From Rhodopseudomonas rhenobacensis (GTDB lineage Bacteria; Pseudomonadota; Alphaproteobacteria; Rhizobiales; Xanthobacteraceae), in assembly GCF_014203125.1 (NCBI RefSeq), contig NZ_JACHIH010000030.1:2217-66216 (forward strand): a DNA stretch of 64,000 bases, read 5' to 3'. Within the stretch, counting starts at the first letter, position 1, and every line of letters starts with the position of its first letter. The translations under genes were made by a program, and so were the position numbers. Positions 1-64,000 of the stretch are shown here, one piece after another. The notes under the pieces are model-generated. The model did not search any database and was not told the origin of the DNA. It saw nothing but the letters and a program-made list of their open reading frames with translations.

Positions 1-141
1 GGGGGTTGTGTTTGTTTTTGCTGGGCGTGGTCCGACCCGTTATGTCCGCCGCCCACCTCCCCCCGGGGGGTGTGGGGGGGGGGGGCCCCCCCCCCCGGGG
101 GGGGGGGGGGGGGGCCGCCCGCGTCTCGGCATTACGCGACG
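1..141. other. G/C homopolymer tract, probable contig-end or assembly artefact
   Basis: Bases 57-114 consist of long uninterrupted runs of C and G (c6-g6, g13, c12, g18) with almost no other base, flanked by a GT-rich stretch at 5-22. Nothing similar occurs elsewhere in the window. Short open frames here translate to Gly/Pro/Arg low complexity and are not credible genes. The pattern is typical of a sequencing or assembly breakdown at the end of a contig in a very GC-rich genome. Confidence 0.6.
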
Positions 142-211
142 CCCCCTCACCCGGCCGCGACAAGCTTCGCTTGTCACGCCACCCTCTCCCCGCAAGCGGG
201 GCGAGGGGAAG
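142..211. repeat. Intergenic palindromic repeat, CCCTCACCC/CTCTCCCC type (copy 1)
   Basis: This short intergenic block has the CCCCTCACCC start and the CACCCTCTCCCC-gcaag-CGGGGCGAGGGGAAG hairpin. Related blocks lie at 35505-35562 and 49927-50040. It sits downstream of the aspartic protease gene, which ends at 247 on the minus strand. It is probably a REP-like or terminator-like element. Confidence 0.5.
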
Positions 212-246
212 ATGCCGCATCGTTCTTGGTGTCGCGCGCGTTTTTG

Positions 247-759
247 CTACGGATAACCGTGCAGCCGCAGCCGGTCGGCGCTGACTTCCCAGCGCTCCAG
301 CCGGTCGAGGAAGCTCATGCCGAGCAGGTTGGTCTTCATCTGGCCGCGCGGCACCACCAGCGCCGGCACCGAGCGCTCCTCCAGCTTGCCGATCGCCAGG
401 CTGTCGAGCGACAGCCGCGCCGCCTTGGTATGGCCGCCGGCGGTTTCGACGTCGACGTTGAAATCGAGCACTTCCAGCGGCAGCCCGGCGGCCTTCGCGG
501 TCTCGTAGGTGAGCACCACCGAGGTCGCGCCGGTGTCGATCACCATCGGCGCGCTGACGCCGTTGACTTTTGCGCGCAGCGTAAAGTCACCGGATTGGCC
601 GCGTTCGATCTGCACCACGCGCGGCTTCGGCGCGGCCTTCGGGTGCAGCATCTGCGAGATCATGTTGCCGGCGGAGGCGATGCGTTCCGGATCGCCATAG
701 GCCACCACGGCGCCCGCGGTCGCCACCAGCACGATCACGACAAGCAGAATGCGGCTCAT
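247..759 (-). CDS. TIGR02281-type retropepsin-like aspartic protease
   Basis: A 170-residue protein with an N-terminal hydrophobic segment (about residues 3-20) that should anchor or export it, followed by a single-lobe retroviral-type aspartic protease domain. The catalytic D-T-G-A motif is at residues 75-78 inside VIDTGATSVVLTY. The C-terminal LLGMSFLDRL is the conserved second element of the clan AA DTGA family. Single-lobe enzymes of this fold work as dimers; the natural substrate is not known, but a periplasmic or inner-membrane role fits the topology. The gene lies 10 bp downstream of the DUF1289 gene and is probably cotranscribed with it and the histidine kinase. Confidence 0.85.
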   Translation of the reverse strand: MSRILLVVIVLVATAGAVVAYGDPERIASAGNMISQMLHPKAAPKPRVVQIERGQSGDFTLRAKVNGVSAPMVIDTGATSVVLTYETAKAAGLPLEVLDFNVDVETAGGHTKAARLSLDSLAIGKLEERSVPALVVPRGQMKTNLLGMSFLDRLERWEVSADRLRLHGYP

Positions 760-769
760 CTTGCGGCTC

Positions 770-991
770 TCATCGGTTGACGTCGGGGGCGAGCGCGGGC
801 TCGGCGGGCGGCCGCGGCCGCAGTCCGGTTTCGATCAGTCGGTCCGGCAGCGCCGCCATGATGGCGTCACGCGCAGCGTCGTCGAGGCGACGCCAGCCGG
901 TGATTTCCACGATCGTGCGGCCGCACCCCATGCAGAGATTGCTGTCGGGGTCGATGATGCACACGGCGACGCAGGGCGATGCTTTACTCAT
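770..991 (-). CDS. DUF1289 domain-containing protein
   Basis: A 73-residue protein with four cysteines (C7, C11, C20, C23) in the pattern CxxxC-x8-CxxC, followed by GRTxxEI-x-GW, the signature of the DUF1289 family. The cysteines could bind a metal or Fe-S centre, but no biochemical role is established. It lies 42 bp downstream of the histidine kinase stop and 10 bp upstream of the aspartic protease start on the same strand, so the three genes look like one transcript. Confidence 0.85.
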   Translation of the reverse strand: MSKASPCVAVCIIDPDSNLCMGCGRTIVEITGWRRLDDAARDAIMAALPDRLIETGLRPRPPAEPALAPDVNR

Positions 992-1033
992 GGGACATTC
1001 GCGTAGTGATGGGGCGATTGGCGCGGCACCGGC

Positions 1034-2668
1034 TCACAGCCCGGTTCCCGCGCTCATGATCGGCTTGTTGCGCGCCCTGCGGTTTTCGTCCGACAGGGTG
1101 ACGTCGTAGGACGGCTGCAGCGGCGGTGCCTCGTCGGCCATCGGCGCCAGCGCCGACATTACGCGCTCCGGCGGGAAGGTGACGATCACTTCGGTGCCGA
1201 TCCGCAGCTTGGATTTCAGCGTGAAGGTGCCGCCGTGCATGTCGATCAGGCTCTTGGCGATCGGCAGGCCGAGGCCGGCGCCCTGTTCGGCGGATTTGAT
1301 CGAATTGGAGCCCTGGCCGAACGACGCCAGCACGATCGGGATTTCGTCTTCGGCGATGCCCGAGCCGGTGTCCTTGACGCTGAGATATTGCCCGCCCGAC
1401 GCGGTCCAGCCGACCTTCAGCCAGATCTCGCCGCCCTGCGGGGTGAACTTGATCGCGTTCGACAACAGGTTGAGCACGATCTGCCGCGCGGCGCGCTCGT
1501 CGCCCCAGATCCGCGGCATGCCCTGCTCGAACACCTCGTGGATGGTGATGCCGCGGCTGGAGGCGCGCAGCTTCAGCAAATGATGGCAATCGGCGACGAC
1601 GTGGACCAGCGAGACGGCTTCCTCGTTGAGTTCGTAACGGCCGGCCTCGATCCGCGACAGATCGAGGATCTCGTTGATCAGGTTCAACAGATGCACGCCG
1701 GAATTATGGATGTCGGCGGAATAGTCCTTGTACACCGCGACCGCGTGGGCGCCGAAGATCTCGCTCTTCATCACCTCGGAGAAGCCCAGAATGGCGTTCA
1801 GCGGGGTGCGCAATTCGTGGCTCATCTGCGCCAGGAAGCGCGACTTGGCGACGTTGGCGGCCTCGGCGCGATGCCGCGCCTCGTCGGAAATCGCCTTGGC
1901 CTGTTCGAGTTCGCCGATCAGCGCGTCCTTTTCGGCGCGGGCTTCCAGCGTCGCCAGCGTGGTGGAGTGCAGCCGGTGCGCCAGCAGCGCGAAATAGCCT
2001 TCGGACGCCACCGTCAGCAGCGCGAAATAGCCTTCGGACGCCACCGTCAGCAGCGCCAGGATGTAGTTGTCGAAGGTGCCGCTGAGCAGGAAGTTGGTGG
2101 CGATCGCCGCGGTCACCGGCGCGGTCGCCGCGAGCGCTGCGATCGGCAAATTGGCGGCCAGCATGCTCGACACCGCGACCACCAGCAGCATCAGGAACAT
2201 CAACAGCGTGTTCGACACCACCTCGACGCCGGGCGCGTGCACCAGAATCGCGGTCCAGCACACGCCGTACAGCAGATCGAGCAGCACGAAGCGGGTTCGC
2301 CACGTCCGGGTGCGGGAGGGGGATTGCGCTTCGCCGAGGAAGCGGTCGCAATTGCGGATGATCACCGCGTGGATGCACAGCATCCCGCAGGTCCAGGCCG
2401 CCGCCGCCACGGGCTGGATCCAGATCCCGAACAGCGCGCCGGTGGCGAGCACCAGCAGCACCACCACGATCGACGCGGATTGCCGCATCTGGGCGTATTG
2501 CCGCAACAGCTCGTGATCGAACGCCGGACGGGTGCCGCTGGTCGAGGTCAGCCGATCGCGCGCCTCGCGGACCCGCTGCGCGGCCGCGCGGCGATTGCGC
2601 GCCGGGGTCGCGACCGGGGGCTCAGCCGGAAGCTGCACCACCTCTGGCCTATCGGCGGGGATACTCAT
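1034..2668 (-). CDS. Membrane sensor histidine kinase, DivJ/PdhS-like HisKA
   Basis: A 544-residue kinase. Residues 1-60 are Ala/Arg-rich and cytoplasmic. Several hydrophobic segments follow (about 63-108, 125-145, 150-200 and 200-232). A linker helix leads into HisKA with the phospho-acceptor His284 in SHELRTPLNAILGFSE, then the HATPase_c domain (NLLSNAIKF around 405, DTGSGIA, GAGLGLPIAKSL). The HisKA pattern (GFSEVM, later NEILDLSRIEAG) resembles the DivJ/PleC/PdhS cell-cycle kinases; that subfamily assignment is an inference. There is no receiver domain and no cognate regulator next to it. Residues 208-229 are an exact tandem duplication of TVASEGYFALL, described separately. Confidence 0.88.
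   Translation of the reverse strand: MSIPADRPEVVQLPAEPPVATPARNRRAAAQRVREARDRLTSTSGTRPAFDHELLRQYAQMRQSASIVVVLLVLATGALFGIWIQPVAAAAWTCGMLCIHAVIIRNCDRFLGEAQSPSRTRTWRTRFVLLDLLYGVCWTAILVHAPGVEVVSNTLLMFLMLLVVAVSSMLAANLPIAALAATAPVTAAIATNFLLSGTFDNYILALLTVASEGYFALLTVASEGYFALLAHRLHSTTLATLEARAEKDALIGELEQAKAISDEARHRAEAANVAKSRFLAQMSHELRTPLNAILGFSEVMKSEIFGAHAVAVYKDYSADIHNSGVHLLNLINEILDLSRIEAGRYELNEEAVSLVHVVADCHHLLKLRASSRGITIHEVFEQGMPRIWGDERAARQIVLNLLSNAIKFTPQGGEIWLKVGWTASGGQYLSVKDTGSGIAEDEIPIVLASFGQGSNSIKSAEQGAGLGLPIAKSLIDMHGGTFTLKSKLRIGTEVIVTFPPERVMSALAPMADEAPPLQPSYDVTLSDENRRARNKPIMSAGTGL
1982..2047. repeat. 33-bp exact tandem duplication inside the histidine kinase gene
   Basis: Bases 1982-2014 and 2015-2047 are identical, and the first nine bases recur again at 2048-2056. 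The unit is a multiple of three and encodes TVASEGYFALL twice (residues 208-229 of the kinase), in its last membrane segment just before the cytoplasmic linker. The frame is kept. Confidence 0.95.
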
Positions 2669-2949
2669 CGACCACTACAACTTCTGCGCAGAGACGCGCG
2701 CGGTTACCATCGGCTATTTTTCGTTCGAAATCCTTAAGAGTAAGCTTAGAGGGACGGCAAATCCGGTTAACAAAGCACTAAGGACCGCCGCCTGCGTGCT
2801 CTGCTGAGCGCGGTGTTGCCGGCGGGTCACGAACCAGGGCGACCGGCGCGGCCGAGCGGGCGGGCTGCGCCCCCCGGCTTGTGGCTCACGGCATCGATGG
2901 CTTGGAATGGCCGGCGAACCGCGCTATATCTTTGGATGACTATACCTTC

Positions 2950-2961
2950 AAATATGTATTT
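2950..2961. promoter_or_regulatory. Candidate toxin-antitoxin autoregulatory operator
   Basis: AAATA-tg-TATTT is a perfect 5-bp inverted repeat in an AT-rich island between GC-rich genes. It is six bases upstream of the toxin ATG at 2967. HigA-like antitoxins normally repress their own promoter by binding such palindromes. No binding data exist, and the site could simply be part of the -10 region. Confidence 0.35.
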
Positions 2962-2966
2962 GGCTC

Positions 2967-3334
2967 ATGAATTGGCGGGTCGAATTTCATCCGGAATTCC
3001 GCGAAGAATTTGACGCCTTGTCGGACGCCGTTCAGGACGAGCTCGGCCCATGGTGGAATTGCTGCAACTCATCGGACCGCAGTTGAAACGTCCGCGGTCC
3101 GACACGTTGAACGGTTCGACACACGCCAACATGAAGGAATTGCGTTTCGATGCCGATCGCGGTGTCTGGCGTGTCGCCTACGCCTTCGATCCCGAGCGGA
3201 AGGCAATTCTGCTCGTCGCCGGCGACAAGTCCGGCGGCTCGGGGAGGCGGTTCTACAAGATATTGATCGAGAAGGCGGACCGGCGGTTTTCGCAGCATCT
3301 TGCCGAACTGAAGACGATGCGGAGGAAGACATGA
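2967..3334 (+). pseudogene. HigB-like (phage Gp49-like) toxin, frameshifted
   Basis: From the ATG at 2967 the frame reads MNWRVEFHPEFREEFDAL... in good HigB/RelE style, but after DEL (about 3044) it runs into WWNCCN and stops at 3084-3086. The rest of the toxin continues in the frame one base back, from 3050 (MVELLQLIGPQL..., then NMKELRFDADRGVWRVAYAF and LLVAGDKSGG) and stops at 3334. Loss of one base around 3042-3048 explains both halves. Starting at 3050 would give a 94-residue product lacking about 27 N-terminal residues. The 3' end overlaps the antitoxin start by ATGA. The toxin is therefore probably inactive unless the base is a sequencing error or the downstream ATG gives a working protein. 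Confidence 0.75.
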
Positions 3335-3705
3335 CGAAGGACTATCGAACGGTGCCGGCATCGGAAGTGTTCGGCAAGTTTCCGCCGGTCCGGCGCGCCA
3401 AGATCAAGGACCGGGCCGCGGTGTTGATCGCCGAACAACTCGGGCTGCAGGAACTGCGGCAATCTAGGAAACTGACGCAGGACGAGGTCGCAAGGCGCGT
3501 CGGCGGCAAGCAGGTCTACGTCTCCCGGCTGGAAAAGCGCAGCGACATGAAGGTCTCGACGCTCCGCGACTACGTCAAGGCGATCGGTGGACATCTCGAT
3601 CTGGTGGTGACCTTTCCCGAAGGCCAAAGCGTCAGGATCAAGGACGCGCGGGACGGCGCCGCGCGCGGTCGCAAGGCCACAAAGCCTGCGGCGCGCGGCG
3701 GCTAG
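3331..3705 (+). CDS. HigA-like XRE-family antitoxin
   Basis: A 124-residue protein. A Cro/C1-type helix-turn-helix spans about residues 40-95 (LGLQELRQSRKLTQDEVARRVG, then YVSRLEKRSDMKVSTLRDYVKAIGG), followed by a short strand (LDLVVTF) and a basic Ala/Lys/Arg tail. It starts at ATGA, overlapping the toxin stop by four bases, so the pair is translationally coupled in the toxin-first order usual for HigBA. It should neutralise the ribosome-dependent mRNase toxin and repress the operon. The antitoxin frame is fully intact although the toxin is frameshifted. Confidence 0.85.
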   Translation: MTKDYRTVPASEVFGKFPPVRRAKIKDRAAVLIAEQLGLQELRQSRKLTQDEVARRVGGKQVYVSRLEKRSDMKVSTLRDYVKAIGGHLDLVVTFPEGQSVRIKDARDGAARGRKATKPAARGG

Positions 3706-3714
3706 CCCATTTTC

Positions 3715-4584
3715 CTAGCGCTCCAGCCGCGCCAGCAGGCTGGAGGTGTCCCAGCGCTTGCCGCCGAGTTTTTCGACCTCGGCGTAGAACGCGTCGACCA
3801 ATGCGGTGACCGGAAGGCTCGCGCCGTTGCGCCGCGCCTCGCTGAGGCAGATCGCCAGGTCCTTGCGCATCCATTCCACCGCGAAGCCGAAATCGAACTT
3901 GCCTTCGGTCATGGTCTTGTGGCGGTTCTCCATCTGCCAGGACTGCGCCGCGCCCTTGGAGATGGTGTCGATCACAGCGTTGACGTCGAGCCCGGCCTTC
4001 TTGGCGAAGTGGATGCCTTCCGACAGCCCTTCGACCAGCCCGGCGATGCAGATCTGGTTGACCATCTTGGTGAGCTGGCCGGAACCCGCAGGTCCCATCA
4101 GCTTGCACATCCGCGCATAGGCGGCGATCACCGGCTCGGCCCGGGCGTAGGCCTCGGCGCTGCCGCCGCACATCACCGTCAGCACGCCGTTTTCGGCGCC
4201 GGCCTGGCCGCCCGACACCGGCGCGTCGATGAACTGGAATCCGCGCTTACTCGCCTCGGCATCGAGCTCGCGGGCGACTTCGGCGGAAGCAGTCGTGTGA
4301 TCGACGAAGATCGCGCCGGACTTCAGGCCGGCGAAGGCGCCGTCGTCGCCGATCGTGACGCTGCGCAGGTCGTCGTCATTGCCCACACAAGCCATCACGA
4401 AGTCCTGGCCCTCGGCGGCTTCGCGCGGCGTCGCCGCGGTGCGGCCGGCGAATTTCTCGGCCCAGATGTCGGCCTTGGCTTGGGTGCGGTTGAACACCGT
4501 GACCTCGTGGCCGCCCTTGGCGACCAGATGCCCCGCCATGGGAAAGCCCATGACGCCGAGACCGAGAAAAGCGACTTTGGCCAT
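3715..4584 (-). CDS. NAD(P)-dependent beta-hydroxyacid dehydrogenase (3-hydroxyisobutyrate dehydrogenase family)
   Basis: A 289-residue enzyme with the N-terminal Rossmann motif GLGVMG (residues 8-13), the substrate-binding DAPVSGGQAGA (120-130) and the catalytic lysine K173 in GSGQLTKMVNQ. This is the full signature of the family that oxidises 3-hydroxyisobutyrate or reduces tartronate semialdehyde or related acids to NAD(P)-linked products. The substrate cannot be decided from sequence alone. Its stop is 9 bp from the convergent antitoxin stop. The start at MAKVAF was chosen because the Rossmann strand begins immediately there; the frame stays open far upstream with no homology. Confidence 0.88.
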   Translation of the reverse strand: MAKVAFLGLGVMGFPMAGHLVAKGGHEVTVFNRTQAKADIWAEKFAGRTAATPREAAEGQDFVMACVGNDDDLRSVTIGDDGAFAGLKSGAIFVDHTTASAEVARELDAEASKRGFQFIDAPVSGGQAGAENGVLTVMCGGSAEAYARAEPVIAAYARMCKLMGPAGSGQLTKMVNQICIAGLVEGLSEGIHFAKKAGLDVNAVIDTISKGAAQSWQMENRHKTMTEGKFDFGFAVEWMRKDLAICLSEARRNGASLPVTALVDAFYAEVEKLGGKRWDTSSLLARLER

Positions 4585-4932
4585 GTCTTCAATCCTGAGT
4601 TGGCTCGGCGCGCGCACCAGGCCGAGTTTCCGAAGGGGGATCGTCGTGGGAGAGTGCGGAAGATGCGGCGGAGAGCATAAACCGCGGTGCCACCGCGGCA
4701 AGCCCCGGCTGCCGGGCGCGGGAGTCCGACCTGCAGCGAGGTACCTTGTCTTGCGAACCATTCGGCCTAAAAGGTCGTCACGGCGCAACGCGAGGATTGC
4801 CGCTCGGCAAACGCTTTGCGCCGGAGCAACGAGCCTGGCCGCCTCCGCGGCATCAGATGGCTGACCGCTGCGAAGACCGCGCCGGTGCATCGCCAATTCG
4901 AATTCGGGCCGAGCGGGTGACAGGAGAATCCC
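4585..4932. other. Divergent intergenic region, no gene seen
   Basis: This region of about 350 bases lies between two divergently transcribed genes and must hold both promoters. A small hairpin, ACCGCGG-tgcc-CCGCGG-like, lies near 4681-4698. No open frame here shows recognisable protein sequence, and no RNA gene is apparent. Confidence 0.5.
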
Positions 4933-6051
4933 TTGAGCGTGACGCAGCAGCAAATTCTTGATCGCCTGGCGCAGCTGGCCTCGCCGCGCGGCGTCGCCCT
5001 GACCAAGGCCGGCGTGTTGTCGGAAATCTCCGTCCACGACGGCAAGGTGTATTTCGCCATCAACGTCGAGGCCGGCGAAGTGCGGGCCTGGGAGCCGGTT
5101 CGCGCCGAGGTGGAAGCCGTCGTGAAGGCGATCCCCGGGGTCACGACCGCGCTGGTGGCGCTGACCGCCGAGCGCAAGCCCGGCATGAGCCCGCCCGCGG
5201 CCCGTCCGGGCGTGGCGCCCGCGGCCGCGCATCGGCCGCCGCCGGGTCCCGGTCCGGCCTCGCCGATGTCGAAGCAGGCGGCGATCCCCGGCATCACCTC
5301 GATCATCGCGGTCGCCTCGGGCAAGGGCGGCGTCGGCAAGTCGACCACCGCGCTCAACCTGGCGCTCGGCCTGCGCAACCTCGGCCTCAAGGTCGGGCTG
5401 CTCGACGCCGACATCTACGGCCCCTCGGTTCCCAAGCTGACCGGCATCAACGAGCGGCCGCAGCTCGACGACGACCGCAAGATGATTCCGATCATGCGGT
5501 TCGGCCTGTCGATCATGTCGATCGGCTTTCTGGTCGAAGAAAACAGCGCGATGATCTGGCGCGGCCCGATGGTGATGTCGGCGATCACCCAGATGCTGCG
5601 CGACGTCGCCTGGGGCACGCTCGACGTGCTGGTGGTCGACATGCCGCCCGGCACCGGCGACGCCCAGCTGACGCTGGCGCAGAACGTGCCGCTGCAGGGC
5701 GCGGTGATCGTCTCGACGCCGCAGGACCTGGCGCTGATCGACGCCCGCCGCGGGCTGGCGATGTTCAGCAAGGTCGGCGTGCCGGTGCTCGGCATCGTCG
5801 AGAACATGAGCTACTTCCAATGCCCGGAATGCGGCGCGCGGTCGGATATTTTCGGCCATGGCGGCGCCCGGCAGGAGGCCGAGCGGCTCGGCGTGCCGTT
5901 CCTCGGCGAAGTGCCGCTGCACATGTCGATCCGCGCCAACTCCGACGCCGGCACGCCGGTGGTGGAGAGCGAGCCCACCGGACCCCACGCGGCGATCTAT
6001 GGCGAGATCGCCGGCAAGGTGCGGGATCAGCTCACCGCGGTCACGGCCTGA
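4933..6051 (+). CDS. apbC: Mrp/ApbC (NBP35-type) iron-sulfur cluster carrier ATPase
   Basis: A 372-residue protein. Residues 1-80 form a MIP18/DUF59-like domain, followed by a Pro/Ala-rich linker (85-118). A deviant Walker A P-loop ATPase follows, with KGGVGKS at 131-137, and the Mrp-typical CPEC (C297, C300) that bridges a 4Fe-4S cluster in the dimer. It is thought to hold and transfer Fe-S clusters to apo-enzymes in the cytoplasm. The start is TTG, supported by AGGAG at 4922-4926 at good spacing; no ATG upstream of the DUF59 domain fits. Confidence 0.92.
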   Translation: MSVTQQQILDRLAQLASPRGVALTKAGVLSEISVHDGKVYFAINVEAGEVRAWEPVRAEVEAVVKAIPGVTTALVALTAERKPGMSPPAARPGVAPAAAHRPPPGPGPASPMSKQAAIPGITSIIAVASGKGGVGKSTTALNLALGLRNLGLKVGLLDADIYGPSVPKLTGINERPQLDDDRKMIPIMRFGLSIMSIGFLVEENSAMIWRGPMVMSAITQMLRDVAWGTLDVLVVDMPPGTGDAQLTLAQNVPLQGAVIVSTPQDLALIDARRGLAMFSKVGVPVLGIVENMSYFQCPECGARSDIFGHGGARQEAERLGVPFLGEVPLHMSIRANSDAGTPVVESEPTGPHAAIYGEIAGKVRDQLTAVTA

Positions 6052-6080
6052 ATTTTTCCGCACTGCGGTTGCGGCGCCGG

Positions 6081-6100
6081 CATGCAACTTTGGTTGCATG
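6081..6100 (+). terminator. Hairpin downstream of apbC
   Basis: CATGCAAC-tttg-GTTGCATG is a perfect 8-bp stem with a 4-base loop, 30 bases after the apbC stop. It is not followed by a T run, so it is either a weak terminator or an mRNA 3'-end stabiliser. Confidence 0.45.
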
Positions 6101-6183
6101 TCGCGGCTCCGCGACGTCGCAGCGTTTTCCCGCGGCCGTGCATCGTGATACAGACGCACCCACCAGAGCGTATCGGCGCGTGA

Positions 6184-7338
<1,155 letters not shown>

Positions 7339-7362
7339 TCGATCGACGTATCAACGACAGCG

Positions 7363-7392
7363 AAACGCCCGGCCCAAAGGTCGGGCGTTTTT
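7363..7392 (+). terminator. Rho-independent terminator after the TRAP binding protein
   Basis: AAACGCCCGgCC-caaa-GGtCGGGCGTTT forms a 12-bp stem with one G-T pair and a 4-base loop, running into TTTTT. It lies 24 bases after the stop. It is near-symmetric and may also serve the convergent efflux gene ending at 7443. Confidence 0.88.
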
Positions 7393-7442
7393 GTGTGCGG
7401 TGGGCAAGTCGAGGGCGGGGCCGGGCAGGATGAGCTTGCCCG

Positions 7443-8627
7443 TCACGTTGCAGCGCGGGCAGTCCGGGTGCCGAGAAGAACCAGCGGAATCGCGATTGCA
7501 TAAATGACGACCACCGCGAGCCAGATGGCTCCGGGCCAGTCGTTTTGAACGACAAAGTAGAACGTCGAGAAGGCGAGCGGCGCTGCGATCGACGCCAGGC
7601 TGACGGCCGATGACAGCACGCCTTGCAGCTGACCTTGACGGTCCGGATCAACCTGCTCGGTGGCCAGGGCTTGAAACGCCGGCGTGCCGATTCCGGCGAG
7701 AGCGAACAACGGCATGATGGCGAATACCATCCAGCCCTGATTGGCGAAGGCCAGCGCGACAAGAGCGATGCAGGCGCAGGCAATGCCAACGACAACGGCC
7801 ATGCGTTCGCCGAACAGTCTCGTCGCCGGGCCGGGCAGGAAGGCCTGCACCAGCGTTTGGCAGATACCGAAGGCGCCGAGCGAAAGCCCGATCCACAGGC
7901 CGTTCCATTGAAACGTGTCGAATCCCCACATCGCCCAGCAGACGCCGTAGGCCTCTCCGGTAGCGCTCAAGATGAAGTACACAAAGACGACGGGCAAAAG
8001 CCCCTTCATCGAGAACACCCAACGCAGCGGCCGAAGCGGGTTGAGCGCGGCCAGATCGATCTTCTCACGGGCCGGCGCGCGGGATTCCGGCAGCACGAAC
8101 ACAGCCAGCAGGAGATTGCCGGCGTTCAGCGCGGCGGCAGCGATGAAAGGCAGCCGCAGCCAGGTGTCGCCGAGCAGGCCGCCAAGAACCGGCCCGATGA
8201 TGAAGCCGATACCGAACATGGCGTTGGACAGGCCGAATCTGCGGGCTCGCTGGTCCTCGGACGAAATGTCGGTGATGTAGGCCGTTGCCACGGAGACGTT
8301 GGCGCTGGTCAGGCCGGCAATGGCGCGACCGAGCACCAGCATCCAAAGCTGCGGTGCGAACGCCATGATGACATAGTTGATTGCCGCTCCCGCGAGCGAA
8401 ATCAGCAGCACGGGACGCCTGCCGAGGGTATCGCTCAAAGCGCCGAGCACGGGGGCGAAGACAAACTGCATCACCGCATAGAGCGCGATCATGATCCCGA
8501 TATAGGGCGCAATGTTCGGGTTGTGTGTGACATCCTCAAGAAGCCGCGGCAGAACAGGGAAGACGAGGCCGATGCCGACGGCGTCCAGGCAGATGGTGGC
8601 AAAAATAACGACAAGCGGTCTGTTCAT
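7443..8627 (-). CDS. MFS multidrug/tetracycline-type efflux transporter (TetA family)
   Basis: A 394-residue, 12-TM drug/proton antiporter. It shows the MFS motif A (GALSDTLGRRPVLLISLAGAA), motif C (FGIGFIIGPVLGGLLG) and the N-terminal DAVGIGLVFPVLP block of TetA-class pumps. Relation to TetA classes is clear across the whole length, but resistance to tetracycline is not proven by sequence. The divergent TetR-type regulator at 8775 supports inducible efflux. The start at 8627 (MNRPLVVI) was chosen because the first helix begins there; 31 upstream in-frame codons look unlike protein. The pair lies between the parts of the TRAP transporter, and codon use looks less GC3-biased than the flanks. 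Confidence 0.87.
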   Translation of the reverse strand: MNRPLVVIFATICLDAVGIGLVFPVLPRLLEDVTHNPNIAPYIGIMIALYAVMQFVFAPVLGALSDTLGRRPVLLISLAGAAINYVIMAFAPQLWMLVLGRAIAGLTSANVSVATAYITDISSEDQRARRFGLSNAMFGIGFIIGPVLGGLLGDTWLRLPFIAAAALNAGNLLLAVFVLPESRAPAREKIDLAALNPLRPLRWVFSMKGLLPVVFVYFILSATGEAYGVCWAMWGFDTFQWNGLWIGLSLGAFGICQTLVQAFLPGPATRLFGERMAVVVGIACACIALVALAFANQGWMVFAIMPLFALAGIGTPAFQALATEQVDPDRQGQLQGVLSSAVSLASIAAPLAFSTFYFVVQNDWPGAIWLAVVVIYAIAIPLVLLGTRTARAAT

Positions 8628-8719
8628 GATGAGCCCAGAGAGCAAGCGCCCGCCCGGGCTGCGGTCAGGGGCGATGGCTCCGCCTCGAATATCGCCTTGT
8701 GGCCGCGCCCGATTTTTCA

Positions 8720-8749
8720 TATACTTGGTCCAAATATGTACTCAGTATA
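8720..8749. promoter_or_regulatory. Candidate TetR operator / divergent promoter
   Basis: TATACT (8720-8725) and AGTATA (8744-8749) form an inverted repeat separated by 18 AT-rich bases, in the 147-base divergent gap between the efflux gene and its TetR regulator. This is the expected place for the regulator to bind and shut both promoters. Confidence 0.5.
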
Positions 8750-8774
8750 GTTTCATTAGGCCATCAGGAGCGCC

Positions 8775-9413
8775 ATGTCAATTCCGTCCGACCGCCGATC
8801 GCGGAAGCGTCTCGCCACGCGAGAGGGCATCTCCGACGCGGCAACGCGCCTCTTCATCGAGCGGGGCTTCGATCATGTGACGGTCGACGACATTGCGGCC
8901 GCCGCTGACGTCGGGCGGATGACGGTGTTCAACCATTTCTCCCGCAAAGAGGACATGTTCTTTGATCGCGACGAGGAGGGTCGCCAGATGCTGCGCGAAG
9001 CCTTGCTGCAGCGTGATCCCCGCGTCAGTCTGATCGACACCTATGGTCTGCTCGCTCACCGGCTGATTGCCGAACACAGCCCCGTCGTCGAATTTTCTGC
9101 GCGGAGCCAGAGCTTCATAGAGGCGATCGAGGCCAGCGAAACCCTCAAGGCGCGGGCGAGGGCGATCCGTGACGAGTGCGCGCAAGTCGTAGCGTTGGCG
9201 CTCTCCGAATGCGCAGGCCGAGAACCGGGCGATCCCGACGCCCAATTGGCCGCCGGGCTGCTGTTGGCGGTGTGGACCGTGGCCTTTATTCAGGCGCATC
9301 GGACCTTTCGTCAGACGCGCGATACCGAGCAAGCGAACGCCGCCTTTCTCGCACTTGTCGATAAGGGAAGCAGCGCTCTCAAAGCCGCCATGGCCGGCAC
9401 GCCCTACGCCTGA
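8775..9413 (+). CDS. TetR/AcrR family transcriptional regulator of the adjacent efflux pump
   Basis: A 212-residue regulator. The N-terminal HTH occupies about residues 12-60 (RLATREGISDAATRLFIERGF, then VDDIAAAADVGRMTVFNHFSRKEDMF). The rest is the all-helical ligand-binding and dimerisation domain with no close ligand signature. It is divergent from the TetA-like pump at 7443-8627, so it most likely represses that pump until a drug-like ligand binds. AGGAGC occurs just upstream of the start. Confidence 0.88.
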   Translation: MSIPSDRRSRKRLATREGISDAATRLFIERGFDHVTVDDIAAAADVGRMTVFNHFSRKEDMFFDRDEEGRQMLREALLQRDPRVSLIDTYGLLAHRLIAEHSPVVEFSARSQSFIEAIEASETLKARARAIRDECAQVVALALSECAGREPGDPDAQLAAGLLLAVWTVAFIQAHRTFRQTRDTEQANAAFLALVDKGSSALKAAMAGTPYA

Positions 9414-9471
9414 GCCATCACCTCCGGCTGCGGTTGCGCATGTCTGCTGCGCGCGATGAGGAGCGTGCCCG

Positions 9472-11310
9472 CTACTTCGACGGCCCGAAGTCCAGCGGCG
9501 CCTGGTCCATCGGCGGCAGGTCGAATTCGATCTTGGACGGATCGACGGTCGATGCCGCGCCCTTGTAGTGCATCACCATCGCCGGGAAGGTGATCACCAG
9601 CGCGACCATGATCACCTGGATGATCACGAACGGCACCGCGCCCCAATAGATCTGCCCGGTGGTGACCGGCTCCATGCGCTTGCCGGAGACCCGGTCGATG
9701 TAGGATTCTTTCGGTGCCACCGAGCGCAGATAGAACAGCGCGAAACCGAACGGCGGATGCATGAACGAGGTCTGCATGTTGACGCCGAGCATGACGCCGA
9801 ACCAGATCAGATCGATGCCGAGCTTTTCCGCCGCGGGTCCGAGCAGCGGGATGACGATGAAGGCGAGCTCGAAGAAGTCGAGGAAGAACGCCAGGATGAA
9901 CACGAAGGCGTTGACGAAGATCAGGAAGCCGATCTGGCCGCCGGGCAGCCCGACCAGCAGCTCCTCGACCCAGCGGTGGCCGTCGACGCCGTAGAAGGTC
10001 AGCGAAAACACCCGGGCGCCGACCAGGATGAACACCACGAAGGCCGAGAGTTTCGCGGTCGCCTCGGTGGCCTGGCGGGTGAGGTCGAAGGTCAGCCGGC
10101 CTTTCATCAGCGCCAGGATGATCGCGCCGGCGGCGCCCATCGCGCCGCCTTCGGTGGGCGTGGCAACGCCGATGAAGATGGTGCCGAGCACCAGGAAGAT
10201 CAGCCCGAGCGGCGGCACCATCACGAACACCACCTGCTGCGCCAGCTTCGACAGCAGATGCAGTCCAAGCACGCGGTTGATCACCGCCAGCACGAACGAC
10301 AGCGCCACCGTGATCGACATCGTCAGCACCACGTAGTCGGCGCCGGATTTCACCTCGGTGAAGGACATCGTCACGATGCCGATCGCGCTCGACACCACGA
10401 TCACCAGGAACAGCGACATCGTCATGGTGCGGATGATGCCGATGAAGGGGCGCGTCAGGATCCCCAGCAGAATCACGAACCAGAAGCCATGCTGCACCAG
10501 CTTGCCGAGCCCGATCTTGTCGAATGCCGGCTGCGTCCAGTCGAACAGCCCGACATGGACCACGAAGAAATAGCCGGCCGCCGCCGCCGACAGCGCGGTC
10601 AGCGGCAGGATCAACGGATGTTTCGCGGTTTCCAGCTCGCGCAGCGTCTGCGCTTCGAGCGGCAGCCCCGGCACCGCCTTCGGCGCGATCAGGGTGACGA
10701 GGAAGATATAGCCGGCATACAGCAGCGCCAGCACGATGCCGGGAATGAATGCGCCTTCGTACATGTCGCCGACCGAGCGGCCGAGCTGGTCGGCCATCAC
10801 GATCAGAACCAGCGACGGCGGAATGATCTGCGCCAGCGTGCCGGAGGCGGCGATCACGCCGGTGGCGACGCGGCGGTCGTAGCCGTAGCGCAGCATGATC
10901 GGCAGCGAGATCAGCCCCATCGAGATCACCGAGGCGGCGACCACGCCGGTGGTGGCGGCGAGCAATGCGCCGACAAACACCACCGCATAGGCGATGCCGC
11001 CGCGGATCGAGCCGAACAACTGCCCGATGGTTTCCAGAAGGTCCTCGGCCATGCCCGATCTTTCGAGCACCAGCCCCATGAAGGTGAAAAACGGAATCGC
11101 CAGCAGCGTGTCGTTGTTCATCACGCCGTAGACGCGTTCCGGCAAAGCCTGCAGGAAGTCGGGGCGAAACAGCCCGAGCTCGATGCCGATGAAGGCGAAC
11201 AACAGGCCGTTCGCCGCCAGCGAGAACGCCACCGGATAACCCAGCAGCAGGAACAGCACCAATGACGCGAACATGATCGGCGCCATGTAGTGAATGAACA
11301 TCGCGGTCAT
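9472..11310 (-). CDS. TRAP transporter large permease DctM (FcbT3 type)
   Basis: A 612-residue membrane protein, clearly longer than the about 430 residues of standard DctM. An additional hydrophobic insert (about residues 215-370) splits the usual DctM halves, as in the mannitol/chloroaromatic (FcbT3) branch. DctM hallmarks include FFTFMGLVLERSGMAEDLLE, GVVAASVISMGLISLPIML, ASGTLAQIIPPSLVLIV and the C-terminal PPFGFALFYLRSVAP. It forms the Na+-coupled translocation channel together with DctQ. The gene is 35 bp downstream of dctQ in the same operon and converges on the TetR gene. Confidence 0.9.
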   Translation of the reverse strand: MTAMFIHYMAPIMFASLVLFLLLGYPVAFSLAANGLLFAFIGIELGLFRPDFLQALPERVYGVMNNDTLLAIPFFTFMGLVLERSGMAEDLLETIGQLFGSIRGGIAYAVVFVGALLAATTGVVAASVISMGLISLPIMLRYGYDRRVATGVIAASGTLAQIIPPSLVLIVMADQLGRSVGDMYEGAFIPGIVLALLYAGYIFLVTLIAPKAVPGLPLEAQTLRELETAKHPLILPLTALSAAAAGYFFVVHVGLFDWTQPAFDKIGLGKLVQHGFWFVILLGILTRPFIGIIRTMTMSLFLVIVVSSAIGIVTMSFTEVKSGADYVVLTMSITVALSFVLAVINRVLGLHLLSKLAQQVVFVMVPPLGLIFLVLGTIFIGVATPTEGGAMGAAGAIILALMKGRLTFDLTRQATEATAKLSAFVVFILVGARVFSLTFYGVDGHRWVEELLVGLPGGQIGFLIFVNAFVFILAFFLDFFELAFIVIPLLGPAAEKLGIDLIWFGVMLGVNMQTSFMHPPFGFALFYLRSVAPKESYIDRVSGKRMEPVTTGQIYWGAVPFVIIQVIMVALVITFPAMVMHYKGAASTVDPSKIEFDLPPMDQAPLDFGPSK

Positions 11311-11345
11311 TCAGTTTTGCCCTTCAGTTCGATGACCAGGATGGT

Positions 11346-11942
11346 TCAGTGTTTTTCCGCGGTGATCACCGCGGCGAGGCGTTCGGCTTCCAGCTCGGCG
11401 GCGCGGTGGGCGCTGATCGCCGTGGCGTTGGAGTCCGGAATGATGCCGCGCATCATCGCGGCGCGCTTGATGATCTCGGAAATGCCCTGCAGCAGCAGCA
11501 GCACGCAGGCGATCATGATCAGCGACTTCGCCGGCCATTGCGGCAGGCCGCCGGCGCTGAAGGATTGCTCGTTCTGGCTGAGCGAGGTGAGGAAGAACGG
11601 CACCGACATGTAGAGCAGGATCAGCGTGAACGGCAGCAGGAACAGCACGTGGCCGATCATGTCGATCCAGCCGCGCAGTTTCAGCGGCAGCGAATGATTG
11701 ATGATGTCGATGCGGATGTGTTCGTTGTTGAGCAGCGTCCAAGGCGAGCACAGCAGGAACACCACGCTGAACAGCACCCACTGCAATTCCAGGAACGAAT
11801 TCGACGACACGTCGAAGATCTTCCGGATGATCGCGTTGGTCGCGGAAATGATCACCGCGACCACGATCAGCCAGGACACCCATCGCCCGATCAGCGTGTT
11901 GAACGCGTCGATCGCCCGGCTCACCCCAAGCAACGCCTGCAA
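11346..11942 (-). CDS. TRAP transporter small permease DctQ (FcbT2 type)
   Basis: A 198-residue protein with four hydrophobic segments and the DctQ pattern (WVSWLIVVAVIISATNAIIRKIFD, then NSFLELQWVLFSVVFLLCSPWTLLNNEHIRIDI). It is the small membrane subunit that partners DctM. It is the first gene of the dctQ-dctM pair. The binding protein encoded at 6250-7338 is of the same TRAP subgroup and is the probable third component, although it lies convergent and 2.1 kb away. Confidence 0.9.
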   Translation of the reverse strand: MQALLGVSRAIDAFNTLIGRWVSWLIVVAVIISATNAIIRKIFDVSSNSFLELQWVLFSVVFLLCSPWTLLNNEHIRIDIINHSLPLKLRGWIDMIGHVLFLLPFTLILLYMSVPFFLTSLSQNEQSFSAGGLPQWPAKSLIMIACVLLLLQGISEIIKRAAMMRGIIPDSNATAISAHRAAELEAERLAAVITAEKH

Positions 11943-12089
11943 TGTGCGACCTCCCGTTTTGCCTCCCCGATTGACACGCGGGGATTGCGAAGCGTCGGCA
12001 CCATTTCAGCGCGGCTTGTCGCCGTCAATTGGAAATTCGACAATCGGGCGCAGTATCAAGTCGTTATGGGAGAGGGGCGGGGCGGCGGC

Positions 12090-13124
12090 TCAGCCGCCGG
12101 TGACGCTCATGTGCCGGCTGACGCTCGGGCGGTTGTGCTGGCGGTCGATGATGAAGTCGTGGCCCTTCGGCTTCAGCCCGATGGCGCGGTCGATCGCGGC
12201 GCTGAGTTCGTCGTCGCTGGCCGAGGCGCGCAGCGGCCGGCGCAGGTCGGAGGCGTCCTCGTGGCCGAGGCAGGTGTGCAGCGTGCCGGTGCAGGTGACC
12301 CGCACCCGGTTGCAGGACTCGCAGAAATTATGCGTCATCGGGGTGATGAAGCCGAGCTTGCCGCCGGTCTCGCTGACGCGGACGTAGCGGGCCGGGCCGC
12401 CGGTGTCGTCGTCGAGGTCGATCAGCGTGTAGTGATTGCCGAGCCGGGCGCGCACCAGCGACAGCGGCAGATATTGATCGATGCGGCCTTCGCCGATTTC
12501 GCCCATCGGCATCACTTCGATCAGAGTCAGAGCCATGCCCTTGTCGTGCGCCCATTGCATCAGCGCGGGGATTTCGTCCTCATTGACGTTCTTCAACGCC
12601 ACCGCGTTGATCTTCACCGCGAGCCCGGCTTTTCGCGCCGCCTCAATGCCGGCCAGCACCTTGCCAAGGTCACCCCAGCGGGTGATGGCGCGGAATTTGT
12701 CCGGGTCGAGGGTGTCGAGCGAGACGTTGATGCGGCGGACGCCGCAGTCGGCGAGTTCCGCAGAATAGCGTTCGAGCTGCGAGCCGTTGGTGGTGAGGGT
12801 GAGCTCGTTCAGCGCGCCGGTGTGCAGGTGGCGGGATAGCGATCGCACCAGCGACATCATGTTCCGGCGCACCAGCGGCTCGCCACCAGTTAGCCGCAAC
12901 TTTTTCACGCCCTTTTTGATGAACGCCGAGCACAGCCGGTCGAGCTCCTCCAGCGTCAAGAGATCGGCCCGCGGGAGGAAGGTCATGTCCTCGGACATGC
13001 AATACACGCAGCGCAGATCGCAGCGGTCGGTGATCGACACCCGCAGATAGCTGATGGTGCGGCCGAACGGGTCGGTCATCGCCGAGCCGTTCGGGGCCGT
13101 TGCGGTCAGCGTTGATCCGGTCAT
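12090..13124 (-). CDS. moaA: GTP 3',8-cyclase MoaA
   Basis: A 344-residue radical SAM enzyme that makes 3',8-cyclo-7,8-dihydro-GTP, the first step of molybdenum cofactor synthesis. The SAM-binding cluster is C35-x3-C39-x2-C42 ([10 protein letters not shown]). The second 4Fe-4S cluster is held by [11 protein letters not shown] plus a downstream Cys (TGTLHTC). The LRLTGGEPL block and the C-terminal GG, needed for activity, are present. A second in-frame ATG at residue 16 (13079) is an alternative start. No other moa genes are adjacent. Confidence 0.95.
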
Positions 13125-13232
13125 CCGTCAAACCCTTACGAGAGCGCCGCTTAGCCGGCGGTGTTCTCGTAATGTAGGCATGACGGCAGCTGCGCACAAT
13201 CACGCAGCGTGCTGCGTTGCGGCGCGGACCCG

Positions 13233-13676
13233 TTATTGCGCCGGGGCGGCCTCGGGCTCCGGGAACGGGGATTCCGCCGGCGCCGCCGCGGGCTTCGGCT
13301 TGCGCTTACGGACGTTCTTGGACTGCTTCTTGACCGGACCCAACGCCTGCAATTCCGCCACGATCGGATTCGGATCGATGGTGGTGGTCGGCGGCGAGGT
13401 GAAGTCGCCGGGCGTGCGCGTCACCGTGACCGGCACCGTCGCGACTTGGAATTTCGGCAGCGTGAAGGTCACGCTGAAGCTGTCGGCGCCCGGCACTTCG
13501 ACGGAGCAGGGGGTTTTGCAGCTTGAGCCGGTCGAGGTGCGGGCCTCGGCGCCTTGCGGGACCGAATCCAGCTGCACGGTCACTGGGGGCGGAGCCGACT
13601 TGAAGGCATCCAACGAAAACGACGAACAGCCAGCCAAGCCGAGGCTCGCTGCCGCTATCACAATGACACGACGCAT
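13233..13676 (-). CDS. Putative lipoprotein with PEGA-like fold
   Basis: A 147-residue protein with a lipoprotein signal peptide: MRRVIVIAAASLGLAGC, lipobox LAGC with C17 as the acylated Cys. The mature part contains a beta-rich segment (VTVQLDSVPQGAEARTSTG, KTPCSVEVPG, FSVTFTLPKF) reminiscent of PEGA domains, with a likely disulfide between two Cys. It then has a basic patch (KKQSKNVRKRKPKP) and an Ala/Pro-rich tail. The function is unknown. A perfect CtrA-type box lies about 95 bases upstream at 13769-13784. Confidence 0.75.
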   Translation of the reverse strand: MRRVIVIAAASLGLAGCSSFSLDAFKSAPPPVTVQLDSVPQGAEARTSTGSSCKTPCSVEVPGADSFSVTFTLPKFQVATVPVTVTRTPGDFTSPPTTTIDPNPIVAELQALGPVKKQSKNVRKRKPKPAAAPAESPFPEPEAAPAQ

Positions 13677-13768
13677 GATCTATCCACTACATTTGCGACT
13701 AACAGCCACAGTCCCAAAGCGACCATAGGAGCGTCCCGCGCCCCTGGCAACCGCGCCGAACGCAACCG

Positions 13769-13784
13769 TTAATGTTTGGTTAAC
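13769..13784. promoter_or_regulatory. CtrA-type binding box TTAA-N7-TTAAC
   Basis: TTAA-tgtttgg-TTAAC matches the alphaproteobacterial CtrA consensus exactly. Because it is flanked by G and CG it also reads as a perfect box on the other strand (TTAA-ccaaaca-TTAAC). It lies in the 147-base gap between gph and the lipoprotein gene, upstream of the latter, suggesting cell-cycle control of the lipoprotein. No binding evidence exists. Confidence 0.6.
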
Positions 13785-13823
13785 GGCTGTGGCCGATCGA
13801 CAACTTGATGCGCAATCAAAGAC

Positions 13824-14507
13824 TTAGCCGTTTGCCTTGGCGTTGAGGCTGGCCACCGCGGCCGGCAGGTCGCGCATATGACCGATCAGCCGGTCCGGCT
13901 TCAGCTCGGCGATCGGCACGTCGGTATAACCGAACTCCACCCCGATCACCGGGATCCCGGCGCGGCGGGCCACGCCGACGTCCGGGCCGGCGTCGCCGAC
14001 CATGATGGCGCCCGCCATCTCGGCGCCCGCCCGCGCCACCGTCTGGCGCAGGATCACCGGGTCGGGCTTCGACACCCCGAAGGTGTCGCCGCCGCAGATC
14101 GCCGCGAAGCGCTTGGTCAAATCGAGCTTGTCGAGCAGCAGTTTCGACAGCCACTCCAGCTTGTTGGTGCAGACCGCGAAGCGATAGCCGTCGGTTTCGA
14201 GCTGATCGAGGGCCTCGTGCAGCCCCTCGAAGGGCCGCGAGGCGTCGGCGATATGCGCCGCGTAATAGTCGACGAAGTCATTGGTCAGACGGGTGATATC
14301 GTCGGCGCTGATGACCCGGCCGTCGATCTCCAGGCCGCGCTCGATCAGCTTGCGGACGCCGGCGCCGATCATGTTGCGGGCGGCCGGGAACGCGACCGGG
14401 GCCATGCCCTCGCGGACCAGCATGTAATTCAAGGCGCTGATCAGGTCGGGGGCGGTATCGACCAGGGTGCCGTCGAGATCGAAGACGATGATGCCGGATG
14501 TTGTCAT
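13824..14507 (-). CDS. gph: Phosphoglycolate phosphatase (HAD family)
   Basis: A 227-residue HAD hydrolase that removes phosphate from 2-phosphoglycolate, produced by RuBisCO oxygenation or DNA repair. Motif I is D10-L-D12-GTLVDT, motif II is CTNKLE, and the acidic motif IV is GDAGPDVGVARRAGIP. The cap insert is of C1 type (residues about 18-85). Its start faces rpiA divergently, about 140 bp away, which fits a shared role around pentose phosphate and glycolate metabolism. Confidence 0.9.
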   Translation of the reverse strand: MTTSGIIVFDLDGTLVDTAPDLISALNYMLVREGMAPVAFPAARNMIGAGVRKLIERGLEIDGRVISADDITRLTNDFVDYYAAHIADASRPFEGLHEALDQLETDGYRFAVCTNKLEWLSKLLLDKLDLTKRFAAICGGDTFGVSKPDPVILRQTVARAGAEMAGAIMVGDAGPDVGVARRAGIPVIGVEFGYTDVPIAELKPDRLIGHMRDLPAAVASLNAKANG

Positions 14508-14648
14508 TTGCCCTCGCTACAGGCCCCGGCGCGATTGCGCAACCATCTGTCGCCGGCAAAGTGAATCCGCCCTGTTCGCCGCCGGCAAACGACGCTAGAT
14601 ATGCGCGCCGCGCAAGGCGGCAGGGCGCGGTCAAAGGGGCGACGGTTC

Positions 14649-15347
14649 ATGAGTTCGCATGATTTGAAAAGGCAGGCGGCGGCGGCGGCGCTGGAGCACG
14701 TCCGCGACGGCATGAAGCTCGGCCTCGGCACCGGATCGACCGCAAAGCACTTCGTCGAGTTGCTCGGCGAGCGGGTGCGCGGCGGCCTGAAGGTGATCGC
14801 GGTGCCGACCTCGGAGGCGACGCGGGCGGATGCGCAGGCCAACGGCATTGCCCTGACCACGCTCGACGAGGTCGACCGGCTCGACCTCACCGTCGACGGC
14901 GCCGACGAGATCAATGCCGCGCTCGACCTGGTGAAGGGCGGCGGCGGCGCCCTGCTGCGCGAGAAGATCGTCGCGGCGGCGTCCGACCGCATGATCGTGA
15001 TCGCCGACGAAAGCAAGCTGGTCGCCAATCTCGGCCGCTTTCCGCTGCCGATCGAAGTGATTCCCTTCGGGCTCGCGGCGACGCGGCGCGCGGTCGAGGA
15101 AGCCTGCGCGGAATGTGGCGTTTTTGGATCGATTTCGCTGCGCAAGGGCAGCGGCGGCCATGCTTTCGTCACCGATGGGGGGCACTGGATCCTCGACGCC
15201 CATCTGGGGCGAATCCCCGATGCTCCCGGTCTGGCCGACTCGCTGAACGCGATCCCGGGCGTCGTCGAGAACGGGCTGTTTATTGGTCTGGCAAGCATGG
15301 CGGTGCTGGCGGGCCCCGATGGAATCCGCATTATCGAACGGCCTTGA
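14649..15347 (+). CDS. rpiA: Ribose-5-phosphate isomerase A
   Basis: A 232-residue enzyme interconverting ribose-5-phosphate and ribulose-5-phosphate in the pentose phosphate and Calvin pathways. Family landmarks are [34 protein letters not shown] (catalytic Asp and Glu), [14 protein letters not shown] and [10 protein letters not shown]. The start at 14649 (MSSHDLKRQ) is preceded by AAAGGGG and matches the usual RpiA N-terminus. The DUF2059 gene follows by 22 bp and may be in the same transcript. Confidence 0.95.
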
Positions 15348-15369
15348 GCCGCAATCCTGGAGAATCGTA

Positions 15370-15891
15370 ATGAGATATCTTGTCAACGCGCTGCTTGCAG
15401 CCGGCCTTGCGTTCGGCCTGTCGCTGTCGGCGGCTTCCGCTCAGGCGCCGGCGCCCGCACCGTTGAAGCCGGCGTCGCCCGCGGCGATCGCGGCGGCGAA
15501 GGAAATCCTGACAATGAAGAACGTCAGCGCGATGTACGCCTCCGCGGTGCCGAACATCGTGCAGCGCACCAAGGACACGCTGCTGCAGAACAACCTCAAC
15601 TATCAGAAGGATCTGAACGAGGTCGCGGTGGTGGTGGCGCAGGCGCTGGCCGGCCGCGAAAAGGACATCGGCGAGCAGATGGCGAAGATCTACGCCAGCG
15701 ATTTCACCGAGCAGGAGCTGAAGGACCTGGTGACGTTCTACAAGTCGCCGCTCGGCCAGAAGCTGCTGGCGCAGGAGCCGAAGACCATCTCGGCCAGCAT
15801 GCAGTACATGAACCAGTGGGCGCAGAGCTTCGCCGAAGAAGTCAACGGCCAGTTTCGCGCCGAGATGCGCAAGCGCGGCAAGGAAATCTGA
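15370..15891 (+). CDS. DUF2059 domain-containing secreted protein
   Basis: A 173-residue protein with a classical signal peptide (about residues 1-26, cleavage after AASAQA). The helical DUF2059 domain follows, with the typical YASDFTEQELKDLVTFYKSPLGQKLL block. The role is unknown; such proteins are periplasmic. The start at 15370 is preceded by GGAG and places the signal peptide at the N-terminus. It lies 22 bp after rpiA on the same strand. Confidence 0.85.
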   Translation: MRYLVNALLAAGLAFGLSLSAASAQAPAPAPLKPASPAAIAAAKEILTMKNVSAMYASAVPNIVQRTKDTLLQNNLNYQKDLNEVAVVVAQALAGREKDIGEQMAKIYASDFTEQELKDLVTFYKSPLGQKLLAQEPKTISASMQYMNQWAQSFAEEVNGQFRAEMRKRGKEI

Positions 15892-15904
15892 ACCGCGATG
15901 GCTG

Positions 15905-15953
15905 GAGCATGATCCCGAAAAGTGGAGGCCGGTTTTCGGAGACGATGATGCTC
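15905..15953. repeat. Intergenic inverted repeat, GAGCATGATCC type
   Basis: GAGCAT-gatccCGAAAAgtgg...ccggTTTTCGgagacgatg-ATGCTC is an imperfect palindrome of 49 bases between the DUF2059 gene and gor. The sequence resembles a dispersed intergenic element common in Nitrobacteraceae genomes (from memory). A partial relative (GGAGCATGATC) is at 36361-36371. Confidence 0.6.
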
Positions 15954-15991
15954 AATCCAGCTGACAACGACTTGATCAGGCGCGAGGCGAC

Positions 15992-17377
15992 ATGAGCGAT
16001 TTCGACGTCGATCTGTTTGTGGTGGGTGGTGGCTCGGGCGGCGTACGCGCCGCGCGGATCGCCGCCGGCCACGGCGCCAGCGTCATGATCGCCGAAGAAT
16101 ATCGCTTCGGCGGCACCTGCGTGATCCGCGGCTGCGTGCCGAAGAAGCTGTTGGTCTATGCTTCGCAGGTGCATCACGAGATTGCGGACGCCGCCGGCTT
16201 CGGCTGGAGCATTCCGTCCGCCAGCTTCGACTGGGCGACGCTGATCGCCAACAAGGACCGCGAGATCGCCCGGCTGGAGTCGATCTACGCGACCAACGTG
16301 GAAAAATCCGGCGCCAAGACCGTGAAGTCGCGCGCGGTGTTCGAGGATCCGCATACGCTGCGGCTCGACAGCGGCGAGACGGTGCGGGCCCGCTACGTGC
16401 TGATCGCCACCGGCGGCGCGCCGAACCATGGCCTCGCCATTCCGGGCATCGAGCACGTCATTTCCTCCAACGAAGTGTTTCATCTTCCGGAATTGCCGAA
16501 GCGCATCCTGATCCAGGGCGGCGGCTACATCGCGCTGGAATTCGCCTGCATCTTTGCCGGGCTCGGCTGCGACGTCACCGTGGTCTATCGCGGCGACAAT
16601 ATTCTGCGCGGTTTCGATGATGATGTTCGCGCCCATGTCCGCGGCGAAATGGAGAAGCAGGGCATCACCGTTCTCACCGGCTGCACGGTGACCGCGGTCG
16701 ACAAGCACACCGAGGAGTTCACCTCGCATCTGTCGAACGGCTCCAGCGTCGCATCGGATCAGGTGATGTTCGCGATCGGGCGGCATCCCAACGTCGCCAA
16801 TCTCGGGCTGGAAAAGGCCGGCGTCGCCATCGACCCGGTGATCGGCGGCATCGCCGTCGACGGCTACTCGCAGACCTCGGTGCCTCATATCTACGCGATC
16901 GGCGACGTCACCCACCGCATCAATCTGACGCCGGTGGCGATTCGCGAGGGCCACGCCTTCGCCGATACGGTGTTCGGCAAGCGGCCGGTGCAGGTCGACT
17001 ACGATTCGATCCCGACCGCGGTGTTCTCGCAGCCGGAGGTCGGCACCGTGGGGCTGACCGAGGCGCAGGCGCGGGCGCGTTACACCCATGTCGATATCTA
17101 CAAAGCGAGCTTCCGGCCGATGAAGGCGACGCTGTCCGGCCGCGACACCCGCATCCTGATGAAGCTGGTGGTCGATGGCCTGACCGATCGCGTGCTGGGC
17201 TGCCACATCGTCGGCGACGAGGCCGCCGAACTCGTTCAGGTGGTCGCCATCGCGGTGAAGATGAAGGCCACCAAGGCGGATTTCGACGCCACCATGGCGC
17301 TGCATCCGACCGCCGCCGAAGAGCTCGTCACCATGCGCACGCCCTTCGCGCGCTACGTGCGGGAAGCGGCGGAGTAA
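15992..17377 (+). CDS. gor: Glutathione-disulfide reductase
   Basis: A 461-residue FAD flavoenzyme that reduces glutathione disulfide with NADPH. It has the FAD-binding GGGSGGVRAARIAA near residue 12, the redox-active disulfide C43-x4-C48 (GGTCVIRGCVPKK), an NAD(P)-binding GGGYIALEFACIFAG, and the C-terminal catalytic HPTAAEE that completes the active site in the dimer. The NADP-binding region has Arg after the second strand (VYRGDN), consistent with NADPH. A 14-bp direct repeat overlaps its stop codon. Confidence 0.93.
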   Translation: MSDFDVDLFVVGGGSGGVRAARIAAGHGASVMIAEEYRFGGTCVIRGCVPKKLLVYASQVHHEIADAAGFGWSIPSASFDWATLIANKDREIARLESIYATNVEKSGAKTVKSRAVFEDPHTLRLDSGETVRARYVLIATGGAPNHGLAIPGIEHVISSNEVFHLPELPKRILIQGGGYIALEFACIFAGLGCDVTVVYRGDNILRGFDDDVRAHVRGEMEKQGITVLTGCTVTAVDKHTEEFTSHLSNGSSVASDQVMFAIGRHPNVANLGLEKAGVAIDPVIGGIAVDGYSQTSVPHIYAIGDVTHRINLTPVAIREGHAFADTVFGKRPVQVDYDSIPTAVFSQPEVGTVGLTEAQARARYTHVDIYKASFRPMKATLSGRDTRILMKLVVDGLTDRVLGCHIVGDEAAELVQVVAIAVKMKATKADFDATMALHPTAAEELVTMRTPFARYVREAAE

Positions 17378-17400
17378 TTTCAGCGAAGTAATTTCAGCGA
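17373..17400. repeat. 14-bp tandem direct repeat across the gor stop codon
   Basis: AGTAATTTCAGCGA occurs twice without a gap (17373-17386 and 17387-17400). The first copy contains the gor stop TAA (17375-17377), and the second carries another TAA in the same relative place. It ends nine bases before the palindromic element at 17409. Confidence 0.9.
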
Positions 17401-17408
17401 ATTGAGCC

Positions 17409-17537
17409 GTCATTCCGGGGCGCGAGGCCGCAGGCCGAGCGAACCCGGAATCTCGCGCCAGGCACGGTCTTCACCCTGCATTTGCAGCGAGATTCCGGGT
17501 TCGCTCGCAGCTTGCGCTGCTCGCGCCCCGGAATGAC
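17409..17537. repeat. Four-stem palindromic intergenic element, copy A
   Basis: The outer arms GTCATTCCGGGGCGCGAG and CTCGCGCCCCGGAATGAC are complementary. The inner arms GCGAACCCGGAATCTCGC and GCGAGATTCCGGGTTCGC are also complementary. The 5' side hairpin is GGCC-gca-GGCC and the 3' side hairpin is GCAGC-ttgc-GCTGC. It lies between gor and a convergent hydrolase gene. Relatives are at 32437, 37375 and 47666. Confidence 0.9.
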
Positions 17538-17575
17538 GTCCTTGCATCGAGTGGAATGCAATCGCCGAGGCGGCG

Positions 17576-18574
17576 CTATTCGGATTCCTCCAACAGCCAT
17601 TCCGCCGCGTCGCGCCACAGCGTGTCGCGATGCTCGGGCCGGAAGAAGCCGAAATGGCCGATCTTGGTCGCGCCCGAATCCGCCGGGTGGATGTCGATGA
17701 TTTCCGGATTGATCGAGGTGAAGCCTTCGCACAGCAGTTCGACCGCCGGCCGCGTCGCCCAGGGGTCGTCGGCGATGCACAGCGCGCGCAGCGCGCCGCG
17801 GAAGAACGGGAAGTTCGCCAGTGCGATCAGCCCTTCGTCGTCGAACATGTAGCGCTCGCGCATCACCCAATCGACCCATTGCAGGAACACGCCCTTCGGC
17901 AGGTCTTCGCCGAGCCCGGCGCGGCCCGGTGCATAGCCCATCAGATGGGTGAGCGGCACGCCGACCAGATTGAGCAGCAGCAGCACGCGGTAGCGTTCCG
18001 GCGCCGTCATCAGTTTCCAGGAGCCGGCCTGCGCGGCGATCAACAGCGCCCGCGACACCTCCTGATTGTTCGGCAACAGCCCGAGCGCCTGGCCGCCGAA
18101 CGAGTGGCCGACATAGCGCAGCGGCATCGTGTCGTAGCGCTGCCGCATCCACGCCACCGCAGCGGCGACGTCGCGTTCCGCCCAATCCGCCATGGTGGCC
18201 TGAAAGCCGGCCAGCGAGCGCGGTCGTCCGGCGGCCCGCAGCGACGGCTGCCGGGAGCCGCCGGTGCCGCGATAGTCATAGGTCAAAACCGCGCTGCCGC
18301 GGCGCGCCAGATAACTGGCAAAGCCGCGATAGATCTTGCGCGGAACTGCGGTTGCCGAATTGATCAGCACCGCGTGGGTTTTGGCGCCGCGCGGCAGATA
18401 CAGCGTCGCCGCCAGCACAAATCCATCGGTCGCAGGAAAGGTGATGTCGTCGGAAAACACGTCGTCGGGCGCGGCCATTGCCAAGGCGAATTCCGGAAAA
18501 GCTGTTGGAATGGCCCCAACAGAGGCGAATTCGGCTTTCACCGCAAGGGGTTGTGTTCTGCGCATGAATTCCAA
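17576..18574 (-). CDS. Alpha/beta hydrolase
   Basis: Up to 332 residues. The nucleophile elbow is GHSFGGQ and the likely catalytic His lies in [12 protein letters not shown] near the C-terminus. An early strand, [25 protein letters not shown], then DYRGTGGS, resemble predicted hydrolases of the UCP037442 type. The substrate is unknown. The N-terminal 32 residues are not domain-like, so the real start may be 18478 ([10 protein letters not shown]), which begins just before the first strand. It is divergent from the DAHP synthase gene, which starts 81 bp away. Confidence 0.82.
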
Positions 18575-18655
18575 TGGCGGTGCGGCAGAACCCTGTGTAT
18601 AACCCGCCCGCCGCCGGGTACCCTAACCCGCGGTTTTTCCTCAGGAGTTGATCTC

Positions 18656-20044
18656 ATGTCCGAGCGGTGGACACTCGACAGTTGGCGCAGCAAGCCGGTG
18701 CAGCAGATGCCGGATTATCCGGATGCGAAAGCTCTGGCCGATGTCGAGGCGCAGCTGGCCACGTTTCCGCCGCTGGTTTTTGCAGGTGAGGCGCGCAATC
18801 TGAAGAAGGCGCTGGCGCGGGTGTGCGCCGGTGAGGCCTTCCTGCTGCAGGGCGGCGATTGCGCCGAGAGCTTCGCCGAGCATGGCGCCAACAATATCCG
18901 GGATTTCTTCCGCGTGCTGCTGCAGATGGCGGTGGTGTTGACCTATGCCGGCGCGCTGCCGGTGGTGAAGGTCGGCCGCATCGCCGGGCAATTCGCCAAG
19001 CCGCGGTCTTCGCCGACGGAAAAGCGCGGCGACGTCGCATTGCCGAGCTATCGCGGCGACATCGTCAACGACGTCGGCTTCACCGCGGCTTCGCGGGTGC
19101 CCGATCCGCAGCGCCAGCTGATGGCCTATCGGCAGTCGGCGGCGACGCTGAACCTGCTGCGGGCTTTCGCCACCGGCGGCTTCGCCAATCTCGGCAGCGT
19201 GCATCAGTGGATGCTTGGTTTCCTGAAGGATTCCCAGCAGTCGCGGCGTTACAAGGAGTTGGCCGACCGGATTTCCGACGCGCTGAACTTCATGCGCGCC
19301 TGCGGGCTCAACCTGGAAAGCCATCCGGAGCTGCGCGCCACCGAGTTCTACACCAGCCATGAAGCGCTGCTGCTCGGCTACGAGCAGGCCTTCACCCGGG
19401 TGGATTCCACCACCGGCGACTGGTACGCGACCTCCGGCCACATGCTGTGGATCGGCGACCGCACCCGCCAGCTCGACCACGCCCATATCGAATATTTCCG
19501 CGGCATCAAGAACCCGATCGGGCTGAAATGCGGCCCGTCGCTGAAGACCGACGAACTGCTGAAGCTGATCGACGTGCTCAATCCGGACAACGAGCCGGGA
19601 CGCCTCACGCTGATCGGCCGGTTCGGCGCCGACAAGATCGGCGACAACCTGCCGGGGATGATCCGAGCGGTGCAGCGCGAGGGCCGCGCCGTGGTGTGGT
19701 CGTGCGATCCGATGCACGGCAACACCATCACCTCGACCTCGGGTTACAAGACCCGGCCGTTCGACCGCATCCTGGCGGAGGTGAAGTCGTTCTTCACCAT
19801 CCACGCCGCGGAAGGCACCCATGCCGGCGGCGTCCACCTGGAGATGACCGGGCAGGACGTCACCGAATGCATCGGCGGGGCGCGCGCGATCACCGACGAG
19901 GACCTCAACAACCGCTATCACACCGCCTGCGATCCGCGGCTCAACGCCGAGCAGTCGATCGACATGGCGTTCCTGATCGCGGAACTGTTGAAGCAGGGCC
20001 GCGTCGGCAAGGCCAACCCGTTGCCGGTGGCCGCAGGGCTGTGA
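18656..20044 (+). CDS. Class II 3-deoxy-7-phosphoheptulonate (DAHP) synthase
   Basis: A 462-residue enzyme of the plant-like class II, condensing phosphoenolpyruvate and erythrose 4-phosphate at the entry to the shikimate pathway. Landmarks are [11 protein letters not shown] (metal-binding Cys), [14 protein letters not shown], the [14 protein letters not shown] block, [26 protein letters not shown] and CDPMHGNT (catalytic and metal His). The start at 18656 is preceded by AGGAG at 18643-18647. The dgkA start follows one base after the stop, so dgkA is translationally coupled. Confidence 0.95.
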
Positions 20045-20045
20045 T

Positions 20046-20399
20046 GTGCTGCGGTTCTGGCGGGCGACCATCAACACCAAGAATGGTCTCGCCTTCGCGA
20101 TCCGCTCCGAAGCCGCGATTCGCGAGGAGCTGATCGCGCTGGCGCTGGCTTTGCCGCTGGCGTTTCTGGTCGGCTCCACCGCGATGCGCCGGGTCGAGCT
20201 GATCGCGGTGGTGGTGCTGGTGCTGGTGGTCGAGCTCTTGAACACCGCGATCGAGAAGCTGGCCGACCGGCTGACCACCGAGCACGATCCGCAGATCGGC
20301 CGGGTCAAGGACATGGGCTCGGCCGCGGTCGGCGTCGCCCTGGTGATGGCCGGGCTGTTCTGGCTGTTCGCCTTGGCCGAGCGGGTCGGACTGGTCTAG
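20046..20399 (+). CDS. dgkA: Diacylglycerol kinase DgkA
   Basis: A 117-residue membrane enzyme with three transmembrane helices (about 32-48, 52-69, 93-113) and a short amphipathic N-terminus. The signature NTAIEKLADRLTTEHDPQIGRVKDMGSAAV contains the conserved catalytic Glu and Lys and the DMGSAA motif. It phosphorylates diacylglycerol to phosphatidate at the inner membrane. The start is a GTG one base after the upstream TGA, so translation is probably coupled to the DAHP synthase. Confidence 0.92.
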   Translation: MLRFWRATINTKNGLAFAIRSEAAIREELIALALALPLAFLVGSTAMRRVELIAVVVLVLVVELLNTAIEKLADRLTTEHDPQIGRVKDMGSAAVGVALVMAGLFWLFALAERVGLV

Positions 20400-20432
20400 C
20401 TCGACATTGCGCCGCAGCGCGGTCGCGGCTAG

Positions 20433-22196
20433 ATGTTTTTCATGACCGACCCCGCTGAATTCACCGTCACGCTGGCGCAATTGAACCCGACGGTCGGCGA
20501 TATCGCCGGCAACGTCGCCCGGGCACGCACCGCGCGGGCGAGCGCCGCGGCCGATGGCGCCCAGTTGATCGTGTTTCCCGAACTGTTCATTTCCGGCTAC
20601 CCGCCGGAGGATCTGGTGCTGAAGCCGGCGTTCCAGGCGGCCTGCCGCGCCGCGGTCGAGGAGCTGGCGCGCGACACCGCCGACGGCGGCCCGGCGATGC
20701 TGATCGGCTCGCCCTGGGTCGACGGCGGCAAGCTGTACAACGCCTGCGCGCTGCTCGACGGTGGCGCCATCGCGGCGATCCGCTTCAAGGTCAATCTGCC
20801 GAATTACGGCGTGTTCGATGAGAAGCGGGTGTTTTGCCGCGGCCCGGTGGCCGGTCCGGTGACGATCCGCGGCGTCCGCGTCGGCGTGCCGATCTGCGAA
20901 GACACCTGGATGGAGGAATCCGCCGATTACGAGAACGTGGTCGAGTGCCTGGCCGAGACCGGCGCCGAGATCCTGATCGTGCCGAACGGCTCGCCCTATG
21001 CGCGCGACAAGGCCGATCTGCGGCTGTCGGTGCAGGTGGCGCGGGTCACCGAAAGCGATCTGCCGCTGATCTACGTCAACCAGGTCGGCGGCCAGGACGA
21101 ACTGGTGTTCGACGGCGCCTCGTTTGCGCTCAACGCCGATCGCACGCTGGCGGCGCAGCTGCCGGCGTTCGAAGAGAGCCTCGCCACGCTGCGCTGGGTC
21201 AACGGCGACGCCGGCTGGCGCTGCGACGGTCCGATCGCCCCGGTGCTGGACGGCGACCAAGCCGATTACGCCGCCTGCGTGCTCGGCCTGCGCGACTACG
21301 TCAACAAGAACGGCTTTCCCGGCGTGCTGCTCGGGATTTCCGGCGGCATCGATTCGGCGCTGTGCGCGGCGATCGCGGTCGATGCGCTCGGCGTCGAGCG
21401 GGTGCGCGGCGTGATGCTGCCGTTCCGCTTCACCGCGCAGGTCTCGCTCGACGACGCCGCCAAGCTCGCGGGCGCGCTCGGATTTAACTACGAAGTGCTG
21501 CCGATCGCCCAAGCTGTCAACGGCTTCGAGGAGATTCTGGCCGGCACCTTCAAGGGCCTGCCGCGCGACATCACCGAAGAGAATTTGCAGGCGCGCACCC
21601 GCGGCACGCTGCTGATGGCGATCTCCAACAAGACCGGCGCCATGGTGGTCACCACCGGCAACAAATCGGAAATGTCGGTCGGCTACGCTACGCTGTACGG
21701 CGACATGAACGGCGGCTTCAACCCGATCAAGGACATCTACAAGACCGAGGTGTTCCGGCTCTCCAGCCTGCGCAACGCCTGGAAGCCCGACGGTGCACTG
21801 GGACCAAGCGGCGAGGTGATCCCGGTCAACATCATCACGCGCCCACCAACGGCGGAATTGCGCGAAAACCAGACCGACCAGGATTCGCTGCCGCCTTATG
21901 AGATTCTCGACGGCATTCTCGCGCGGCTGGTGGAGCAGGAACAGCCGCTGGCGGACATCGTCGCGGCCGGCTATGAGCGCGACACCGTGGTGCGGATCGA
22001 CCGCTTGCTGAACATCGCCGAGTACAAGCGCCGGCAGGCAGCGCCGGGGGTCAAGGTGACGCGGAAGAACTTCGGCCGCGACCGCCGTTATCCGATCACC
22101 AACCGGTTCCGCGATTCCGGCGCGCCGCTGCGCGAGCCCGATGCCACGTTGCTGTCGCGCAGCCAGCGTACCACCAGTGAGGCGTTCGAGGGCTGA
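20433..22196 (+). CDS. nadE: Glutamine-dependent NAD+ synthetase
   Basis: A 587-residue two-domain enzyme. The N-terminal nitrilase/glutaminase domain has Glu in LIVFPELFISGYP, Lys in RFKVNLPNYGVFDE and the nucleophilic Cys in VGVPICEDTW. The C-terminal synthetase domain has the ATP P-loop SGGIDSALCA (about 301-310) and the KSEMSVGYATLYGDMNGGF block. It amidates nicotinic acid adenine dinucleotide with glutamine. ATG codons at 20433 and 20442 are both possible starts. It follows dgkA by 33 bp. Confidence 0.95.
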   Translation: MFFMTDPAEFTVTLAQLNPTVGDIAGNVARARTARASAAADGAQLIVFPELFISGYPPEDLVLKPAFQAACRAAVEELARDTADGGPAMLIGSPWVDGGKLYNACALLDGGAIAAIRFKVNLPNYGVFDEKRVFCRGPVAGPVTIRGVRVGVPICEDTWMEESADYENVVECLAETGAEILIVPNGSPYARDKADLRLSVQVARVTESDLPLIYVNQVGGQDELVFDGASFALNADRTLAAQLPAFEESLATLRWVNGDAGWRCDGPIAPVLDGDQADYAACVLGLRDYVNKNGFPGVLLGISGGIDSALCAAIAVDALGVERVRGVMLPFRFTAQVSLDDAAKLAGALGFNYEVLPIAQAVNGFEEILAGTFKGLPRDITEENLQARTRGTLLMAISNKTGAMVVTTGNKSEMSVGYATLYGDMNGGFNPIKDIYKTEVFRLSSLRNAWKPDGALGPSGEVIPVNIITRPPTAELRENQTDQDSLPPYEILDGILARLVEQEQPLADIVAAGYERDTVVRIDRLLNIAEYKRRQAAPGVKVTRKNFGRDRRYPITNRFRDSGAPLREPDATLLSRSQRTTSEAFEG

Positions 22197-22273
22197 CGTC
22201 GCGCCTTGACTGATGCGGCGTCGGCGGCAATCGTCGCAGCGACCCATAACAGACCATCTGGCGGGATTTCTGC

Positions 22274-23344
22274 ATGCGACGCTCGATCGAGGACAAGTCC
22301 TTCCTGCTCTTGGTGGCGCTGATCTCGCTGGCGTTCGGCTGGGTCCTGCTGCCGTTCTACGGCGCGATCCTGTGGGGCGTGGTGATCGCCGTGGTGTTCG
22401 CGCCGTTGTCGCGGCGGCTCGCCGCGATGATGCCGGAGCGGCCGACGCTGGCCGCGCTGATCACGGTGCTGATCATCATCTTCATCGTCATCCTGCCGCT
22501 GACGCTGGTGATCGCCTCGTTGGCGCAGGAGGCCGCCAGCGTCTACGAGAAGATCCAGTCGAAGGATCTCGATCTGGTGGGCTCGTTCCAGCAGGTACTG
22601 AACGTGTTGCCGAGCTGGGCGACCTCGCTGCTGGAGCGTTTCGGCCTCGCCAGCCTCGGCGCGGTGCAGGACAAGCTGTCGGCGGGGCTGTTGAAGGGCA
22701 GCCAGTTCATCGCCACCCAGGCGCTCAATGTCGGGCAGAGCACCTTCGACTTCGTGCTCGAACTCTTCATCATGATCTATCTGCTGTTCTTCCTGCTGCG
22801 CGACGAGGCCGCGCTCTCGCGGCGGTTGCGCACTGCGATCCCGCTGCGTCCCGAGCAGCAGAAGGCGCTGTTGAGCAAATTCGCCGTCGTGGTGCGCGCC
22901 ATGATCAAGGGCAACATGCTTGTGGCGCTGCTGCAGGGCGCGCTCGGCGGGCTGATGTTCTGGTTTCTCGGCATCAGCGCCTCGCTCTTATGGGCGGTGC
23001 TGATGGCGTTCCTGTCGCTGCTGCCCGCGGTCGGCGCCGGGCTGATCTGGGTGCCGGTGGCGATCTATCTGCTGGCGATCGGCTCGATCTGGAAGGGCGT
23101 GCTGCTGATCGCCTATGGGGCGCTGGTGATCGGCCTCGTGGACAACATCCTGCGCCCGATCCTGGTCGGCAAGGACACCAAGATGCCGGACTATATCGTG
23201 CTGATCTCCACGCTCGGCGGCATCGAAGTGTTCGGCATCAACGGCTTCGTGCTGGGGCCGGTGATCGCCGCGCTGTTCATCGCGGTGTGGGATCTTTTCG
23301 CGACGTCCCGGCAACAGGATGAGCGGCCGGCCGCCGAGGCGTGA
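22274..23344 (+). CDS. AI-2E family (PerM/YdiK-like) membrane transporter
   Basis: A 356-residue protein with about seven to eight transmembrane segments. The family-typical central stretch is LFIMIYLLFFLLRDEAALSRRLRTAIPL, and the C-terminal signature is GLVDNILRPILVGKDTKMPDYIVLISTLGGIEVFGINGFVLGPVI. The family includes AI-2 exporters and Na+/H+ antiporters, so the substrate is undetermined. It is 77 bp downstream of nadE. Confidence 0.87.
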   Translation: MRRSIEDKSFLLLVALISLAFGWVLLPFYGAILWGVVIAVVFAPLSRRLAAMMPERPTLAALITVLIIIFIVILPLTLVIASLAQEAASVYEKIQSKDLDLVGSFQQVLNVLPSWATSLLERFGLASLGAVQDKLSAGLLKGSQFIATQALNVGQSTFDFVLELFIMIYLLFFLLRDEAALSRRLRTAIPLRPEQQKALLSKFAVVVRAMIKGNMLVALLQGALGGLMFWFLGISASLLWAVLMAFLSLLPAVGAGLIWVPVAIYLLAIGSIWKGVLLIAYGALVIGLVDNILRPILVGKDTKMPDYIVLISTLGGIEVFGINGFVLGPVIAALFIAVWDLFATSRQQDERPAAEA

Positions 23345-23382
23345 CTCACAACCTCGTTTGACTGAGAAGGCAAATGAGGCCT

Positions 23383-23519
23383 GGTGTCCCGGGCGCGGCG
23401 CAGCGCGAAGCGCTGCCCCGCAGAACCGGGACCGTTCCAAGCGCTGCGTTCCGTAACGGCCCCGGCTCTGCGGCGCACCACGCCGCAAACGCGGCGGGTT
23501 GCGCCGCGTCCGGGGAACG
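23383..23519. repeat. GC-rich intergenic repeat, GTGTCCCGGGCGCGGCGCAG type
   Basis: The 5' end GGTGTCCCGGGCGCGGCGCA and the 3' end TGCGCCGCGTCCGGGGAAC are imperfect inverted repeats. Two internal blocks (GCAGAACCGGGACCGTT and AACGGCCCCGGCTCTGC) pair again. It resembles another dispersed intergenic element of Bradyrhizobium-type genomes (from memory). It separates the AI-2E gene from a convergent DUF2865 gene. Confidence 0.6.
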
Positions 23520-23530
23520 CCTGGCCATTG

Positions 23531-24712
23531 TTACCGCGCCGGGATGAAGGTCGGGCCGACCGAGCGGATCTTGCCGGTTTCGGCTCCGGCGTCCGCCGCC
23601 GGGGCTTCGGTCGGGGCCGCCGCTGCCGCGGGTGCCGCGCCCTTCTTCGATGCCGCGGCCGGCTTCGCCAGCGGCTGCGACATCTTCTTGGCGCGCTCCT
23701 CGGTGACGATGATGTCGCCCTGTTCGACCGAGCCCTTGTCGTCGATGCCCTTCAGCGCTTCGGACCAGGTCTGGCCGGCGGCCTTGCAGGCGCAGGACGG
23801 GTTGAACTCCTGGCGATAGCGGAACGCGTTGGGCGACGACGAATAGGGCTGGCCGTTGATCGACACCGCCTGGTTCATGTCCTCGCCGGGATTGCGATAG
23901 GTGAACAGCGTGGCTTCGGCGGCGGGGCATTGGTTCTTGCAGGTCTTCTCGTCGTCGGGAAACCGGCCCGGCACGGTGGCGAAGGAAATCGGGAAATAGA
24001 AGCCGTCGCAGCTTCGCACGCAGACCGTGCGATAGGTGCCGGACGGCGGCCCGGCCTCGGCGGGGCCGGGGGCCGCGCCGGGATTGTCGTTGCCGCCGGG
24101 ATTGTTGTTGTTGCCGAACAGGTTGTCGAGGAAATTGCCGCCGCCATTGCGGGCTGCGGCGACGTATTGCGGGCCGCAATTGTTCTGCGCCAGCGCCAGC
24201 AGCACCGAGCGGCGCTGGTTGTCGCGGTCCGAGGTGCCGGCGCCGCCCATCCGCAGCCGCTCCAGATTGTTGGTGATCTGGTCCAGATTGCCGCGCATCT
24301 GCTGGATCTGGTTGTTGATCGGGCCGCATTGCGCGGACTGGTTGTTGAACAGCGAGAAGAAGCCGGAGCTGTCGCAGCCCATCCGCTTGGCCTGGGTGGT
24401 GACGCGGTCGAGCTCGCCCTGCTGCCGGGCGGCGGCGTCCTCGAAGCGGCGGACCTGCTCGGCCTTGGCCGGATCGCCACCACCGCCGCGGTCGACGCTG
24501 GCCAGTTGCGCTTCCAGCCGCTGACACATCGGATTGGTCGCGACGCCGCCCTGCGGGCTCTGCCCGGGCGGATAGCTCTGCGGATAGCCCTGCTGGGGAG
24601 GCGGCGGGGGCGGATAGCCCTGCGCCGCCGCTTCAAGACCGGCTCCGAGGCCGAACAACACGGCGCCGGCCAAAATCCGGCGGATCGGGAATCGCATCAA
24701 GGTCTCAACCAT
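23531..24712 (-). CDS. DUF2865 domain-containing secreted protein
   Basis: Up to 393 residues, with a signal peptide (hydrophobic stretch at about residues 14-30). A Pro/Gln/Gly-rich repeat region follows (YPPPPPPQQGYPQ), then a helical Cys-containing part. An Asn/Gly-rich spacer (LFGNNNNPGGNDNPG) leads to the conserved DUF2865 core (TYRTVCVRSCDGFYFPISFATVPGRF, CKNQCPAAEATLFTYRNPGEDM, CACKAAGQTW). The even number of Cys suggests disulfides in the periplasm or at the surface. The function is unknown. The Met at residue 6 (24697) is an alternative start. Confidence 0.85.
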   Translation of the reverse strand: MVETLMRFPIRRILAGAVLFGLGAGLEAAAQGYPPPPPPQQGYPQSYPPGQSPQGGVATNPMCQRLEAQLASVDRGGGGDPAKAEQVRRFEDAAARQQGELDRVTTQAKRMGCDSSGFFSLFNNQSAQCGPINNQIQQMRGNLDQITNNLERLRMGGAGTSDRDNQRRSVLLALAQNNCGPQYVAAARNGGGNFLDNLFGNNNNPGGNDNPGAAPGPAEAGPPSGTYRTVCVRSCDGFYFPISFATVPGRFPDDEKTCKNQCPAAEATLFTYRNPGEDMNQAVSINGQPYSSSPNAFRYRQEFNPSCACKAAGQTWSEALKGIDDKGSVEQGDIIVTEERAKKMSQPLAKPAAASKKGAAPAAAAAPTEAPAADAGAETGKIRSVGPTFIPAR

Positions 24713-24822
24713 TTCTCGGCGGTAGGCGCGATCCGTCTAGCCGCTTCTGGCGGCACCGTCACGTCGTTTCCGAGGCGCCGGTGTGGCAAGTGGAAGCATC
24801 GGCGCAACGCCGCCCCGCCCCA

Positions 24823-25131
24823 CTAGCGGGTGCAGGTGATGGCGAGGAATTCGTTGCAGGCGCCGTGCGCGCAGCTGTTGCCGACCGAGGCGGGCACGGT
24901 TCCGGTGATTTCGTCGGCGTCGATCTGCCGATACGAGGTCGCCTCGGCGAAATCCCGCGACTGGCAGTAGGATTGCGCGGCGTAGGCGCCGCACTTCTCG
25001 CCCTTGGCGAGGCATTGATCGATGCCGTAGCCGTCGGAATGGTTGGGGACGATGAAGACGCGGCTGTCGGCGACGGCAGCCGAGGCCGACAGCAGGAAAG
25101 CCGCGGCCAGCAAGGCAGGAAAGGATGTCAT
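24823..25131 (-). CDS. Small secreted Cys-rich hypothetical protein
   Basis: A 102-residue protein with a clear signal peptide (MTSFPALLAAAFLLSASAAVA). The mature part has six Cys (QCLAKGEKC, SYC, SC, GAC, TC), probably forming three disulfides in the periplasm. I do not recognise a named family. The start at 25131 places the signal peptide correctly; the frame continues upstream without homology. A TTAA-N6-TTAA palindrome lies 50-70 bp upstream. Confidence 0.7.
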   Translation of the reverse strand: MTSFPALLAAAFLLSASAAVADSRVFIVPNHSDGYGIDQCLAKGEKCGAYAAQSYCQSRDFAEATSYRQIDADEITGTVPASVGNSCAHGACNEFLAITCTR

Positions 25132-25450
25132 AACGCACCAATGAATGAGAGAAACCAGCTCCCATTCTGTTAGCCCGGAAGGGTTAAGAATCATTAACCA
25201 TGGCGGTTTGGCCAGGCGGCAGCGGCGTAGGACCCGAACATGGCCGAAATCGGTCGGTTCCCGAATCTCCGCGCTCCCGACGCTTGGCGGGCTTGACGCG
25301 ATTCGCCGGCTGTTCCATGGTGCCGCGATGAACGGTCTTTTCTCGATTTGTGGCCTTTGCCGCGAGATTATTAGCTAGCTCACCGCTGGCTGAGGCCGTC
25401 TTTTCTCATACGAGATCACTGGACGCCCGGCCGCAAGGGACGGGATATCC
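25132..25450. promoter_or_regulatory. Divergent promoter region with GGTTAA-N6-TTAACC palindrome
   Basis: This intergenic region of about 320 bases lies between the secreted protein gene and cysS. At 25183-25200 there is GGTTAA-gaatca-TTAACC, a perfect 6-bp inverted repeat that resembles a CtrA box with a spacer one base short. The spacer contains GAATC, a CcrM (GANTC) methylation site. No coding sequence or structured RNA is seen. Confidence 0.45.
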
Positions 25451-26869
25451 ATGGCTTTGCGCCTTTACGATACGCTGACCAAGGAGAAGCGCGACTTTGC
25501 GCCGCTCGATCCGTCGAATGTGCGGATGTATGTCTGCGGCCCGACGGTCTACGACTTTGCCCATATCGGCAATGCCCGGCCGGTGATCGTGTTCGACGTG
25601 CTGTTCCGGCTGCTGCGGCAGCTTTACGGCGAGAGCCACGTCACCTATGTCCGCAACATCACCGACGTCGACGACAAGATCAACGACCGCGCCGCGCGGG
25701 ATTTCCCCGGCCTGCCGCTGAACGAGGCGATCCGCAAGGTCACCGAGCAGACCGAGAAGCAGTTTCAAGACGATGTGACGGCGCTCGGATGCCTTGCTCC
25801 GACTGTGCAGCCGCGCGCGACCGAGCATATCGGCGAGATGCGCGAGATCATCGACCGGCTGGTCGAAGGCGGCTTCGCCTATGTCGCCGAGGACCACGTG
25901 CTGTTCTCGCCGCAGGCGATGAACGCCGCAAACACGATCCTGCCGCGCTACGGGTCGCTGGCCAATCGCTCGCTCGACGAAATGATCGCCGGCGCCCGGG
26001 TCGACGTCGCGCCGTATAAGCGCGACGCCACCGATTTCGTGCTGTGGAAGCCGTCGAAGCCGGGCGAGCCGTCCTGGCCGTCGCCGGCCGGCATCGCCAC
26101 GCAGGGCCGGCCGGGCTGGCACATTGAATGCTCGGCGATGGCCTGGAAGCATCTCGGCGAAACCTTCGACATCCACGGCGGCGGCATCGACCTGGTGTTT
26201 CCGCATCACGAGAACGAGGCCGCGCAAAGCTGCTGCGCCTTCCACACCGACCGCATGGCGACCACCTGGATGCACAACGGCTTCCTGCAGGTCGAAGGCG
26301 AGAAGATGTCGAAGAGTGTCGGCAATTTCGTCACCATCAGGCAGTTGCTGGCGGATTGGCCAGGCGAGGTGCTGCGCCTCAACATGCTGAAGACGCATTA
26401 TCGCTCGCCGATCGATTGGACGCTGAACGGCCTCGAAGAGAGCGCCAAGACGCTGGATGATTGGTACTGGGTCGCGGCCGACGCCACGGGTGATCGCGCG
26501 GCCAAGACCGTGGTCGACGCGTTGTCCGACGATCTCAACACGCCGCAGATGATCGCGGCGCTGCATAGCCTGCGCAACAAGGCGGCCTCCGGCAGCGATC
26601 AGGATCGCAGCGCATTCGCCGCATCGCTGCGAATGATCGGGCTGTTGTCGGAGAGCGCGGCCACATGGAACGGGCGCAAGCAGCAGGCCAGCGATGTCGA
26701 TGCCGCGCAGGTCAACGCCCTGATCGATGCCCGCACCGCCGCCCGTGCGCGAAAAGATTTCAAGGAATCCGATCGCATTCGCGACGAACTCGCCGCCATG
26801 GGCATCGCCATTAAGGACGGCAAGGACGCCGACGGCAAGCCGGTAACAACTTGGGAGATCGCCCGATGA
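25451..26869 (+). CDS. cysS: Cysteine-tRNA ligase
   Basis: A 472-residue class I aminoacyl-tRNA synthetase. The zinc-binding Cys29 (YVCGPTVYD), the HIGH-type motif HIGN (38-41), the Zn ligands in WHIECSAMA and [10 protein letters not shown], and KMSKS (285-289) are all present. It charges tRNA-Cys in the cytoplasm. It is the first gene of an unusually tight operon: its TGA overlaps the next ATG (ATGA at 26866-26869). Confidence 0.96.
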
Positions 26870-26979
26870 GCAAGCCCGACACGCCGTTCCCGAAGCACTG
26901 GCTGTATTACATCGCCATCAAGGTCGGGTTGTTGGCTGGCGCCATCGCGCTGGTGTTGAAACTCTACGGATTCTGGTGA
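26866..26979 (+). CDS. 37-residue small membrane protein
   Basis: The reading frame encodes [20 protein letters not shown] followed by [17 protein letters not shown]. It has a short polar N-terminus and one hydrophobic helix (about residues 13-33) ending in an aromatic residue. It begins at the ATGA overlap with cysS and ends at a GTGA overlap with the acetyltransferase gene. Such double overlap is strong evidence that it is translated. No function is known; the size and topology suggest a single-pass inner-membrane peptide. Confidence 0.75.
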
Positions 26980-27497
26980 GCGCGATGGGACAAGCCATGC
27001 CACGGCCGGCGCTGCGGCCGTTCCTGCCGGCCGACACCGCCGTGCTGGCCGCGATCTTCGCCGCCAGCGTCGAGGAACTGACCGCCGAGGATTACAACGA
27101 AGCGCAGCAGCAGGCCTGGATCGCCGCCGTCGACGACGAAGCGGCGTTCGGCCAGCGGTTGGGCGAGCAGCTGACGCTGATCGCGACGCTGCAGAGCTCG
27201 CCCGTGGGCTTCGCCTCGCTGAAGGGCGCCGACCTGATCGATCTATTGTACGTGCATCCGAACGCCGCCGGGCAGGGCGTGGCGTCGATGCTGTGCGACG
27301 CGCTGGAAAAGCTCGCCGGCGCCCGCGGCGCCAAGATGCTCACCGTCGAAGCCAGCGACAATGCCGAGCCGTTCTTCGCCAAGCGCGGCTATATCGCCAC
27401 CCAGCGCAACACCGTGACGCTGAACGGGGAATGGCTCGCCAACACCACCATGCAGAAAAATCTGGCCGACGCCGCGGCCGCAGGAGCCAAGTCATGA
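26976..27497 (+). CDS. GNAT family N-acetyltransferase
   Basis: A 173-residue acetyl-CoA-dependent transferase of the GNAT fold. Conserved elements are the strand LIDLLYVHPNAAGQGVASMLCDALEKLA, with the acetyl-CoA pyrophosphate loop (AAGQGV), and EASDNAEPFFAKRGYIATQRNTV. The target is unknown. Start: GTG at 26976 overlapping the previous TGA (GTGA), or ATG at 26985. The 3' end overlaps cimA by ATGA. Confidence 0.87.
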   Translation: MSAMGQAMPRPALRPFLPADTAVLAAIFAASVEELTAEDYNEAQQQAWIAAVDDEAAFGQRLGEQLTLIATLQSSPVGFASLKGADLIDLLYVHPNAAGQGVASMLCDALEKLAGARGAKMLTVEASDNAEPFFAKRGYIATQRNTVTLNGEWLANTTMQKNLADAAAAGAKS

Positions 27498-29092
27498 GCC
27501 GCGAACGCCTCTATCTATTCGATACCACGCTGCGCGACGGCGCGCAGACCAACGGCGTCGATTTCACGCTGCACGACAAGCGGCTGATCGCGGCGATGCT
27601 CGATGATCTCGGCATCGACTACGTCGAAGGCGGCTATCCCGGCGCCAATCCGAGCGACACCGAATTCTTCGCCGCCGATCCCGGCCTGAAGGCCGCGACC
27701 TTCACGGCGTTCGGCATGACGCGGCGGCCCGGCCGTTCGGCGTCGAACGATCCCGGCATCGCGGCGCTTCTCGAAGCCAAGGCCGACGCGATCTGCTTCG
27801 TGGCAAAGTCCTCGGCCTACCAGGTCCGCGTCGCGCTCGGCACCACCAACGAGGAAAACCTCGCCTCGATCCGCGACAGCGTCGGCGCCGCCAAGGCTCG
27901 TGGCCGCGAAGTGCTGGTCGACTGCGAGCATTTCTTCGACGGCTACAAGGAAGATCCGGCGTTCGCGCTGTCCTGCGCCAAGGCCGCCTATGAGTCCGGC
28001 GCGCGCTGGGTGGTGCTGTGCGACACCAATGGCGGCAGCATGCCGGATGAAGTCGAGGCGATCGTCGGCGAGGTGGTCAAGCAGATCCCCGGCAGCCATG
28101 TCGGCATCCACGCCCACAACGACACCGAGCAGGCGGTGGCCTGTTCGCTCGCCGCGGTGCGCGCCGGCGCGCGGCAGATCCAGGGCACGCTGAACGGGCT
28201 CGGCGAGCGCTGCGGCAACGCCAATCTGTGCTCGATGATCCCGACCTTGAAGCTGAAGCCGGAATTCGCCGCCGCCTTCGACATCGGCGTGTCGGAGGAG
28301 AAGCTCGCGACGCTGGTGCAGGTGTCGCGCGCGCTCGACAATATCCTCAATCGGCCGAGCAATCCGCACGCCGCCTATGTCGGCGCCAGCGCCTTCGTCA
28401 CCAAGACCGGGATCCATGCCTCGGCGGTGATGAAGGATCCGCATACTTATGAGCACGTGACGCCGGAGACGGTCGGCAATCACCGCAAGGTGCTGGTGTC
28501 GGATCAGGCCGGCCGCTCCAACGTGCTGGCGGCACTGTCGCGCACCACCATCCCGTTCGACAAGGATGATCCGAAGCTGAACCGGCTGGTCGAGGAATTG
28601 AAGGAGCGCGAGGCCGCCGGCTACGCTTACGAATCCGCCAACGCCTCGTTCGATCTGTTGGCGCGGCGCACGCTCGGCAAGGTCCCGGAGTTCTTCCGGG
28701 TCGAGCAGTTCGACGTCAATGTCGAGCAACGCTACAATTCGCACGGCAACCGCGTCACCATGGCGATGGCGGTGGTCAAGGTGAATGTCGACGGCGAGGT
28801 GCTGATCTCGGCCGCCGAAGGCAACGGCCCGGTCAACGCGCTCGATGTTGCGCTGCGCAAGGACCTCGGCAAGTTCCAGAAGTACATCGAGAACCTCAAG
28901 CTGATCGATTACCGCGTCCGTATCCTCAATGGCGGCACCGAGGCGGTGACAAGGGTGCTGATCGAGAGCGAGGACGAGCAGGGCGAACGCTGGACCACCA
29001 TCGGGGTGTCGCCGAATATCATCGACGCCTCGTTCCAGGCGCTGATGGACTCGGTGGTCTACAAGCTGGTGAAGTGCAACGCCCAGGCGTGA
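27494..29092 (+). CDS. cimA: (R)-citramalate synthase
   Basis: A 532-residue enzyme of the IPMS/homocitrate synthase family. The N-terminal TIM barrel begins LYLFDTTLRDGAQTNGVDF (catalytic Arg-Asp). HIHAHNDTEQAVA-type metal ligands (GIHAHNDT) and GTLNGLGERCGNANL follow. The C-terminal LeuA-like regulatory domain follows (about 400-532, including KVNVDGEVLISAAEGNGPVNALD). It condenses acetyl-CoA with pyruvate for the threonine-independent isoleucine route and is probably feedback regulated by isoleucine. It is the last gene of the cysS operon, with a 4-base ATGA overlap. Confidence 0.92.
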   Translation: MSRERLYLFDTTLRDGAQTNGVDFTLHDKRLIAAMLDDLGIDYVEGGYPGANPSDTEFFAADPGLKAATFTAFGMTRRPGRSASNDPGIAALLEAKADAICFVAKSSAYQVRVALGTTNEENLASIRDSVGAAKARGREVLVDCEHFFDGYKEDPAFALSCAKAAYESGARWVVLCDTNGGSMPDEVEAIVGEVVKQIPGSHVGIHAHNDTEQAVACSLAAVRAGARQIQGTLNGLGERCGNANLCSMIPTLKLKPEFAAAFDIGVSEEKLATLVQVSRALDNILNRPSNPHAAYVGASAFVTKTGIHASAVMKDPHTYEHVTPETVGNHRKVLVSDQAGRSNVLAALSRTTIPFDKDDPKLNRLVEELKEREAAGYAYESANASFDLLARRTLGKVPEFFRVEQFDVNVEQRYNSHGNRVTMAMAVVKVNVDGEVLISAAEGNGPVNALDVALRKDLGKFQKYIENLKLIDYRVRILNGGTEAVTRVLIESEDEQGERWTTIGVSPNIIDASFQALMDSVVYKLVKCNAQA

Positions 29093-29369
29093 TGCCCAAA
29101 ACTGACCGCGGCATCTCGCAGTTGCGGTAGGCGATTTCGCCTCAAGAAATTAGCGCCGCGTCCTGCGTTGACTTGAATCAATGCGGGCGCCGTGGCTACA
29201 CTCCCACACTGAGCGACAACGGCGCTGCTGTTCGAAGCCGCGACTGAGCTTTTGCTCGGCCGCCGGCCTTCGATCGCCGCGCCGCTTGCCGATACGACCC
29301 CGCCGACTGCAGGACAGCAAAAATGTCCGCAGGTAATGATCCGGGGCGATACCATGAGGAGACGTCAGT

Positions 29370-30926
29370 TTGGGCCACGCCATGAACGGCGCACAGTCGG
29401 TTGTGCAGACCCTGGTCAATTGCGGCGTTGAAGTCTGTTTCGCCAATCCCGGCACTTCGGAAATGCATTTTGTCGCGGCGCTCGACGCGGTCGGCGGGAT
29501 GCGGCCGGTGCTGTGCCTGTTCGAAGGGGTGGCGACCGGCGCCGCCGATGGCTACGGCCGCATCGCCGGCAAGCCGGCGGCGACCTTGCTGCATCTCGGC
29601 CCCGGCCTCGCCAATGGCCTCGCCAATCTGCACAACGCGCGGCGGGCTTCGAGCCCGATCGTCAATGTGGTCGGCGACCACGCCACCTATCACCTGCAAT
29701 ACGACGCGCTATTGACCTCGGACATCGCCGGCTTCGCCCGGCCGGTGTCGTCGTGGATTCACCAATCGACCAGCGCCGGCAGCGTCGGCTCCGACGCCGC
29801 GCGCGCAGTGCAGGCGGCGCGCTCGGCGCCGGGCGGCATCGCCACGCTGATCATGTCGGCGGATGTGGCCTGGAACGAAGCGGCGTTCGCGGCGCACAAG
29901 CTCGACGATATCGGCCCGGCGCGGGTCGCCGCTGACAGCATCGAGAGCGTCGCGGCGCTGCTCGGCAACGGCAAGAAATCGGCGCTGCTGATCCGCGGTG
30001 AGGGCTTGCGCGGCACAGGCTTGGAGGCCGCCGGCCGCATTCAGGCCAAGACCGGCGCGCGGCTGCTCTGCGACACCTTCGCACCGCATGGCGAGTTCGG
30101 CGCCGGGCGGGTGCCGGTCGAGCGCATTCCGTATTTCGCCGAGCAGATCGTGATGTTCCTGAAGGACGTCGAGCAACTGATCCTGGTCGGCGCCAAGCCG
30201 CCGGTGTCGTTCTTCGCCTATCCCGGCAAGCCGAGCTGGGGCGCGGCTGAGGGCTGCGTGTTCAGTTATCTGGCGCAGCCGCATGAGGACGGCGCCCGCG
30301 CGCTGCAAGATCTCGCCGACGCGCTGGATGCGCCGGCCGCGCCCGCGACGCGGACACCGCTGGTGTTGCCCGAGTTGCCGAAGGGCAAGCTGAACTCGCT
30401 CGGCGTGGCGCAGGTGATCGCGCACTACACCCCCGACAACGCGATCTATGCCGACGAATCCGCCACCTCCGGCTTGGCGTTGATGATCCATCTGGCCCGG
30501 GCGCGGCCCTACACGCATCTGCCGCTGGCCGGCGGCTCGATCGGGCAGGGGCTGCCGCTCGCGGTCGGCGCGGCGCTGGCGGCGCCCGACCGCAAGGTGG
30601 TGTGCCCCTCGGGCGACGGCGGCGCCGCCTACACGCTGCAGGCGCTGTGGACCATGGCGCGGGAAAATCTCGACGTCACCGTGGTGATCTTCGCCAACCG
30701 TTCCTACGCGATTCTGAACATCGAGCTGCAGCGGGTCGGCGTCGGCACCGCCGGCACCAAGGCGCTGTCGATGCTCGATCTGCACAATCCGGAAATCAGC
30801 TGGGTGCAGGTCGCGTCCGGCCTCGGCGTCGAAGCCAGCCGTGCCACCACGGCGGAAGAGTTCGCCGCGCAATATGCCGACGCCATGGCGCAGCGCGGCC
30901 CGCGCCTGATCGAAGCGATGATCTAG
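29370..30926 (+). CDS. ThDP-dependent enzyme, acetolactate synthase large-subunit-like
   Basis: A 518-residue protein. The Pyr domain has the catalytic Glu in LCLFEGVATGAADGYGR. A central domain follows, and the PP domain carries the ThDP/Mg motif GDGGAAYTLQALWTMARENL...FANRSYAILN. It resembles proteins annotated as acetolactate synthase or benzoylformate decarboxylase, but no ilvN-like small subunit is present. The reaction is unproven; decarboxylation or carboligation of a 2-oxoacid is likely. The TTG start at 29370 has AGGAG at 29357-29361, 8 bases away; ATG 29382 is the alternative. It is cotranscribed with the FAD oxidase 10 bp downstream. Confidence 0.85.
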   Translation: MGHAMNGAQSVVQTLVNCGVEVCFANPGTSEMHFVAALDAVGGMRPVLCLFEGVATGAADGYGRIAGKPAATLLHLGPGLANGLANLHNARRASSPIVNVVGDHATYHLQYDALLTSDIAGFARPVSSWIHQSTSAGSVGSDAARAVQAARSAPGGIATLIMSADVAWNEAAFAAHKLDDIGPARVAADSIESVAALLGNGKKSALLIRGEGLRGTGLEAAGRIQAKTGARLLCDTFAPHGEFGAGRVPVERIPYFAEQIVMFLKDVEQLILVGAKPPVSFFAYPGKPSWGAAEGCVFSYLAQPHEDGARALQDLADALDAPAAPATRTPLVLPELPKGKLNSLGVAQVIAHYTPDNAIYADESATSGLALMIHLARARPYTHLPLAGGSIGQGLPLAVGAALAAPDRKVVCPSGDGGAAYTLQALWTMARENLDVTVVIFANRSYAILNIELQRVGVGTAGTKALSMLDLHNPEISWVQVASGLGVEASRATTAEEFAAQYADAMAQRGPRLIEAMI

Positions 30927-30936
30927 GGAGGTTTGC

Positions 30937-32352
30937 ATGTCGATGGCCATCGTCGCTGCGCTTCGTCACATCGTCGGCGAGAGCGCCGTGCTGGAGCCGG
31001 CCGAACTCGGAAAGCGCTCTGCCGGCGCCTACCGCTTCGACAATCTGCGCGCCGCGGCGCTGGTGCGGCCGGCCAACACCAAGGAGGTCTCCGACGTGCT
31101 GCGCTGGTGCCACGCCCACAACATCGCGGTGGTCACCCAGGGCGGTCTCACCGGCCTGGTGCATGGCGGCGACGCCGGCGCCAACGACGTCATCCTGTCG
31201 CTGGAGCGGATGCGCGCCATCGAGGCGATCGATCCGGTGCAGCGCACCGCGACGGTCGAGGCCGGCGTGGTGCTGCAGACGCTGCAGGAGGCGGTCGATC
31301 AGCACGATCTTTCGTTCCCGCTCGATCTCGGCGCGCGCGGCAGCGCCACGCTCGGCGGCAACGCTGCGACCAATGCCGGCGGCAACCGGGTGATCCGCTA
31401 CGGCATGACCCGCGACATGGTGCTTGGGCTCGAGGTGGTGCTGGCCGACGGCAGCATCGTGTCGTCGATGAATCAACTGATCAAGAACAACGCCGGCTAT
31501 GATCTCAAACAGCTGTTCATCGGCTCGGAGGGCACGCTCGGCGTGATCACCAAATTGGTGCTGCGGCTGCGGGAAAAGCCGCTCGCCACCAACATGGCCT
31601 TCGTCGGGCTGGACAGTTTCGACGCGGTGGCGAAATTCCTCAAGCACGCCGACCGCGCGCTCGGCGGCACGCTGTCGGCGTTCGAGGTGATGTGGCAGTC
31701 GTTCTATCAGCTGGTCACCACCGCGCCCGCCAAGGGCCAGCCGCCGATCGCGCAGAACTATCCGTATTACGTGCTGATCGAAAGCCAGGGCGCCGACCGG
31801 GAACTCGACACCCAGCGGTTTCAGGCGGCGCTGGAAGGGGCGCTACAGGCCGGGCTGATCGCGGACGCGGCGATCGCGCAGTCCGATGCCGATTGCCAGG
31901 CGTTCTGGGCGCTGCGCGACGACGTCGGCCAGGTGATGCAGGGCGGCTTGCCGGTGGTGTTCGACATCTCGCTGCCGATCGCCGCGATGGAGGCCTATGC
32001 CGAGGGGTTGCGCGAGACGCTGGCCGCCGAGATCGGCGATCACAAGTTGTGGATCTTCGGCCATCTCGGCGACGGCAATCTGCACGTCGTGGTGCAGGTC
32101 AAGCCGCAGAACTACCTGGCGCTGCGGCCGAAGATCGAAGCGTTGGTGTATCGGCCGCTCGCCGCCTGCCACGGCTCGGTGTCGGCCGAGCACGGCATCG
32201 GCCTCGAGAAGAAGCCATATCTGCACATCAGCCGCAACGCCGCCGAGATCGCGCTGATGCGTACGCTGAAAGCCGCGCTCGACCCCAAGGGCATCCTCAA
32301 CCCCGGCAAGATTTTCGAGGTGGCTGCTGCGGCGCAGCGCGCGTCGGCCTGA
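30937..32352 (+). CDS. FAD-linked oxidase, GlcD/D-lactate dehydrogenase type
   Basis: A 471-residue flavoprotein. An FAD_binding_4 domain (VVTQGGLTGLVHGGD, LDLGARGSATLGGNAATNAGG, GYDLKQLFIGSEGTLGVIT) is followed by the FAD-oxidase C domain ending SAEHGIGLEKKPYL...LDPKGILNPGKI. Family members oxidise D-2-hydroxyacids such as D-lactate, glycolate or D-2-hydroxyglutarate. It starts 10 bp after the ThDP enzyme with GGAGG before the ATG. Together they could turn a D-hydroxyacid into its 2-oxoacid and then decarboxylate or ligate it; that pathway is an inference. Confidence 0.88.
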   Translation: MSMAIVAALRHIVGESAVLEPAELGKRSAGAYRFDNLRAAALVRPANTKEVSDVLRWCHAHNIAVVTQGGLTGLVHGGDAGANDVILSLERMRAIEAIDPVQRTATVEAGVVLQTLQEAVDQHDLSFPLDLGARGSATLGGNAATNAGGNRVIRYGMTRDMVLGLEVVLADGSIVSSMNQLIKNNAGYDLKQLFIGSEGTLGVITKLVLRLREKPLATNMAFVGLDSFDAVAKFLKHADRALGGTLSAFEVMWQSFYQLVTTAPAKGQPPIAQNYPYYVLIESQGADRELDTQRFQAALEGALQAGLIADAAIAQSDADCQAFWALRDDVGQVMQGGLPVVFDISLPIAAMEAYAEGLRETLAAEIGDHKLWIFGHLGDGNLHVVVQVKPQNYLALRPKIEALVYRPLAACHGSVSAEHGIGLEKKPYLHISRNAAEIALMRTLKAALDPKGILNPGKIFEVAAAAQRASA

Positions 32353-32370
32353 ACCTGCGGTTCGGATTTT

Positions 32371-32436
32371 GGAGTTGAGTTACGTTTGAGTTGCTGAGTT
32401 GAAGCTGAGTTGCAGCGCTGCGCCAATTGCGGAGTT
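32371..32436. repeat. GAGTTG-rich low-complexity stretch
   Basis: The hexamer GAGTTG appears five times in 66 bases (near 32372, 32388, 32395, 32406 and 32432), some preceded by CT. It directly abuts the palindromic element at 32437. It may be a slippage-generated scar. Confidence 0.6.
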
Positions 32437-32559
32437 GTCATTCCGGGGCGCGAGGCCGAAAGGCCGAGCGAACCCGGAATCTTGCTGCGGGTGAAAGCGC
32501 CGGGCGCGTTGCGAGATTCCGGGTTCGCTCGAGCTGACGCTCTCGCGCCCCGGAATGAC
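32437..32559. repeat. Four-stem palindromic intergenic element, copy B
   Basis: It has the same outer and inner arms as the element at 17409, with one T-G wobble in the inner stem (AATCTTGC against GCGAGATT). The side hairpins are GGCC-gaaa-GGCC (5') and GAGC-tgac-GCTC (3'). It lies between the FAD oxidase and the convergent LOG gene. Confidence 0.9.
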
Positions 32560-32602
32560 GGCTTCGTTGTTGGTTGGACGCCTCCAACCAGCGAACAGCG
32601 CC

Positions 32603-33208
32603 CTAAAACCGCTCGGCGATTTCCGGAACCACGGCGTCGGCCTCGGCGGGCGTTGCCGCCGCAGCCTCGCGCAGCATCGGCAGGATCTGTTCGACCGCCT
32701 CGGCCTGCAACAGCTCGACGGAGAGATTCTTGCGGATGAAGGCGGTGTCGCGCATGTGGTCGAGCAGCGCCAGCAGCGGTTCCCAGAAGCCGCCGATATT
32801 GGCGATCAGGATCGGCTTCTTGTGGCGGCCGAGCTGCTGCCAGGTCAATTGCTCGACCAGTTCCTCCAGCGTGCCGACGCCGCCCGGCAGCGCCACGAAG
32901 GCGTCGGAGCGCTCAAACATCAGCCGCTTGCGCTCGTGCATGTCGTCGGTGACGATCAGTTCCTGCACCCGATCGAGCATATGCTCCTTCTTGGTGAGAA
33001 AGTTCGGAATGATTCCGGTGACGGTGCCGCCGTGGTCGAGCGTGGCTTTCGCCACCGCGCCCATCAGGCCGATCGAGCCGCCGCCATAGACCAGGCCGAC
33101 CTTGTTCAGCGCCAGCTGCCGGCCGAAAGCGGTCGCCGCCTCGATGAACCGCGGGTTGCTGCCGGCTCCGGAGCCGCAATAGACACAGACCGTTTTGATG
33201 TCGCCCAT
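32603..33208 (-). CDS. LOG family protein (TIGR00730 Rossmann fold, cytokinin-activating type)
   Basis: A 201-residue protein with CVYCGSGAGSNP at the N-terminus, VYGGGSIGLMG and the LOG hallmark PGGVGTLEELVEQLTW. LOG enzymes hydrolyse nucleoside 5'-monophosphates (cytokinin riboside monophosphate or AMP/GMP) to the base plus ribose 5-phosphate. Many bacterial members are annotated only by fold. The start at 33208 was chosen because MGDIKTVCVYCGS is the usual N-terminus; the open frame upstream is spurious. Confidence 0.9.
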   Translation of the reverse strand: MGDIKTVCVYCGSGAGSNPRFIEAATAFGRQLALNKVGLVYGGGSIGLMGAVAKATLDHGGTVTGIIPNFLTKKEHMLDRVQELIVTDDMHERKRLMFERSDAFVALPGGVGTLEELVEQLTWQQLGRHKKPILIANIGGFWEPLLALLDHMRDTAFIRKNLSVELLQAEAVEQILPMLREAAAATPAEADAVVPEIAERF

Positions 33209-33451
33209 GCCGGCGATGTGGCACCGCAAGATCACATCGTCAAGACATCGCCGTCGCGTGCCGCGCTGCAAAACCGCGAATCGCAGCGCAGGGCCGCGGC
33301 AACTGGTGGTTCTGCGGGGTTGAAAAGAATCGACAGCAAGGGTGCATGACCCGTGCAAAGGCACTATATCTCGGGCTGACCGAACTCCGATCCGCGCGAT
33401 GCGGCGGCTTTGCCGTGGCGCGTCGTTGCAGGCATTCCTCAGGCATTGTTG

Positions 33452-35434
33452 ATGACACCTCACCACGCGCGGCCGGCTGACCAAGCGCCGCAAACTCCCG
33501 ACGATTCGGCGCCCAAGGCGACCATGCTGGGCACGCTGGTGCACCTGTGGCCGTATATCTGGCCCGGCGACCGCTTCGACCTGAAGATGCGGGTGGTGTG
33601 GGCGATGGTGCTGCTGCTGATCGCCAAGCTCGCCACCATGGTGGTGCCGTTCACCTTCAAATGGGCGATCGACGCCTTGACCGGCGCCGACACCGCGCCG
33701 GTCGAGCCGTCGAACTGGACGCTGTGGCTGATCGCCTCGCCGCTGATCATGACCGCGAGCTACGGCGCGGTGCGGATCATCATGGCGGTGCTGACGCAAT
33801 GGCGCGACGGCATGTTCGCCCAGGTGGCGATGCACGCGGTGCGCAAGCTCGCCTACATGACCTTCGTGCATATGCACGAATTGTCGCTGCGGTTCCATCT
33901 CGAGCGCAAGACCGGCGGCTTGACAAGGGTGCTGGAGCGCGGCCGCAACGGCATCGAAGTCATCGTGCGGATGGTGATCCTGCAGCTGGTGCCGACCATC
34001 GTCGAGGTCTCGCTGCTGATGGGCGTGCTGCTGTGGCAGTTCGACTGGCGCTACGTGCTGGTCACGCTGATCACGGTGGTGATCTATATGTACTACACTT
34101 ACATCGCCACCGAATGGCGGATCGGCATCCGCCGCAACATGAACGAGTCCGACAGCGAGGCCAATACCAAGGCGATCGATTCGCTGTTGAACTACGAGAC
34201 GGTGAAATATTTCAGCGCCGAGACCCGCGAGGCCGAGCGCTACGACCGCACCATGGCGCGGTACGAGCACGCCAGCGTCAAGACCTACACATCGCTCGCC
34301 GTGCTCAACGCCGGCCAAGCGGTGATCTTCACCTGCGGGCTCACCGCCACCATGCTGATGTGCGCGATCGGCGTGCGCAACGGCACCAATACGGTGGGCG
34401 ATTTCGTCATGGTCAACGCCATGATGATCCAGCTCTACCAGCCGTTGAATTTCATGGGCATGGTGTATCGCGAGATCAAGCAGGCGATCGTCGACATCGA
34501 GAAGATGTTCGGCGTTTTGACCAAGAACCCCGAGGTCAAGGATCTGCCGGGCGCCAAGCCGCTGGTTGTTTCCAGCGGCAATGTCCGCTTTGACGACGTG
34601 CGGTTTGCCTACGACCCGGAGCGGCCGATCCTGAAGGGGCTCAGCTTCGAGGTGCCGGCCGGCAAGACCGTGGCGATCGTCGGGCCTTCGGGCGCCGGCA
34701 AGTCGACGATCTCGCGGCTGTTGTTCCGGCTGTACGACGTCTCCGGCGGCAAGATCCTGATCGACGGCCAGGACATCCGCAAAGTCACCCAGAGTTCGCT
34801 GCGCGCCTCGATCGGCATGGTGCCGCAAGACACCGTGCTGTTCAACGACACCATCCGCTACAACATCCGCTACGGCCGCTGGGACGCCAGCGACGCCGAG
34901 GTCGAGGAGGCGGCGCGCACCGCGCAGATCGACGCCTTCATCCAGGCCTCGCCGAAGGGCTACGAGACCGAGGTCGGCGAGCGCGGCCTGAAACTGTCCG
35001 GTGGCGAGAAGCAGCGCGTGGCGATCGCCCGCACCGTGCTGAAGGCGCCGCCGATCCTGCTGCTCGACGAGGCCACCTCGGCGCTCGACAGCCACACCGA
35101 GCAGGAGATCCAGGATGCGCTCGAGCGGGTATCCCGCAACCGCACCTCGCTGGTGATCGCGCACCGGCTCTCCACCATCGTCGGCGCCGACGAGATCATC
35201 GTGCTGGACCAAGGTCGCATTGTGGAGCGCGGCAAGCACGGCCAGCTTCTTGCCGCAAACGGGCTTTACGCCAGCATGTGGAACAGGCAGCGCGAGGCAC
35301 AGGAGGCGCGCGAAAAGCTGGCTCTGATCGGCGACGACGTCGCCCCGGCCGCCCGCGCGCCGACGCTCCACGAGGCGGTGGCACCAGAGCCTGCGGACCA
35401 TGTTACGCTCGCCACGCCCGATGCCGCGGAGTGA
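33452..35434 (+). CDS. Atm1/ABCB7-type ABC exporter (heavy metal or glutathione-conjugate)
   Basis: A 660-residue half-transporter. Six transmembrane segments span about residues 40-330, with Atm1-like TM motifs (NYETVKYFSAE, NFMGMVYREIKQAIVDIEKM). The nucleotide-binding domain has Walker A GPSGAGKST (about 411-419), signature LSGGEKQR, Walker B ILLLDEATSAL and the H-loop IAHRLST. The NYETVKYF and YREIKQ motifs are characteristic of Atm1/ABCB7 proteins that export glutathione-linked sulfur species or metal-glutathione complexes. It should act as a homodimer in the inner membrane. The start at 33452 is preferred over 33410 because the upstream residues look random. Confidence 0.92.
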   Translation: MTPHHARPADQAPQTPDDSAPKATMLGTLVHLWPYIWPGDRFDLKMRVVWAMVLLLIAKLATMVVPFTFKWAIDALTGADTAPVEPSNWTLWLIASPLIMTASYGAVRIIMAVLTQWRDGMFAQVAMHAVRKLAYMTFVHMHELSLRFHLERKTGGLTRVLERGRNGIEVIVRMVILQLVPTIVEVSLLMGVLLWQFDWRYVLVTLITVVIYMYYTYIATEWRIGIRRNMNESDSEANTKAIDSLLNYETVKYFSAETREAERYDRTMARYEHASVKTYTSLAVLNAGQAVIFTCGLTATMLMCAIGVRNGTNTVGDFVMVNAMMIQLYQPLNFMGMVYREIKQAIVDIEKMFGVLTKNPEVKDLPGAKPLVVSSGNVRFDDVRFAYDPERPILKGLSFEVPAGKTVAIVGPSGAGKSTISRLLFRLYDVSGGKILIDGQDIRKVTQSSLRASIGMVPQDTVLFNDTIRYNIRYGRWDASDAEVEEAARTAQIDAFIQASPKGYETEVGERGLKLSGGEKQRVAIARTVLKAPPILLLDEATSALDSHTEQEIQDALERVSRNRTSLVIAHRLSTIVGADEIIVLDQGRIVERGKHGQLLAANGLYASMWNRQREAQEAREKLALIGDDVAPAARAPTLHEAVAPEPADHVTLATPDAAE

Positions 35435-35504
35435 GTGACGCAAGCCAATCGCGCGGCCGCGCAGCAAATCGTGGCGGCGACCTAGAATTCTTCATATAAC
35501 CCGG

Positions 35505-35562
35505 TTCCCCGGCCCGCCGCTCGTGGCGCGCCACCCTCGCCCACAAGGGGAGAGGGGACAAC
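35505..35562. repeat. Intergenic repeat, CACCCTCGCCC/GGGGAGAGGGG type (copy 2)
   Basis: A short GC-rich block containing CCACCCTCGCCC-acaa-GGGGAGAGGGG, related to the blocks at 142-211 and 49927-50040. It lies just upstream of psd. Confidence 0.5.
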
Positions 35563-35577
35563 AGAAGCAGTGAGCTG

Positions 35578-36276
35578 ATGTCGATCGTCAATTCCATTCG
35601 TGCGCAAATTCCGCCGATCCATCGCGAAGGCTATCCGTTCATCGGCGGCTTCGCGCTGATCAGTCTGTTGCTGTTCTGGCTGTGGACGCCGCTGGGCTGG
35701 ATCGGCGTGGTGCTGACGATCTGGTGCGCGCTGTTCTTCCGCGACCCGGTGCGGGTGACGCCGGTGCGCGACGATCTGGTGATCGCCCCGGCCGACGGCC
35801 GGGTCTCGATGGTGGTGGCGATGGTGCCGCCGGCCGAGCTCGGCCTCGGCGACAAGCCGCTGTTGCGGATCTCGATCTTCATGAGCGTGTTCAACTGCCA
35901 CGTGAACCGCGCCCCGGTGGCCGGGCGGATCGAGCGCATCGTCTACAGCCCCGGCAAGTTCATCAACGCCGACCTCGACAAGGCCAGCGAAGACAACGAG
36001 CGCAACTCGATGGTGATCTCGACCCCGGGCGGCCAGATCGGCGTGATCCAGATCGCCGGCCTGGTGGCGCGGCGGATCGTGTCGTTCGTGCGGGTCGGGC
36101 AGACGCTCGGCGCCGGCGAACGCTTCGGCCTGATCCGGTTCGGCTCGCGGCTCGATGTCTATCTGCCGGACGGCGCCAAGGCGCTGGTGTCGCCGGGACA
36201 GACCTCGATCGCCGGCGAAACCGTGCTGGCCGACTTCCGCCAGGGCGACGGCGGCCGCACCTATCGGGCCGCCTGA
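35578..36276 (+). CDS. psd: Phosphatidylserine decarboxylase (short proenzyme)
   Basis: A 232-residue protein of the short, soluble-like PSD type. A hydrophobic N-terminal part (about 20-48) is followed by the catalytic core ([24 protein letters not shown]) and the self-cleavage site in [12 protein letters not shown]. There the Gly-Ser bond (about residue 189-190) is cut to form the pyruvoyl cofactor. It decarboxylates phosphatidylserine to phosphatidylethanolamine at the inner membrane. It is followed by pssA, which makes its substrate. Confidence 0.93.
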
Positions 36277-36417
36277 GCGATCGCGCGGGCAGTGAGGCCA
36301 TCGGCCGCGGCAGGCCGATGGCGTGGCGGCTCGGGCGGGGCTATATCATCAGGCTGGGCCGGAGCATGATCACGTGGATCGCGGTTGCGGCTCAACCTCG
36401 AACTTGCTGTGAAGGCG

Positions 36418-37305
36418 ATGTCGATGCCCTTTGATCCGAAATTCAACGACCCGCCGCGGCGCCGGTTCGGCCCGATCCCGGTGCGGATGTTGGTCCCCAA
36501 CGTGATCACGCTGCTGGCGATCTGCGCCGGCCTGACCGCGATCCGGCTCTCCACCGAGGGGCGGATGGAGCTCGCGGTGGCGGCGATCGTGTTCGCCGCG
36601 GTGCTCGACGGCCTCGACGGCCGGGTCGCCCGGATGATCAAGGGACAGTCGAAATTCGGCGCCGAGCTCGACAGCCTGGCCGACTTCGTCAATTTCGGCG
36701 TGGCGCCGGGGCTGATCCTGTATTTCTGGCAGCTGCACGAACTGCACAATGTCGGCTGGATCGCCTCGATGATCTTCGCGATCAGCGGCAGCCTGCGGCT
36801 GGCGCGCTTCAACTCGACGATGGACGATCCCAACAAGCCCGCCTTCGCGGCGAATTACTTCACCGGCGTGCCGGCGCCGGCCGGCGCCATCGCGGTGCTG
36901 CTGCCGGTCTACATGTCGTTCCTCGGCGCACCGTCGCTGCCGGCGGTGCTGACCGCGCTGTACACCCTGGTGATCGCCGGGCTGATGGTGTCGCGACTGC
37001 CGGTGTTCTCCGGCAAGGCGGTGCGGATGCGGGTGCCGCCGGAGATGGTGCTGCCGGTGTTCGTCTCGGTGGTGTTCATCATCGCGCTGCTGATCGGCTA
37101 TCCCTGGTACATGCTGTCGGTCGGCACGCTGCTGTATCTGATCAGCCTGCCGCTCGGGATGCGGTCGTATCGCGAGCGCGCGCGTAGCGCCGCCGCGGCA
37201 GCGGCGCACGGACCCGCGCCCGGCACCCATGGGCCGCATCCGACGTCGTCGCTGACGCCGACGGCCGATCCCGCGCATGACGAGCGTCCGCCGCGGCTGA
37301 ACTGA
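36418..37305 (+). CDS. pssA: CDP-diacylglycerol-serine O-phosphatidyltransferase
   Basis: About 295 residues. The CDP-alcohol phosphotransferase signature is LDGLDGRVAR...FGAELDSLADFVNFG, with the conserved aspartates. Several transmembrane helices follow, and the C-terminal tail is Pro/His-rich and likely cytoplasmic. It makes phosphatidylserine for the neighbouring Psd. Possible starts are TTG 36385, ATG 36418 and ATG 36424; GAAGG at 36411-36415 best fits 36424, but all give the same core. A terminator follows at once. Confidence 0.92.
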   Translation: MSMPFDPKFNDPPRRRFGPIPVRMLVPNVITLLAICAGLTAIRLSTEGRMELAVAAIVFAAVLDGLDGRVARMIKGQSKFGAELDSLADFVNFGVAPGLILYFWQLHELHNVGWIASMIFAISGSLRLARFNSTMDDPNKPAFAANYFTGVPAPAGAIAVLLPVYMSFLGAPSLPAVLTALYTLVIAGLMVSRLPVFSGKAVRMRVPPEMVLPVFVSVVFIIALLIGYPWYMLSVGTLLYLISLPLGMRSYRERARSAAAAAAHGPAPGTHGPHPTSSLTPTADPAHDERPPRLN

Positions 37306-37341
37306 GCCCGCGGCGCTGCTTCACGCCTCTGCGGGCTTTTC
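37305..37341 (+). terminator. Rho-independent terminator after pssA
   Basis: AGCCCGC (37305-37311) and GCGGGCT (37331-37337) form a 7-bp stem with a loop of about 19 bases, followed by TTTT. The stem starts at the last base of the pssA stop codon. Confidence 0.7.
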
Positions 37342-37374
37342 GCGTTGGATTGATGCGCTGCAAATTCGCAGGCC

Positions 37375-37500
37375 GTCATTCCGGGGCGCGAGCAGCGATA
37401 GCTGCGAGCGAACCCGGAATCTCGCTGCAGGAGCCCGTATCCGCTCGTGTTGCGAGATTCCGGGTTCGCTCGTTCTGACGAACTCGCGCCCCGGAATGAC
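37375..37500. repeat. Four-stem palindromic intergenic element, copy C
   Basis: It has the same outer and inner arms as the copies at 17409 and 32437. The side hairpins are GCAGC-gata-GCTGC (5') and GTTC-tgac-GAAC (3'). The 3' hairpin is the exact reverse complement of the 5' hairpin of copy D, so C and D are inserted in opposite orientation. It lies between convergent pssA and bioA. Confidence 0.9.
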
Positions 37501-37543
37501 GACGGCATTTGGGTTGGATGCTTCGATCTCAGCCCAAAATACT

Positions 37544-38806
37544 CTACCCCGGCAAATCCGCGGCCTCGCTGATCGCTGCGTAGATCTCATCGAGATCGTC
37601 GGCGGTGACGCAATACGGCGGCATCACATAGATGGTGTTGCCGAGCGGGCGCAGCAGCAGATTTCGGCTGGCGAAAAAGCCCAACAGCTTCGGCCCGATG
37701 CCGGCGAGATAGCCGCCGTCGGGCGCCTTCAGATCGAGCGCGGTGATGGTGCCGATCCGCCGCACATTCTCGAATCGCGGATCGCTTTCGAACGGCGCGA
37801 GCCGTTGCGCCTGCATCGCCGCGACCGCCTCGATCCGCGTCATGCATTGCGGGTCCTGCCACAGATCCAGGTTGGCGCGCGCGGCGGCGCAGGCCACCGA
37901 ATTTGCGGTGTAGGAACTGGAATGGAAGAAGGTGCGGGTGCGGTCCTGCGAGTAATGCGCCTCGTAGATCTCGCCGCGGCACAGCGTCACCGCCAGCGGC
38001 AGCGAGCCGCCGGTCAGGCCCTTCGAATAGCAGGCGATGTCCGGTGAGATGTCGGCCTGCTGGCAGGCGAACAGCGTGCCGGTGCGGCCCCAGCCGGTCA
38101 TCACCTCGTCGGCGATGAACAGCACGCCCGCCGCCTCGCAGATCCGCTTCATCTCGCGCAGCAGCGACGGCGAATAGATCAGCATGCCGCCCGAGCCGAG
38201 CACCAGCGGCTCGACGATGAACGCCGCCGGCTTGGCGCGGCAGGCCGCCTGCAGCGCGTCCAGCGTGGCCTGCTCGTGGCCTGCGGCGGGGAAGGGGATC
38301 ACCGTGGCGTCGAACAACAAGGGCTCATAGGCGGCGTTGAACACGCCGCGCGCACCGACCGACATCGTGCCCACGGTGTCGCCGTGATAGGAGTGCTGCA
38401 TCACCACGATGCGCGAGCGCGGCTCGCCGATGTTGCGCCAATAGCCGAGCGCCATCTTCAGCGCCACTTCGACCGCGGTCGAACCTGAGTCGGAGAAGAA
38501 CACGTAGTCCAGCCCCTTGGGCGTCAGCTTCAAAAGCGCCTTGGCGACGTCTTCCGCCGGCTGGTGGGTGTAGCCGGCGAAGATGATCTGGTTGAGCTCG
38601 GCAGCCTGCTGTTGGATCGCCTCCACGATATGCGGATGGCAGTGGCCGTGCGTCACCACCCACCACGACGCGATCGCGTCGATGATCCGCGCGCCGTCTT
38701 CGGTGTACAGATAGGCGCCGTCGCCGCGCACCACCTTGGTCATGGCGCCGTGCAGCGCGTGCTGGGTGAACGGATGCCAGATCGGCGAATGTGCAGCGCT
38801 GGTCAC
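37544..38806 (-). CDS. bioA: Adenosylmethionine-8-amino-7-oxononanoate transaminase
   Basis: A 420-residue class III aminotransferase. It has WHPFTQH near the N-terminus, [30 protein letters not shown], the PLP-anchoring Asp in [14 protein letters not shown] and the Schiff-base Lys in [13 protein letters not shown]. It converts KAPA to DAPA in biotin synthesis. The GTG start at 38806 overlaps the bioD stop by four bases (GTGA), which decides the start. It is the last gene of the bioF-bioD-bioA operon. Confidence 0.95.
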
Positions 38807-39429
38807 GCGAAATCTTCCCGGTTGAATGACGTTGCGAAGGCCGCCTTCAGCGAGGCGCGGTCGAGCGGATCGAGCCGCGGCAGCCGGCCCAGCCGTCGCA
38901 CCTTGCCGATCGCGCAGATGATGTCCTCGCTGTCGCGGACTTCGTCGCCGATGAAGGCGACGCCGCAGATCGGAATGTCGCGGCGGCGCAACGCCTCGAT
39001 CGACAGCAGCGCATGATTGATGGTGCCGAGCGCGGTGCGCGCGCATAGCACCACCGGCAAATTCCAGCGCGCGAACACGTCGATATACAGCGTTTCGGGA
39101 TTGAGCGGCACCATCAGCCCCCCGGCGCCCTCGATCACCAAGGGGCCGTCGACCGGCGGCAGCTCGAGCGCCTCGACGTCGATGCGAACGCCGTCGAGTC
39201 TGGCTGCAAGATGCGGCGAGGCGGGGGTGTTAAGACGAAAGCGCTCCGGCAGGATGCGGTCGGCGGAGAGCCCGCTCAGCGCCGCGACGCGGCTGGAATC
39301 GGTATCGCCGTCGAGCCCGGCCTGCACCGGCTTCCAGTAGGATGCGCCGAGAAAGCCGGCGAGCCCGGCGGAAAATACCGTCTTGCCGATCTCGGTATCG
39401 GTGCCGGTGACGACGATGCGCGGGCTCAT
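38803..39429 (-). CDS. bioD: Dethiobiotin synthetase
   Basis: A 208-residue ATP-dependent carboxylase-cyclase with the P-loop [15 protein letters not shown] (residues 9-23), YWKPVQAG (substrate Lys) and [12 protein letters not shown]. It converts DAPA to dethiobiotin. It overlaps bioF upstream (ATGA at 39426-39429) and bioA downstream by four bases each. Confidence 0.95.
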
Positions 39430-40580
39430 CGCGCGGCGCCCTTGGTTTCTTCGTCGAGCGCGTCCAGCATCGACAGCACTTCGGCCTCGCCGACATTGAG
39501 CGTCAGCGAGATCCGCAGCCGCGCGGTGCCGGCCGGCACCGTCGGCGGTCGGATGCCGCGGATGTCGAAGCCGCGCGCCTGCATCGCCGCCGCGAGCGTC
39601 ATCGCCCGCGTATTGTCGCCGACGATGTAGGGCAGGATCTGCGAGTTCGACAGCCGCTGCCCGCCGCGGGCTTCGAATTCGCGATGCGTGAAGGCGATCA
39701 GATCGAGCAATCGCTGCGGCCGCTCCGGTTCGTCCTGCAGCAGTACCAAGGCTTGCTGCACTGCGACTGCGACCAGCGGCGACGGCGCGGTGGAGAAGAT
39801 GAACGGCCGGCAGCGGTTGACCATGAAATCGCGCAGCACGCGGGTCATGGTGACCAGCGCGCCCGCGGCGCCGAGCGCCTTGCCGCAAGTATGCACCACG
39901 ATCAGGTTCTCGCGGCCCTCATACGGCGCGGTGAGGCCGCGGCCCTGCGGCCCGTAGATCCCGGTGGCGTGGGCTTCGTCGACGATCAGGAAGGCGTCGT
40001 GGCGCTCTGCCAGCGGCATCAGTTCGGCGAGCGGCGCGAAATCGCCGTCCATGCTGTACAGGCTCTCGACCACGATCCAGACCCGGCCGGTGCCGCCTTC
40101 GCCGCGCCATTTGCGGATCGCATCCTCGACCGCCTGGGCATCGTTGTGGCCGCCGTCGCGATAATCGGCGCGGCCGGCGCGGGCGCCTTCATGGATGCTG
40201 GCGTGCACCAGGGTGTCCAGCACCAACAGATCGCCGCGTTGCGGCAGCGTGGTCAGCACGGCGAAATTCGCCACATAGCCGGCAGGGAAATACAGCGCGG
40301 CGTCGGCGCCGAAGAACCGCGCGGCGTAGGCTTCCAGGTTCTCGTGTTCGGCACAGTTGCCGCGCAGGCTGCGCGAGCCGCCGGAGCCGATCGAGGTGCC
40401 GGATTGCAGCGCGGCGATCATCGCCTCCCTGATCTGCGGCGCGTTGGCGAGCCCCAGGTAATCATTGGAGACGAAGTCGATGCCGGCGCGCGGCACCAGT
40501 CGCCGCAGTCGGCCGTCGTCGTTCAAGGCTTGCAAGGCCGCCCGGTAGGGCGCCAGTTTGTCGGTGGGTGCGAAGGTCAT
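39426..40580 (-). CDS. bioF: 8-amino-7-oxononanoate synthase
   Basis: A 384-residue alpha-oxoamine synthase. Landmarks are [26 protein letters not shown], the PLP-binding region [16 protein letters not shown] and the Schiff-base Lys in [12 protein letters not shown]. It joins pimeloyl-ACP (or CoA) and alanine. It is the first gene of bioF-bioD-bioA. No bioB is in the window, so the final sulfur insertion step must be encoded elsewhere. Confidence 0.95.
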
Positions 40581-40947
40581 GGTTTCTTATCGCGGCGTGG
40601 TCGCGCCGGCACGGATCGGCGGAGCTGCCAACAGGGTTTCGTTGCGCGAGGCGCGGTCGAGTCGTTGCGGACTCTATAGCGCCTTTACCGCGCCAGGGCG
40701 ACCTGCCGTCGGCCACTGTTCTTGCTGCCGCGCCGCGGCCCCGAGGCCCGGCCGGCGCCGCGTGCTTTGCAACACGCACAGCGCCGCTGGGGCGTCGGCT
40801 GTTAGCCGTTAGGCCGCTGTTAATAATTACTTATCCGGTAACGGGTCTTTAATCGCGGCGACGCTACGGTGGTTCCACGCTGCTCAGAACGGGTTGCGCG
40901 TCGCCAATGCTGATTGGCGGCTGAGTCCGTGCGTACCGGAGTTCAAA
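40581..40947. promoter_or_regulatory. Divergent bioF/motA promoter region with near-CtrA box
   Basis: This region of about 367 bases contains no credible gene. At 40820-40834, TTAA-taattac-TTAT differs from the CtrA consensus TTAA-N7-TTAA by one base, about 115 bases upstream of motA. Flagellar genes are classic CtrA targets. I looked for a BioR-type TTATCTATAA box near bioF and did not see one. Confidence 0.5.
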
Positions 40948-41721
40948 ATGGATATCGCAACTCTCCTTGGCCTGGTCGCGGGCGGCATCGTTCTGTCGAC
41001 GCTCATCCTGATGGGTGGCGATTTCCGGATGTTCTACGACATTCACGCCGTCATCATCATTTTCGGCGGCTCCCTCGCCGCGACTCTGATTCGCTTTCCG
41101 CTCTCGACGATGATGCATGGCCTGCCGCTGGGCGCCAAATTCGCATTCACGCTGAGTAGCCTGTCGGCTCGTGACCTGGTGGAAGAACTGGCGCGGATCG
41201 CCGAGATCGCGCGCAAATCCGGCCCGGTGGGACTGGAAAAGGTCGAGACCGACGAGCCGTTCCTCGCCAAGGGCATTCGCTACGTCGCTGACGGCTACGA
41301 CCTGGAATTCATCCGCGACAACATGGAGCGGGACCGCGACAACTTCCTGCTGCATCTCAACGAAGGCTCGAAGATCTACCGCGCGATCGGCGACTGCGCG
41401 CCGGCCTTCGGCATGATCGGCACACTGCTCGGCATGGTGCAGATGTTCTCCAACATGTCCGATCCGTCGAAGCTCGGCCCATTCATGGCGGTGGCGCTGC
41501 TGGCGACCTTGTACGGCGCGCTGGTGGCAAACCTGATCTGTCTGCCGATCGCCGACAAGCTGCACGGCAAGCTGATCGACGAGGAGACCAACCGCACGCT
41601 GATCATCGACGGCATCCTGATGATCCGGGATTCCAAGAGCCCGACCTTGGTGCGCGAAATGCTGTTGGCCTATCTGCCCGAGAAGCATCGTCATGAAGAA
41701 GGCGAGATGGTTCCGGCGTAG
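40948..41721 (+). CDS. motA: Flagellar motor stator protein MotA/PomA type
   Basis: A 257-residue protein with four transmembrane segments and a large cytoplasmic loop (about 60-145). Conserved features are GGSLAATLIRFP, the Pro-containing third helix CAPAFGMIGTLLGMVQM and MAVALLATLYGALVANLICLPIADKL. Length and N-terminus (MDIATLLGL) are closer to the PomA branch than to E. coli MotA. It forms the stator ion channel with MotB, encoded 30 bp downstream. The start at 40948 matches the family N-terminus. Confidence 0.9.
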   Translation: MDIATLLGLVAGGIVLSTLILMGGDFRMFYDIHAVIIIFGGSLAATLIRFPLSTMMHGLPLGAKFAFTLSSLSARDLVEELARIAEIARKSGPVGLEKVETDEPFLAKGIRYVADGYDLEFIRDNMERDRDNFLLHLNEGSKIYRAIGDCAPAFGMIGTLLGMVQMFSNMSDPSKLGPFMAVALLATLYGALVANLICLPIADKLHGKLIDEETNRTLIIDGILMIRDSKSPTLVREMLLAYLPEKHRHEEGEMVPA

Positions 41722-41751
41722 CGCACGGCATAGGATCGCGGATCAGGGCAA

Positions 41752-42579
41752 ATGGCCAAAAAGAAACGCGAAGAAGCCCACGGCGGTCATGGCTGGTTCG
41801 TGACCTTCGCCGACCTGATGGCACTGCTGCTCGCGTTTTTCGTGATGCTGGTGGCGTTCTCGACGCAGGATACCAAGAAGCTGAAGATCGTCGCCGGTTC
41901 GATGCGGGATGCGTTCGGCGTGCAGAGCGACTCGCGCTATTCGGGCGTGCTGGAAACCGACGGCATCCCGACCCGCGGCAAAGTTAAGAACAATGCGCAT
42001 GTTGCGATCGAGGACGCGAGCAACACTCCCAATCCCGACGAAGCCGGCGACTCGAAAGCCGCCGGCGCCCAGACCCAGGCCGAGCGGGAATTTGCGCTCG
42101 CGTCGGCGTCGTTGCGCCAGGCGCTGCAGGACCTGCCGGAACTGACCGAGCTGTCGAAGAACATCATGTTCGAAGAGACCAAGGACGGCCTCAACCTCGA
42201 GATCATCGACCAGGACGGCCGCTCGATGTTCGCCGACGGCTCCAAGGTGCCGTTCGAGCGCACCCGGCTGTTGATCCAGAGGCTGGCCGCGCCGCTGCGC
42301 GCCACGCCGCTGCGGGTGTCGATCGTCGGCCATACCTCGGCGGGGTTGATGCCGGGGCGCACCGACTACAACGCCTTCGACCTGTCGTCCGACCGCGCCA
42401 ACGCGGTGCGGCAGATTCTGGAACGTGAGGGTCTGCCGACCAGCCACGTCTTCGCGGTGACCGGCAAAGCCGACAGCCAGCCGCTGTTTCCCGACGATCC
42501 GATGCTGGCCGCCAATCGCCGCGTCACCATCACCCTGATGCGGGAAAGCCCGCCGCTGCCGCCCGGGCTCAAGCCCTAG
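41752..42579 (+). CDS. motB: Flagellar motor stator protein MotB (OmpA-type peptidoglycan-binding)
   Basis: A 275-residue protein. The single N-terminal helix carries the ion-binding Asp21 in FADLMALLLAFFVMLVAF, followed by a plug/linker region (about 45-135) and the OmpA-like peptidoglycan-binding domain (SIVGHTSAGLMPG, NAFDLSSDRANAVRQIL, NRRVTITLM). It anchors the stator to the cell wall. It is in an operon with motA; no other flagellar gene is in the window. Confidence 0.9.
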   Translation: MAKKKREEAHGGHGWFVTFADLMALLLAFFVMLVAFSTQDTKKLKIVAGSMRDAFGVQSDSRYSGVLETDGIPTRGKVKNNAHVAIEDASNTPNPDEAGDSKAAGAQTQAEREFALASASLRQALQDLPELTELSKNIMFEETKDGLNLEIIDQDGRSMFADGSKVPFERTRLLIQRLAAPLRATPLRVSIVGHTSAGLMPGRTDYNAFDLSSDRANAVRQILEREGLPTSHVFAVTGKADSQPLFPDDPMLAANRRVTITLMRESPPLPPGLKP

Positions 42580-42836
42580 CCCTGTCGGCGGCCCCCGGCT
42601 CGATCCTAATGTGTTGTCTTTCAACGTCTTTCGGGCTAGCCGTAAGCGCGGTCACCGATCCGCGCCATCCGGCAGATTTTCCACCGCGATGGTCTCGCGA
42701 GGCGATTGTGCAGTTGGGGAGTGCCGCGCAAGGGGCGTGACATCGCGTCAACGGTGTTATAATCCGCGTCACCACACGCGCCGTCCTCCGCCGGCAGGGT
42801 CGGGATCAAAACTATCATCAGAGCGTTTCCAGCATC

Positions 42837-44729
42837 ATGGCCCTCACCAGCGCCGCGTCGACAGACGCACCCCCGACAACAAGCTTCTGGGCGCTGACGC
42901 TCGGCGGCGTCGGCGTGGTGTTCGGCGATATCGGCACCTCACCGCTGTACGCCTTTCGCGAGGCGGTGCATGTCGCCGCCGAGGGCGCCGTGGTCACCCG
43001 CGTCATCGTGCTCGGCGTGCTGTCGCTGATCCTGTGGTCGCTGTTGATCGTGGTCACCGCGAAATACGTGCTGCTGCTGCTGCGCGCCGACAACAACGGC
43101 GAGGGCGGCACGCTGTCGCTGATGGCGCTCGGCCAGCGCGCAATGGGCCGCCGCAGCGTGTTCCTGATGAGTCTGGGGGTGATCGGCGCCTCGATGTTCA
43201 TCGGCGATTCGATGATCACCCCGGCGATCTCGGTGTTGTCGGCGGTCGAAGGTCTGAAGATCGCCGCGCCCGCGCTCGAACATTACGTGGTGCCGCTCAC
43301 GGTCGGGATTCTGGTGGTGCTGTTTGCATTTCAGCGCTGGGGCACCGCGAAGGTCGCCTCCGCGTTCGGCCCGGTGATGATCGTCTGGTTCAGCACGCTC
43401 GCGGTGATGGGGCTGATTCACATCAACGACGATCCGTCGGTGCTGGCGGCGATCAACCCGTGGCACGCGGTGCATTTCATGCTGTCGCACGGCATGGTCG
43501 GGCTGGTGACGATCGGCGCGGTGTTCCTCGCGGTCACCGGCGGCGAAGCGCTGTATGCTGATTTGGGCCATTTCGGCCGCAAGCCGATCCAGACCGGCTG
43601 GCTGTTCTTCGTGCTGCCCTCGCTGCTGGTCAACTACTTCGGCCAGGGCGCGCTGGTGCTGTCGCATCCCGAGGCGGTCGAGAACACCTTCTATCGCATG
43701 GTGCCGGAGAACTTCCTGGTGCCGTTGATCGTGCTGGCCACCGCGGCGACGGTGATCGCCAGCCAGGCGGTGATCACCGGCGCGTTTTCGCTGATCAGCC
43801 AGGCGGTGCAGCTCGGCCTGCTGCCGCGCTTCGAAGTCCGCTACACCTCGGAGACCCACGCCGGCCAGATCTATCTGCCGCGGGTCAACATGCTGCTGTT
43901 GATCGGCGTGCTGCTGTTGGTGCTGTTGTTCCGCAGCTCCAGCGGGCTGGCCTCGGCCTATGGCATCGCGGTGTCCACCACCATGGTGGCCGACGGCGTG
44001 ATGGGCTTCGTGGTGATCTGGAAATTGTGGGGCTGGCGCCCGGCGGCGGCGGCGGCGTTGATCTTTCCGTTCGTCGCGGTCGACGCGATTTTCTTCAGCG
44101 CCAATCTGTTGAAGCTGATGGAAGGCGCCTGGGTGCCGCTGTTGTTCGGCTTCCTGATGGCGGCGATGATCTGGGTGTGGCGGCGCGGCTCGGCGATGCT
44201 GATCCTGAAGACGAGGCGCACCGAGGTGCCGCTGAACGACCTGATTCAGAGCCTGGAGAAGCGGCCGCCGCACATCGTCAAGGGCACCGCGGTGTTTCTC
44301 ACCAGCGACCCGGAATATGTGCCGACCGCGCTGTTGCACAATCTCAAGCACAACAAAGTGCTGCACGAGCACAACGTCATTCTCACCATCCAGACCGCGC
44401 AGACCCCGCGGGTCGACCCCTCGGAGCGGGTCACCATGGAGAACATCAGCGACAAGTTCTCCAAGGTCCGGCTGCGCTTCGGCTACATGGAATCGCCCAA
44501 CGTGCCGAAGGCGCTGGTGATCGCCCGCAAGCTCGGCTGGCAGTTCGACATCATGTCGACGTCGTTCTTCGTGTCGCGGCGCTCGCTGAAGCCGGCGGCG
44601 CAATCCAGCATGCCGCGCTGGCAGAATCACCTGTTCATCGCGCTGAGCCGCTCCGCCAACGACGCCACCGACTACTTCCAGATCCCCACCGGGCGCGTGG
44701 TCGAGGTCGGCACCCAGGTGACGATCTGA
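42837..44729 (+). CDS. kup: Low-affinity potassium transporter Kup
   Basis: A 630-residue K+/H+ symporter of the KUP/HAK/KT family with about 12 transmembrane segments. The opening block [15 protein letters not shown] is diagnostic; [33 protein letters not shown] and [13 protein letters not shown] follow. The C-terminal about 170 residues are cytoplasmic. It takes up K+ at the inner membrane. The gene stands alone, with no other K+ genes nearby. Confidence 0.95.
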
Positions 44730-44875
44730 GCGGCGCTGCCGATGTGCCAGCCGCAAGTCTGCGCCTCGGATTCGCCTGGACGCTGCAGACCGATGCAGAT
44801 CAAGGAATCCCGTGGGATTTTGCCTCACAACGTCGACCTGCGCAGAATAACTGAACCGCCGCGACGAGGACTCCC

Positions 44876-45334
44876 ATGCTGACGAAATGGCTCAAGCGCT
44901 TGATTTTCATCGCGCAAGGCGCGACTTTGAGTTTGCCCTTGCCGAGCGTCGCCGTGCTCCTGGGTGTGCAATTCAGTCCGACAGCTGCGACGGCGGGGGA
45001 GAGTGGAGTGGGAGCTCAGGTTCAGGATTTGACGCCGCAGCAGGTTTCGGCAGGCATTGCGGAGGGCCGCTATCTGCTGGTCGACGTCCGCGAGCCGAAC
45101 GAGGTCGCCGCCGAGGCCTATCCCGACGCCGTGGTGGTGCCGCTGTCGAGCTTCGATCCGAAGAGCATCCCCGACCCGCACGGCAAAGAGGTGGTGTTCG
45201 CCTGTCGGTCCGGTAAGCGCTCGGTGACGGCGTCGCTCGCCGCGCAGGCCGCGGGCCTCGCCTACGACAAGCATCTCGCCGGCGGCATTCTCGGCTGGAA
45301 GGCGTCGGGACTGCCGACCAAGCCGGGCCGCTGA
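44876..45334 (+). CDS. Membrane-anchored rhodanese-like protein
   Basis: A 152-residue protein. A hydrophobic N-terminus (about residues 8-32, possible signal anchor) is followed by one rhodanese domain (LLVDVREPNEVAAE, then the active-site loop C110-RSGKRS). The catalytic Cys is present, so sulfur transfer is possible; the physiological acceptor is unknown. The aminotransferase gene starts 7 bp downstream. Confidence 0.87.
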   Translation: MLTKWLKRLIFIAQGATLSLPLPSVAVLLGVQFSPTAATAGESGVGAQVQDLTPQQVSAGIAEGRYLLVDVREPNEVAAEAYPDAVVVPLSSFDPKSIPDPHGKEVVFACRSGKRSVTASLAAQAAGLAYDKHLAGGILGWKASGLPTKPGR

Positions 45335-45341
45335 TCCGCCG

Positions 45342-46496
45342 ATGAATCCGGTCTTTGCCGATCTGCCGGTCACGGTGTTCGAGGCGATGTCGCAGCTGGC
45401 GCGCGACAACAACGCCATCAATCTCGGCCAGGGCTTTCCCGACGATCCGGGACCGGAAGACATCCGCCGCGCCGCGGCGGACGCGGTGCTGCACGGCAAC
45501 AACCAATACCCGTCGATGATGGGGATTCCGGAACTACGGCAGGCGGTGGCTAAGCACTATGCGCATTGGCACGGCCTGAATCTCGACCCGATGACCGAGG
45601 TGATGGTGACCTCGGGCGGCACCGAGGCGCTGACCGCCTCGATCCTCGCGGTGGTCGAGCCCGGCGACGAAGTCATCGTGTTCCAGCCGGTGTACGACTC
45701 CTATCTGCCGATCATCCGCCAGGCCGGCGGCATTCCCAAGCTGGTGCGGCTGGAGCCGCCGTATTGGCGCCTCACCGAAGAGGCGCTGCGCGCGGTGTTC
45801 ACGCACAAGACCCGCGCGGTGCTGTTCAACAATCCGCTCAACCCGGCCGCCGTGGTCTATCCGCGCGAAGACCTCGAACTGCTGGCGCGGTTCTGCCAGC
45901 AGTTCGACGCCATCGCGATCTGCGACGAGGTCTGGGAACACGTGGTGTTCGACGGCCGCGCGCATATTCCGCTGATCTCGATCCCGGGGATGCGCGACCG
46001 CACCATCAAGATCGGCTCGGCCGGCAAGATTTTTTCGCTGACCGGCTGGAAGGTCGGCTTCGTCTGCGCAGCGCCGCCGCTGTTGCGGGTCACCGCCAAG
46101 GTGCACCAGTTTCTCACCTTCACCACCGCGCCGAACCTGCAGGTCGCGGTGGCCTATGGGCTCGGCAAGTCCGACGATTACTTCCTGCAGATGCGCCGCG
46201 ACCTCGCCGTCAGCCGCGACCGGCTGGCGAGCGGGCTGAAGAGCATCGGCTTTCCGGTGATCCAGTCGCAGGGCACTTACTTTCTCACCGTGGACCTCGC
46301 GCCGCTCGGGCTCAACGAGACCGACGAGGCGTTCTGCCGGCGGATCGTCACCGACTACAAGGTCGCCGCGATTCCGGTGTCGGCGTTCTACGAAGAGGAC
46401 GCGGTGACCTCGGTGGTGCGGTTCTGTTTCGCCAAGAAGGATGCCACGCTCGACACCGCGCTGGAGCGGCTGTCGGACGCGGTGCACCGACGCTAG
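45342..46496 (+). CDS. Class I/II pyridoxal phosphate aminotransferase
   Basis: A 384-residue fold-type I aminotransferase. It has NLGQGFPDDPGP near the N-terminus, YPSMMGIPELRQAVA, the PLP-interacting NNPLNPAAVVY, ICDEVWEHVVFDG and the Schiff-base Lys in KIGSAGKIFSLTGWKVGF. The NLGQGFPD start is typical of the kynurenine/glutamine transaminase and methionine aminotransferase (YbdL) group; the substrate is not settled. It lies 7 bp after the rhodanese gene and 10 bp before the PotF-like gene. Confidence 0.88.
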   Translation: MNPVFADLPVTVFEAMSQLARDNNAINLGQGFPDDPGPEDIRRAAADAVLHGNNQYPSMMGIPELRQAVAKHYAHWHGLNLDPMTEVMVTSGGTEALTASILAVVEPGDEVIVFQPVYDSYLPIIRQAGGIPKLVRLEPPYWRLTEEALRAVFTHKTRAVLFNNPLNPAAVVYPREDLELLARFCQQFDAIAICDEVWEHVVFDGRAHIPLISIPGMRDRTIKIGSAGKIFSLTGWKVGFVCAAPPLLRVTAKVHQFLTFTTAPNLQVAVAYGLGKSDDYFLQMRRDLAVSRDRLASGLKSIGFPVIQSQGTYFLTVDLAPLGLNETDEAFCRRIVTDYKVAAIPVSAFYEEDAVTSVVRFCFAKKDATLDTALERLSDAVHRR

Positions 46497-46506
46497 GACG
46501 TTCACG

Positions 46507-47622
46507 ATGCGCTGTTCGATCGGCTTGCAAAAATTCCGCTTTGCCGCAGCGCTGATCGGCTGCGCGGCCTTGCTGCTGGCGCCCGCGCGCGCCGAGCAGC
46601 GCACCGTCAACTTCTACAACTGGTCGAACTACATCGCGCCCGGGGTGCTCGACGACTTCACCCGCGAGACCGGCATCAAGGTGATCTACGACACCTTCGA
46701 CGGCAACGAGACGCTGGAGACCCGGCTGCTCGCTGGCAAATCCGGCTATGACGTGGTGGTGCCGACCGCGTATTTCCTGCAGCGGCAGATCGCCGCCAAC
46801 ATCTTCCAGAAGCTCGACAAGGCGAAGCTGCCGAACCTCGCCAATGCCTGGGATGTGGTGACCAAGCGGCTCGCCATCTACGACCCCGGCAACCGCTTTG
46901 CCGCGAACTACATGTGGGGCACCACCGGGATCGGCTACAACGTCGCCGCGGTGCGCAGGATCCTCGGCGAGGGCGCGGTGATCGACAGCTGGGCCACGGT
47001 GTTCAAGCCGGAGAATCTCGCCAAATTCCGGGACTGCGGCGTGCACATGCTGGATTCGCCGGACGACATTCTGCCCGCGGCGCTGAGCTATCTCGGCCTT
47101 GACCCGAACTCGACCAAGCCGGCGGATCTAGAGAAAGCCGCCGATCTGGTCAGCAAAATCCGTCCCTATGTCCGCAAGTTTCATTCCTCGGAATATCTCA
47201 ACGCGCTGGCGACCGGCGAGATCTGCCTGGTGGTCGCCTGGTCCGGCGACATCATGCAGGCGCGCAGCCGCACCGCCGAGGCTAACAACGGCGTCGAGAT
47301 CGGCTACACGATTCCGAAGGAGGGCGCGCAGATGTTCTTCGACAATCTGGCGATCCCGGCCGATGCCAACAACGTCGCCGAGGCGCACGAACTGATCAAC
47401 TATCTGTATCGTCCCGAAGTCGCTGCGAAGAATTCGGATTTCCTGTCCTACGCCAACGGCAATCTGGCGAGCCAGAAGCTGATCGATCCCAAGGTGATCG
47501 GCAACAAGATGGTGTATCCGGACCAGGCGACGGAGAAGCGGCTGTTCATCATCACCGCTCGCGACGCCGCCACCCAGCGCGTCATCAACCGGCTGTGGAC
47601 CAAGGTGAAGACGGGGATGTAG
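46507..47622 (+). CDS. Polyamine ABC transporter substrate-binding protein (PotF-like)
   Basis: A 371-residue periplasmic protein. The signal peptide covers about 1-29 (ALIGCAALLLAPARAE), then VNFYNWSNYIAPGVLDDF, TFDGNETLETRLLAGKSGYDVVVP and NYMWGTTGIGYN, all characteristic of PotD/PotF receptors for putrescine or spermidine. No ATPase or permease genes are nearby, so it is an orphan receptor that must pair with a transporter encoded elsewhere. It starts 10 bp after the aminotransferase. Confidence 0.9.
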   Translation: MRCSIGLQKFRFAAALIGCAALLLAPARAEQRTVNFYNWSNYIAPGVLDDFTRETGIKVIYDTFDGNETLETRLLAGKSGYDVVVPTAYFLQRQIAANIFQKLDKAKLPNLANAWDVVTKRLAIYDPGNRFAANYMWGTTGIGYNVAAVRRILGEGAVIDSWATVFKPENLAKFRDCGVHMLDSPDDILPAALSYLGLDPNSTKPADLEKAADLVSKIRPYVRKFHSSEYLNALATGEICLVVAWSGDIMQARSRTAEANNGVEIGYTIPKEGAQMFFDNLAIPADANNVAEAHELINYLYRPEVAAKNSDFLSYANGNLASQKLIDPKVIGNKMVYPDQATEKRLFIITARDAATQRVINRLWTKVKTGM

Positions 47623-47665
47623 GCTTCTCCAAGATTGATTGCAGCGCCTGATATCACAATAGACC

Positions 47666-47781
47666 GTCATTCCGGGGCGCGAGTTCGTCAGAACGAGCGA
47701 ACCCGGAATCCAGTATTCCAGGGCGGTGAGTACTGGATCCCGGGTTCATTCGCAGCTTCGCTGCTCATGCCCCGGGATGAC
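47666..47781. repeat. Four-stem palindromic intergenic element, copy D
   Basis: The 5' arm and inner 5' arm are like the other copies. The 3' half is diverged (GGATCCCGGGTTCATTCG and CATGCCCCGGGATGAC) but still largely complementary. The side hairpins are GTTC-gtca-GAAC (5') and GCAGC-ttc-GCTGC (3'). It lies between convergent potF-like and lpxXL genes. Confidence 0.85.
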
Positions 47782-47827
47782 GGTCATTGTTGAATTGCGC
47801 GATCGCGCTGATCGCCCGGACGAGCCG

Positions 47828-48760
47828 CTACCGCCACCGCCGGTGCAACCACAGCCACTGATCGGGATATTCGCGGACCCAGCCTTCGATCGTCGAGGTG
47901 ATCACCTGCATGGTGCCCTGGATGTCGATCTCGCCCTTGGCGTTGCGGATCGGCGGAATCTCTTCGGTGAGTTCGACGCGGAAGCGGTGGTTCGGCAGCC
48001 GGATGATACGGACGCCGTGGATCGGGCAGTCGATCTGCCGCAGCAGCCGGGCCAATAGCGGATTGGCCCTGGTCTTGCGGCCGAAGAACGTCACCTCGAC
48101 TCCGTTGGAGAACCATTGATCGACCAGCATGCCGACATGCTGGCCGCTCTGCAGCGCATGCGCGAGCCGGATCGGTGCGCCGCTGCCGGCGGCGATCAGC
48201 GTGCCCATTTTCACCGCGCGCAATTGCTGCACGATGCGATCGGCGGCGGCGATGTTGGGCGGGCGATACAGCACCGCGGAGTCGAGGCCATGCGCCACCG
48301 CGGCCACCGCCGGCAATTCCCAATTGGCGATGTGGCTGGCGAACACCAGCGCCGGCTTGCCGTCGCGCTGCAATTGCTCGAACAATTCCAGCGTGCGGGG
48401 GGCAAGCTCGATGCGGCCGCGGTTGGGATGCGCCGGATCGAAGTCCCAGATCTGATCGAGATGGGCGAATTCGGCGGCGACCCGACCGAGATTGTCCCAC
48501 ACCCCATCGAGAATGGCGGCGATTTCCTCCGGCGATTTGTCCGGGAATGCGGCGACCAGATTGGCGCGGCCGATTTTGTGCTCCGGCAGATGCGGCCCGA
48601 TCTTGCGAGTCACCCGGCCGAACAAGTTCGCGGTGGCGATCGGATCGAAATGCCGCGTGGTGCGTAACAGCCCGACTGCCAGCGCGCCGACCACGGCGCC
48701 AAGCGCCGACTTGGTCAGCTTGCGGGCGATCGCGGCACTGCGGAGGACGAGCCGGTTCAT
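47828..48760 (-). CDS. lpxXL: LpxXL, very-long-chain acyltransferase of lipid A
   Basis: A 310-residue member of the LpxL/HtrB acyltransferase family. It has an N-terminal membrane segment (about 18-33) and the catalytic HX4E motif at H143-E148 (ASHIANWE). As the last gene of the acpXL cluster it is assigned to transfer 27-hydroxyoctacosanoate (or a similar VLCFA) from AcpXL to the lipid A acyl chain. The start ATG at 48760 overlaps the upstream TGA by one base (TGATG); a GTG one codon earlier is the alternative. Confidence 0.88.
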   Translation of the reverse strand: MNRLVLRSAAIARKLTKSALGAVVGALAVGLLRTTRHFDPIATANLFGRVTRKIGPHLPEHKIGRANLVAAFPDKSPEEIAAILDGVWDNLGRVAAEFAHLDQIWDFDPAHPNRGRIELAPRTLELFEQLQRDGKPALVFASHIANWELPAVAAVAHGLDSAVLYRPPNIAAADRIVQQLRAVKMGTLIAAGSGAPIRLAHALQSGQHVGMLVDQWFSNGVEVTFFGRKTRANPLLARLLRQIDCPIHGVRIIRLPNHRFRVELTEEIPPIRNAKGEIDIQGTMQVITSTIEGWVREYPDQWLWLHRRWR

Positions 48761-49782
48761 CACAGTTTGACGATGATCTTGCCGAACACCTGGCGGCTTT
48801 CCATGCGTTTCAAGGCCACTTCGACGTCCTCGATCGGCACCTCGGTGTCGATCACCGGATGCATGCCGCCGGCGATCTTCTCCAGGCTCTGTTCGATGTT
48901 GCGGATGCTGGCGCCGAACGAGCCGAAGATGCGGTATTGCTGCTGAAACAGCTGCATCAGGTTGATGGTCGCGGTCGGCCCCGAGGTCGAGCCGCAGGTG
49001 ACGAGGCGTCCGCCGCGCTTCATCACCAAGAGCGAGCCGTTGAAGGTGTCGGCACCGACGTGTTCGAACACCACGTCGACGCCCTTCTTCTTGGTGATCT
49101 TGCGGGTCTCGTGCTCGAAGCGGTCGTTGCGATAGTTGATGACGTAGTCGGCGCCGAGCTTCTTCACGCCTTCGATCTTGGAATCGTCGCCGACCGTGGT
49201 GATCACGGTGCAGCCGATCGCCTTCGCCATCATGATCGCCACGGTGCCGATGCCGGAGCCGCCGGCGTGCACCAGGATGGTTTCGCCGGGCTGCAGCTTG
49301 GCGTTGTCGAACAGCATGTGCTGCACGGTGGAAAACGCGATCGGCGCGCAGGCGGCGTCGCGCACGCTGACGCTATCCGGCACCGGGATCACCAGCCGCT
49401 CCGGCATGTTCAATAGTTCGCGGGCGAAGCCGTCGACGTGGAAGCCGATCAGCCCGCCGACGTTCTCGCAGAAATTGTCGCGGCCCTCAACGCAGGGCTT
49501 GCAGTGGCCGCAGGTCAGCGCGCCGTACATCGCGACCTTCTGGCCGACCTTGAAGCGGGTGACGCCGTCGCCGACCGCGGCGATCTCGCCCGCGGCCTCG
49601 GCGCCGACCACGATCGGCAGCTTACGCTTGACGAACGCCATGCCGCGGAAGCCCCAGACGTCGATATGATTGAGCGCCACCGCGCCGACGCGGATCTGCA
49701 CCTCGCCAGCGGCCGGCTGCGGCGGATCGGGAAGTTCTGCAACCACCAATTGGCGGTCGGCGACGAGGGTGAGCGCGCGCAT
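48760..49782 (-). CDS. adh2XL: Zinc-binding medium-chain dehydrogenase of the VLCFA cluster
   Basis: A 340-residue MDR-family oxidoreductase. It has the GroES-like catalytic domain with structural Zn ligands (ALTCGHCKPCVEGRDNFC) and the Rossmann domain with HAGGSGIGTVAIMMAKA. The position between fabF1XL and lpxXL is that of the dehydrogenase of rhizobial VLCFA clusters, proposed to act as the enoyl reductase of C28 acyl synthesis. That role is inferred from context. The start at 49782 (MRALTLVADRQ) fits the family; the open frame upstream is not protein-like. Confidence 0.85.
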   Translation of the reverse strand: MRALTLVADRQLVVAELPDPPQPAAGEVQIRVGAVALNHIDVWGFRGMAFVKRKLPIVVGAEAAGEIAAVGDGVTRFKVGQKVAMYGALTCGHCKPCVEGRDNFCENVGGLIGFHVDGFARELLNMPERLVIPVPDSVSVRDAACAPIAFSTVQHMLFDNAKLQPGETILVHAGGSGIGTVAIMMAKAIGCTVITTVGDDSKIEGVKKLGADYVINYRNDRFEHETRKITKKKGVDVVFEHVGADTFNGSLLVMKRGGRLVTCGSTSGPTATINLMQLFQQQYRIFGSFGASIRNIEQSLEKIAGGMHPVIDTEVPIEDVEVALKRMESRQVFGKIIVKL

Positions 49783-49926
49783 GGGATGGGGTTCCGGAAA
49801 AGGGCGGGGGCTCCGCCGGTTGCGTATCGCGCCTGGAAGCCAAGGCGTCAACCGGCAGGCGCGTTAACTCAAGGTCGGATGCGCGGGCGGCTGGGCCATT
49901 GCACCGTGGCCGCGGCATCGGCAGGG

Positions 49927-50040
49927 CGCTCCCTCTCCCATGGGGAGAGGGTCGGGGTGAGGGGGTACGACTTCTCGTGGGACCTGAACCCCTCACCCGG
50001 ATTGCTGCGCAATCCGACCTCTCCCAATGGGAGAGGTGAA
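49927..50040. repeat. Intergenic repeat, CTCTCCC/GGGAGAGG type (copy 3)
   Basis: The block carries GCTCCCTCTCCC-at-GGGGAGAGGG...GGTGAGGGG on one side and CCCCTCACCC...CCTCTCCC-aat-GGGAGAGG on the other. It forms two hairpins plus a long inverted repeat (GGTGAGGGG/CCCCTCACC). It separates fabF1XL from the dehydrogenase gene, the only large gap in the VLCFA cluster, and may attenuate transcription there. Confidence 0.65.
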
Positions 50041-50074
50041 GCCGTACGCGCGACGGAGGCTCCGCCGAAAACCA

Positions 50075-51355
50075 CTAGCCCGGTTCGCCGGTCAGGATCA
50101 GCGAGGCGTTCTGGCCGCCGAAGCCGAACGAGTTCGACATCACCGCGGTGACGCGGGCGTCGCGCGCTACGTTCGGCACCACGTCGAACGGAATTGCCGG
50201 ATCGGGGACGTCGTAATTGATGGTCGGCGGGATTCGTTGATGCTCCAGCGTCAACAGCGAGAAGATCGCCTCGACGGCGCCGGCGGCGGACAGCGTGTGG
50301 CCGACCATCGACTTGTTCGACGACACCGGAATCGTGGTGGCGCGTTCGCCGAACACCGTGGAGATGCCGAGATATTCCATCTTGTCGTTTTCCGGCGTGC
50401 CGGTGCCGTGGGCATTGATGTAGTCGATCTGCTCGGCCACCAGGCCCGCATCCGACAACGCGTTGCGCACGCAGCCGACGATCGGCTTGCCGTCGGGGCT
50501 GGAGCGGGTGCGGTGAAAGGAGTCCGCGAGTTCGCCGCAGCCGGCGACGATGCCGAGGATTTTCGCGCCGCGCGCGGTCGCCGAGGCGTAGCTTTCCAGC
50601 ACCAGCGCGCCGGCGCCTTCCGCCATCACGAAGCCGTCGCGGTTCTTGGCGAACGGCTTCACCGCGGCCTGCGGCGGATCGTTCTGGGTCGACAGCGCCG
50701 ACAACAGCGAGAATCGGATCAGCGCTTCGGGATTGACCGAGCCGTCGGTGCCGACGCACAGCGCGGCGTCGACGTCGCCGCGGCGGATCGCCTCGACGCC
50801 GAGCTGGATCGCGGTGGTGCCGGAGGCACACGCGGTCGACAGCGAAATCGGCGAGCCCTTGGTGCCGAAGGTTTCCGACAGATGATCGGCGACCGATCCG
50901 AACAGGAAGCGATGATGATAGGCGCTGTATTGGCCGCCGCCGCTGACGCGCAGCATGGAGTCGTAATTGATCTCGGTGCCGGCGCCGACGGCGCGGGCCA
51001 GTTCCTGGCGCGGCAGCCATTCCAGTTCGACCGGCGCCACCGCGAGAAACAGCGGCCCCGGGAAATCGCCCTTGCGGCCGATGCCGGCCTGCGCGATCGC
51101 CTCTTCGGTAGCGATATTGGCCAGCCGTTCGCCGAGCACGGTGGAGGAGAACGGCTCCACCGGCACGAAGTCGATCGAACCCGCCATCGTGGTCTTCAGG
51201 CCGTCGGTGGGAAAGCGGGTGATGGTGCGAATGCCGGATTCGCCCGCGGTCAGTTTGGCCCAATTGTCGGTCTTGCCGGCGCCGAGCGAGGTCACCACGC
51301 CCATGCCGGTGACGACGACGATCGGACGGCCGAATTTGTCGCGTGTTGCTGTCAT
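50075..51355 (-). CDS. fabF1XL: Beta-ketoacyl-ACP synthase FabF1XL
   Basis: A 426-residue condensing enzyme with an intact catalytic triad: C176 in STACASGTTA, H316 in NAHGTGTPENDK and H353 in NKSMVGHTLSAAGAVE. It should elongate acyl chains carried on AcpXL towards C26-C28. It is preceded by fabF2XL, 25 bp away, whose product lacks the nucleophile; the two probably act as a heterodimer. The start at 51355 (MTATRDKFGRPIVVVTG) is the usual KS N-terminus. Confidence 0.92.
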   Translation of the reverse strand: MTATRDKFGRPIVVVTGMGVVTSLGAGKTDNWAKLTAGESGIRTITRFPTDGLKTTMAGSIDFVPVEPFSSTVLGERLANIATEEAIAQAGIGRKGDFPGPLFLAVAPVELEWLPRQELARAVGAGTEINYDSMLRVSGGGQYSAYHHRFLFGSVADHLSETFGTKGSPISLSTACASGTTAIQLGVEAIRRGDVDAALCVGTDGSVNPEALIRFSLLSALSTQNDPPQAAVKPFAKNRDGFVMAEGAGALVLESYASATARGAKILGIVAGCGELADSFHRTRSSPDGKPIVGCVRNALSDAGLVAEQIDYINAHGTGTPENDKMEYLGISTVFGERATTIPVSSNKSMVGHTLSAAGAVEAIFSLLTLEHQRIPPTINYDVPDPAIPFDVVPNVARDARVTAVMSNSFGFGGQNASLILTGEPG

Positions 51356-51380
51356 GTCGTCTCCGTGGGTCCGGCGCCGC

Positions 51381-52589
51381 TTAGCTGACGGCTTCGACCA
51401 GCGCCATGCCTTCGCCGCGCCAATGCCCGGCGCCGACCACCACGATCTGGGTCGGCGGCGCCGAGGTGTCAATTTCGAGCCCGGTCGGATCGTTGGCCGG
51501 AAACAGCGCGCCGCGCGAGATCGCCAGTGCGGCGAGTGCGAGACCGAGCGGAAACTGGCTCTCCATCAGATGGCCGAAGCTGGTGCCGGTGGCGCGCACC
51601 GCGATGCCGGGATGCTTTTCGAGGAACGCGCGCTCCTCGGCGGTCGCCGGAGCCGCGCCGGTCGCGCCGGTGATAATGGCGCTGGCGTTGTCCGGGGAGC
51701 CGAGTTTCTTCCACAGCTTTTCCAGCGTCGCGGTGACGTCGCCGGGCTGTTTGCGATGCGACAGGTCGGCGACGACGTTGGTCAGCCGCGCCAGCGGCTT
51801 GGCGCCGCGCGCTTCGGCGTGCTGGCGGGATTCGATCACCACGAAGGCGGCGCCGGAGCCGAGCGCAAAGCCGGGCTGGCCGTCGCGCGCCCACACCGGC
51901 TGGTAGGCGTTCTTCAGATTGAAGTCGCCGAACTCGTAGAGCATCAACAGGTCTTTGCGCTCGCCGTTCTGCGCGGCGCCGATCAGCGCGATGTCGCTTT
52001 GGCCGGCGGCGATCCGCGCCAACGCGATCCGCGCCGCGTCGGTGCCGGCGGCTTCCTCGCCCATGAAGGTGCGCGACGAGCCGGTGACGCCGTGCACGAT
52101 GGCGATGTTGCCGGCGAGCAGGTTGGACAGCTGCGCCAGAAACAGCGTCGGCCGCAGATCGTTCATCAGCCGTTCGTTGAGATAGCCGGGCGACGCATTG
52201 CCCTGGCCCTCGGAATTCAGAATCGCGGAATCCACCGCCAGATCGCGCTCGCCGCCGCCGGCGGCGACGATCATGTCCATCTTCGAGAGAATATCTTTGT
52301 TGCCCTTGATCCCGGCGGAATCCAGCGCGAGGCCGGCGGCATAGGTGCCGATCCGCTGCCAGGCTTCCATCTGCCGCTGATCGCCCTTTTTCGGGATCTG
52401 CTGATCGAAGCTGATCGGCGCCAGAGGATGCACCACATAGGGCGCAAACGTCGTGGCGTCGGCGTTGACGCGGCGCTCGTTCAGCGCCTGCCAATGCGCG
52501 TCGAGCCCTTCGCTCAGCGAGGAGGCGAGCCCGATCCCGGTGATCCAGGCTTCCACAGGTTGCGTTGCGGTCGTGTGCGTCTCAGCCAT
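51381..52589 (-). CDS. fabF2XL: FabF2XL, ketosynthase homologue lacking the active-site Cys
   Basis: A 402-residue thiolase-fold protein. Ungapped comparison with FabF around the nucleophile elbow places Glu179 (GEEAAG) at the Cys of TACTSG. The first catalytic His region (HGTxTP) is replaced by TGATGAAPATAE. The second His survives in TSFGHLMESQ, but the preceding Lys is lost. It cannot carry out normal condensation. It is adjacent to the intact FabF1XL and overlaps fabZXL by 8 bases. A chain-length-factor-like or regulatory role is an inference. Confidence 0.88.
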   Translation of the reverse strand: MAETHTTATQPVEAWITGIGLASSLSEGLDAHWQALNERRVNADATTFAPYVVHPLAPISFDQQIPKKGDQRQMEAWQRIGTYAAGLALDSAGIKGNKDILSKMDMIVAAGGGERDLAVDSAILNSEGQGNASPGYLNERLMNDLRPTLFLAQLSNLLAGNIAIVHGVTGSSRTFMGEEAAGTDAARIALARIAAGQSDIALIGAAQNGERKDLLMLYEFGDFNLKNAYQPVWARDGQPGFALGSGAAFVVIESRQHAEARGAKPLARLTNVVADLSHRKQPGDVTATLEKLWKKLGSPDNASAIITGATGAAPATAEERAFLEKHPGIAVRATGTSFGHLMESQFPLGLALAALAISRGALFPANDPTGLEIDTSAPPTQIVVVGAGHWRGEGMALVEAVS

Positions 52590-53055
52590 GGGCGATCGCC
52601 TGTTGCGGAAAACCGATGCGTTCAGCCATCACTTCCATATGGCCGCGCAGATCCGGGTTCGGGAACGGCACGTGACGGAAGGTGAGGGTGGCGTTGCAGG
52701 CCAGCTTGCCGCCGCTCGAGATCTTGGCGGAGGTCATGCTGTAGCCGGATCCTTCGTGAACCAGGCTGGCCTCGATGGTCAGCAGTTCGCCGGGGGTGAC
52801 GAAGCTGCGCATCTTGGCTTCCTTCACCGCGGCGAGAAACGGCATGCGTTCGAACTTCATCAGCGCGATCAACAGCCAGCCCGAGGTCTGCGCCATGGTC
52901 TCGATCAACAGCACGCCCGGCATCAACGGATAGCCGGGAAAATGCCCCTCGAAGATCGTGCTCTCCTGCGGGACCTGGGCTTCGACCGTGATGCTGCGGC
53001 TGTCGACGTCGAGCGCGACAATCCGATCGATCAGATGGAAATAAGCAAGGTTCAT
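52582..53055 (-). CDS. fabZXL: 3-hydroxyacyl-ACP dehydratase FabZXL
   Basis: A 157-residue single hot-dog domain dehydratase with the catalytic His38 (EGHFPGYPLMPG) and Glu52 (LLIETMAQ). It removes water from 3-hydroxyacyl-AcpXL during VLCFA elongation. The start at 53055 lies 11 bp after the acpXL stop. The 3' end overlaps fabF2XL by 8 bases. Confidence 0.92.
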   Translation of the reverse strand: MNLAYFHLIDRIVALDVDSRSITVEAQVPQESTIFEGHFPGYPLMPGVLLIETMAQTSGWLLIALMKFERMPFLAAVKEAKMRSFVTPGELLTIEASLVHEGSGYSMTSAKISSGGKLACNATLTFRHVPFPNPDLRGHMEVMAERIGFPQQAIAHG

Positions 53056-53066
53056 CGGCGTGGGCG

Positions 53067-53351
53067 CTACGCGCCCTTGGCCGCGACCAATTCGTCGATG
53101 CGGGCGCTGAGATTGCTGAGCACGAAGTACTGCTCGGTGGTCGCCTTGCCGTCGTTGACCTCCTGGGTCCACTTTTCCAGCGGCAGCTTGATCCCGAACG
53201 CCTTGTCGATGGCGAAGGCGATGTCGAGGAAGTCGAGGCTGTCGATCCCCAGATCGTCGATCGCGTGGCTTTCCGGCGTGATCGTGTCGCGCGGAATGTC
53301 GCAGGTTTCCGCAATGATTGTAGCGACCCGATCAAAAGTGGAAGTCATCAT
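53067..53351 (-). CDS. acpXL: Acyl carrier protein AcpXL
   Basis: A 94-residue acyl carrier protein, longer than standard ACP (about 78) as is typical for AcpXL. The phosphopantetheine Ser38 is in [21 protein letters not shown]. The C-terminal part ([22 protein letters not shown]) is the AcpXL-specific extension. It carries the growing C26-C28 hydroxy fatty acid for lipid A. It is the first gene of the six-gene cluster; two adjacent ATGs (53351 and 53348) are possible starts. Confidence 0.95.
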
Positions 53352-53526
53352 GAAGCCTTTGATATTGTGATGATAATCTGCTCGCTGCAGGATCCAGAAC
53401 CCAGCGTCCCCCGGACGGCTCCGCGCGGCAAGGAAGCGATCGTTTGCCCGTATAACGGAGCGCTGCCCGGAGTTCAATGGCACCGAAACGCCGGGGTGGT
53501 ATCCTGATCCGGTCGGGATTTGAGGG

Positions 53527-53874
53527 TCAGCCCTGCGGAGCGCCGATCTGCGCGCAGTCCCGCCGGCCCATCAGCACGCAGTCTTGCGTCTTGCGCATGT
53601 CGGCGAGACTGATCGCCAGCCAAATGCCGATTCCGGTCAGCGCCAGCGTGAAGGCCAGGGCCGCCAGATTGGCCAGCATGCGATGGCGGAACTCGTCGGG
53701 CTGGTGGACGCTTGGCTGGTGCTGCGCAGAGTCGGCGGCGGGCGTCGTCGGCGCGGTGGTCCCCTGACGCCGCGGCGCGGCGTGCTGGTCCGGCGACAGC
53801 GCTGCGGCGGCGCGCGGTCGGAACTGCAGCACGCGGTGATCATCGTCGGCAATGATGGGTCGCTGGGCCTTCAT
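53527..53874 (-). CDS. Single-pass membrane hypothetical protein
   Basis: A 115-residue protein. The N-terminal about 60 residues are Ala/Pro/Gln-rich and probably disordered. One hydrophobic helix follows (about 68-90, [19 protein letters not shown]), then a short C-terminal tail with two Cys ([11 protein letters not shown]). I do not assign a family, although the tail looks like a conserved small Bradyrhizobium-type membrane protein. The function is unknown. Confidence 0.6.
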
Positions 53875-54147
53875 GACTGCTAATCCGCTACGCGATGCTA
53901 CTCACAGCGCATCGGCGCAGTTTGGAGAAAAACCTCGTCGACCACAACCGGAAACCGTCAGCGGAATTTGCATGAAGCGCATGACGCTGAAACGGGCTGC
54001 GGGGGCCGGTGAAGTGACCGTGGCGAGGGCCTCCTTGCTGATGCCGGGGCCGAATAGCGAGATCCGCGCGGCGAGTTGGTCATCCGGCACCGAGCGCCAG
54101 CCCCGATGCCGGCGGCAACCGCTATAGGCGAACAGAGCGAGCGCCGC
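53875..54147. other. Intergenic region, no gene seen
   Basis: About 270 bases between two minus-strand genes. Open frames across it show no recognisable protein sequence and no clear ribosome-binding site. It should include the promoter of the 53527-53874 gene. Confidence 0.4.
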
Positions 54148-54669
54148 TTATGCGCCGATCGGCGGCTCGCCGGGATTTTCAGAATCGTTCGGCCCCGGTT
54201 CGGCGCTCGGCTTTGCCGCTTGCTCGTCCTTGCCGCCGAGCAGCCGATGCAGCGTCCGCTCCAACGGGCCGCCGGTCAGCAGGATGACGAAGGCGATCGC
54301 CAGCGCCACGCCGACGATGCGCCATTGCCCGGTGCCGCAGACGATGCCGACGCAGGCGGTGAGCCAGGTGCAGGCGGCGCTGGTCAGGCCGCGCACCCGG
54401 GCGCGGTGCGGCGAGCGCATGATCACGCCGGCGCCGAGAAAGCCGATGCCGGTGAGGATGCCCTGGATCACCCGGCTGGTGGCGTCGGTGATGCGGCCGA
54501 CGCTGTCGCCGGGATCGGCCAGCATCACCACCACCGCGGAGGCCAGGCTGACCAGCCCCAGCGTGCGCACCCCGATCGGCTTGCCGTGCAGGTCGCGATT
54601 GAGCCCGATCGCGCCACCGGCGAGGGTGGCGACGCCGAGGCGCAGGACGATCTCCGACCACTCGATCAC
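54148..54669 (-). CDS. MgtC/SapB family membrane protein
   Basis: A 173-residue protein with four to five transmembrane segments and the MgtC signature (GAIGLNRDLHGKPIGVRTLGLVSLASAVVVML, then GFLGAGVIMRSPHRARVRGLTSAACTWLTACVG). It has a short hydrophilic tail in place of the ACT-like domain found in some MgtC proteins. The family is linked to growth in low Mg2+ or membrane-potential control; the role here is unproven. The start is GTG (54669). Confidence 0.87.
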   Translation of the reverse strand: MIEWSEIVLRLGVATLAGGAIGLNRDLHGKPIGVRTLGLVSLASAVVVMLADPGDSVGRITDATSRVIQGILTGIGFLGAGVIMRSPHRARVRGLTSAACTWLTACVGIVCGTGQWRIVGVALAIAFVILLTGGPLERTLHRLLGGKDEQAAKPSAEPGPNDSENPGEPPIGA

Positions 54670-54705
54670 TTCAACAGCCTCGCTTCGACGCCGCGCTACG
54701 CGCTG

Positions 54706-55284
54706 CTATTTCGGCAACCGGCCCATCAGGTAGAATTCGTCGTTCGGCCGCATCGCGGTGACGTTGGCCAGCCGGTTCGACAGCGCGAAGAACGCGGCGA
54801 TCGCGGTGATGTCCCAGATCTCGTCGTCGGAAAAGCCGTGGCGGCTGAGTTCGTCCATATCCTTCGAAGCGACGGTCTCGGCGGAGCGCGACACCTTCAT
54901 AGCGAAATCGAGCATCGCGGTCTGCCGCGCGGTGATATCGGCCTTGCGATAATTCACCGCGATCTGGTCGGCGATCTGCGGGTTCTTGGCGCGAATGCGC
55001 AGGATCGCGCCGTGCGCGATCACGCAGTAGTGGCATTGATTGGCGGCGGAGGTCGCCACCACGATCATCTCGCGTTCGGCCTTGGTCAGGCCGCCGTCCT
55101 TTTCCATCAACGCGTCGTGATAGGCGAAGAAGGCGCGGAATTCGTCCGGCCGATAGGCCAGCGTCAGGAACACGTTGGGCACGAAGCCGGATTTCTCCTG
55201 CACCGCGAGGATGCGGTCGCGGATGTCGGCGGGCAATTCGGCGAGAGCAGGGAGGGGAAACCGCGGGGCGATCGGCGACGGCAT
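54706..55284 (-). CDS. Peroxidase-related protein (AhpD/carboxymuconolactone decarboxylase fold)
   Basis: A 192-residue protein of the AhpD-like alkylhydroperoxidase family. The redox CxxC is in ANQCHYCVIAHG, followed by the conserved His, and KAEREMIVVATSAAN precedes it. Its length and the N-terminal FPLPALAELP match the uncharacterised peroxidase-related (TIGR01926-like) branch. It probably reduces peroxides via the vicinal cysteines. The start at 55284 (MPSPIAPRFPLP) fits the family. Confidence 0.87.
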   Translation of the reverse strand: MPSPIAPRFPLPALAELPADIRDRILAVQEKSGFVPNVFLTLAYRPDEFRAFFAYHDALMEKDGGLTKAEREMIVVATSAANQCHYCVIAHGAILRIRAKNPQIADQIAVNYRKADITARQTAMLDFAMKVSRSAETVASKDMDELSRHGFSDDEIWDITAIAAFFALSNRLANVTAMRPNDEFYLMGRLPK

Positions 55285-55361
55285 GGGCAAGATCCGGCGT
55301 ACTTGAAGGGCGCGCAGTGTCGGTCGCCGCCGCGGCGAAAGCAAGCGGACCGCCGCGCCGA

Positions 55362-57113
55362 TTAGCGCAGCGGCTTCTTCAGCAGCGAGAAGCGGTCGGG
55401 ATCGAGCCCGAGCGAGGGCTGCAGCAGCGGCGCCTCGACGCCACGCGCGATCGGCCGCTCGGTCGGGCCGGGATCGTTGGGCACGTCGCGGTGCGAAGTG
55501 GCGCCGCGCCAGCGCTCCAGCACCGCGGTGACGAAATGCATGTCGTGGCCGGCGGCGGCCGACGGCACCGTGGCGATGGTCGCCTCGGAGCGCGGCAGTT
55601 GATGCGCCGGCACTTCCTTGAAGCGCAGCCGTGTCGGCAACGCCACGCCTTCGCCGAACGCCAACACCTCGCGGGTGCCGAGCGAGGGGATGAACGACAA
55701 CAGATTGGCGGCGGCGTCCGACACCGCCGAGCGCAGCAGCGCCTGGTCGCGCTCGTTGGCCAGCCGCATCGCGAACAGCGTGTTGCATTGCGAGATGATG
55801 GTCGGGTCGAGCTCGGCCGGCCGCTGCGTCACCAGGCCGAGATAGACGCCGTATTTGCGGCCTTCCTTGGCGATCCGCGACACCGCCTTGCGGGTCGGGC
55901 CGAAGCCGATGTTGCGGTCGGCGGAAGCGTAGCGATGCGCTTCCTCGCAGACGAACAACAAGGGCGACACGCCGTCGCTCCACAGCCCGAAATCGAACGC
56001 CATCCGGCACAGCACCGACACCACCGAATCGACGACTTCGGCGGGGAAGCCGGCGAGCTGCATGATGGTCATCGGCCGGCCGTTGGCGGGCAGCCGGAAC
56101 AGATGGCTGATGACTTCCGCCATGGTGTCGCCGCCGACATTGGCGTTGTCGAACATGAAGGCGTAGCGCGGGTCGTTGCGTACGGTCTCGATCCGCGAGA
56201 TCAGCTTGTGATAGATGATGCGCGAGGAGCGGTTCTCCAGCTTGCCCATCCGCTCGTCGATCAGCGAGATCAGGTCGACCAGCCGGTACGGCACCGGGGT
56301 GTCGGCGGTGTAGCCGATGGTCTTCGGATCGATCCGCTTCAGTCCGAGCCGGTCGGAGTTCTGATATTGCGTATAGACGCCCTTGGCGATCGGCAGCACC
56401 TCGGCGAGAATATCCAGCTCTTCCGGCACGCCGGGGCGGCCGCCGAACAGCACGTCGACGATCTCTTCGAAATTGAACAGCCAGAACGGCAGCTTCAGAT
56501 TGCGCGGGTTCAAGACCAGCGCGCGGTCGCCGAAGCAGCGGCCATATTCGTTGTGGACGTCGAGCAGGAAGATCCGCAGATGCGGCCGCGATTTCAGAAT
56601 TTCGTTGAGCAGCAGCGACACGCCGCTCGATTTGCCGACGCCGGTCGAGCCCAGCACCGCGAAATGCTTCGACAGCATCTCTTCGACGTCGACATATGCG
56701 ATCACGTCGGGATCCTGCTGCAGCGTGCCGACATTGATCTGGTCGGAGCCGGTCGGCGCATAGACGGTGCGCAGTTCCTCGCTGCTGATCAGCTCGACGG
56801 CGTCGCCGATGGTCGGATAATTGGTGACGCCGCGCTGGAATTTGGCGCGCAGCGGTCCGCTGACGATTTCGCCGAGCAGGTCGACCGAGGCGATCGCGAT
56901 ATAGTCGTCGGTCGGCGGCAGGTTTTCGCAGGTCACCTCGGTGATCATCGCCACGATGGTCGAACTCGCGCAGCGGATCGAAATGAAGCGGCCGACGGTG
57001 GCGCGCACCTGCGCGCGCTCCAGCTTGCTGGTCGCCAACAGCCCGATGCGGGCCAGCGACCCGCGAACCGAAATGACCGTGCCAAAGCTGGAGGGAGTAG
57101 TTAGGTGTTGCAT
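55362..57113 (-). CDS. HerA-type hexameric ATPase (DUF87)
   Basis: A 583-residue ATPase. An N-terminal beta-rich HAS-barrel-like domain (about 10-125) is followed by Walker A GSTGVGKS (155-162), LLDVHNEYG, a Walker B-like LLFVCEEAHRY, TQRPAELDPTIISQCNT and a probable arginine finger in RLANERDQ. This is the HerA/FtsK superfamily architecture of DNA-translocating ATPases. No NurA nuclease, SIR2 or DUF4297 partner is adjacent, and the neighbours are housekeeping genes, so a defence role is not supported by context. Its DNA-repair role is inferred. Confidence 0.88.
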   Translation of the reverse strand: MQHLTTPSSFGTVISVRGSLARIGLLATSKLERAQVRATVGRFISIRCASSTIVAMITEVTCENLPPTDDYIAIASVDLLGEIVSGPLRAKFQRGVTNYPTIGDAVELISSEELRTVYAPTGSDQINVGTLQQDPDVIAYVDVEEMLSKHFAVLGSTGVGKSSGVSLLLNEILKSRPHLRIFLLDVHNEYGRCFGDRALVLNPRNLKLPFWLFNFEEIVDVLFGGRPGVPEELDILAEVLPIAKGVYTQYQNSDRLGLKRIDPKTIGYTADTPVPYRLVDLISLIDERMGKLENRSSRIIYHKLISRIETVRNDPRYAFMFDNANVGGDTMAEVISHLFRLPANGRPMTIMQLAGFPAEVVDSVVSVLCRMAFDFGLWSDGVSPLLFVCEEAHRYASADRNIGFGPTRKAVSRIAKEGRKYGVYLGLVTQRPAELDPTIISQCNTLFAMRLANERDQALLRSAVSDAAANLLSFIPSLGTREVLAFGEGVALPTRLRFKEVPAHQLPRSEATIATVPSAAAGHDMHFVTAVLERWRGATSHRDVPNDPGPTERPIARGVEAPLLQPSLGLDPDRFSLLKKPLR

Positions 57114-57564
57114 CGATCAACCGCGTTGCCGCGCCTCTGAATTGGGAAAATCTGCAGGATTTTGTTGGATAAAGCGTTAAGCACGCGATGGTTCGCCAAG
57201 GCGCGAAAACGACTCGCCGCGCCGCCATCGCTGCTTGATACGCGCGCCGTGCCGCTCACGCGTTGTTTTATCTCACGATAACGCACGTCCGGCGTCGCCG
57301 CGCTGCGCCGCGTCGGCGGCTCGTCGTTGATCGTTTGTTAAGCATCCGCGCCGGAATGCGCCGCGCGGCGGCCGGCGCTTTCGCCGCAAGACACCACGTC
57401 GCGCGGCTCGATCTCGCCGGGCGCTGCAAGATCAAGCCGCACAGGGTGCGTTGGTCGGTCTGCCGCTGAACTTTCTCGATCGCCGAAACGCCGCGCGAAT
57501 CGGTTGCCTCGCCGCGCGCGGCCCTGCAAAGCTGCTACGCGACAATCCCTTGGAAGGAAATCCG
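57114..57564. other. Divergent intergenic region, no gene seen
   Basis: 450 bases between the HerA-type gene (minus) and a GNAT gene (plus). Single GTTAAG half-sites are at 57175-57180 and 57337-57342, too far apart for one CtrA box. GC-rich inverted repeats near 57290-57320 could form a hairpin. No credible open frame or RNA gene is seen. Confidence 0.45.
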
Positions 57565-58158
57565 ATGCCTTGGCTGGAACCGATCACCCTCAGCGGCCCG
57601 CACGCGACGTTGCAGCCGCTGGCGCCGGCGCATCGCGACGGGTTGGTCGCGGCGGTGCAGGACGGCGAGTTGTGGAAGCTGTGGTACACGTGGATTCCCG
57701 CGCCGGAGGCGATGGAGGCCGAGATCGCGCGGCGCTTGGCGCTGCAGAGTGCCGGCGCGATGCTGCCGTTCACCGTCAAGGACGCCGAGGGCGGCATCGC
57801 CGGCATGACCAGCTACATGCATGTCGATGCCGCCAACCGCCGCGTCGAGATCGGCTCGACCTGGTACGCGAAGCGGGTGCAGCGGACCGGCGTCAACACC
57901 CAGTGCAAATTACTGCTGCTCACCCACGCCTTCGAGAAACGGGATTGCATCGCGGTCGAGTTCCGCACGCATTTTTTCAACCATGCGTCGCGCCGCGGCA
58001 TCGAACGGCTCGGCGCCAAGCAGGACGGCATTTTGCGCAATCATCAGATCGCGCCCAACGGCACGCTGCGCGACACCGTGGTGTACAGCATCGTCGCGGC
58101 GGAGTGGCCCAGCGTGAAGGCGCATCTCGAATATCAGCTCAACGAGCGGTTGCGGTAG
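57565..58158 (+). CDS. GNAT family acetyltransferase, RimJ/RimL-like
   Basis: A 197-residue protein of the Acetyltransf_3 group. The start LSGPHATLQPLAPAHRDGL, EIGSTWYAKRVQRTGVNTQCKLLLLTHAFEK and EFRTHFFNHASRRGIERLGAKQDGILR match RimJ/RimL-like enzymes that acetylate protein N-termini or small molecules. The target is unknown. The ATG at 57565 has GGAAGGA at ideal spacing, which decides against the longer upstream frame. Confidence 0.87.
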   Translation: MPWLEPITLSGPHATLQPLAPAHRDGLVAAVQDGELWKLWYTWIPAPEAMEAEIARRLALQSAGAMLPFTVKDAEGGIAGMTSYMHVDAANRRVEIGSTWYAKRVQRTGVNTQCKLLLLTHAFEKRDCIAVEFRTHFFNHASRRGIERLGAKQDGILRNHQIAPNGTLRDTVVYSIVAAEWPSVKAHLEYQLNERLR

Positions 58159-58292
58159 GTTGATAGCGATGAACGAAATTGCCGATAGCGGCGCGAAACT
58201 GATGATTTTGCGGGCAGAATCGGCGGAATTCTCGCGCGTTCCAATTTGACCTACATCATTTTGTTTTTGCTTGAGCCGGGCAAAGTGACCCC

Positions 58293-58577
58293 ATGCCGTT
58301 TTATCGATTTCACATTTGCGATCCGATCAACCGCGTCGATGGCCCCGGCCACGACGGCGCGGCGCTGGATGATGACATCGATGCGACGCTGTTTGCCGCC
58401 GGCGTGATCCGTCGCCTGGTGCAGCAGCACCCCGACGCCTCGAAGAACTGGTCGGTGGAGATTATTCGCGACGAGCGCACCGTTGGCGTGCTGCCGTTCG
58501 AGAAGGGCTGCCAGGTGATGGTGCGGCCGCAGTGGAACTACGAGCCGCTGTTCGAGTTCGGCGACGAACTGCGCTAG
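58293..58577 (+). CDS. Small hypothetical protein (DUF6894-like)
   Basis: A 94-residue soluble protein beginning MPFYRFHICDPINRVDGPG, then LDDDIDATLFAAGVIRRLV and NWSVEIIRDERTVGVLPF. This layout resembles the short DUF6894 proteins abundant in Bradyrhizobium-type genomes, but the match is from memory. The function is unknown. Confidence 0.7.
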   Translation: MPFYRFHICDPINRVDGPGHDGAALDDDIDATLFAAGVIRRLVQQHPDASKNWSVEIIRDERTVGVLPFEKGCQVMVRPQWNYEPLFEFGDELR

Positions 58578-58625
58578 GCGCGGTTGCCGAGCGCCTGCGA
58601 GTCTGGCCGAAAATATAGCATTGAA

Positions 58626-58760
58626 ATCATCGCAGGCGATTTGTCATTGCGAGCCGAGGACGGCGCGGTGCGCCGGCCGAACAGCGCAGCAATCCAGCGG
58701 CCGCGTGTGGTGCCTCGGATGCTTCGTCGCACGGGCTTCCCGCAACCCATGACATGTCGT
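58626..58760. repeat. Degenerate intergenic repeat, GTCATTGCGAG/GCAATCCAG type
   Basis: TTGTCATTGCGAGCCGAGGA...GCAGCAATCCAGCGG...GATGCTTCGTCGCACGGGC resembles a dispersed element that in related genomes is bounded by GTCATTGCGAG and CTCGCAATGAC. Here the 3' arm is degraded. It is the only copy in the window. Confidence 0.45.
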
Positions 58761-58770
58761 CGATGGCCGC

Positions 58771-59334
58771 TCAACGCGGCTGCGGCAGGGACAGAAGCCG
58801 CGCGAGCAAGGCGTGGCAATAGGCCGGCGTGATTTCCCGATCATCGTACAGGATGTGATAGATGATCGGCGCCATCACATGGTCGATCACCTCATCGACA
58901 TCGAACGGCTGTTCGCCGCGCGCTTTCGCCCGTGCGGCGATGGTGGCGAGATGGTTGCAGGTGAAGCCGGCGCACTGCACCGGGAAGCTCTCCGCGGACG
59001 CGAACACGTCGCGCATCAGCGCGCGACCGACCGGCGACGACATTTCTTCCGCGTATTGGTCGACGAAGGCCTTCAGGTCGGTTTGCAGCGATCCGGTATC
59101 GTCGGGTTCGGCGATCGGCCGTAACCGCTCCACCGCGACGTCGGCGAGCAGGGCGCCGAGATCGCCCCAGCGCCGATAGATCGTCGATGGCGTGACCCCC
59201 GCCTCGGCGGCGATCTGCGGCACCGTGAGCTCGTCGCGCGGCGTCGTCGCGCTGAGGTCTCTGACGGCCTGATGAACGGCGGACTGGATCCGCGCGCTCC
59301 GCCCGCCGACCCGGATCTGTTCCCTGACCGCCAT
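58771..59334 (-). CDS. TetR/AcrR family transcriptional regulator of the adjacent MFS pump
   Basis: A 187-residue regulator. The HTH spans about 14-62 (ARIQSAVHQAVRDLSATTP, then LTVPQIAAEAGVTPSTIYRRWGDLGALL). The C-terminal TetR_C-like domain (about 75-187) shows VGRALMRDVFAS and MAPIIYHILYDD. It is divergent from the MFS gene at 59454 with a perfect palindromic operator between them, so local repression is likely. The start at 59334 (MAVREQIRVGGRSAR) is preferred over the upstream Met because the upstream residues overlap the operator and look random. Confidence 0.87.
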   Translation of the reverse strand: MAVREQIRVGGRSARIQSAVHQAVRDLSATTPRDELTVPQIAAEAGVTPSTIYRRWGDLGALLADVAVERLRPIAEPDDTGSLQTDLKAFVDQYAEEMSSPVGRALMRDVFASAESFPVQCAGFTCNHLATIAARAKARGEQPFDVDEVIDHVMAPIIYHILYDDREITPAYCHALLARLLSLPQPR

Positions 59335-59378
59335 GATGAACGCCTTGCAACCAAGCCATGCAAATAAGCAGGGCGACA

Positions 59379-59401
59379 TTAACGCAAAATATTTGCGTTA
59401 A
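59379..59401. promoter_or_regulatory. Perfect palindromic TetR operator
   Basis: TTAACGCAAA-ata-TTTGCGTTAA has two perfect 10-bp arms around a 3-base spacer. It sits in the middle of the 119-base divergent gap between the TetR and MFS genes. The AT-rich centre, position and symmetry are those of a TetR-family operator controlling both promoters. Confidence 0.85.
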
Positions 59402-59453
59402 GGCTGCCGTTTCGCTATCTCTAAAACAATGAATTAGCTTTAGGGAGGCCGTG

Positions 59454-60677
59454 ATGCAAGCCAGCCGAGAGATGTGCGCACCAATGGCACCAGCGAGGCC
59501 CACCATGCGCCGGCAGTTGCCGCCCGCCGCCATGACCGCTTTCAGCTTCCTCGCTGCCGTTCTGGTGACGGCCAGCAGCGCCGCGGCGACGCCGCTGTAC
59601 CGGCTCTATCAGCAATCGATGCAGCTTTCGCCGCTGATGGTCACCGTGGTGTTCGCGGTCTACGCCTTCAGCCTGCTCGCGGCGCTGCTCACCGTCGGCG
59701 GCTTGTCCGACTATGTCGGCCGCCGCCCGGTGATCTTCGGCGCCTTGCTGTTGAACGCCGCGGCGATGATCTTGTTCGCCGGCGCCGACAACGTCGTGCA
59801 GTTGATCCTGGCGCGCGCCGTGCAGGGGCTTTGCGTCGGCACCGCCACCACGGCGCTGGGCGCCGCGATCCTCGACACCAATCGGACCCAGGGGCCGTTG
59901 CTCAACAGCGTCACCGCCTTCGTCGGCATGATGTTCGGCGCGCTCGGCACCGCTGCGCTGATCGCCTTCGCTCCGAATCCGTTGCACCTGGTGTTCGAAG
60001 TGCTGCTCGGCCTCACCGCGCTGATGCTCGGACTGTTGTGGCTGATGCCGGAAAGCGCCGGCCGCAAGCCCGGCGCGCTGGCGTCGTTGTGGCCGCAGGT
60101 CACCGTGCCGCGGCAATCCCGCGCGGTGCTGCTGCGGATCATGCCGGCCGGCATCGCGACCTGGGCGCTCGGCGGATTCCATCTGTCGCTGATGCCGACG
60201 GTGGTGGCGACGACGATGGGCACCAGTTCGCCGTGGATCGGCGGCGGCGTGGTCGCGACGCTGATGCTGTTCGCGGCGATCGCGGTCGGGCTGTTCCGGT
60301 TTGTGCCGGCGGAGCGGCTGATGGCGGTCGGCACCAGCACGCTGGCGCTCGGCGTCGCGATCTCGCTGTTCGGCATTCAGCAGCACAGCGTCGCCGAACT
60401 GTTCGCCGGCACCGCGGTGGCCGGGATCGGCTTCGGCGGCAGCTTCTCCGCGACCTTGCGCGCGCTCTTGCCGACCGCCGAACTGCACCAGCGCGCCGGC
60501 CTGCTGGCGGCGTTCTACTTGCAATCCTACCTGTCGTTCAGCCTGCCGGCGATCGCCGCCGGCCTGGGCGTGCCGCTGCTCGGCCTCGTCACCGTCGCCT
60601 ACGTCTATGGCGGAGTGATCATCGCGCTGGCGGTGATCTCGCTGATCGCCTCGGTCTGGACGGCGCGGGCCGGCTAG
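59454..60677 (+). CDS. MFS efflux transporter
   Basis: A 407-residue, 12-TM major facilitator. The motif A-like loop is GGLSDYVGRRPVIFGALLLNAA, and a helix-4 RAVQGLCVGTATTALGAAILD and MPESAGRKPGAL after TM6 are present. It probably exports a toxic compound under control of the divergent TetR. ATG 59454 is preferred (GGGAGG at 59443-59448); a GTG lies one codon earlier. Its 3' end overlaps the convergent MoxR gene by 4 bases. Confidence 0.87.
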   Translation: MQASREMCAPMAPARPTMRRQLPPAAMTAFSFLAAVLVTASSAAATPLYRLYQQSMQLSPLMVTVVFAVYAFSLLAALLTVGGLSDYVGRRPVIFGALLLNAAAMILFAGADNVVQLILARAVQGLCVGTATTALGAAILDTNRTQGPLLNSVTAFVGMMFGALGTAALIAFAPNPLHLVFEVLLGLTALMLGLLWLMPESAGRKPGALASLWPQVTVPRQSRAVLLRIMPAGIATWALGGFHLSLMPTVVATTMGTSSPWIGGGVVATLMLFAAIAVGLFRFVPAERLMAVGTSTLALGVAISLFGIQQHSVAELFAGTAVAGIGFGGSFSATLRALLPTAELHQRAGLLAAFYLQSYLSFSLPAIAAGLGVPLLGLVTVAYVYGGVIIALAVISLIASVWTARAG

Positions 60678-61516
60678 ACCTCCCGCCGGCTGAGAAACGC
60701 CAGCCGTTCGAACAGATGCACGTCCTGCTCGTTCTTGAGCAGCGCGCCGTGCAGCGGCGGGATCAGTTTGCGCGGGTCGCGCTCGCGCAGCGTCTCCGGC
60801 GCCATGTCCTCGTTCAGCAACAGCTTCAGCCAGTCGAGCAGCTCCGAGGTCGACGGCTTCTTCTTCAGCCCGGGCACTTCGCGGACCTCGAAGAAGATCC
60901 GCATCGCCTCGGCGACCAGCCGCGGCTTGATGCCCGGGAAGTGCACCTCGACGATCTGGTTCATGGTGTCGATGTCGGGAAACTTGATGTAGTGGAAGAA
61001 GCAGCGGCGCAGGAACGCGTCCGGCAGTTCCTTCTCGTTGTTCGAGGTGATCATCACGATCGGGCGCTTCTCGGCCTTGATGGTCTCGCCGGTCTCGTAG
61101 ACGTGGAATTCCATGCGGTCGAGTTCGAGCAGCAGGTCGTTGGGAAACTCGATGTCGGCCTTGTCGATCTCGTCGATCAGCAGCACCGGGCGCTGCGGGT
61201 GGGTGAAGGCCTCCCACAATTTGCCGCGCTTGATGTAGTTGGAAATATCCGACACCCGGGCGTCGCCGAGCTGGCTGTCGCGCAGCCGCGACACCGCGTC
61301 GTATTCGTACAAGCCCTGCTGCGCCTTGGTGGTCGACTTGATGTGCCAGGTCAGCAGCGGCGCGCCGAGCGCTTTTGCGACTTCCTCGGCCAGCACGGTC
61401 TTGCCGGTGCCGGGTTCGCCCTTCACCAGCAGCGGGCGTTCCAAGACGATCGCGGCGTTGACGGCGATCTTGAGGTCATCGGTCGCGACGTAGTCCTTGG
61501 TGCCGGTGAATTTCAT
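60674..61516 (-). CDS. MoxR family AAA+ ATPase
   Basis: A 280-residue AAA+ chaperone-like ATPase. It has Walker A GEPGTGKT (33-40), Walker B VLLIDEIDKAD, sensor 1 VMITSNNEKELPDAFLRRC with the arginine finger, and a short C-terminal lid. MoxR proteins typically work with VWA-domain partners in assembling metal-containing enzymes. The VWA/CoxE-like gene starting at 63752 is the likely partner but is separated and in the other orientation. The start at 61516 (MKFTGTKDYV) fits the family. Confidence 0.92.
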   Translation of the reverse strand: MKFTGTKDYVATDDLKIAVNAAIVLERPLLVKGEPGTGKTVLAEEVAKALGAPLLTWHIKSTTKAQQGLYEYDAVSRLRDSQLGDARVSDISNYIKRGKLWEAFTHPQRPVLLIDEIDKADIEFPNDLLLELDRMEFHVYETGETIKAEKRPIVMITSNNEKELPDAFLRRCFFHYIKFPDIDTMNQIVEVHFPGIKPRLVAEAMRIFFEVREVPGLKKKPSTSELLDWLKLLLNEDMAPETLRERDPRKLIPPLHGALLKNEQDVHLFERLAFLSRREV

Positions 61517-61642
61517 GCCGTATCTGCCCTGTGGTTTCTCAATGCGTGGTGCGTTGCGAACCACACTAGTTGAAAAACCGCGCAGGTCTAGGGCAGCGCC
61601 GGCATCGACCCGGCAGGTCGGCTTCGTCTGTGCGTGGAGCGA

Positions 61643-63559
61643 TCAGCCGGCGGAAGCCAGCCGGTTGAGCGGCACGATCGCGCTATCCTCCTCAGCCTGC
61701 ATCGACACCGCGACGCTGCGATTGCGGCCGCTGCGTTTGGCCTGATACAGCGCGAGATCGGCGGCCAGCACGATGTCTTCCTCCATCCGCATCGCGGCGC
61801 TCTTGCCGGCGATGCCGATGCTCACCGTCACCGGGCTGCGGTCGTCGCTCGCCCCGGCAATCTCCAGCGCCGCGATGTTGCGGCGAACGGTTTCGGCGAT
61901 CTCGACGGCATCCTGTTCGCCGACGCCGGGCAGGATGACGGCGAATTCCTCGCCGCCGTAGCGCGCCGCGAGTCCCGTCGCCGGCGTGGCCTCCGCCAAC
62001 ACCTTGGCGATGCGCTTCAGGCAGGCGTCACCGGCCTGGTGACCGAACTTGTCATTGAAGCGCTTGAAGTGGTCGACGTCGAGCAACATCAGCGAGAGCT
62101 GATCCTGTGCCGCAAAGTGCAGCCGCAGGAAGCCGTCCATCGTGCGCCGGTTGGCGAGTTCGGTGAGACCGTCGGTGGTCGCCAGTTCCGCGAGCCGGAA
62201 ATTCAGCGCCTTGAGTTCTTCTTCCATCTTGTGGCGCTCGGTGACGTCGCGCAGCACCGCGACGATCTCGTCGGCATCGGCGTCGGCGTCGATCGAGGCG
62301 GCGAGCTTGAAATTGACTTCGACCCAGGCTTCCGAGCGGTCGGCGCGCAATGTCCGGAACAGCGCGGTGCGGGTCTCCGCGGGATTCGTCAGCTGCGCCG
62401 CGGCGCGGCGCACCGATCGGATGTCGGCGGGCTGCACCAAGTCGAAGCAGGATTGCCCGAGCAGCCGTCGCGGCTCGAAGCCGAGCACCGCCTGCGACGA
62501 TGGCGAGACGTACAGAAACTTGCCGTCGCGGCCGAGCAGCATCACCACGTCGGCGATGTTGTCGGCGAGCAGCCGGTAGCGGGTCTCGCGCTCGCGCAAC
62601 GCGCGTTCGATCGACATCCGCAGCCGGAACTGCGAGGTCAGCAGCGCCGCCAACAGCACGATGCAGCACAACAGCAGCGCCGCGACGGCGATATCGGAGC
62701 GCAGCCCGTCGCGCCAGCCCTGCAGAATATCGTCGTCGTGCTGCGACACCGCGACGACGATCGGATAGCGCGGCGCCTTCGCATAGCCGTAGTGGCGAAA
62801 CCCGCCGTCGCGAGCCACGACTTTGTGGAGTCCCGTCAACTTCGCCGGCAACGCGTGCAGCGCCGGATCGCCGCGCGGCGAGGCGGTCGCGGACAGCGTC
62901 GGTTTCGACTGCATCAGCACCACGCCGTCGGTGCGCAGAATGCTGACATTGCCGCGCTTGCCGAGCTGAAAGCTCTGGTACAACGTGCTGAATTGCTCGG
63001 TGTTGATAATCGCGACCACGATGCCGGCGAAGCCGCCGTCGGCGTTGGTCAATCGCTTCGACAGCCCGACGCCGGACTGACCCGCGATCCGTAGCGCGAA
63101 GATGTGCAGGGCGGGGTCGGCGCGATCGCGGTGATAGGCGAGGTTGGACGCCAGGGCGTCGCCGGCAAGGGCGGCGTCGGCGAGCGAGGAGACGCCGGTG
63201 TTGCCCTCGGCATCGAACACGGCGATGGCGCGGATCTGCGGCAGCCGCGCGACGATGTCGCTCAAGCGGCGCTGGGCGCGGCCCGGATCCGGCGCCTGCA
63301 GCGGCCGGGCATCGACGATGTTGCTCAGCGCGACGTCGACCGACTGGATCGCGTGCGAAGCCTGTTCGGCCAGCGAATGCGCCAGATTCTCGATCGCGAC
63401 GGAACGCTGCGCGAGTTCGCTGGTCCGCGCCGTGGCGGCCTTCCAGGCCACCAACCCGATCACGCTGCCGCTCATCGCCGCAACGAACAACGCGACCACG
63501 ATCGCCGCGGACATCGGGCGGCTGAGCAGGCGGGCCAGTCGGGGGGCGTGCTGGGACAT
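61643..63559 (-). CDS. Diguanylate cyclase with periplasmic Cache and PAS domains
   Basis: A 638-residue membrane protein. TM1 (about 18-40), a periplasmic Cache-like sensor (about 45-290) and TM2 (about 293-312) are followed by a PAS domain (about 328-450) and a GGDEF domain. The active-site motif GGEEF is at residues 535-539, so c-di-GMP synthesis is expected. The stretch just before it (ATGLAARY) lacks the RxxD inhibitory I-site, so product inhibition is not expected at the canonical site. The signal sensed is unknown. It lies between moxR and the VWA/CoxE-like gene. Confidence 0.92.
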   Translation of the reverse strand: MSQHAPRLARLLSRPMSAAIVVALFVAAMSGSVIGLVAWKAATARTSELAQRSVAIENLAHSLAEQASHAIQSVDVALSNIVDARPLQAPDPGRAQRRLSDIVARLPQIRAIAVFDAEGNTGVSSLADAALAGDALASNLAYHRDRADPALHIFALRIAGQSGVGLSKRLTNADGGFAGIVVAIINTEQFSTLYQSFQLGKRGNVSILRTDGVVLMQSKPTLSATASPRGDPALHALPAKLTGLHKVVARDGGFRHYGYAKAPRYPIVVAVSQHDDDILQGWRDGLRSDIAVAALLLCCIVLLAALLTSQFRLRMSIERALRERETRYRLLADNIADVVMLLGRDGKFLYVSPSSQAVLGFEPRRLLGQSCFDLVQPADIRSVRRAAAQLTNPAETRTALFRTLRADRSEAWVEVNFKLAASIDADADADEIVAVLRDVTERHKMEEELKALNFRLAELATTDGLTELANRRTMDGFLRLHFAAQDQLSLMLLDVDHFKRFNDKFGHQAGDACLKRIAKVLAEATPATGLAARYGGEEFAVILPGVGEQDAVEIAETVRRNIAALEIAGASDDRSPVTVSIGIAGKSAAMRMEEDIVLAADLALYQAKRSGRNRSVAVSMQAEEDSAIVPLNRLASAG

Positions 63560-63751
63560 TCGAAGCCCTCGGAACCAAACGGACGTGCAACCTAACGGCG
63601 GTTTGCTTTACCGATGGCTAAGGGTTCGTGCGGTGCAATCCGGAACTGGGCCGTGCCCGTCGCGCGGTGGCGCGCTCGTGCCATTGCTGTTGCAGGGCTT
63701 TCCTCGGTCATGGCCCTTGACGGCCGCTGGGCGTCGGGCAATCTGTCAACC

Positions 63752-64000
63752 ATGTTCCTGCAATTTTTCACATCGCTGCGCGACGCGCAGGTCCCGGTGA
63801 CGCTGCGCGAGTATCTCACGCTGATGGAGGCGCTCGACGCCGACCTCGCCGGACAGAGCGTGGAGAATTTCTACTATCTGTCGCGCGCCGCCTTGGTGAA
63901 GGACGAGCGAAATCTCGACAAGTTCGACCGGGTGTTCGGCACCGTGTTCAAGGGGCTGGAGAACCTGCTCGACGCCATGGAGAAGGCGGAGATTCCCGCC
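63752..64000 (+). CDS. VWA-domain CoxE-like protein, N-terminal part (cut by window end)
   Basis: The first 83 codons from the ATG at 63752 read MFLQFFTSLRDAQVPVTLRE, then YLTLMEALDADLAG, VENFYYLSRAALVKDERNLD and KFDRVFGTVFKGLENLLDAM, still open at 64000. This is the N-terminal region of the CoxE-like VWA proteins that pair with MoxR ATPases. The VWA (MIDAS) part lies beyond the window. It is divergent from the diguanylate cyclase. Confidence 0.8.
   Translation, partial: MFLQFFTSLRDAQVPVTLREYLTLMEALDADLAGQSVENFYYLSRAALVKDERNLDKFDRVFGTVFKGLENLLDAMEKAEIPA

Follow-up and report, generated by a model that had tools for sequence, protein, structure and literature searches.

FabF2XL, a ketosynthase-like protein without the catalytic cysteine, as a probable chain-length-factor-like partner of FabF1XL in lipid A very-long-chain fatty acid synthesis

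The lipid A acyl chain of rhizobia and their kin stops at 26-30 carbons, and the cluster that makes it carries two 'FabF' genes; both facts call for an explanation. Both genes occur in the window, by which we mean the whole analysed stretch of 64,000 nucleotides from Rhodopseudomonas rhenobacensis, within what is the known cluster for the lipid A very-long-chain fatty acid (VLCFA). The cluster is encoded on the minus strand in the order acpXL, fabZXL, fabF2XL, fabF1XL, a dehydrogenase gene and lpxXL. The dedicated acyl carrier protein AcpXL (53067-53351) matched NF005079 with 181.1 bits (cut-off 83), and LpxXL (47828-48763), the acyltransferase that according to the literature places the VLCFA on lipid A, matched NF005120 with 466.1 bits (cut-off 273). 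For the 3-hydroxyacyl-ACP dehydratase FabZXL (52582-53055) the top NCBIfam match was FabZ with 90.6 bits, under the cut-off of 113, and for the MDR-type dehydrogenase FabXL/AdhXL (48760-49782) the top NCBIfam matches listed were MDR-type families, all of them below cut-off; the starts of both genes were picked by eye. FabF1XL (50075-51355), the proposed catalytic subunit, matched NF005076 with 777.7 bits (cut-off 629). The gene in question, fabF2XL (51381-52589), encodes 402 amino acids, overlaps the 3' end of fabZXL by 8 nt at its start and is separated from fabF1XL by 25 nt. Its top NCBIfam match was NF005084 (PRK06519, 'beta-ketoacyl-ACP synthase') with 626.6 bits against a cut-off of 320, and the closest named FabF2XL found, that of Rhodopseudomonas faecalis, is 81% identical. 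One FabF2XL is present in this genome; the only other match to the protein, a weak one at 29% identity and E 8e-9, has the Cys and aligns like any ordinary FabF.

To compare the active sites, three ketosynthase (KS) and chain length factor (CLF) pairs of type II polyketide synthases (PKSs) from actinobacterial plasmids were translated, and two of them were aligned with FabF2XL, FabF1XL, E. coli FabF and the genome's own FabF. In this eight-protein alignment Glu179 of FabF2XL falls on C163 of E. coli FabF, which confirms the placement of Glu179 at the catalytic Cys position in a preliminary description of this DNA and shows its residue numbers to be correct; that description did not mention the minus-strand location of the gene. 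The former nucleophile elbow is formed by codons 177-179, Gly-Glu-Glu (52053-52061, minus strand). The His of the HGT motif, reported there as replaced, is missing at codon 310 (Thr; 51660-51662, minus strand), and the second active-site His, reported as kept, is indeed found at codon 340 (51570-51572, minus strand). An alternative alignment (A1) puts the first-His column at S303 rather than T310, and neither residue is a His. Only the second His remains of the Cys-His-His-Lys active site of FabF. The full triad claimed for the neighbour was borne out as well: C176/H316/H353 of FabF1XL align with C163/H303/H340 of E. coli FabF, and the two proteins also agree at K335 and at both Phe of the GFGG motif.

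The conservation of these differences was followed in two sequence sets. FabF2XL and FabF1XL proteins for the first set were taken from 162 sequences, namely the window, the order-level loci and 80 named loci, leaving out L002 (the housekeeping FabF), one half of the split FabF1XL of L118 and the cut FabF1XL of L046. With identical sequences counted once, the Cys column held Glu in 161 and Asp in one of 162 distinct FabF2XL proteins, and Cys in 155 of 157 distinct FabF1XL proteins. The second set consisted of 172 pairs, in which identical sequences were retained: 14 pairs from the class sample were added to the first set, and the window copies L001 and L004, L170 (the same gene as L056) and the cut L184 were left out. 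As these pairs come from related genomes, they do not count as independent events; at 80% identity their Neff is 55.5. Position 179 of FabF2XL is Glu in 171/172 and Asp in 1/172, a state that is held down to the lowest pairwise FabF2XL identity among the rows (35%), and the conservation of Glu179 that the preliminary description had left to be checked was thus verified. Gly177 and Glu178 are present in all 172. The first-His column contains T (121), S (37), C (8), N (5) and one gap, with His in 0/172, and the column of FabF Lys335 contains mostly G (135), followed by A (18), S (8) and Q (6). The second His, His340, is found in 155/172, with another residue in 16 and a gap or other character in 1. 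No FabF2XL that keeps the Cys-His-His triad was detected among the 172. In FabF1XL the Cys is present in 170/172; the remaining two rows are accounted for by a split frame in L118 and an ambiguous base in L067. The split frame belongs to Bradyrhizobium tropiciagri SEMIA 6148, where FabF1XL is spread over two frames (6174-6923 and 6356-7474) by a frameshift or an assembly error. NF005084 is an 'equivalog' family named beta-ketoacyl-ACP synthase, yet its members here lack the catalytic Cys; the name carries a doubtful function into genome annotation.

The conserved columns are unevenly distributed along FabF2XL. In residues 144-182, a segment picked after inspection of the columns, 23 of 39 columns are at least 98% one residue as opposed to 36 of 350 elsewhere (Fisher p 1.5e-11). 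This segment presumably contains the helix and strand through which ketosynthases dimerise, and extends up to the nucleophile elbow. The matching segment of FabF1XL has only 6 of 39 columns at this level, and conservation there shifts towards the C-terminal, catalytic half, where residues 306-360 have 23 of 55 such columns. Outside 144-182, residues E114-R115-D116, D120, E319, E343 and E393 of FabF2XL are also nearly or fully invariant. Because conservation is concentrated at 144-182, the elbow and the charged residues, FabF2XL is not a decaying protein. Judged from the aligned sequences, it has exchanged the catalytic constraint for one that acts on the contact region and on the former active site. 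It is our guess that the invariant charged residues pack against one another.

Published genetics indicate that this protein matters for the pathway. According to the accessible part of a study of Agrobacterium fabrum C58, in which the wild-type lipid A VLCFA is mainly C28 with minor C30, an insertion in fabF2XL abolished all lipid A VLCFA, and fabF2XL alone on a plasmid partially restored it (PMC11901934). The same available text places fabF2XL first in a four-gene transcript, so that polarity may add to the defect; restoration in trans shows that VLCFA synthesis depends on the FabF2XL protein itself. Attempts to mutate acpXL, fabZXL, fabF1XL and fabF2XL in Bradyrhizobium ORS278 yielded no mutants, as stated in the accessible portion of that report (PMC5613085). 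Taken together, the mutant phenotype and the missing nucleophile indicate that a ketosynthase-like protein without a nucleophile is required for elongation. A word search of the available text of PMC11901934 found no instance of cysteine, active site, catalytic, chain length or heterodimer; in that of PMC5613085 it found neither chain length factor nor active site nor heterodimer, and cysteine three times, in the references only. A literature search, which mostly excluded subscription papers, found no report linking a chain length factor or a heterodimer to lipid A VLCFA synthesis.

Genome surveys were used to see which protein FabF2XL travels with. Among 150 genomes from the order, the 38 in which FabF1XL passed its cut-off were precisely the 38 in which FabF2XL did so, and the other 112 had neither above cut-off; these 112 genomes without FabF1XL contain FabF-like matches and no FabF2XL over cut-off. 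FabF1XL directly adjoins FabF2XL on the same strand in 160 of 165 FabF2XL open reading frames, with a median gap of about 34 nt. Three further FabF2XL genes (L046, L051 and L081) have an adjacent FabF1XL that is cut by the edge of the stretch, which raises the count to 163/165, and the FabF2XL of L113 ends with its contig. The sole real exception is L064 (4022-5350, genome G046), a full-length FabF2XL followed by about 4 kb without FabF1XL; the same genome, assembled in about 550 contigs, carries a complete pair elsewhere (L054) and an extra FabF1XL near the start of another contig. The position of FabF2XL beside FabF1XL, as first described for the window, thus holds in nearly all of these cases. 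As operon genes tend to co-occur anyway, the pairing backs a shared pathway strongly and direct contact only moderately.

In wider samples, 78 of 297 genomes from the order had FabF2XL above cut-off, as did 18 of 385 in the class sample and 20 of 200 in the phylum sample, where all 20 belong to the class of the window, which that sample includes. The scores of the class run were bimodal, with none between 371 and 94 bits. Several genomes carry more than a single pair. Two complete tandem FabF2XL-FabF1XL pairs were found at L055 (genome G289; 4759-7368 and 8460-10972), and one genus (G011, G059, G096 and G156) carries a second, diverged pair (L045, 13445-15782; L046, 1-2119; L051, 1-1574; L081, 3-1603). 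The diverged FabF2XL is spread over two frames in L045 and has an incomplete C-terminal half in both L051 and L081, which gives it some resemblance to the short CLF-like partners known from other systems. Natural FabF2XL-FabF1XL fusions were not seen among the loci examined. The long FabF1XL-holding frames of L177 and L185 were considered as fusions and rejected, as FabF2XL sits in a different frame.

The preliminary description had compared the elbow of FabF2XL with the EQAGG setting of chain length factors, and the alignment with genuine CLFs supported this: the CLF elbows VSEQAGGLDA and VTDHAGGLDA lie over MGEEAAGTDA of FabF2XL, with SEQAGGLDA in register with GEEAAGTDA. Like FabF2XL, the actinorhodin CLF (PDB 1tqy_B) has a ketosynthase fold with the Cys replaced, an ACP in its cluster and an intact-triad KS in the adjacent gene. 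CLFs and FabF2XL also share an acidic residue at -1 and an Asp at +5 of the elbow; the latter is found in 127/172 FabF2XL proteins, and the aligned PKS KSs share it. The differences are equally distinct. At the Cys position the actinorhodin CLF has Gln whereas FabF2XL has Glu, and one of the two aligned CLFs has His. The CLFs retain the Lys without the second His; in FabF2XL the situation is the opposite. The gate residues of the actinorhodin CLF, which we take to be Phe109 and Phe116 in its numbering and which were matched through the preceding GG, fall on E114 and S121 of FabF2XL; E114 is present in 169/172, and position 121 is variable (S/T/G/A/L/E and others). In Pfam searches FabF2XL matched PF00109, the N-terminal ketosynthase domain, with 50.1 bits (cut-off 20.8), but gave no match to the C-terminal domain PF02801, which both tested CLFs match, so that its C-terminal half is hardly recognisable, unlike theirs. 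The gene order is reversed with respect to the actinobacterial systems, as the CLF-like fabF2XL precedes the KS gene, and the product, a saturated lipid A fatty acid, differs from those of PKS CLF systems. As the canonical CLF features (Gln, gate Phe and Lys) are absent, FabF2XL may be described as CLF-like in action and is not classed as a CLF; there is a good probability that it is CLF-like in mechanism without being a canonical CLF by its residues. As an observation on its own, the lone FabF2XL with Asp179 (L074) reads GEDPGGL in this region, which is even closer to the CLF elbow.

Degenerate ketosynthase partners outside the canonical CLFs provide a precedent. In the available part of its description, AntE of Photorhabdus carries Asp in place of the Cys, shows no CLF similarity over its C-terminal third and nevertheless forms a soluble heterodimer with AntD (PMC6638757). 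The acidic residue and the diverged C-terminal third of AntE (AntD-AntE, PDB 6smo) resemble those of FabF2XL; the residue is Asp rather than Glu, and the product is an anthraquinone. AntE ranked 20 of 71 among the PDB sequence matches of the FabF2XL profile, with 42.2 bits, and AntD followed just below with 39. AmcG (CYF), as the accessible text reports, lacks functional motifs and forms a heterodimer with the active KS AmcF in cispentacin synthase (PMC10698177); it is likewise a degenerate KS partner and differs in that its system performs one C2 elongation and a cyclisation. The heterodimers of AntE and AmcG set a precedent for a FabF2XL-FabF1XL heterodimer. ApeO-ApeC is described, in the accessible portion of its report, as a Gram-negative KS-CLF pair whose CLF half has no cavity, as in other CLFs (PMC8358021). 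The idea of a fatty-acid counterpart of the KS-CLF, put forward in the preliminary description, already has a precedent in the polyunsaturated fatty acid (PUFA) synthases, whose KS-CLF didomain (PfaC/subunit B) is tied to very long chain elongation in the part of the source available (PMC9702510). This didomain resembles the role proposed for FabF2XL in placing a CLF in fatty acid synthesis, and differs in that KS and CLF are domains of a multidomain enzyme with polyunsaturated products. The nearest PDB sequence matches and the nearest fold for FabF2XL are those of FabF (KAS II), which differs in being a homodimer with the full Cys-His-His-Lys set, of which FabF2XL has only the second His.

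Structure prediction, covariation and phylogeny were applied to the same question. The predicted model of FabF2XL (pLDDT 67.8, pTM 0.75, weak at 112-149) matched ketosynthases in a fold search with Z of about 32-33.5 over 318-342 residues, and FabF2XL is, according to this model, of ketosynthase fold. FabFs, PKS KSs, CLFs and KSQ domains all lie within a few Z units of one another, so that the search confirms the fold and not the class. The model of FabF1XL had a pLDDT of 38.2 and was set aside. Covariation between the two proteins was computed by mean-field DCA on 527 variable columns of the 172 paired rows, which amount to few effective sequences (Neff 75); none of the top 50 pairs (1.3 expected) and 2 of the top 200 (5.2 expected) fell in the presumed interface, which was approximated by a stretch of residues, so that no enrichment was seen there. 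In a maximum-likelihood tree of 42 rows, FabF2XL, FabF1XL, CLF and PKS KS each form one clade, and FabF2XL sits on one long branch (1.77). The approximately unbiased (AU) test rejected neither a FabF2XL+CLF clade (p 0.478) nor a FabF2XL+FabF1XL clade (p 0.374).

The favoured reading is that FabF2XL is probably a non-catalytic, CLF-like partner of FabF1XL in the AcpXL-dependent lipid A VLCFA pathway. It is read as a partner of FabF1XL because the triad is lost in FabF2XL and kept in FabF1XL and the genes are paired. From the cluster content, malonyl-AcpXL and acyl-AcpXL are assumed to be the substrates. FabF1XL would hold the growing chain on C176 and perform each condensation, as its residues suggest, and FabF2XL would form the other half of a dimer with it, a heterodimer that we likewise consider probable. 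The invariant Gly-Glu-Glu, together with invariant charged residues close by, would shut the pocket of FabF2XL; a closure by E178/E179 and the charged residues around them has about an even chance of being correct. The surface of FabF2XL may then complete the deep acyl tunnel of FabF1XL and help to bound the length at C26-C30, and a part of FabF2XL in setting this length is possible, at slightly below an even chance. Because the gate residues are unlike those of the actinorhodin CLF, length would be bounded in a different way, if by FabF2XL. The KS-CLF-like scheme of the preliminary description therefore stands in part: the conserved loss of the Cys, the intact neighbour, the register with the CLF motif and the published need for VLCFA synthesis agree with it, and the gate residues, which are not CLF-like, do not.

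Other functions have to be weighed against this reading. That FabF2XL is an active ketosynthase, with Glu179 or another residue as nucleophile, would agree with its NCBIfam name of beta-ketoacyl synthase and with the Pfam match to the N-terminal ketosynthase domain. A Glu is unable to hold a thioester, and with an elbow devoid of Cys and with the first His and the Lys gone, this is extremely improbable. A KSQ-like decarboxylase that makes the starter, for example acetyl-AcpXL from malonyl-AcpXL, with an acidic residue in place of Gln, would account for a conservation of Gly-Glu-Glu beyond what a simple plug might require, and the fold search returned solved KSQ structures at similar Z. In KSQ domains the Cys is replaced by Gln and both catalytic His are kept, whereas FabF2XL has Glu there, the first His in 0/172 (171 another residue, 1 gap), a non-His at the second position in 17 (1 of them a gap) and no Lys; a carboxylate would, moreover, be expected to repel the malonyl carboxylate. 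Such a decarboxylase is thus very unlikely.

The remaining alternatives accept a non-catalytic FabF2XL and concern its partner or its task. It might pair with another ketosynthase, such as the housekeeping FabF, or act as a homodimeric scaffold for AcpXL docking. The null covariation result for a FabF1XL-FabF2XL contact, the resemblance of the FabF1XL sequence to homodimeric FabFs and the FabF2XL of L064 with no FabF1XL beside it would fit this proposal, but the phyletic coupling with FabF1XL in 150/150 genomes, the gene adjacency and the lack of FabF2XL over cut-off in the 112 genomes that have FabF-like matches and no FabF1XL argue against it and make it improbable. A weaker form of the favoured reading, compatible with the heterodimer, is that FabF2XL is required only for FabF1XL to fold or stay stable and does not influence chain length. 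The gate positions unlike those of CLFs point in this direction, as do the accessible accounts of the RemB (PMC6638757) and AmcG (PMC10698177) systems, in which one partner is insoluble without the other. Set against this are a charged core and an elbow conserved beyond what a scaffold may need, and the narrow range of lipid A chain lengths in A. fabrum (C28 major and C30 minor in the available text of PMC11901934), so that a stability role alone is rather doubtful.

A CLF-like subunit, as favoured here, would make the length rule testable by point mutants at one interface, and the usual family annotation as a beta-ketoacyl-ACP synthase would mislead. The KS-CLF principle would also no longer be confined to secondary metabolism and PUFA synthases, and would include a core lipid of the envelope of symbiotic bacteria. 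We tentatively suggest, as a possibility somewhat below an even chance, that FabF2XL founds a separate class of CLF for outer-membrane fatty acid synthesis. This would be a dissociated KS-CLF for saturated chains, which may have arisen from a ketosynthase separately from the polyketide CLFs and in which the dead site became a strictly conserved charged core that measures the C26-C30 lipid A chain together with FabF1XL. The core would comprise E114-R115-D116, D120, R146, R173, E178-E179, E343 and E393.

Some further observations were made on FabF1XL and on other ketosynthase-like genes. Residues 105-116 of FabF1XL in the window (50075-51355) read AVAPVELEW at the FabF gate (Ile108), unlike FabF, with P108 in 172/172, E110 in 165/172 and W113 in 170/172; the alignment is uncertain here, as A1 puts V123 at Ile108. 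This unusual stretch may be tied to a deeper acyl tunnel. In PDB 9s5h, chains B and C are two different KS-like chains, both named 3-oxoacyl-ACP synthase, which may represent another KS heterocomplex. An E. coli plasmid (NZ_CP104501; L168, 7968-10976) carries a KS gene with genes for an ACP, an SDR reductase and a hypothetical protein, adjoining C39 peptidase, RND adaptor, ATP-binding cassette and TolC genes; this set resembles a small operon for the tailoring of a lipid or polyketide.
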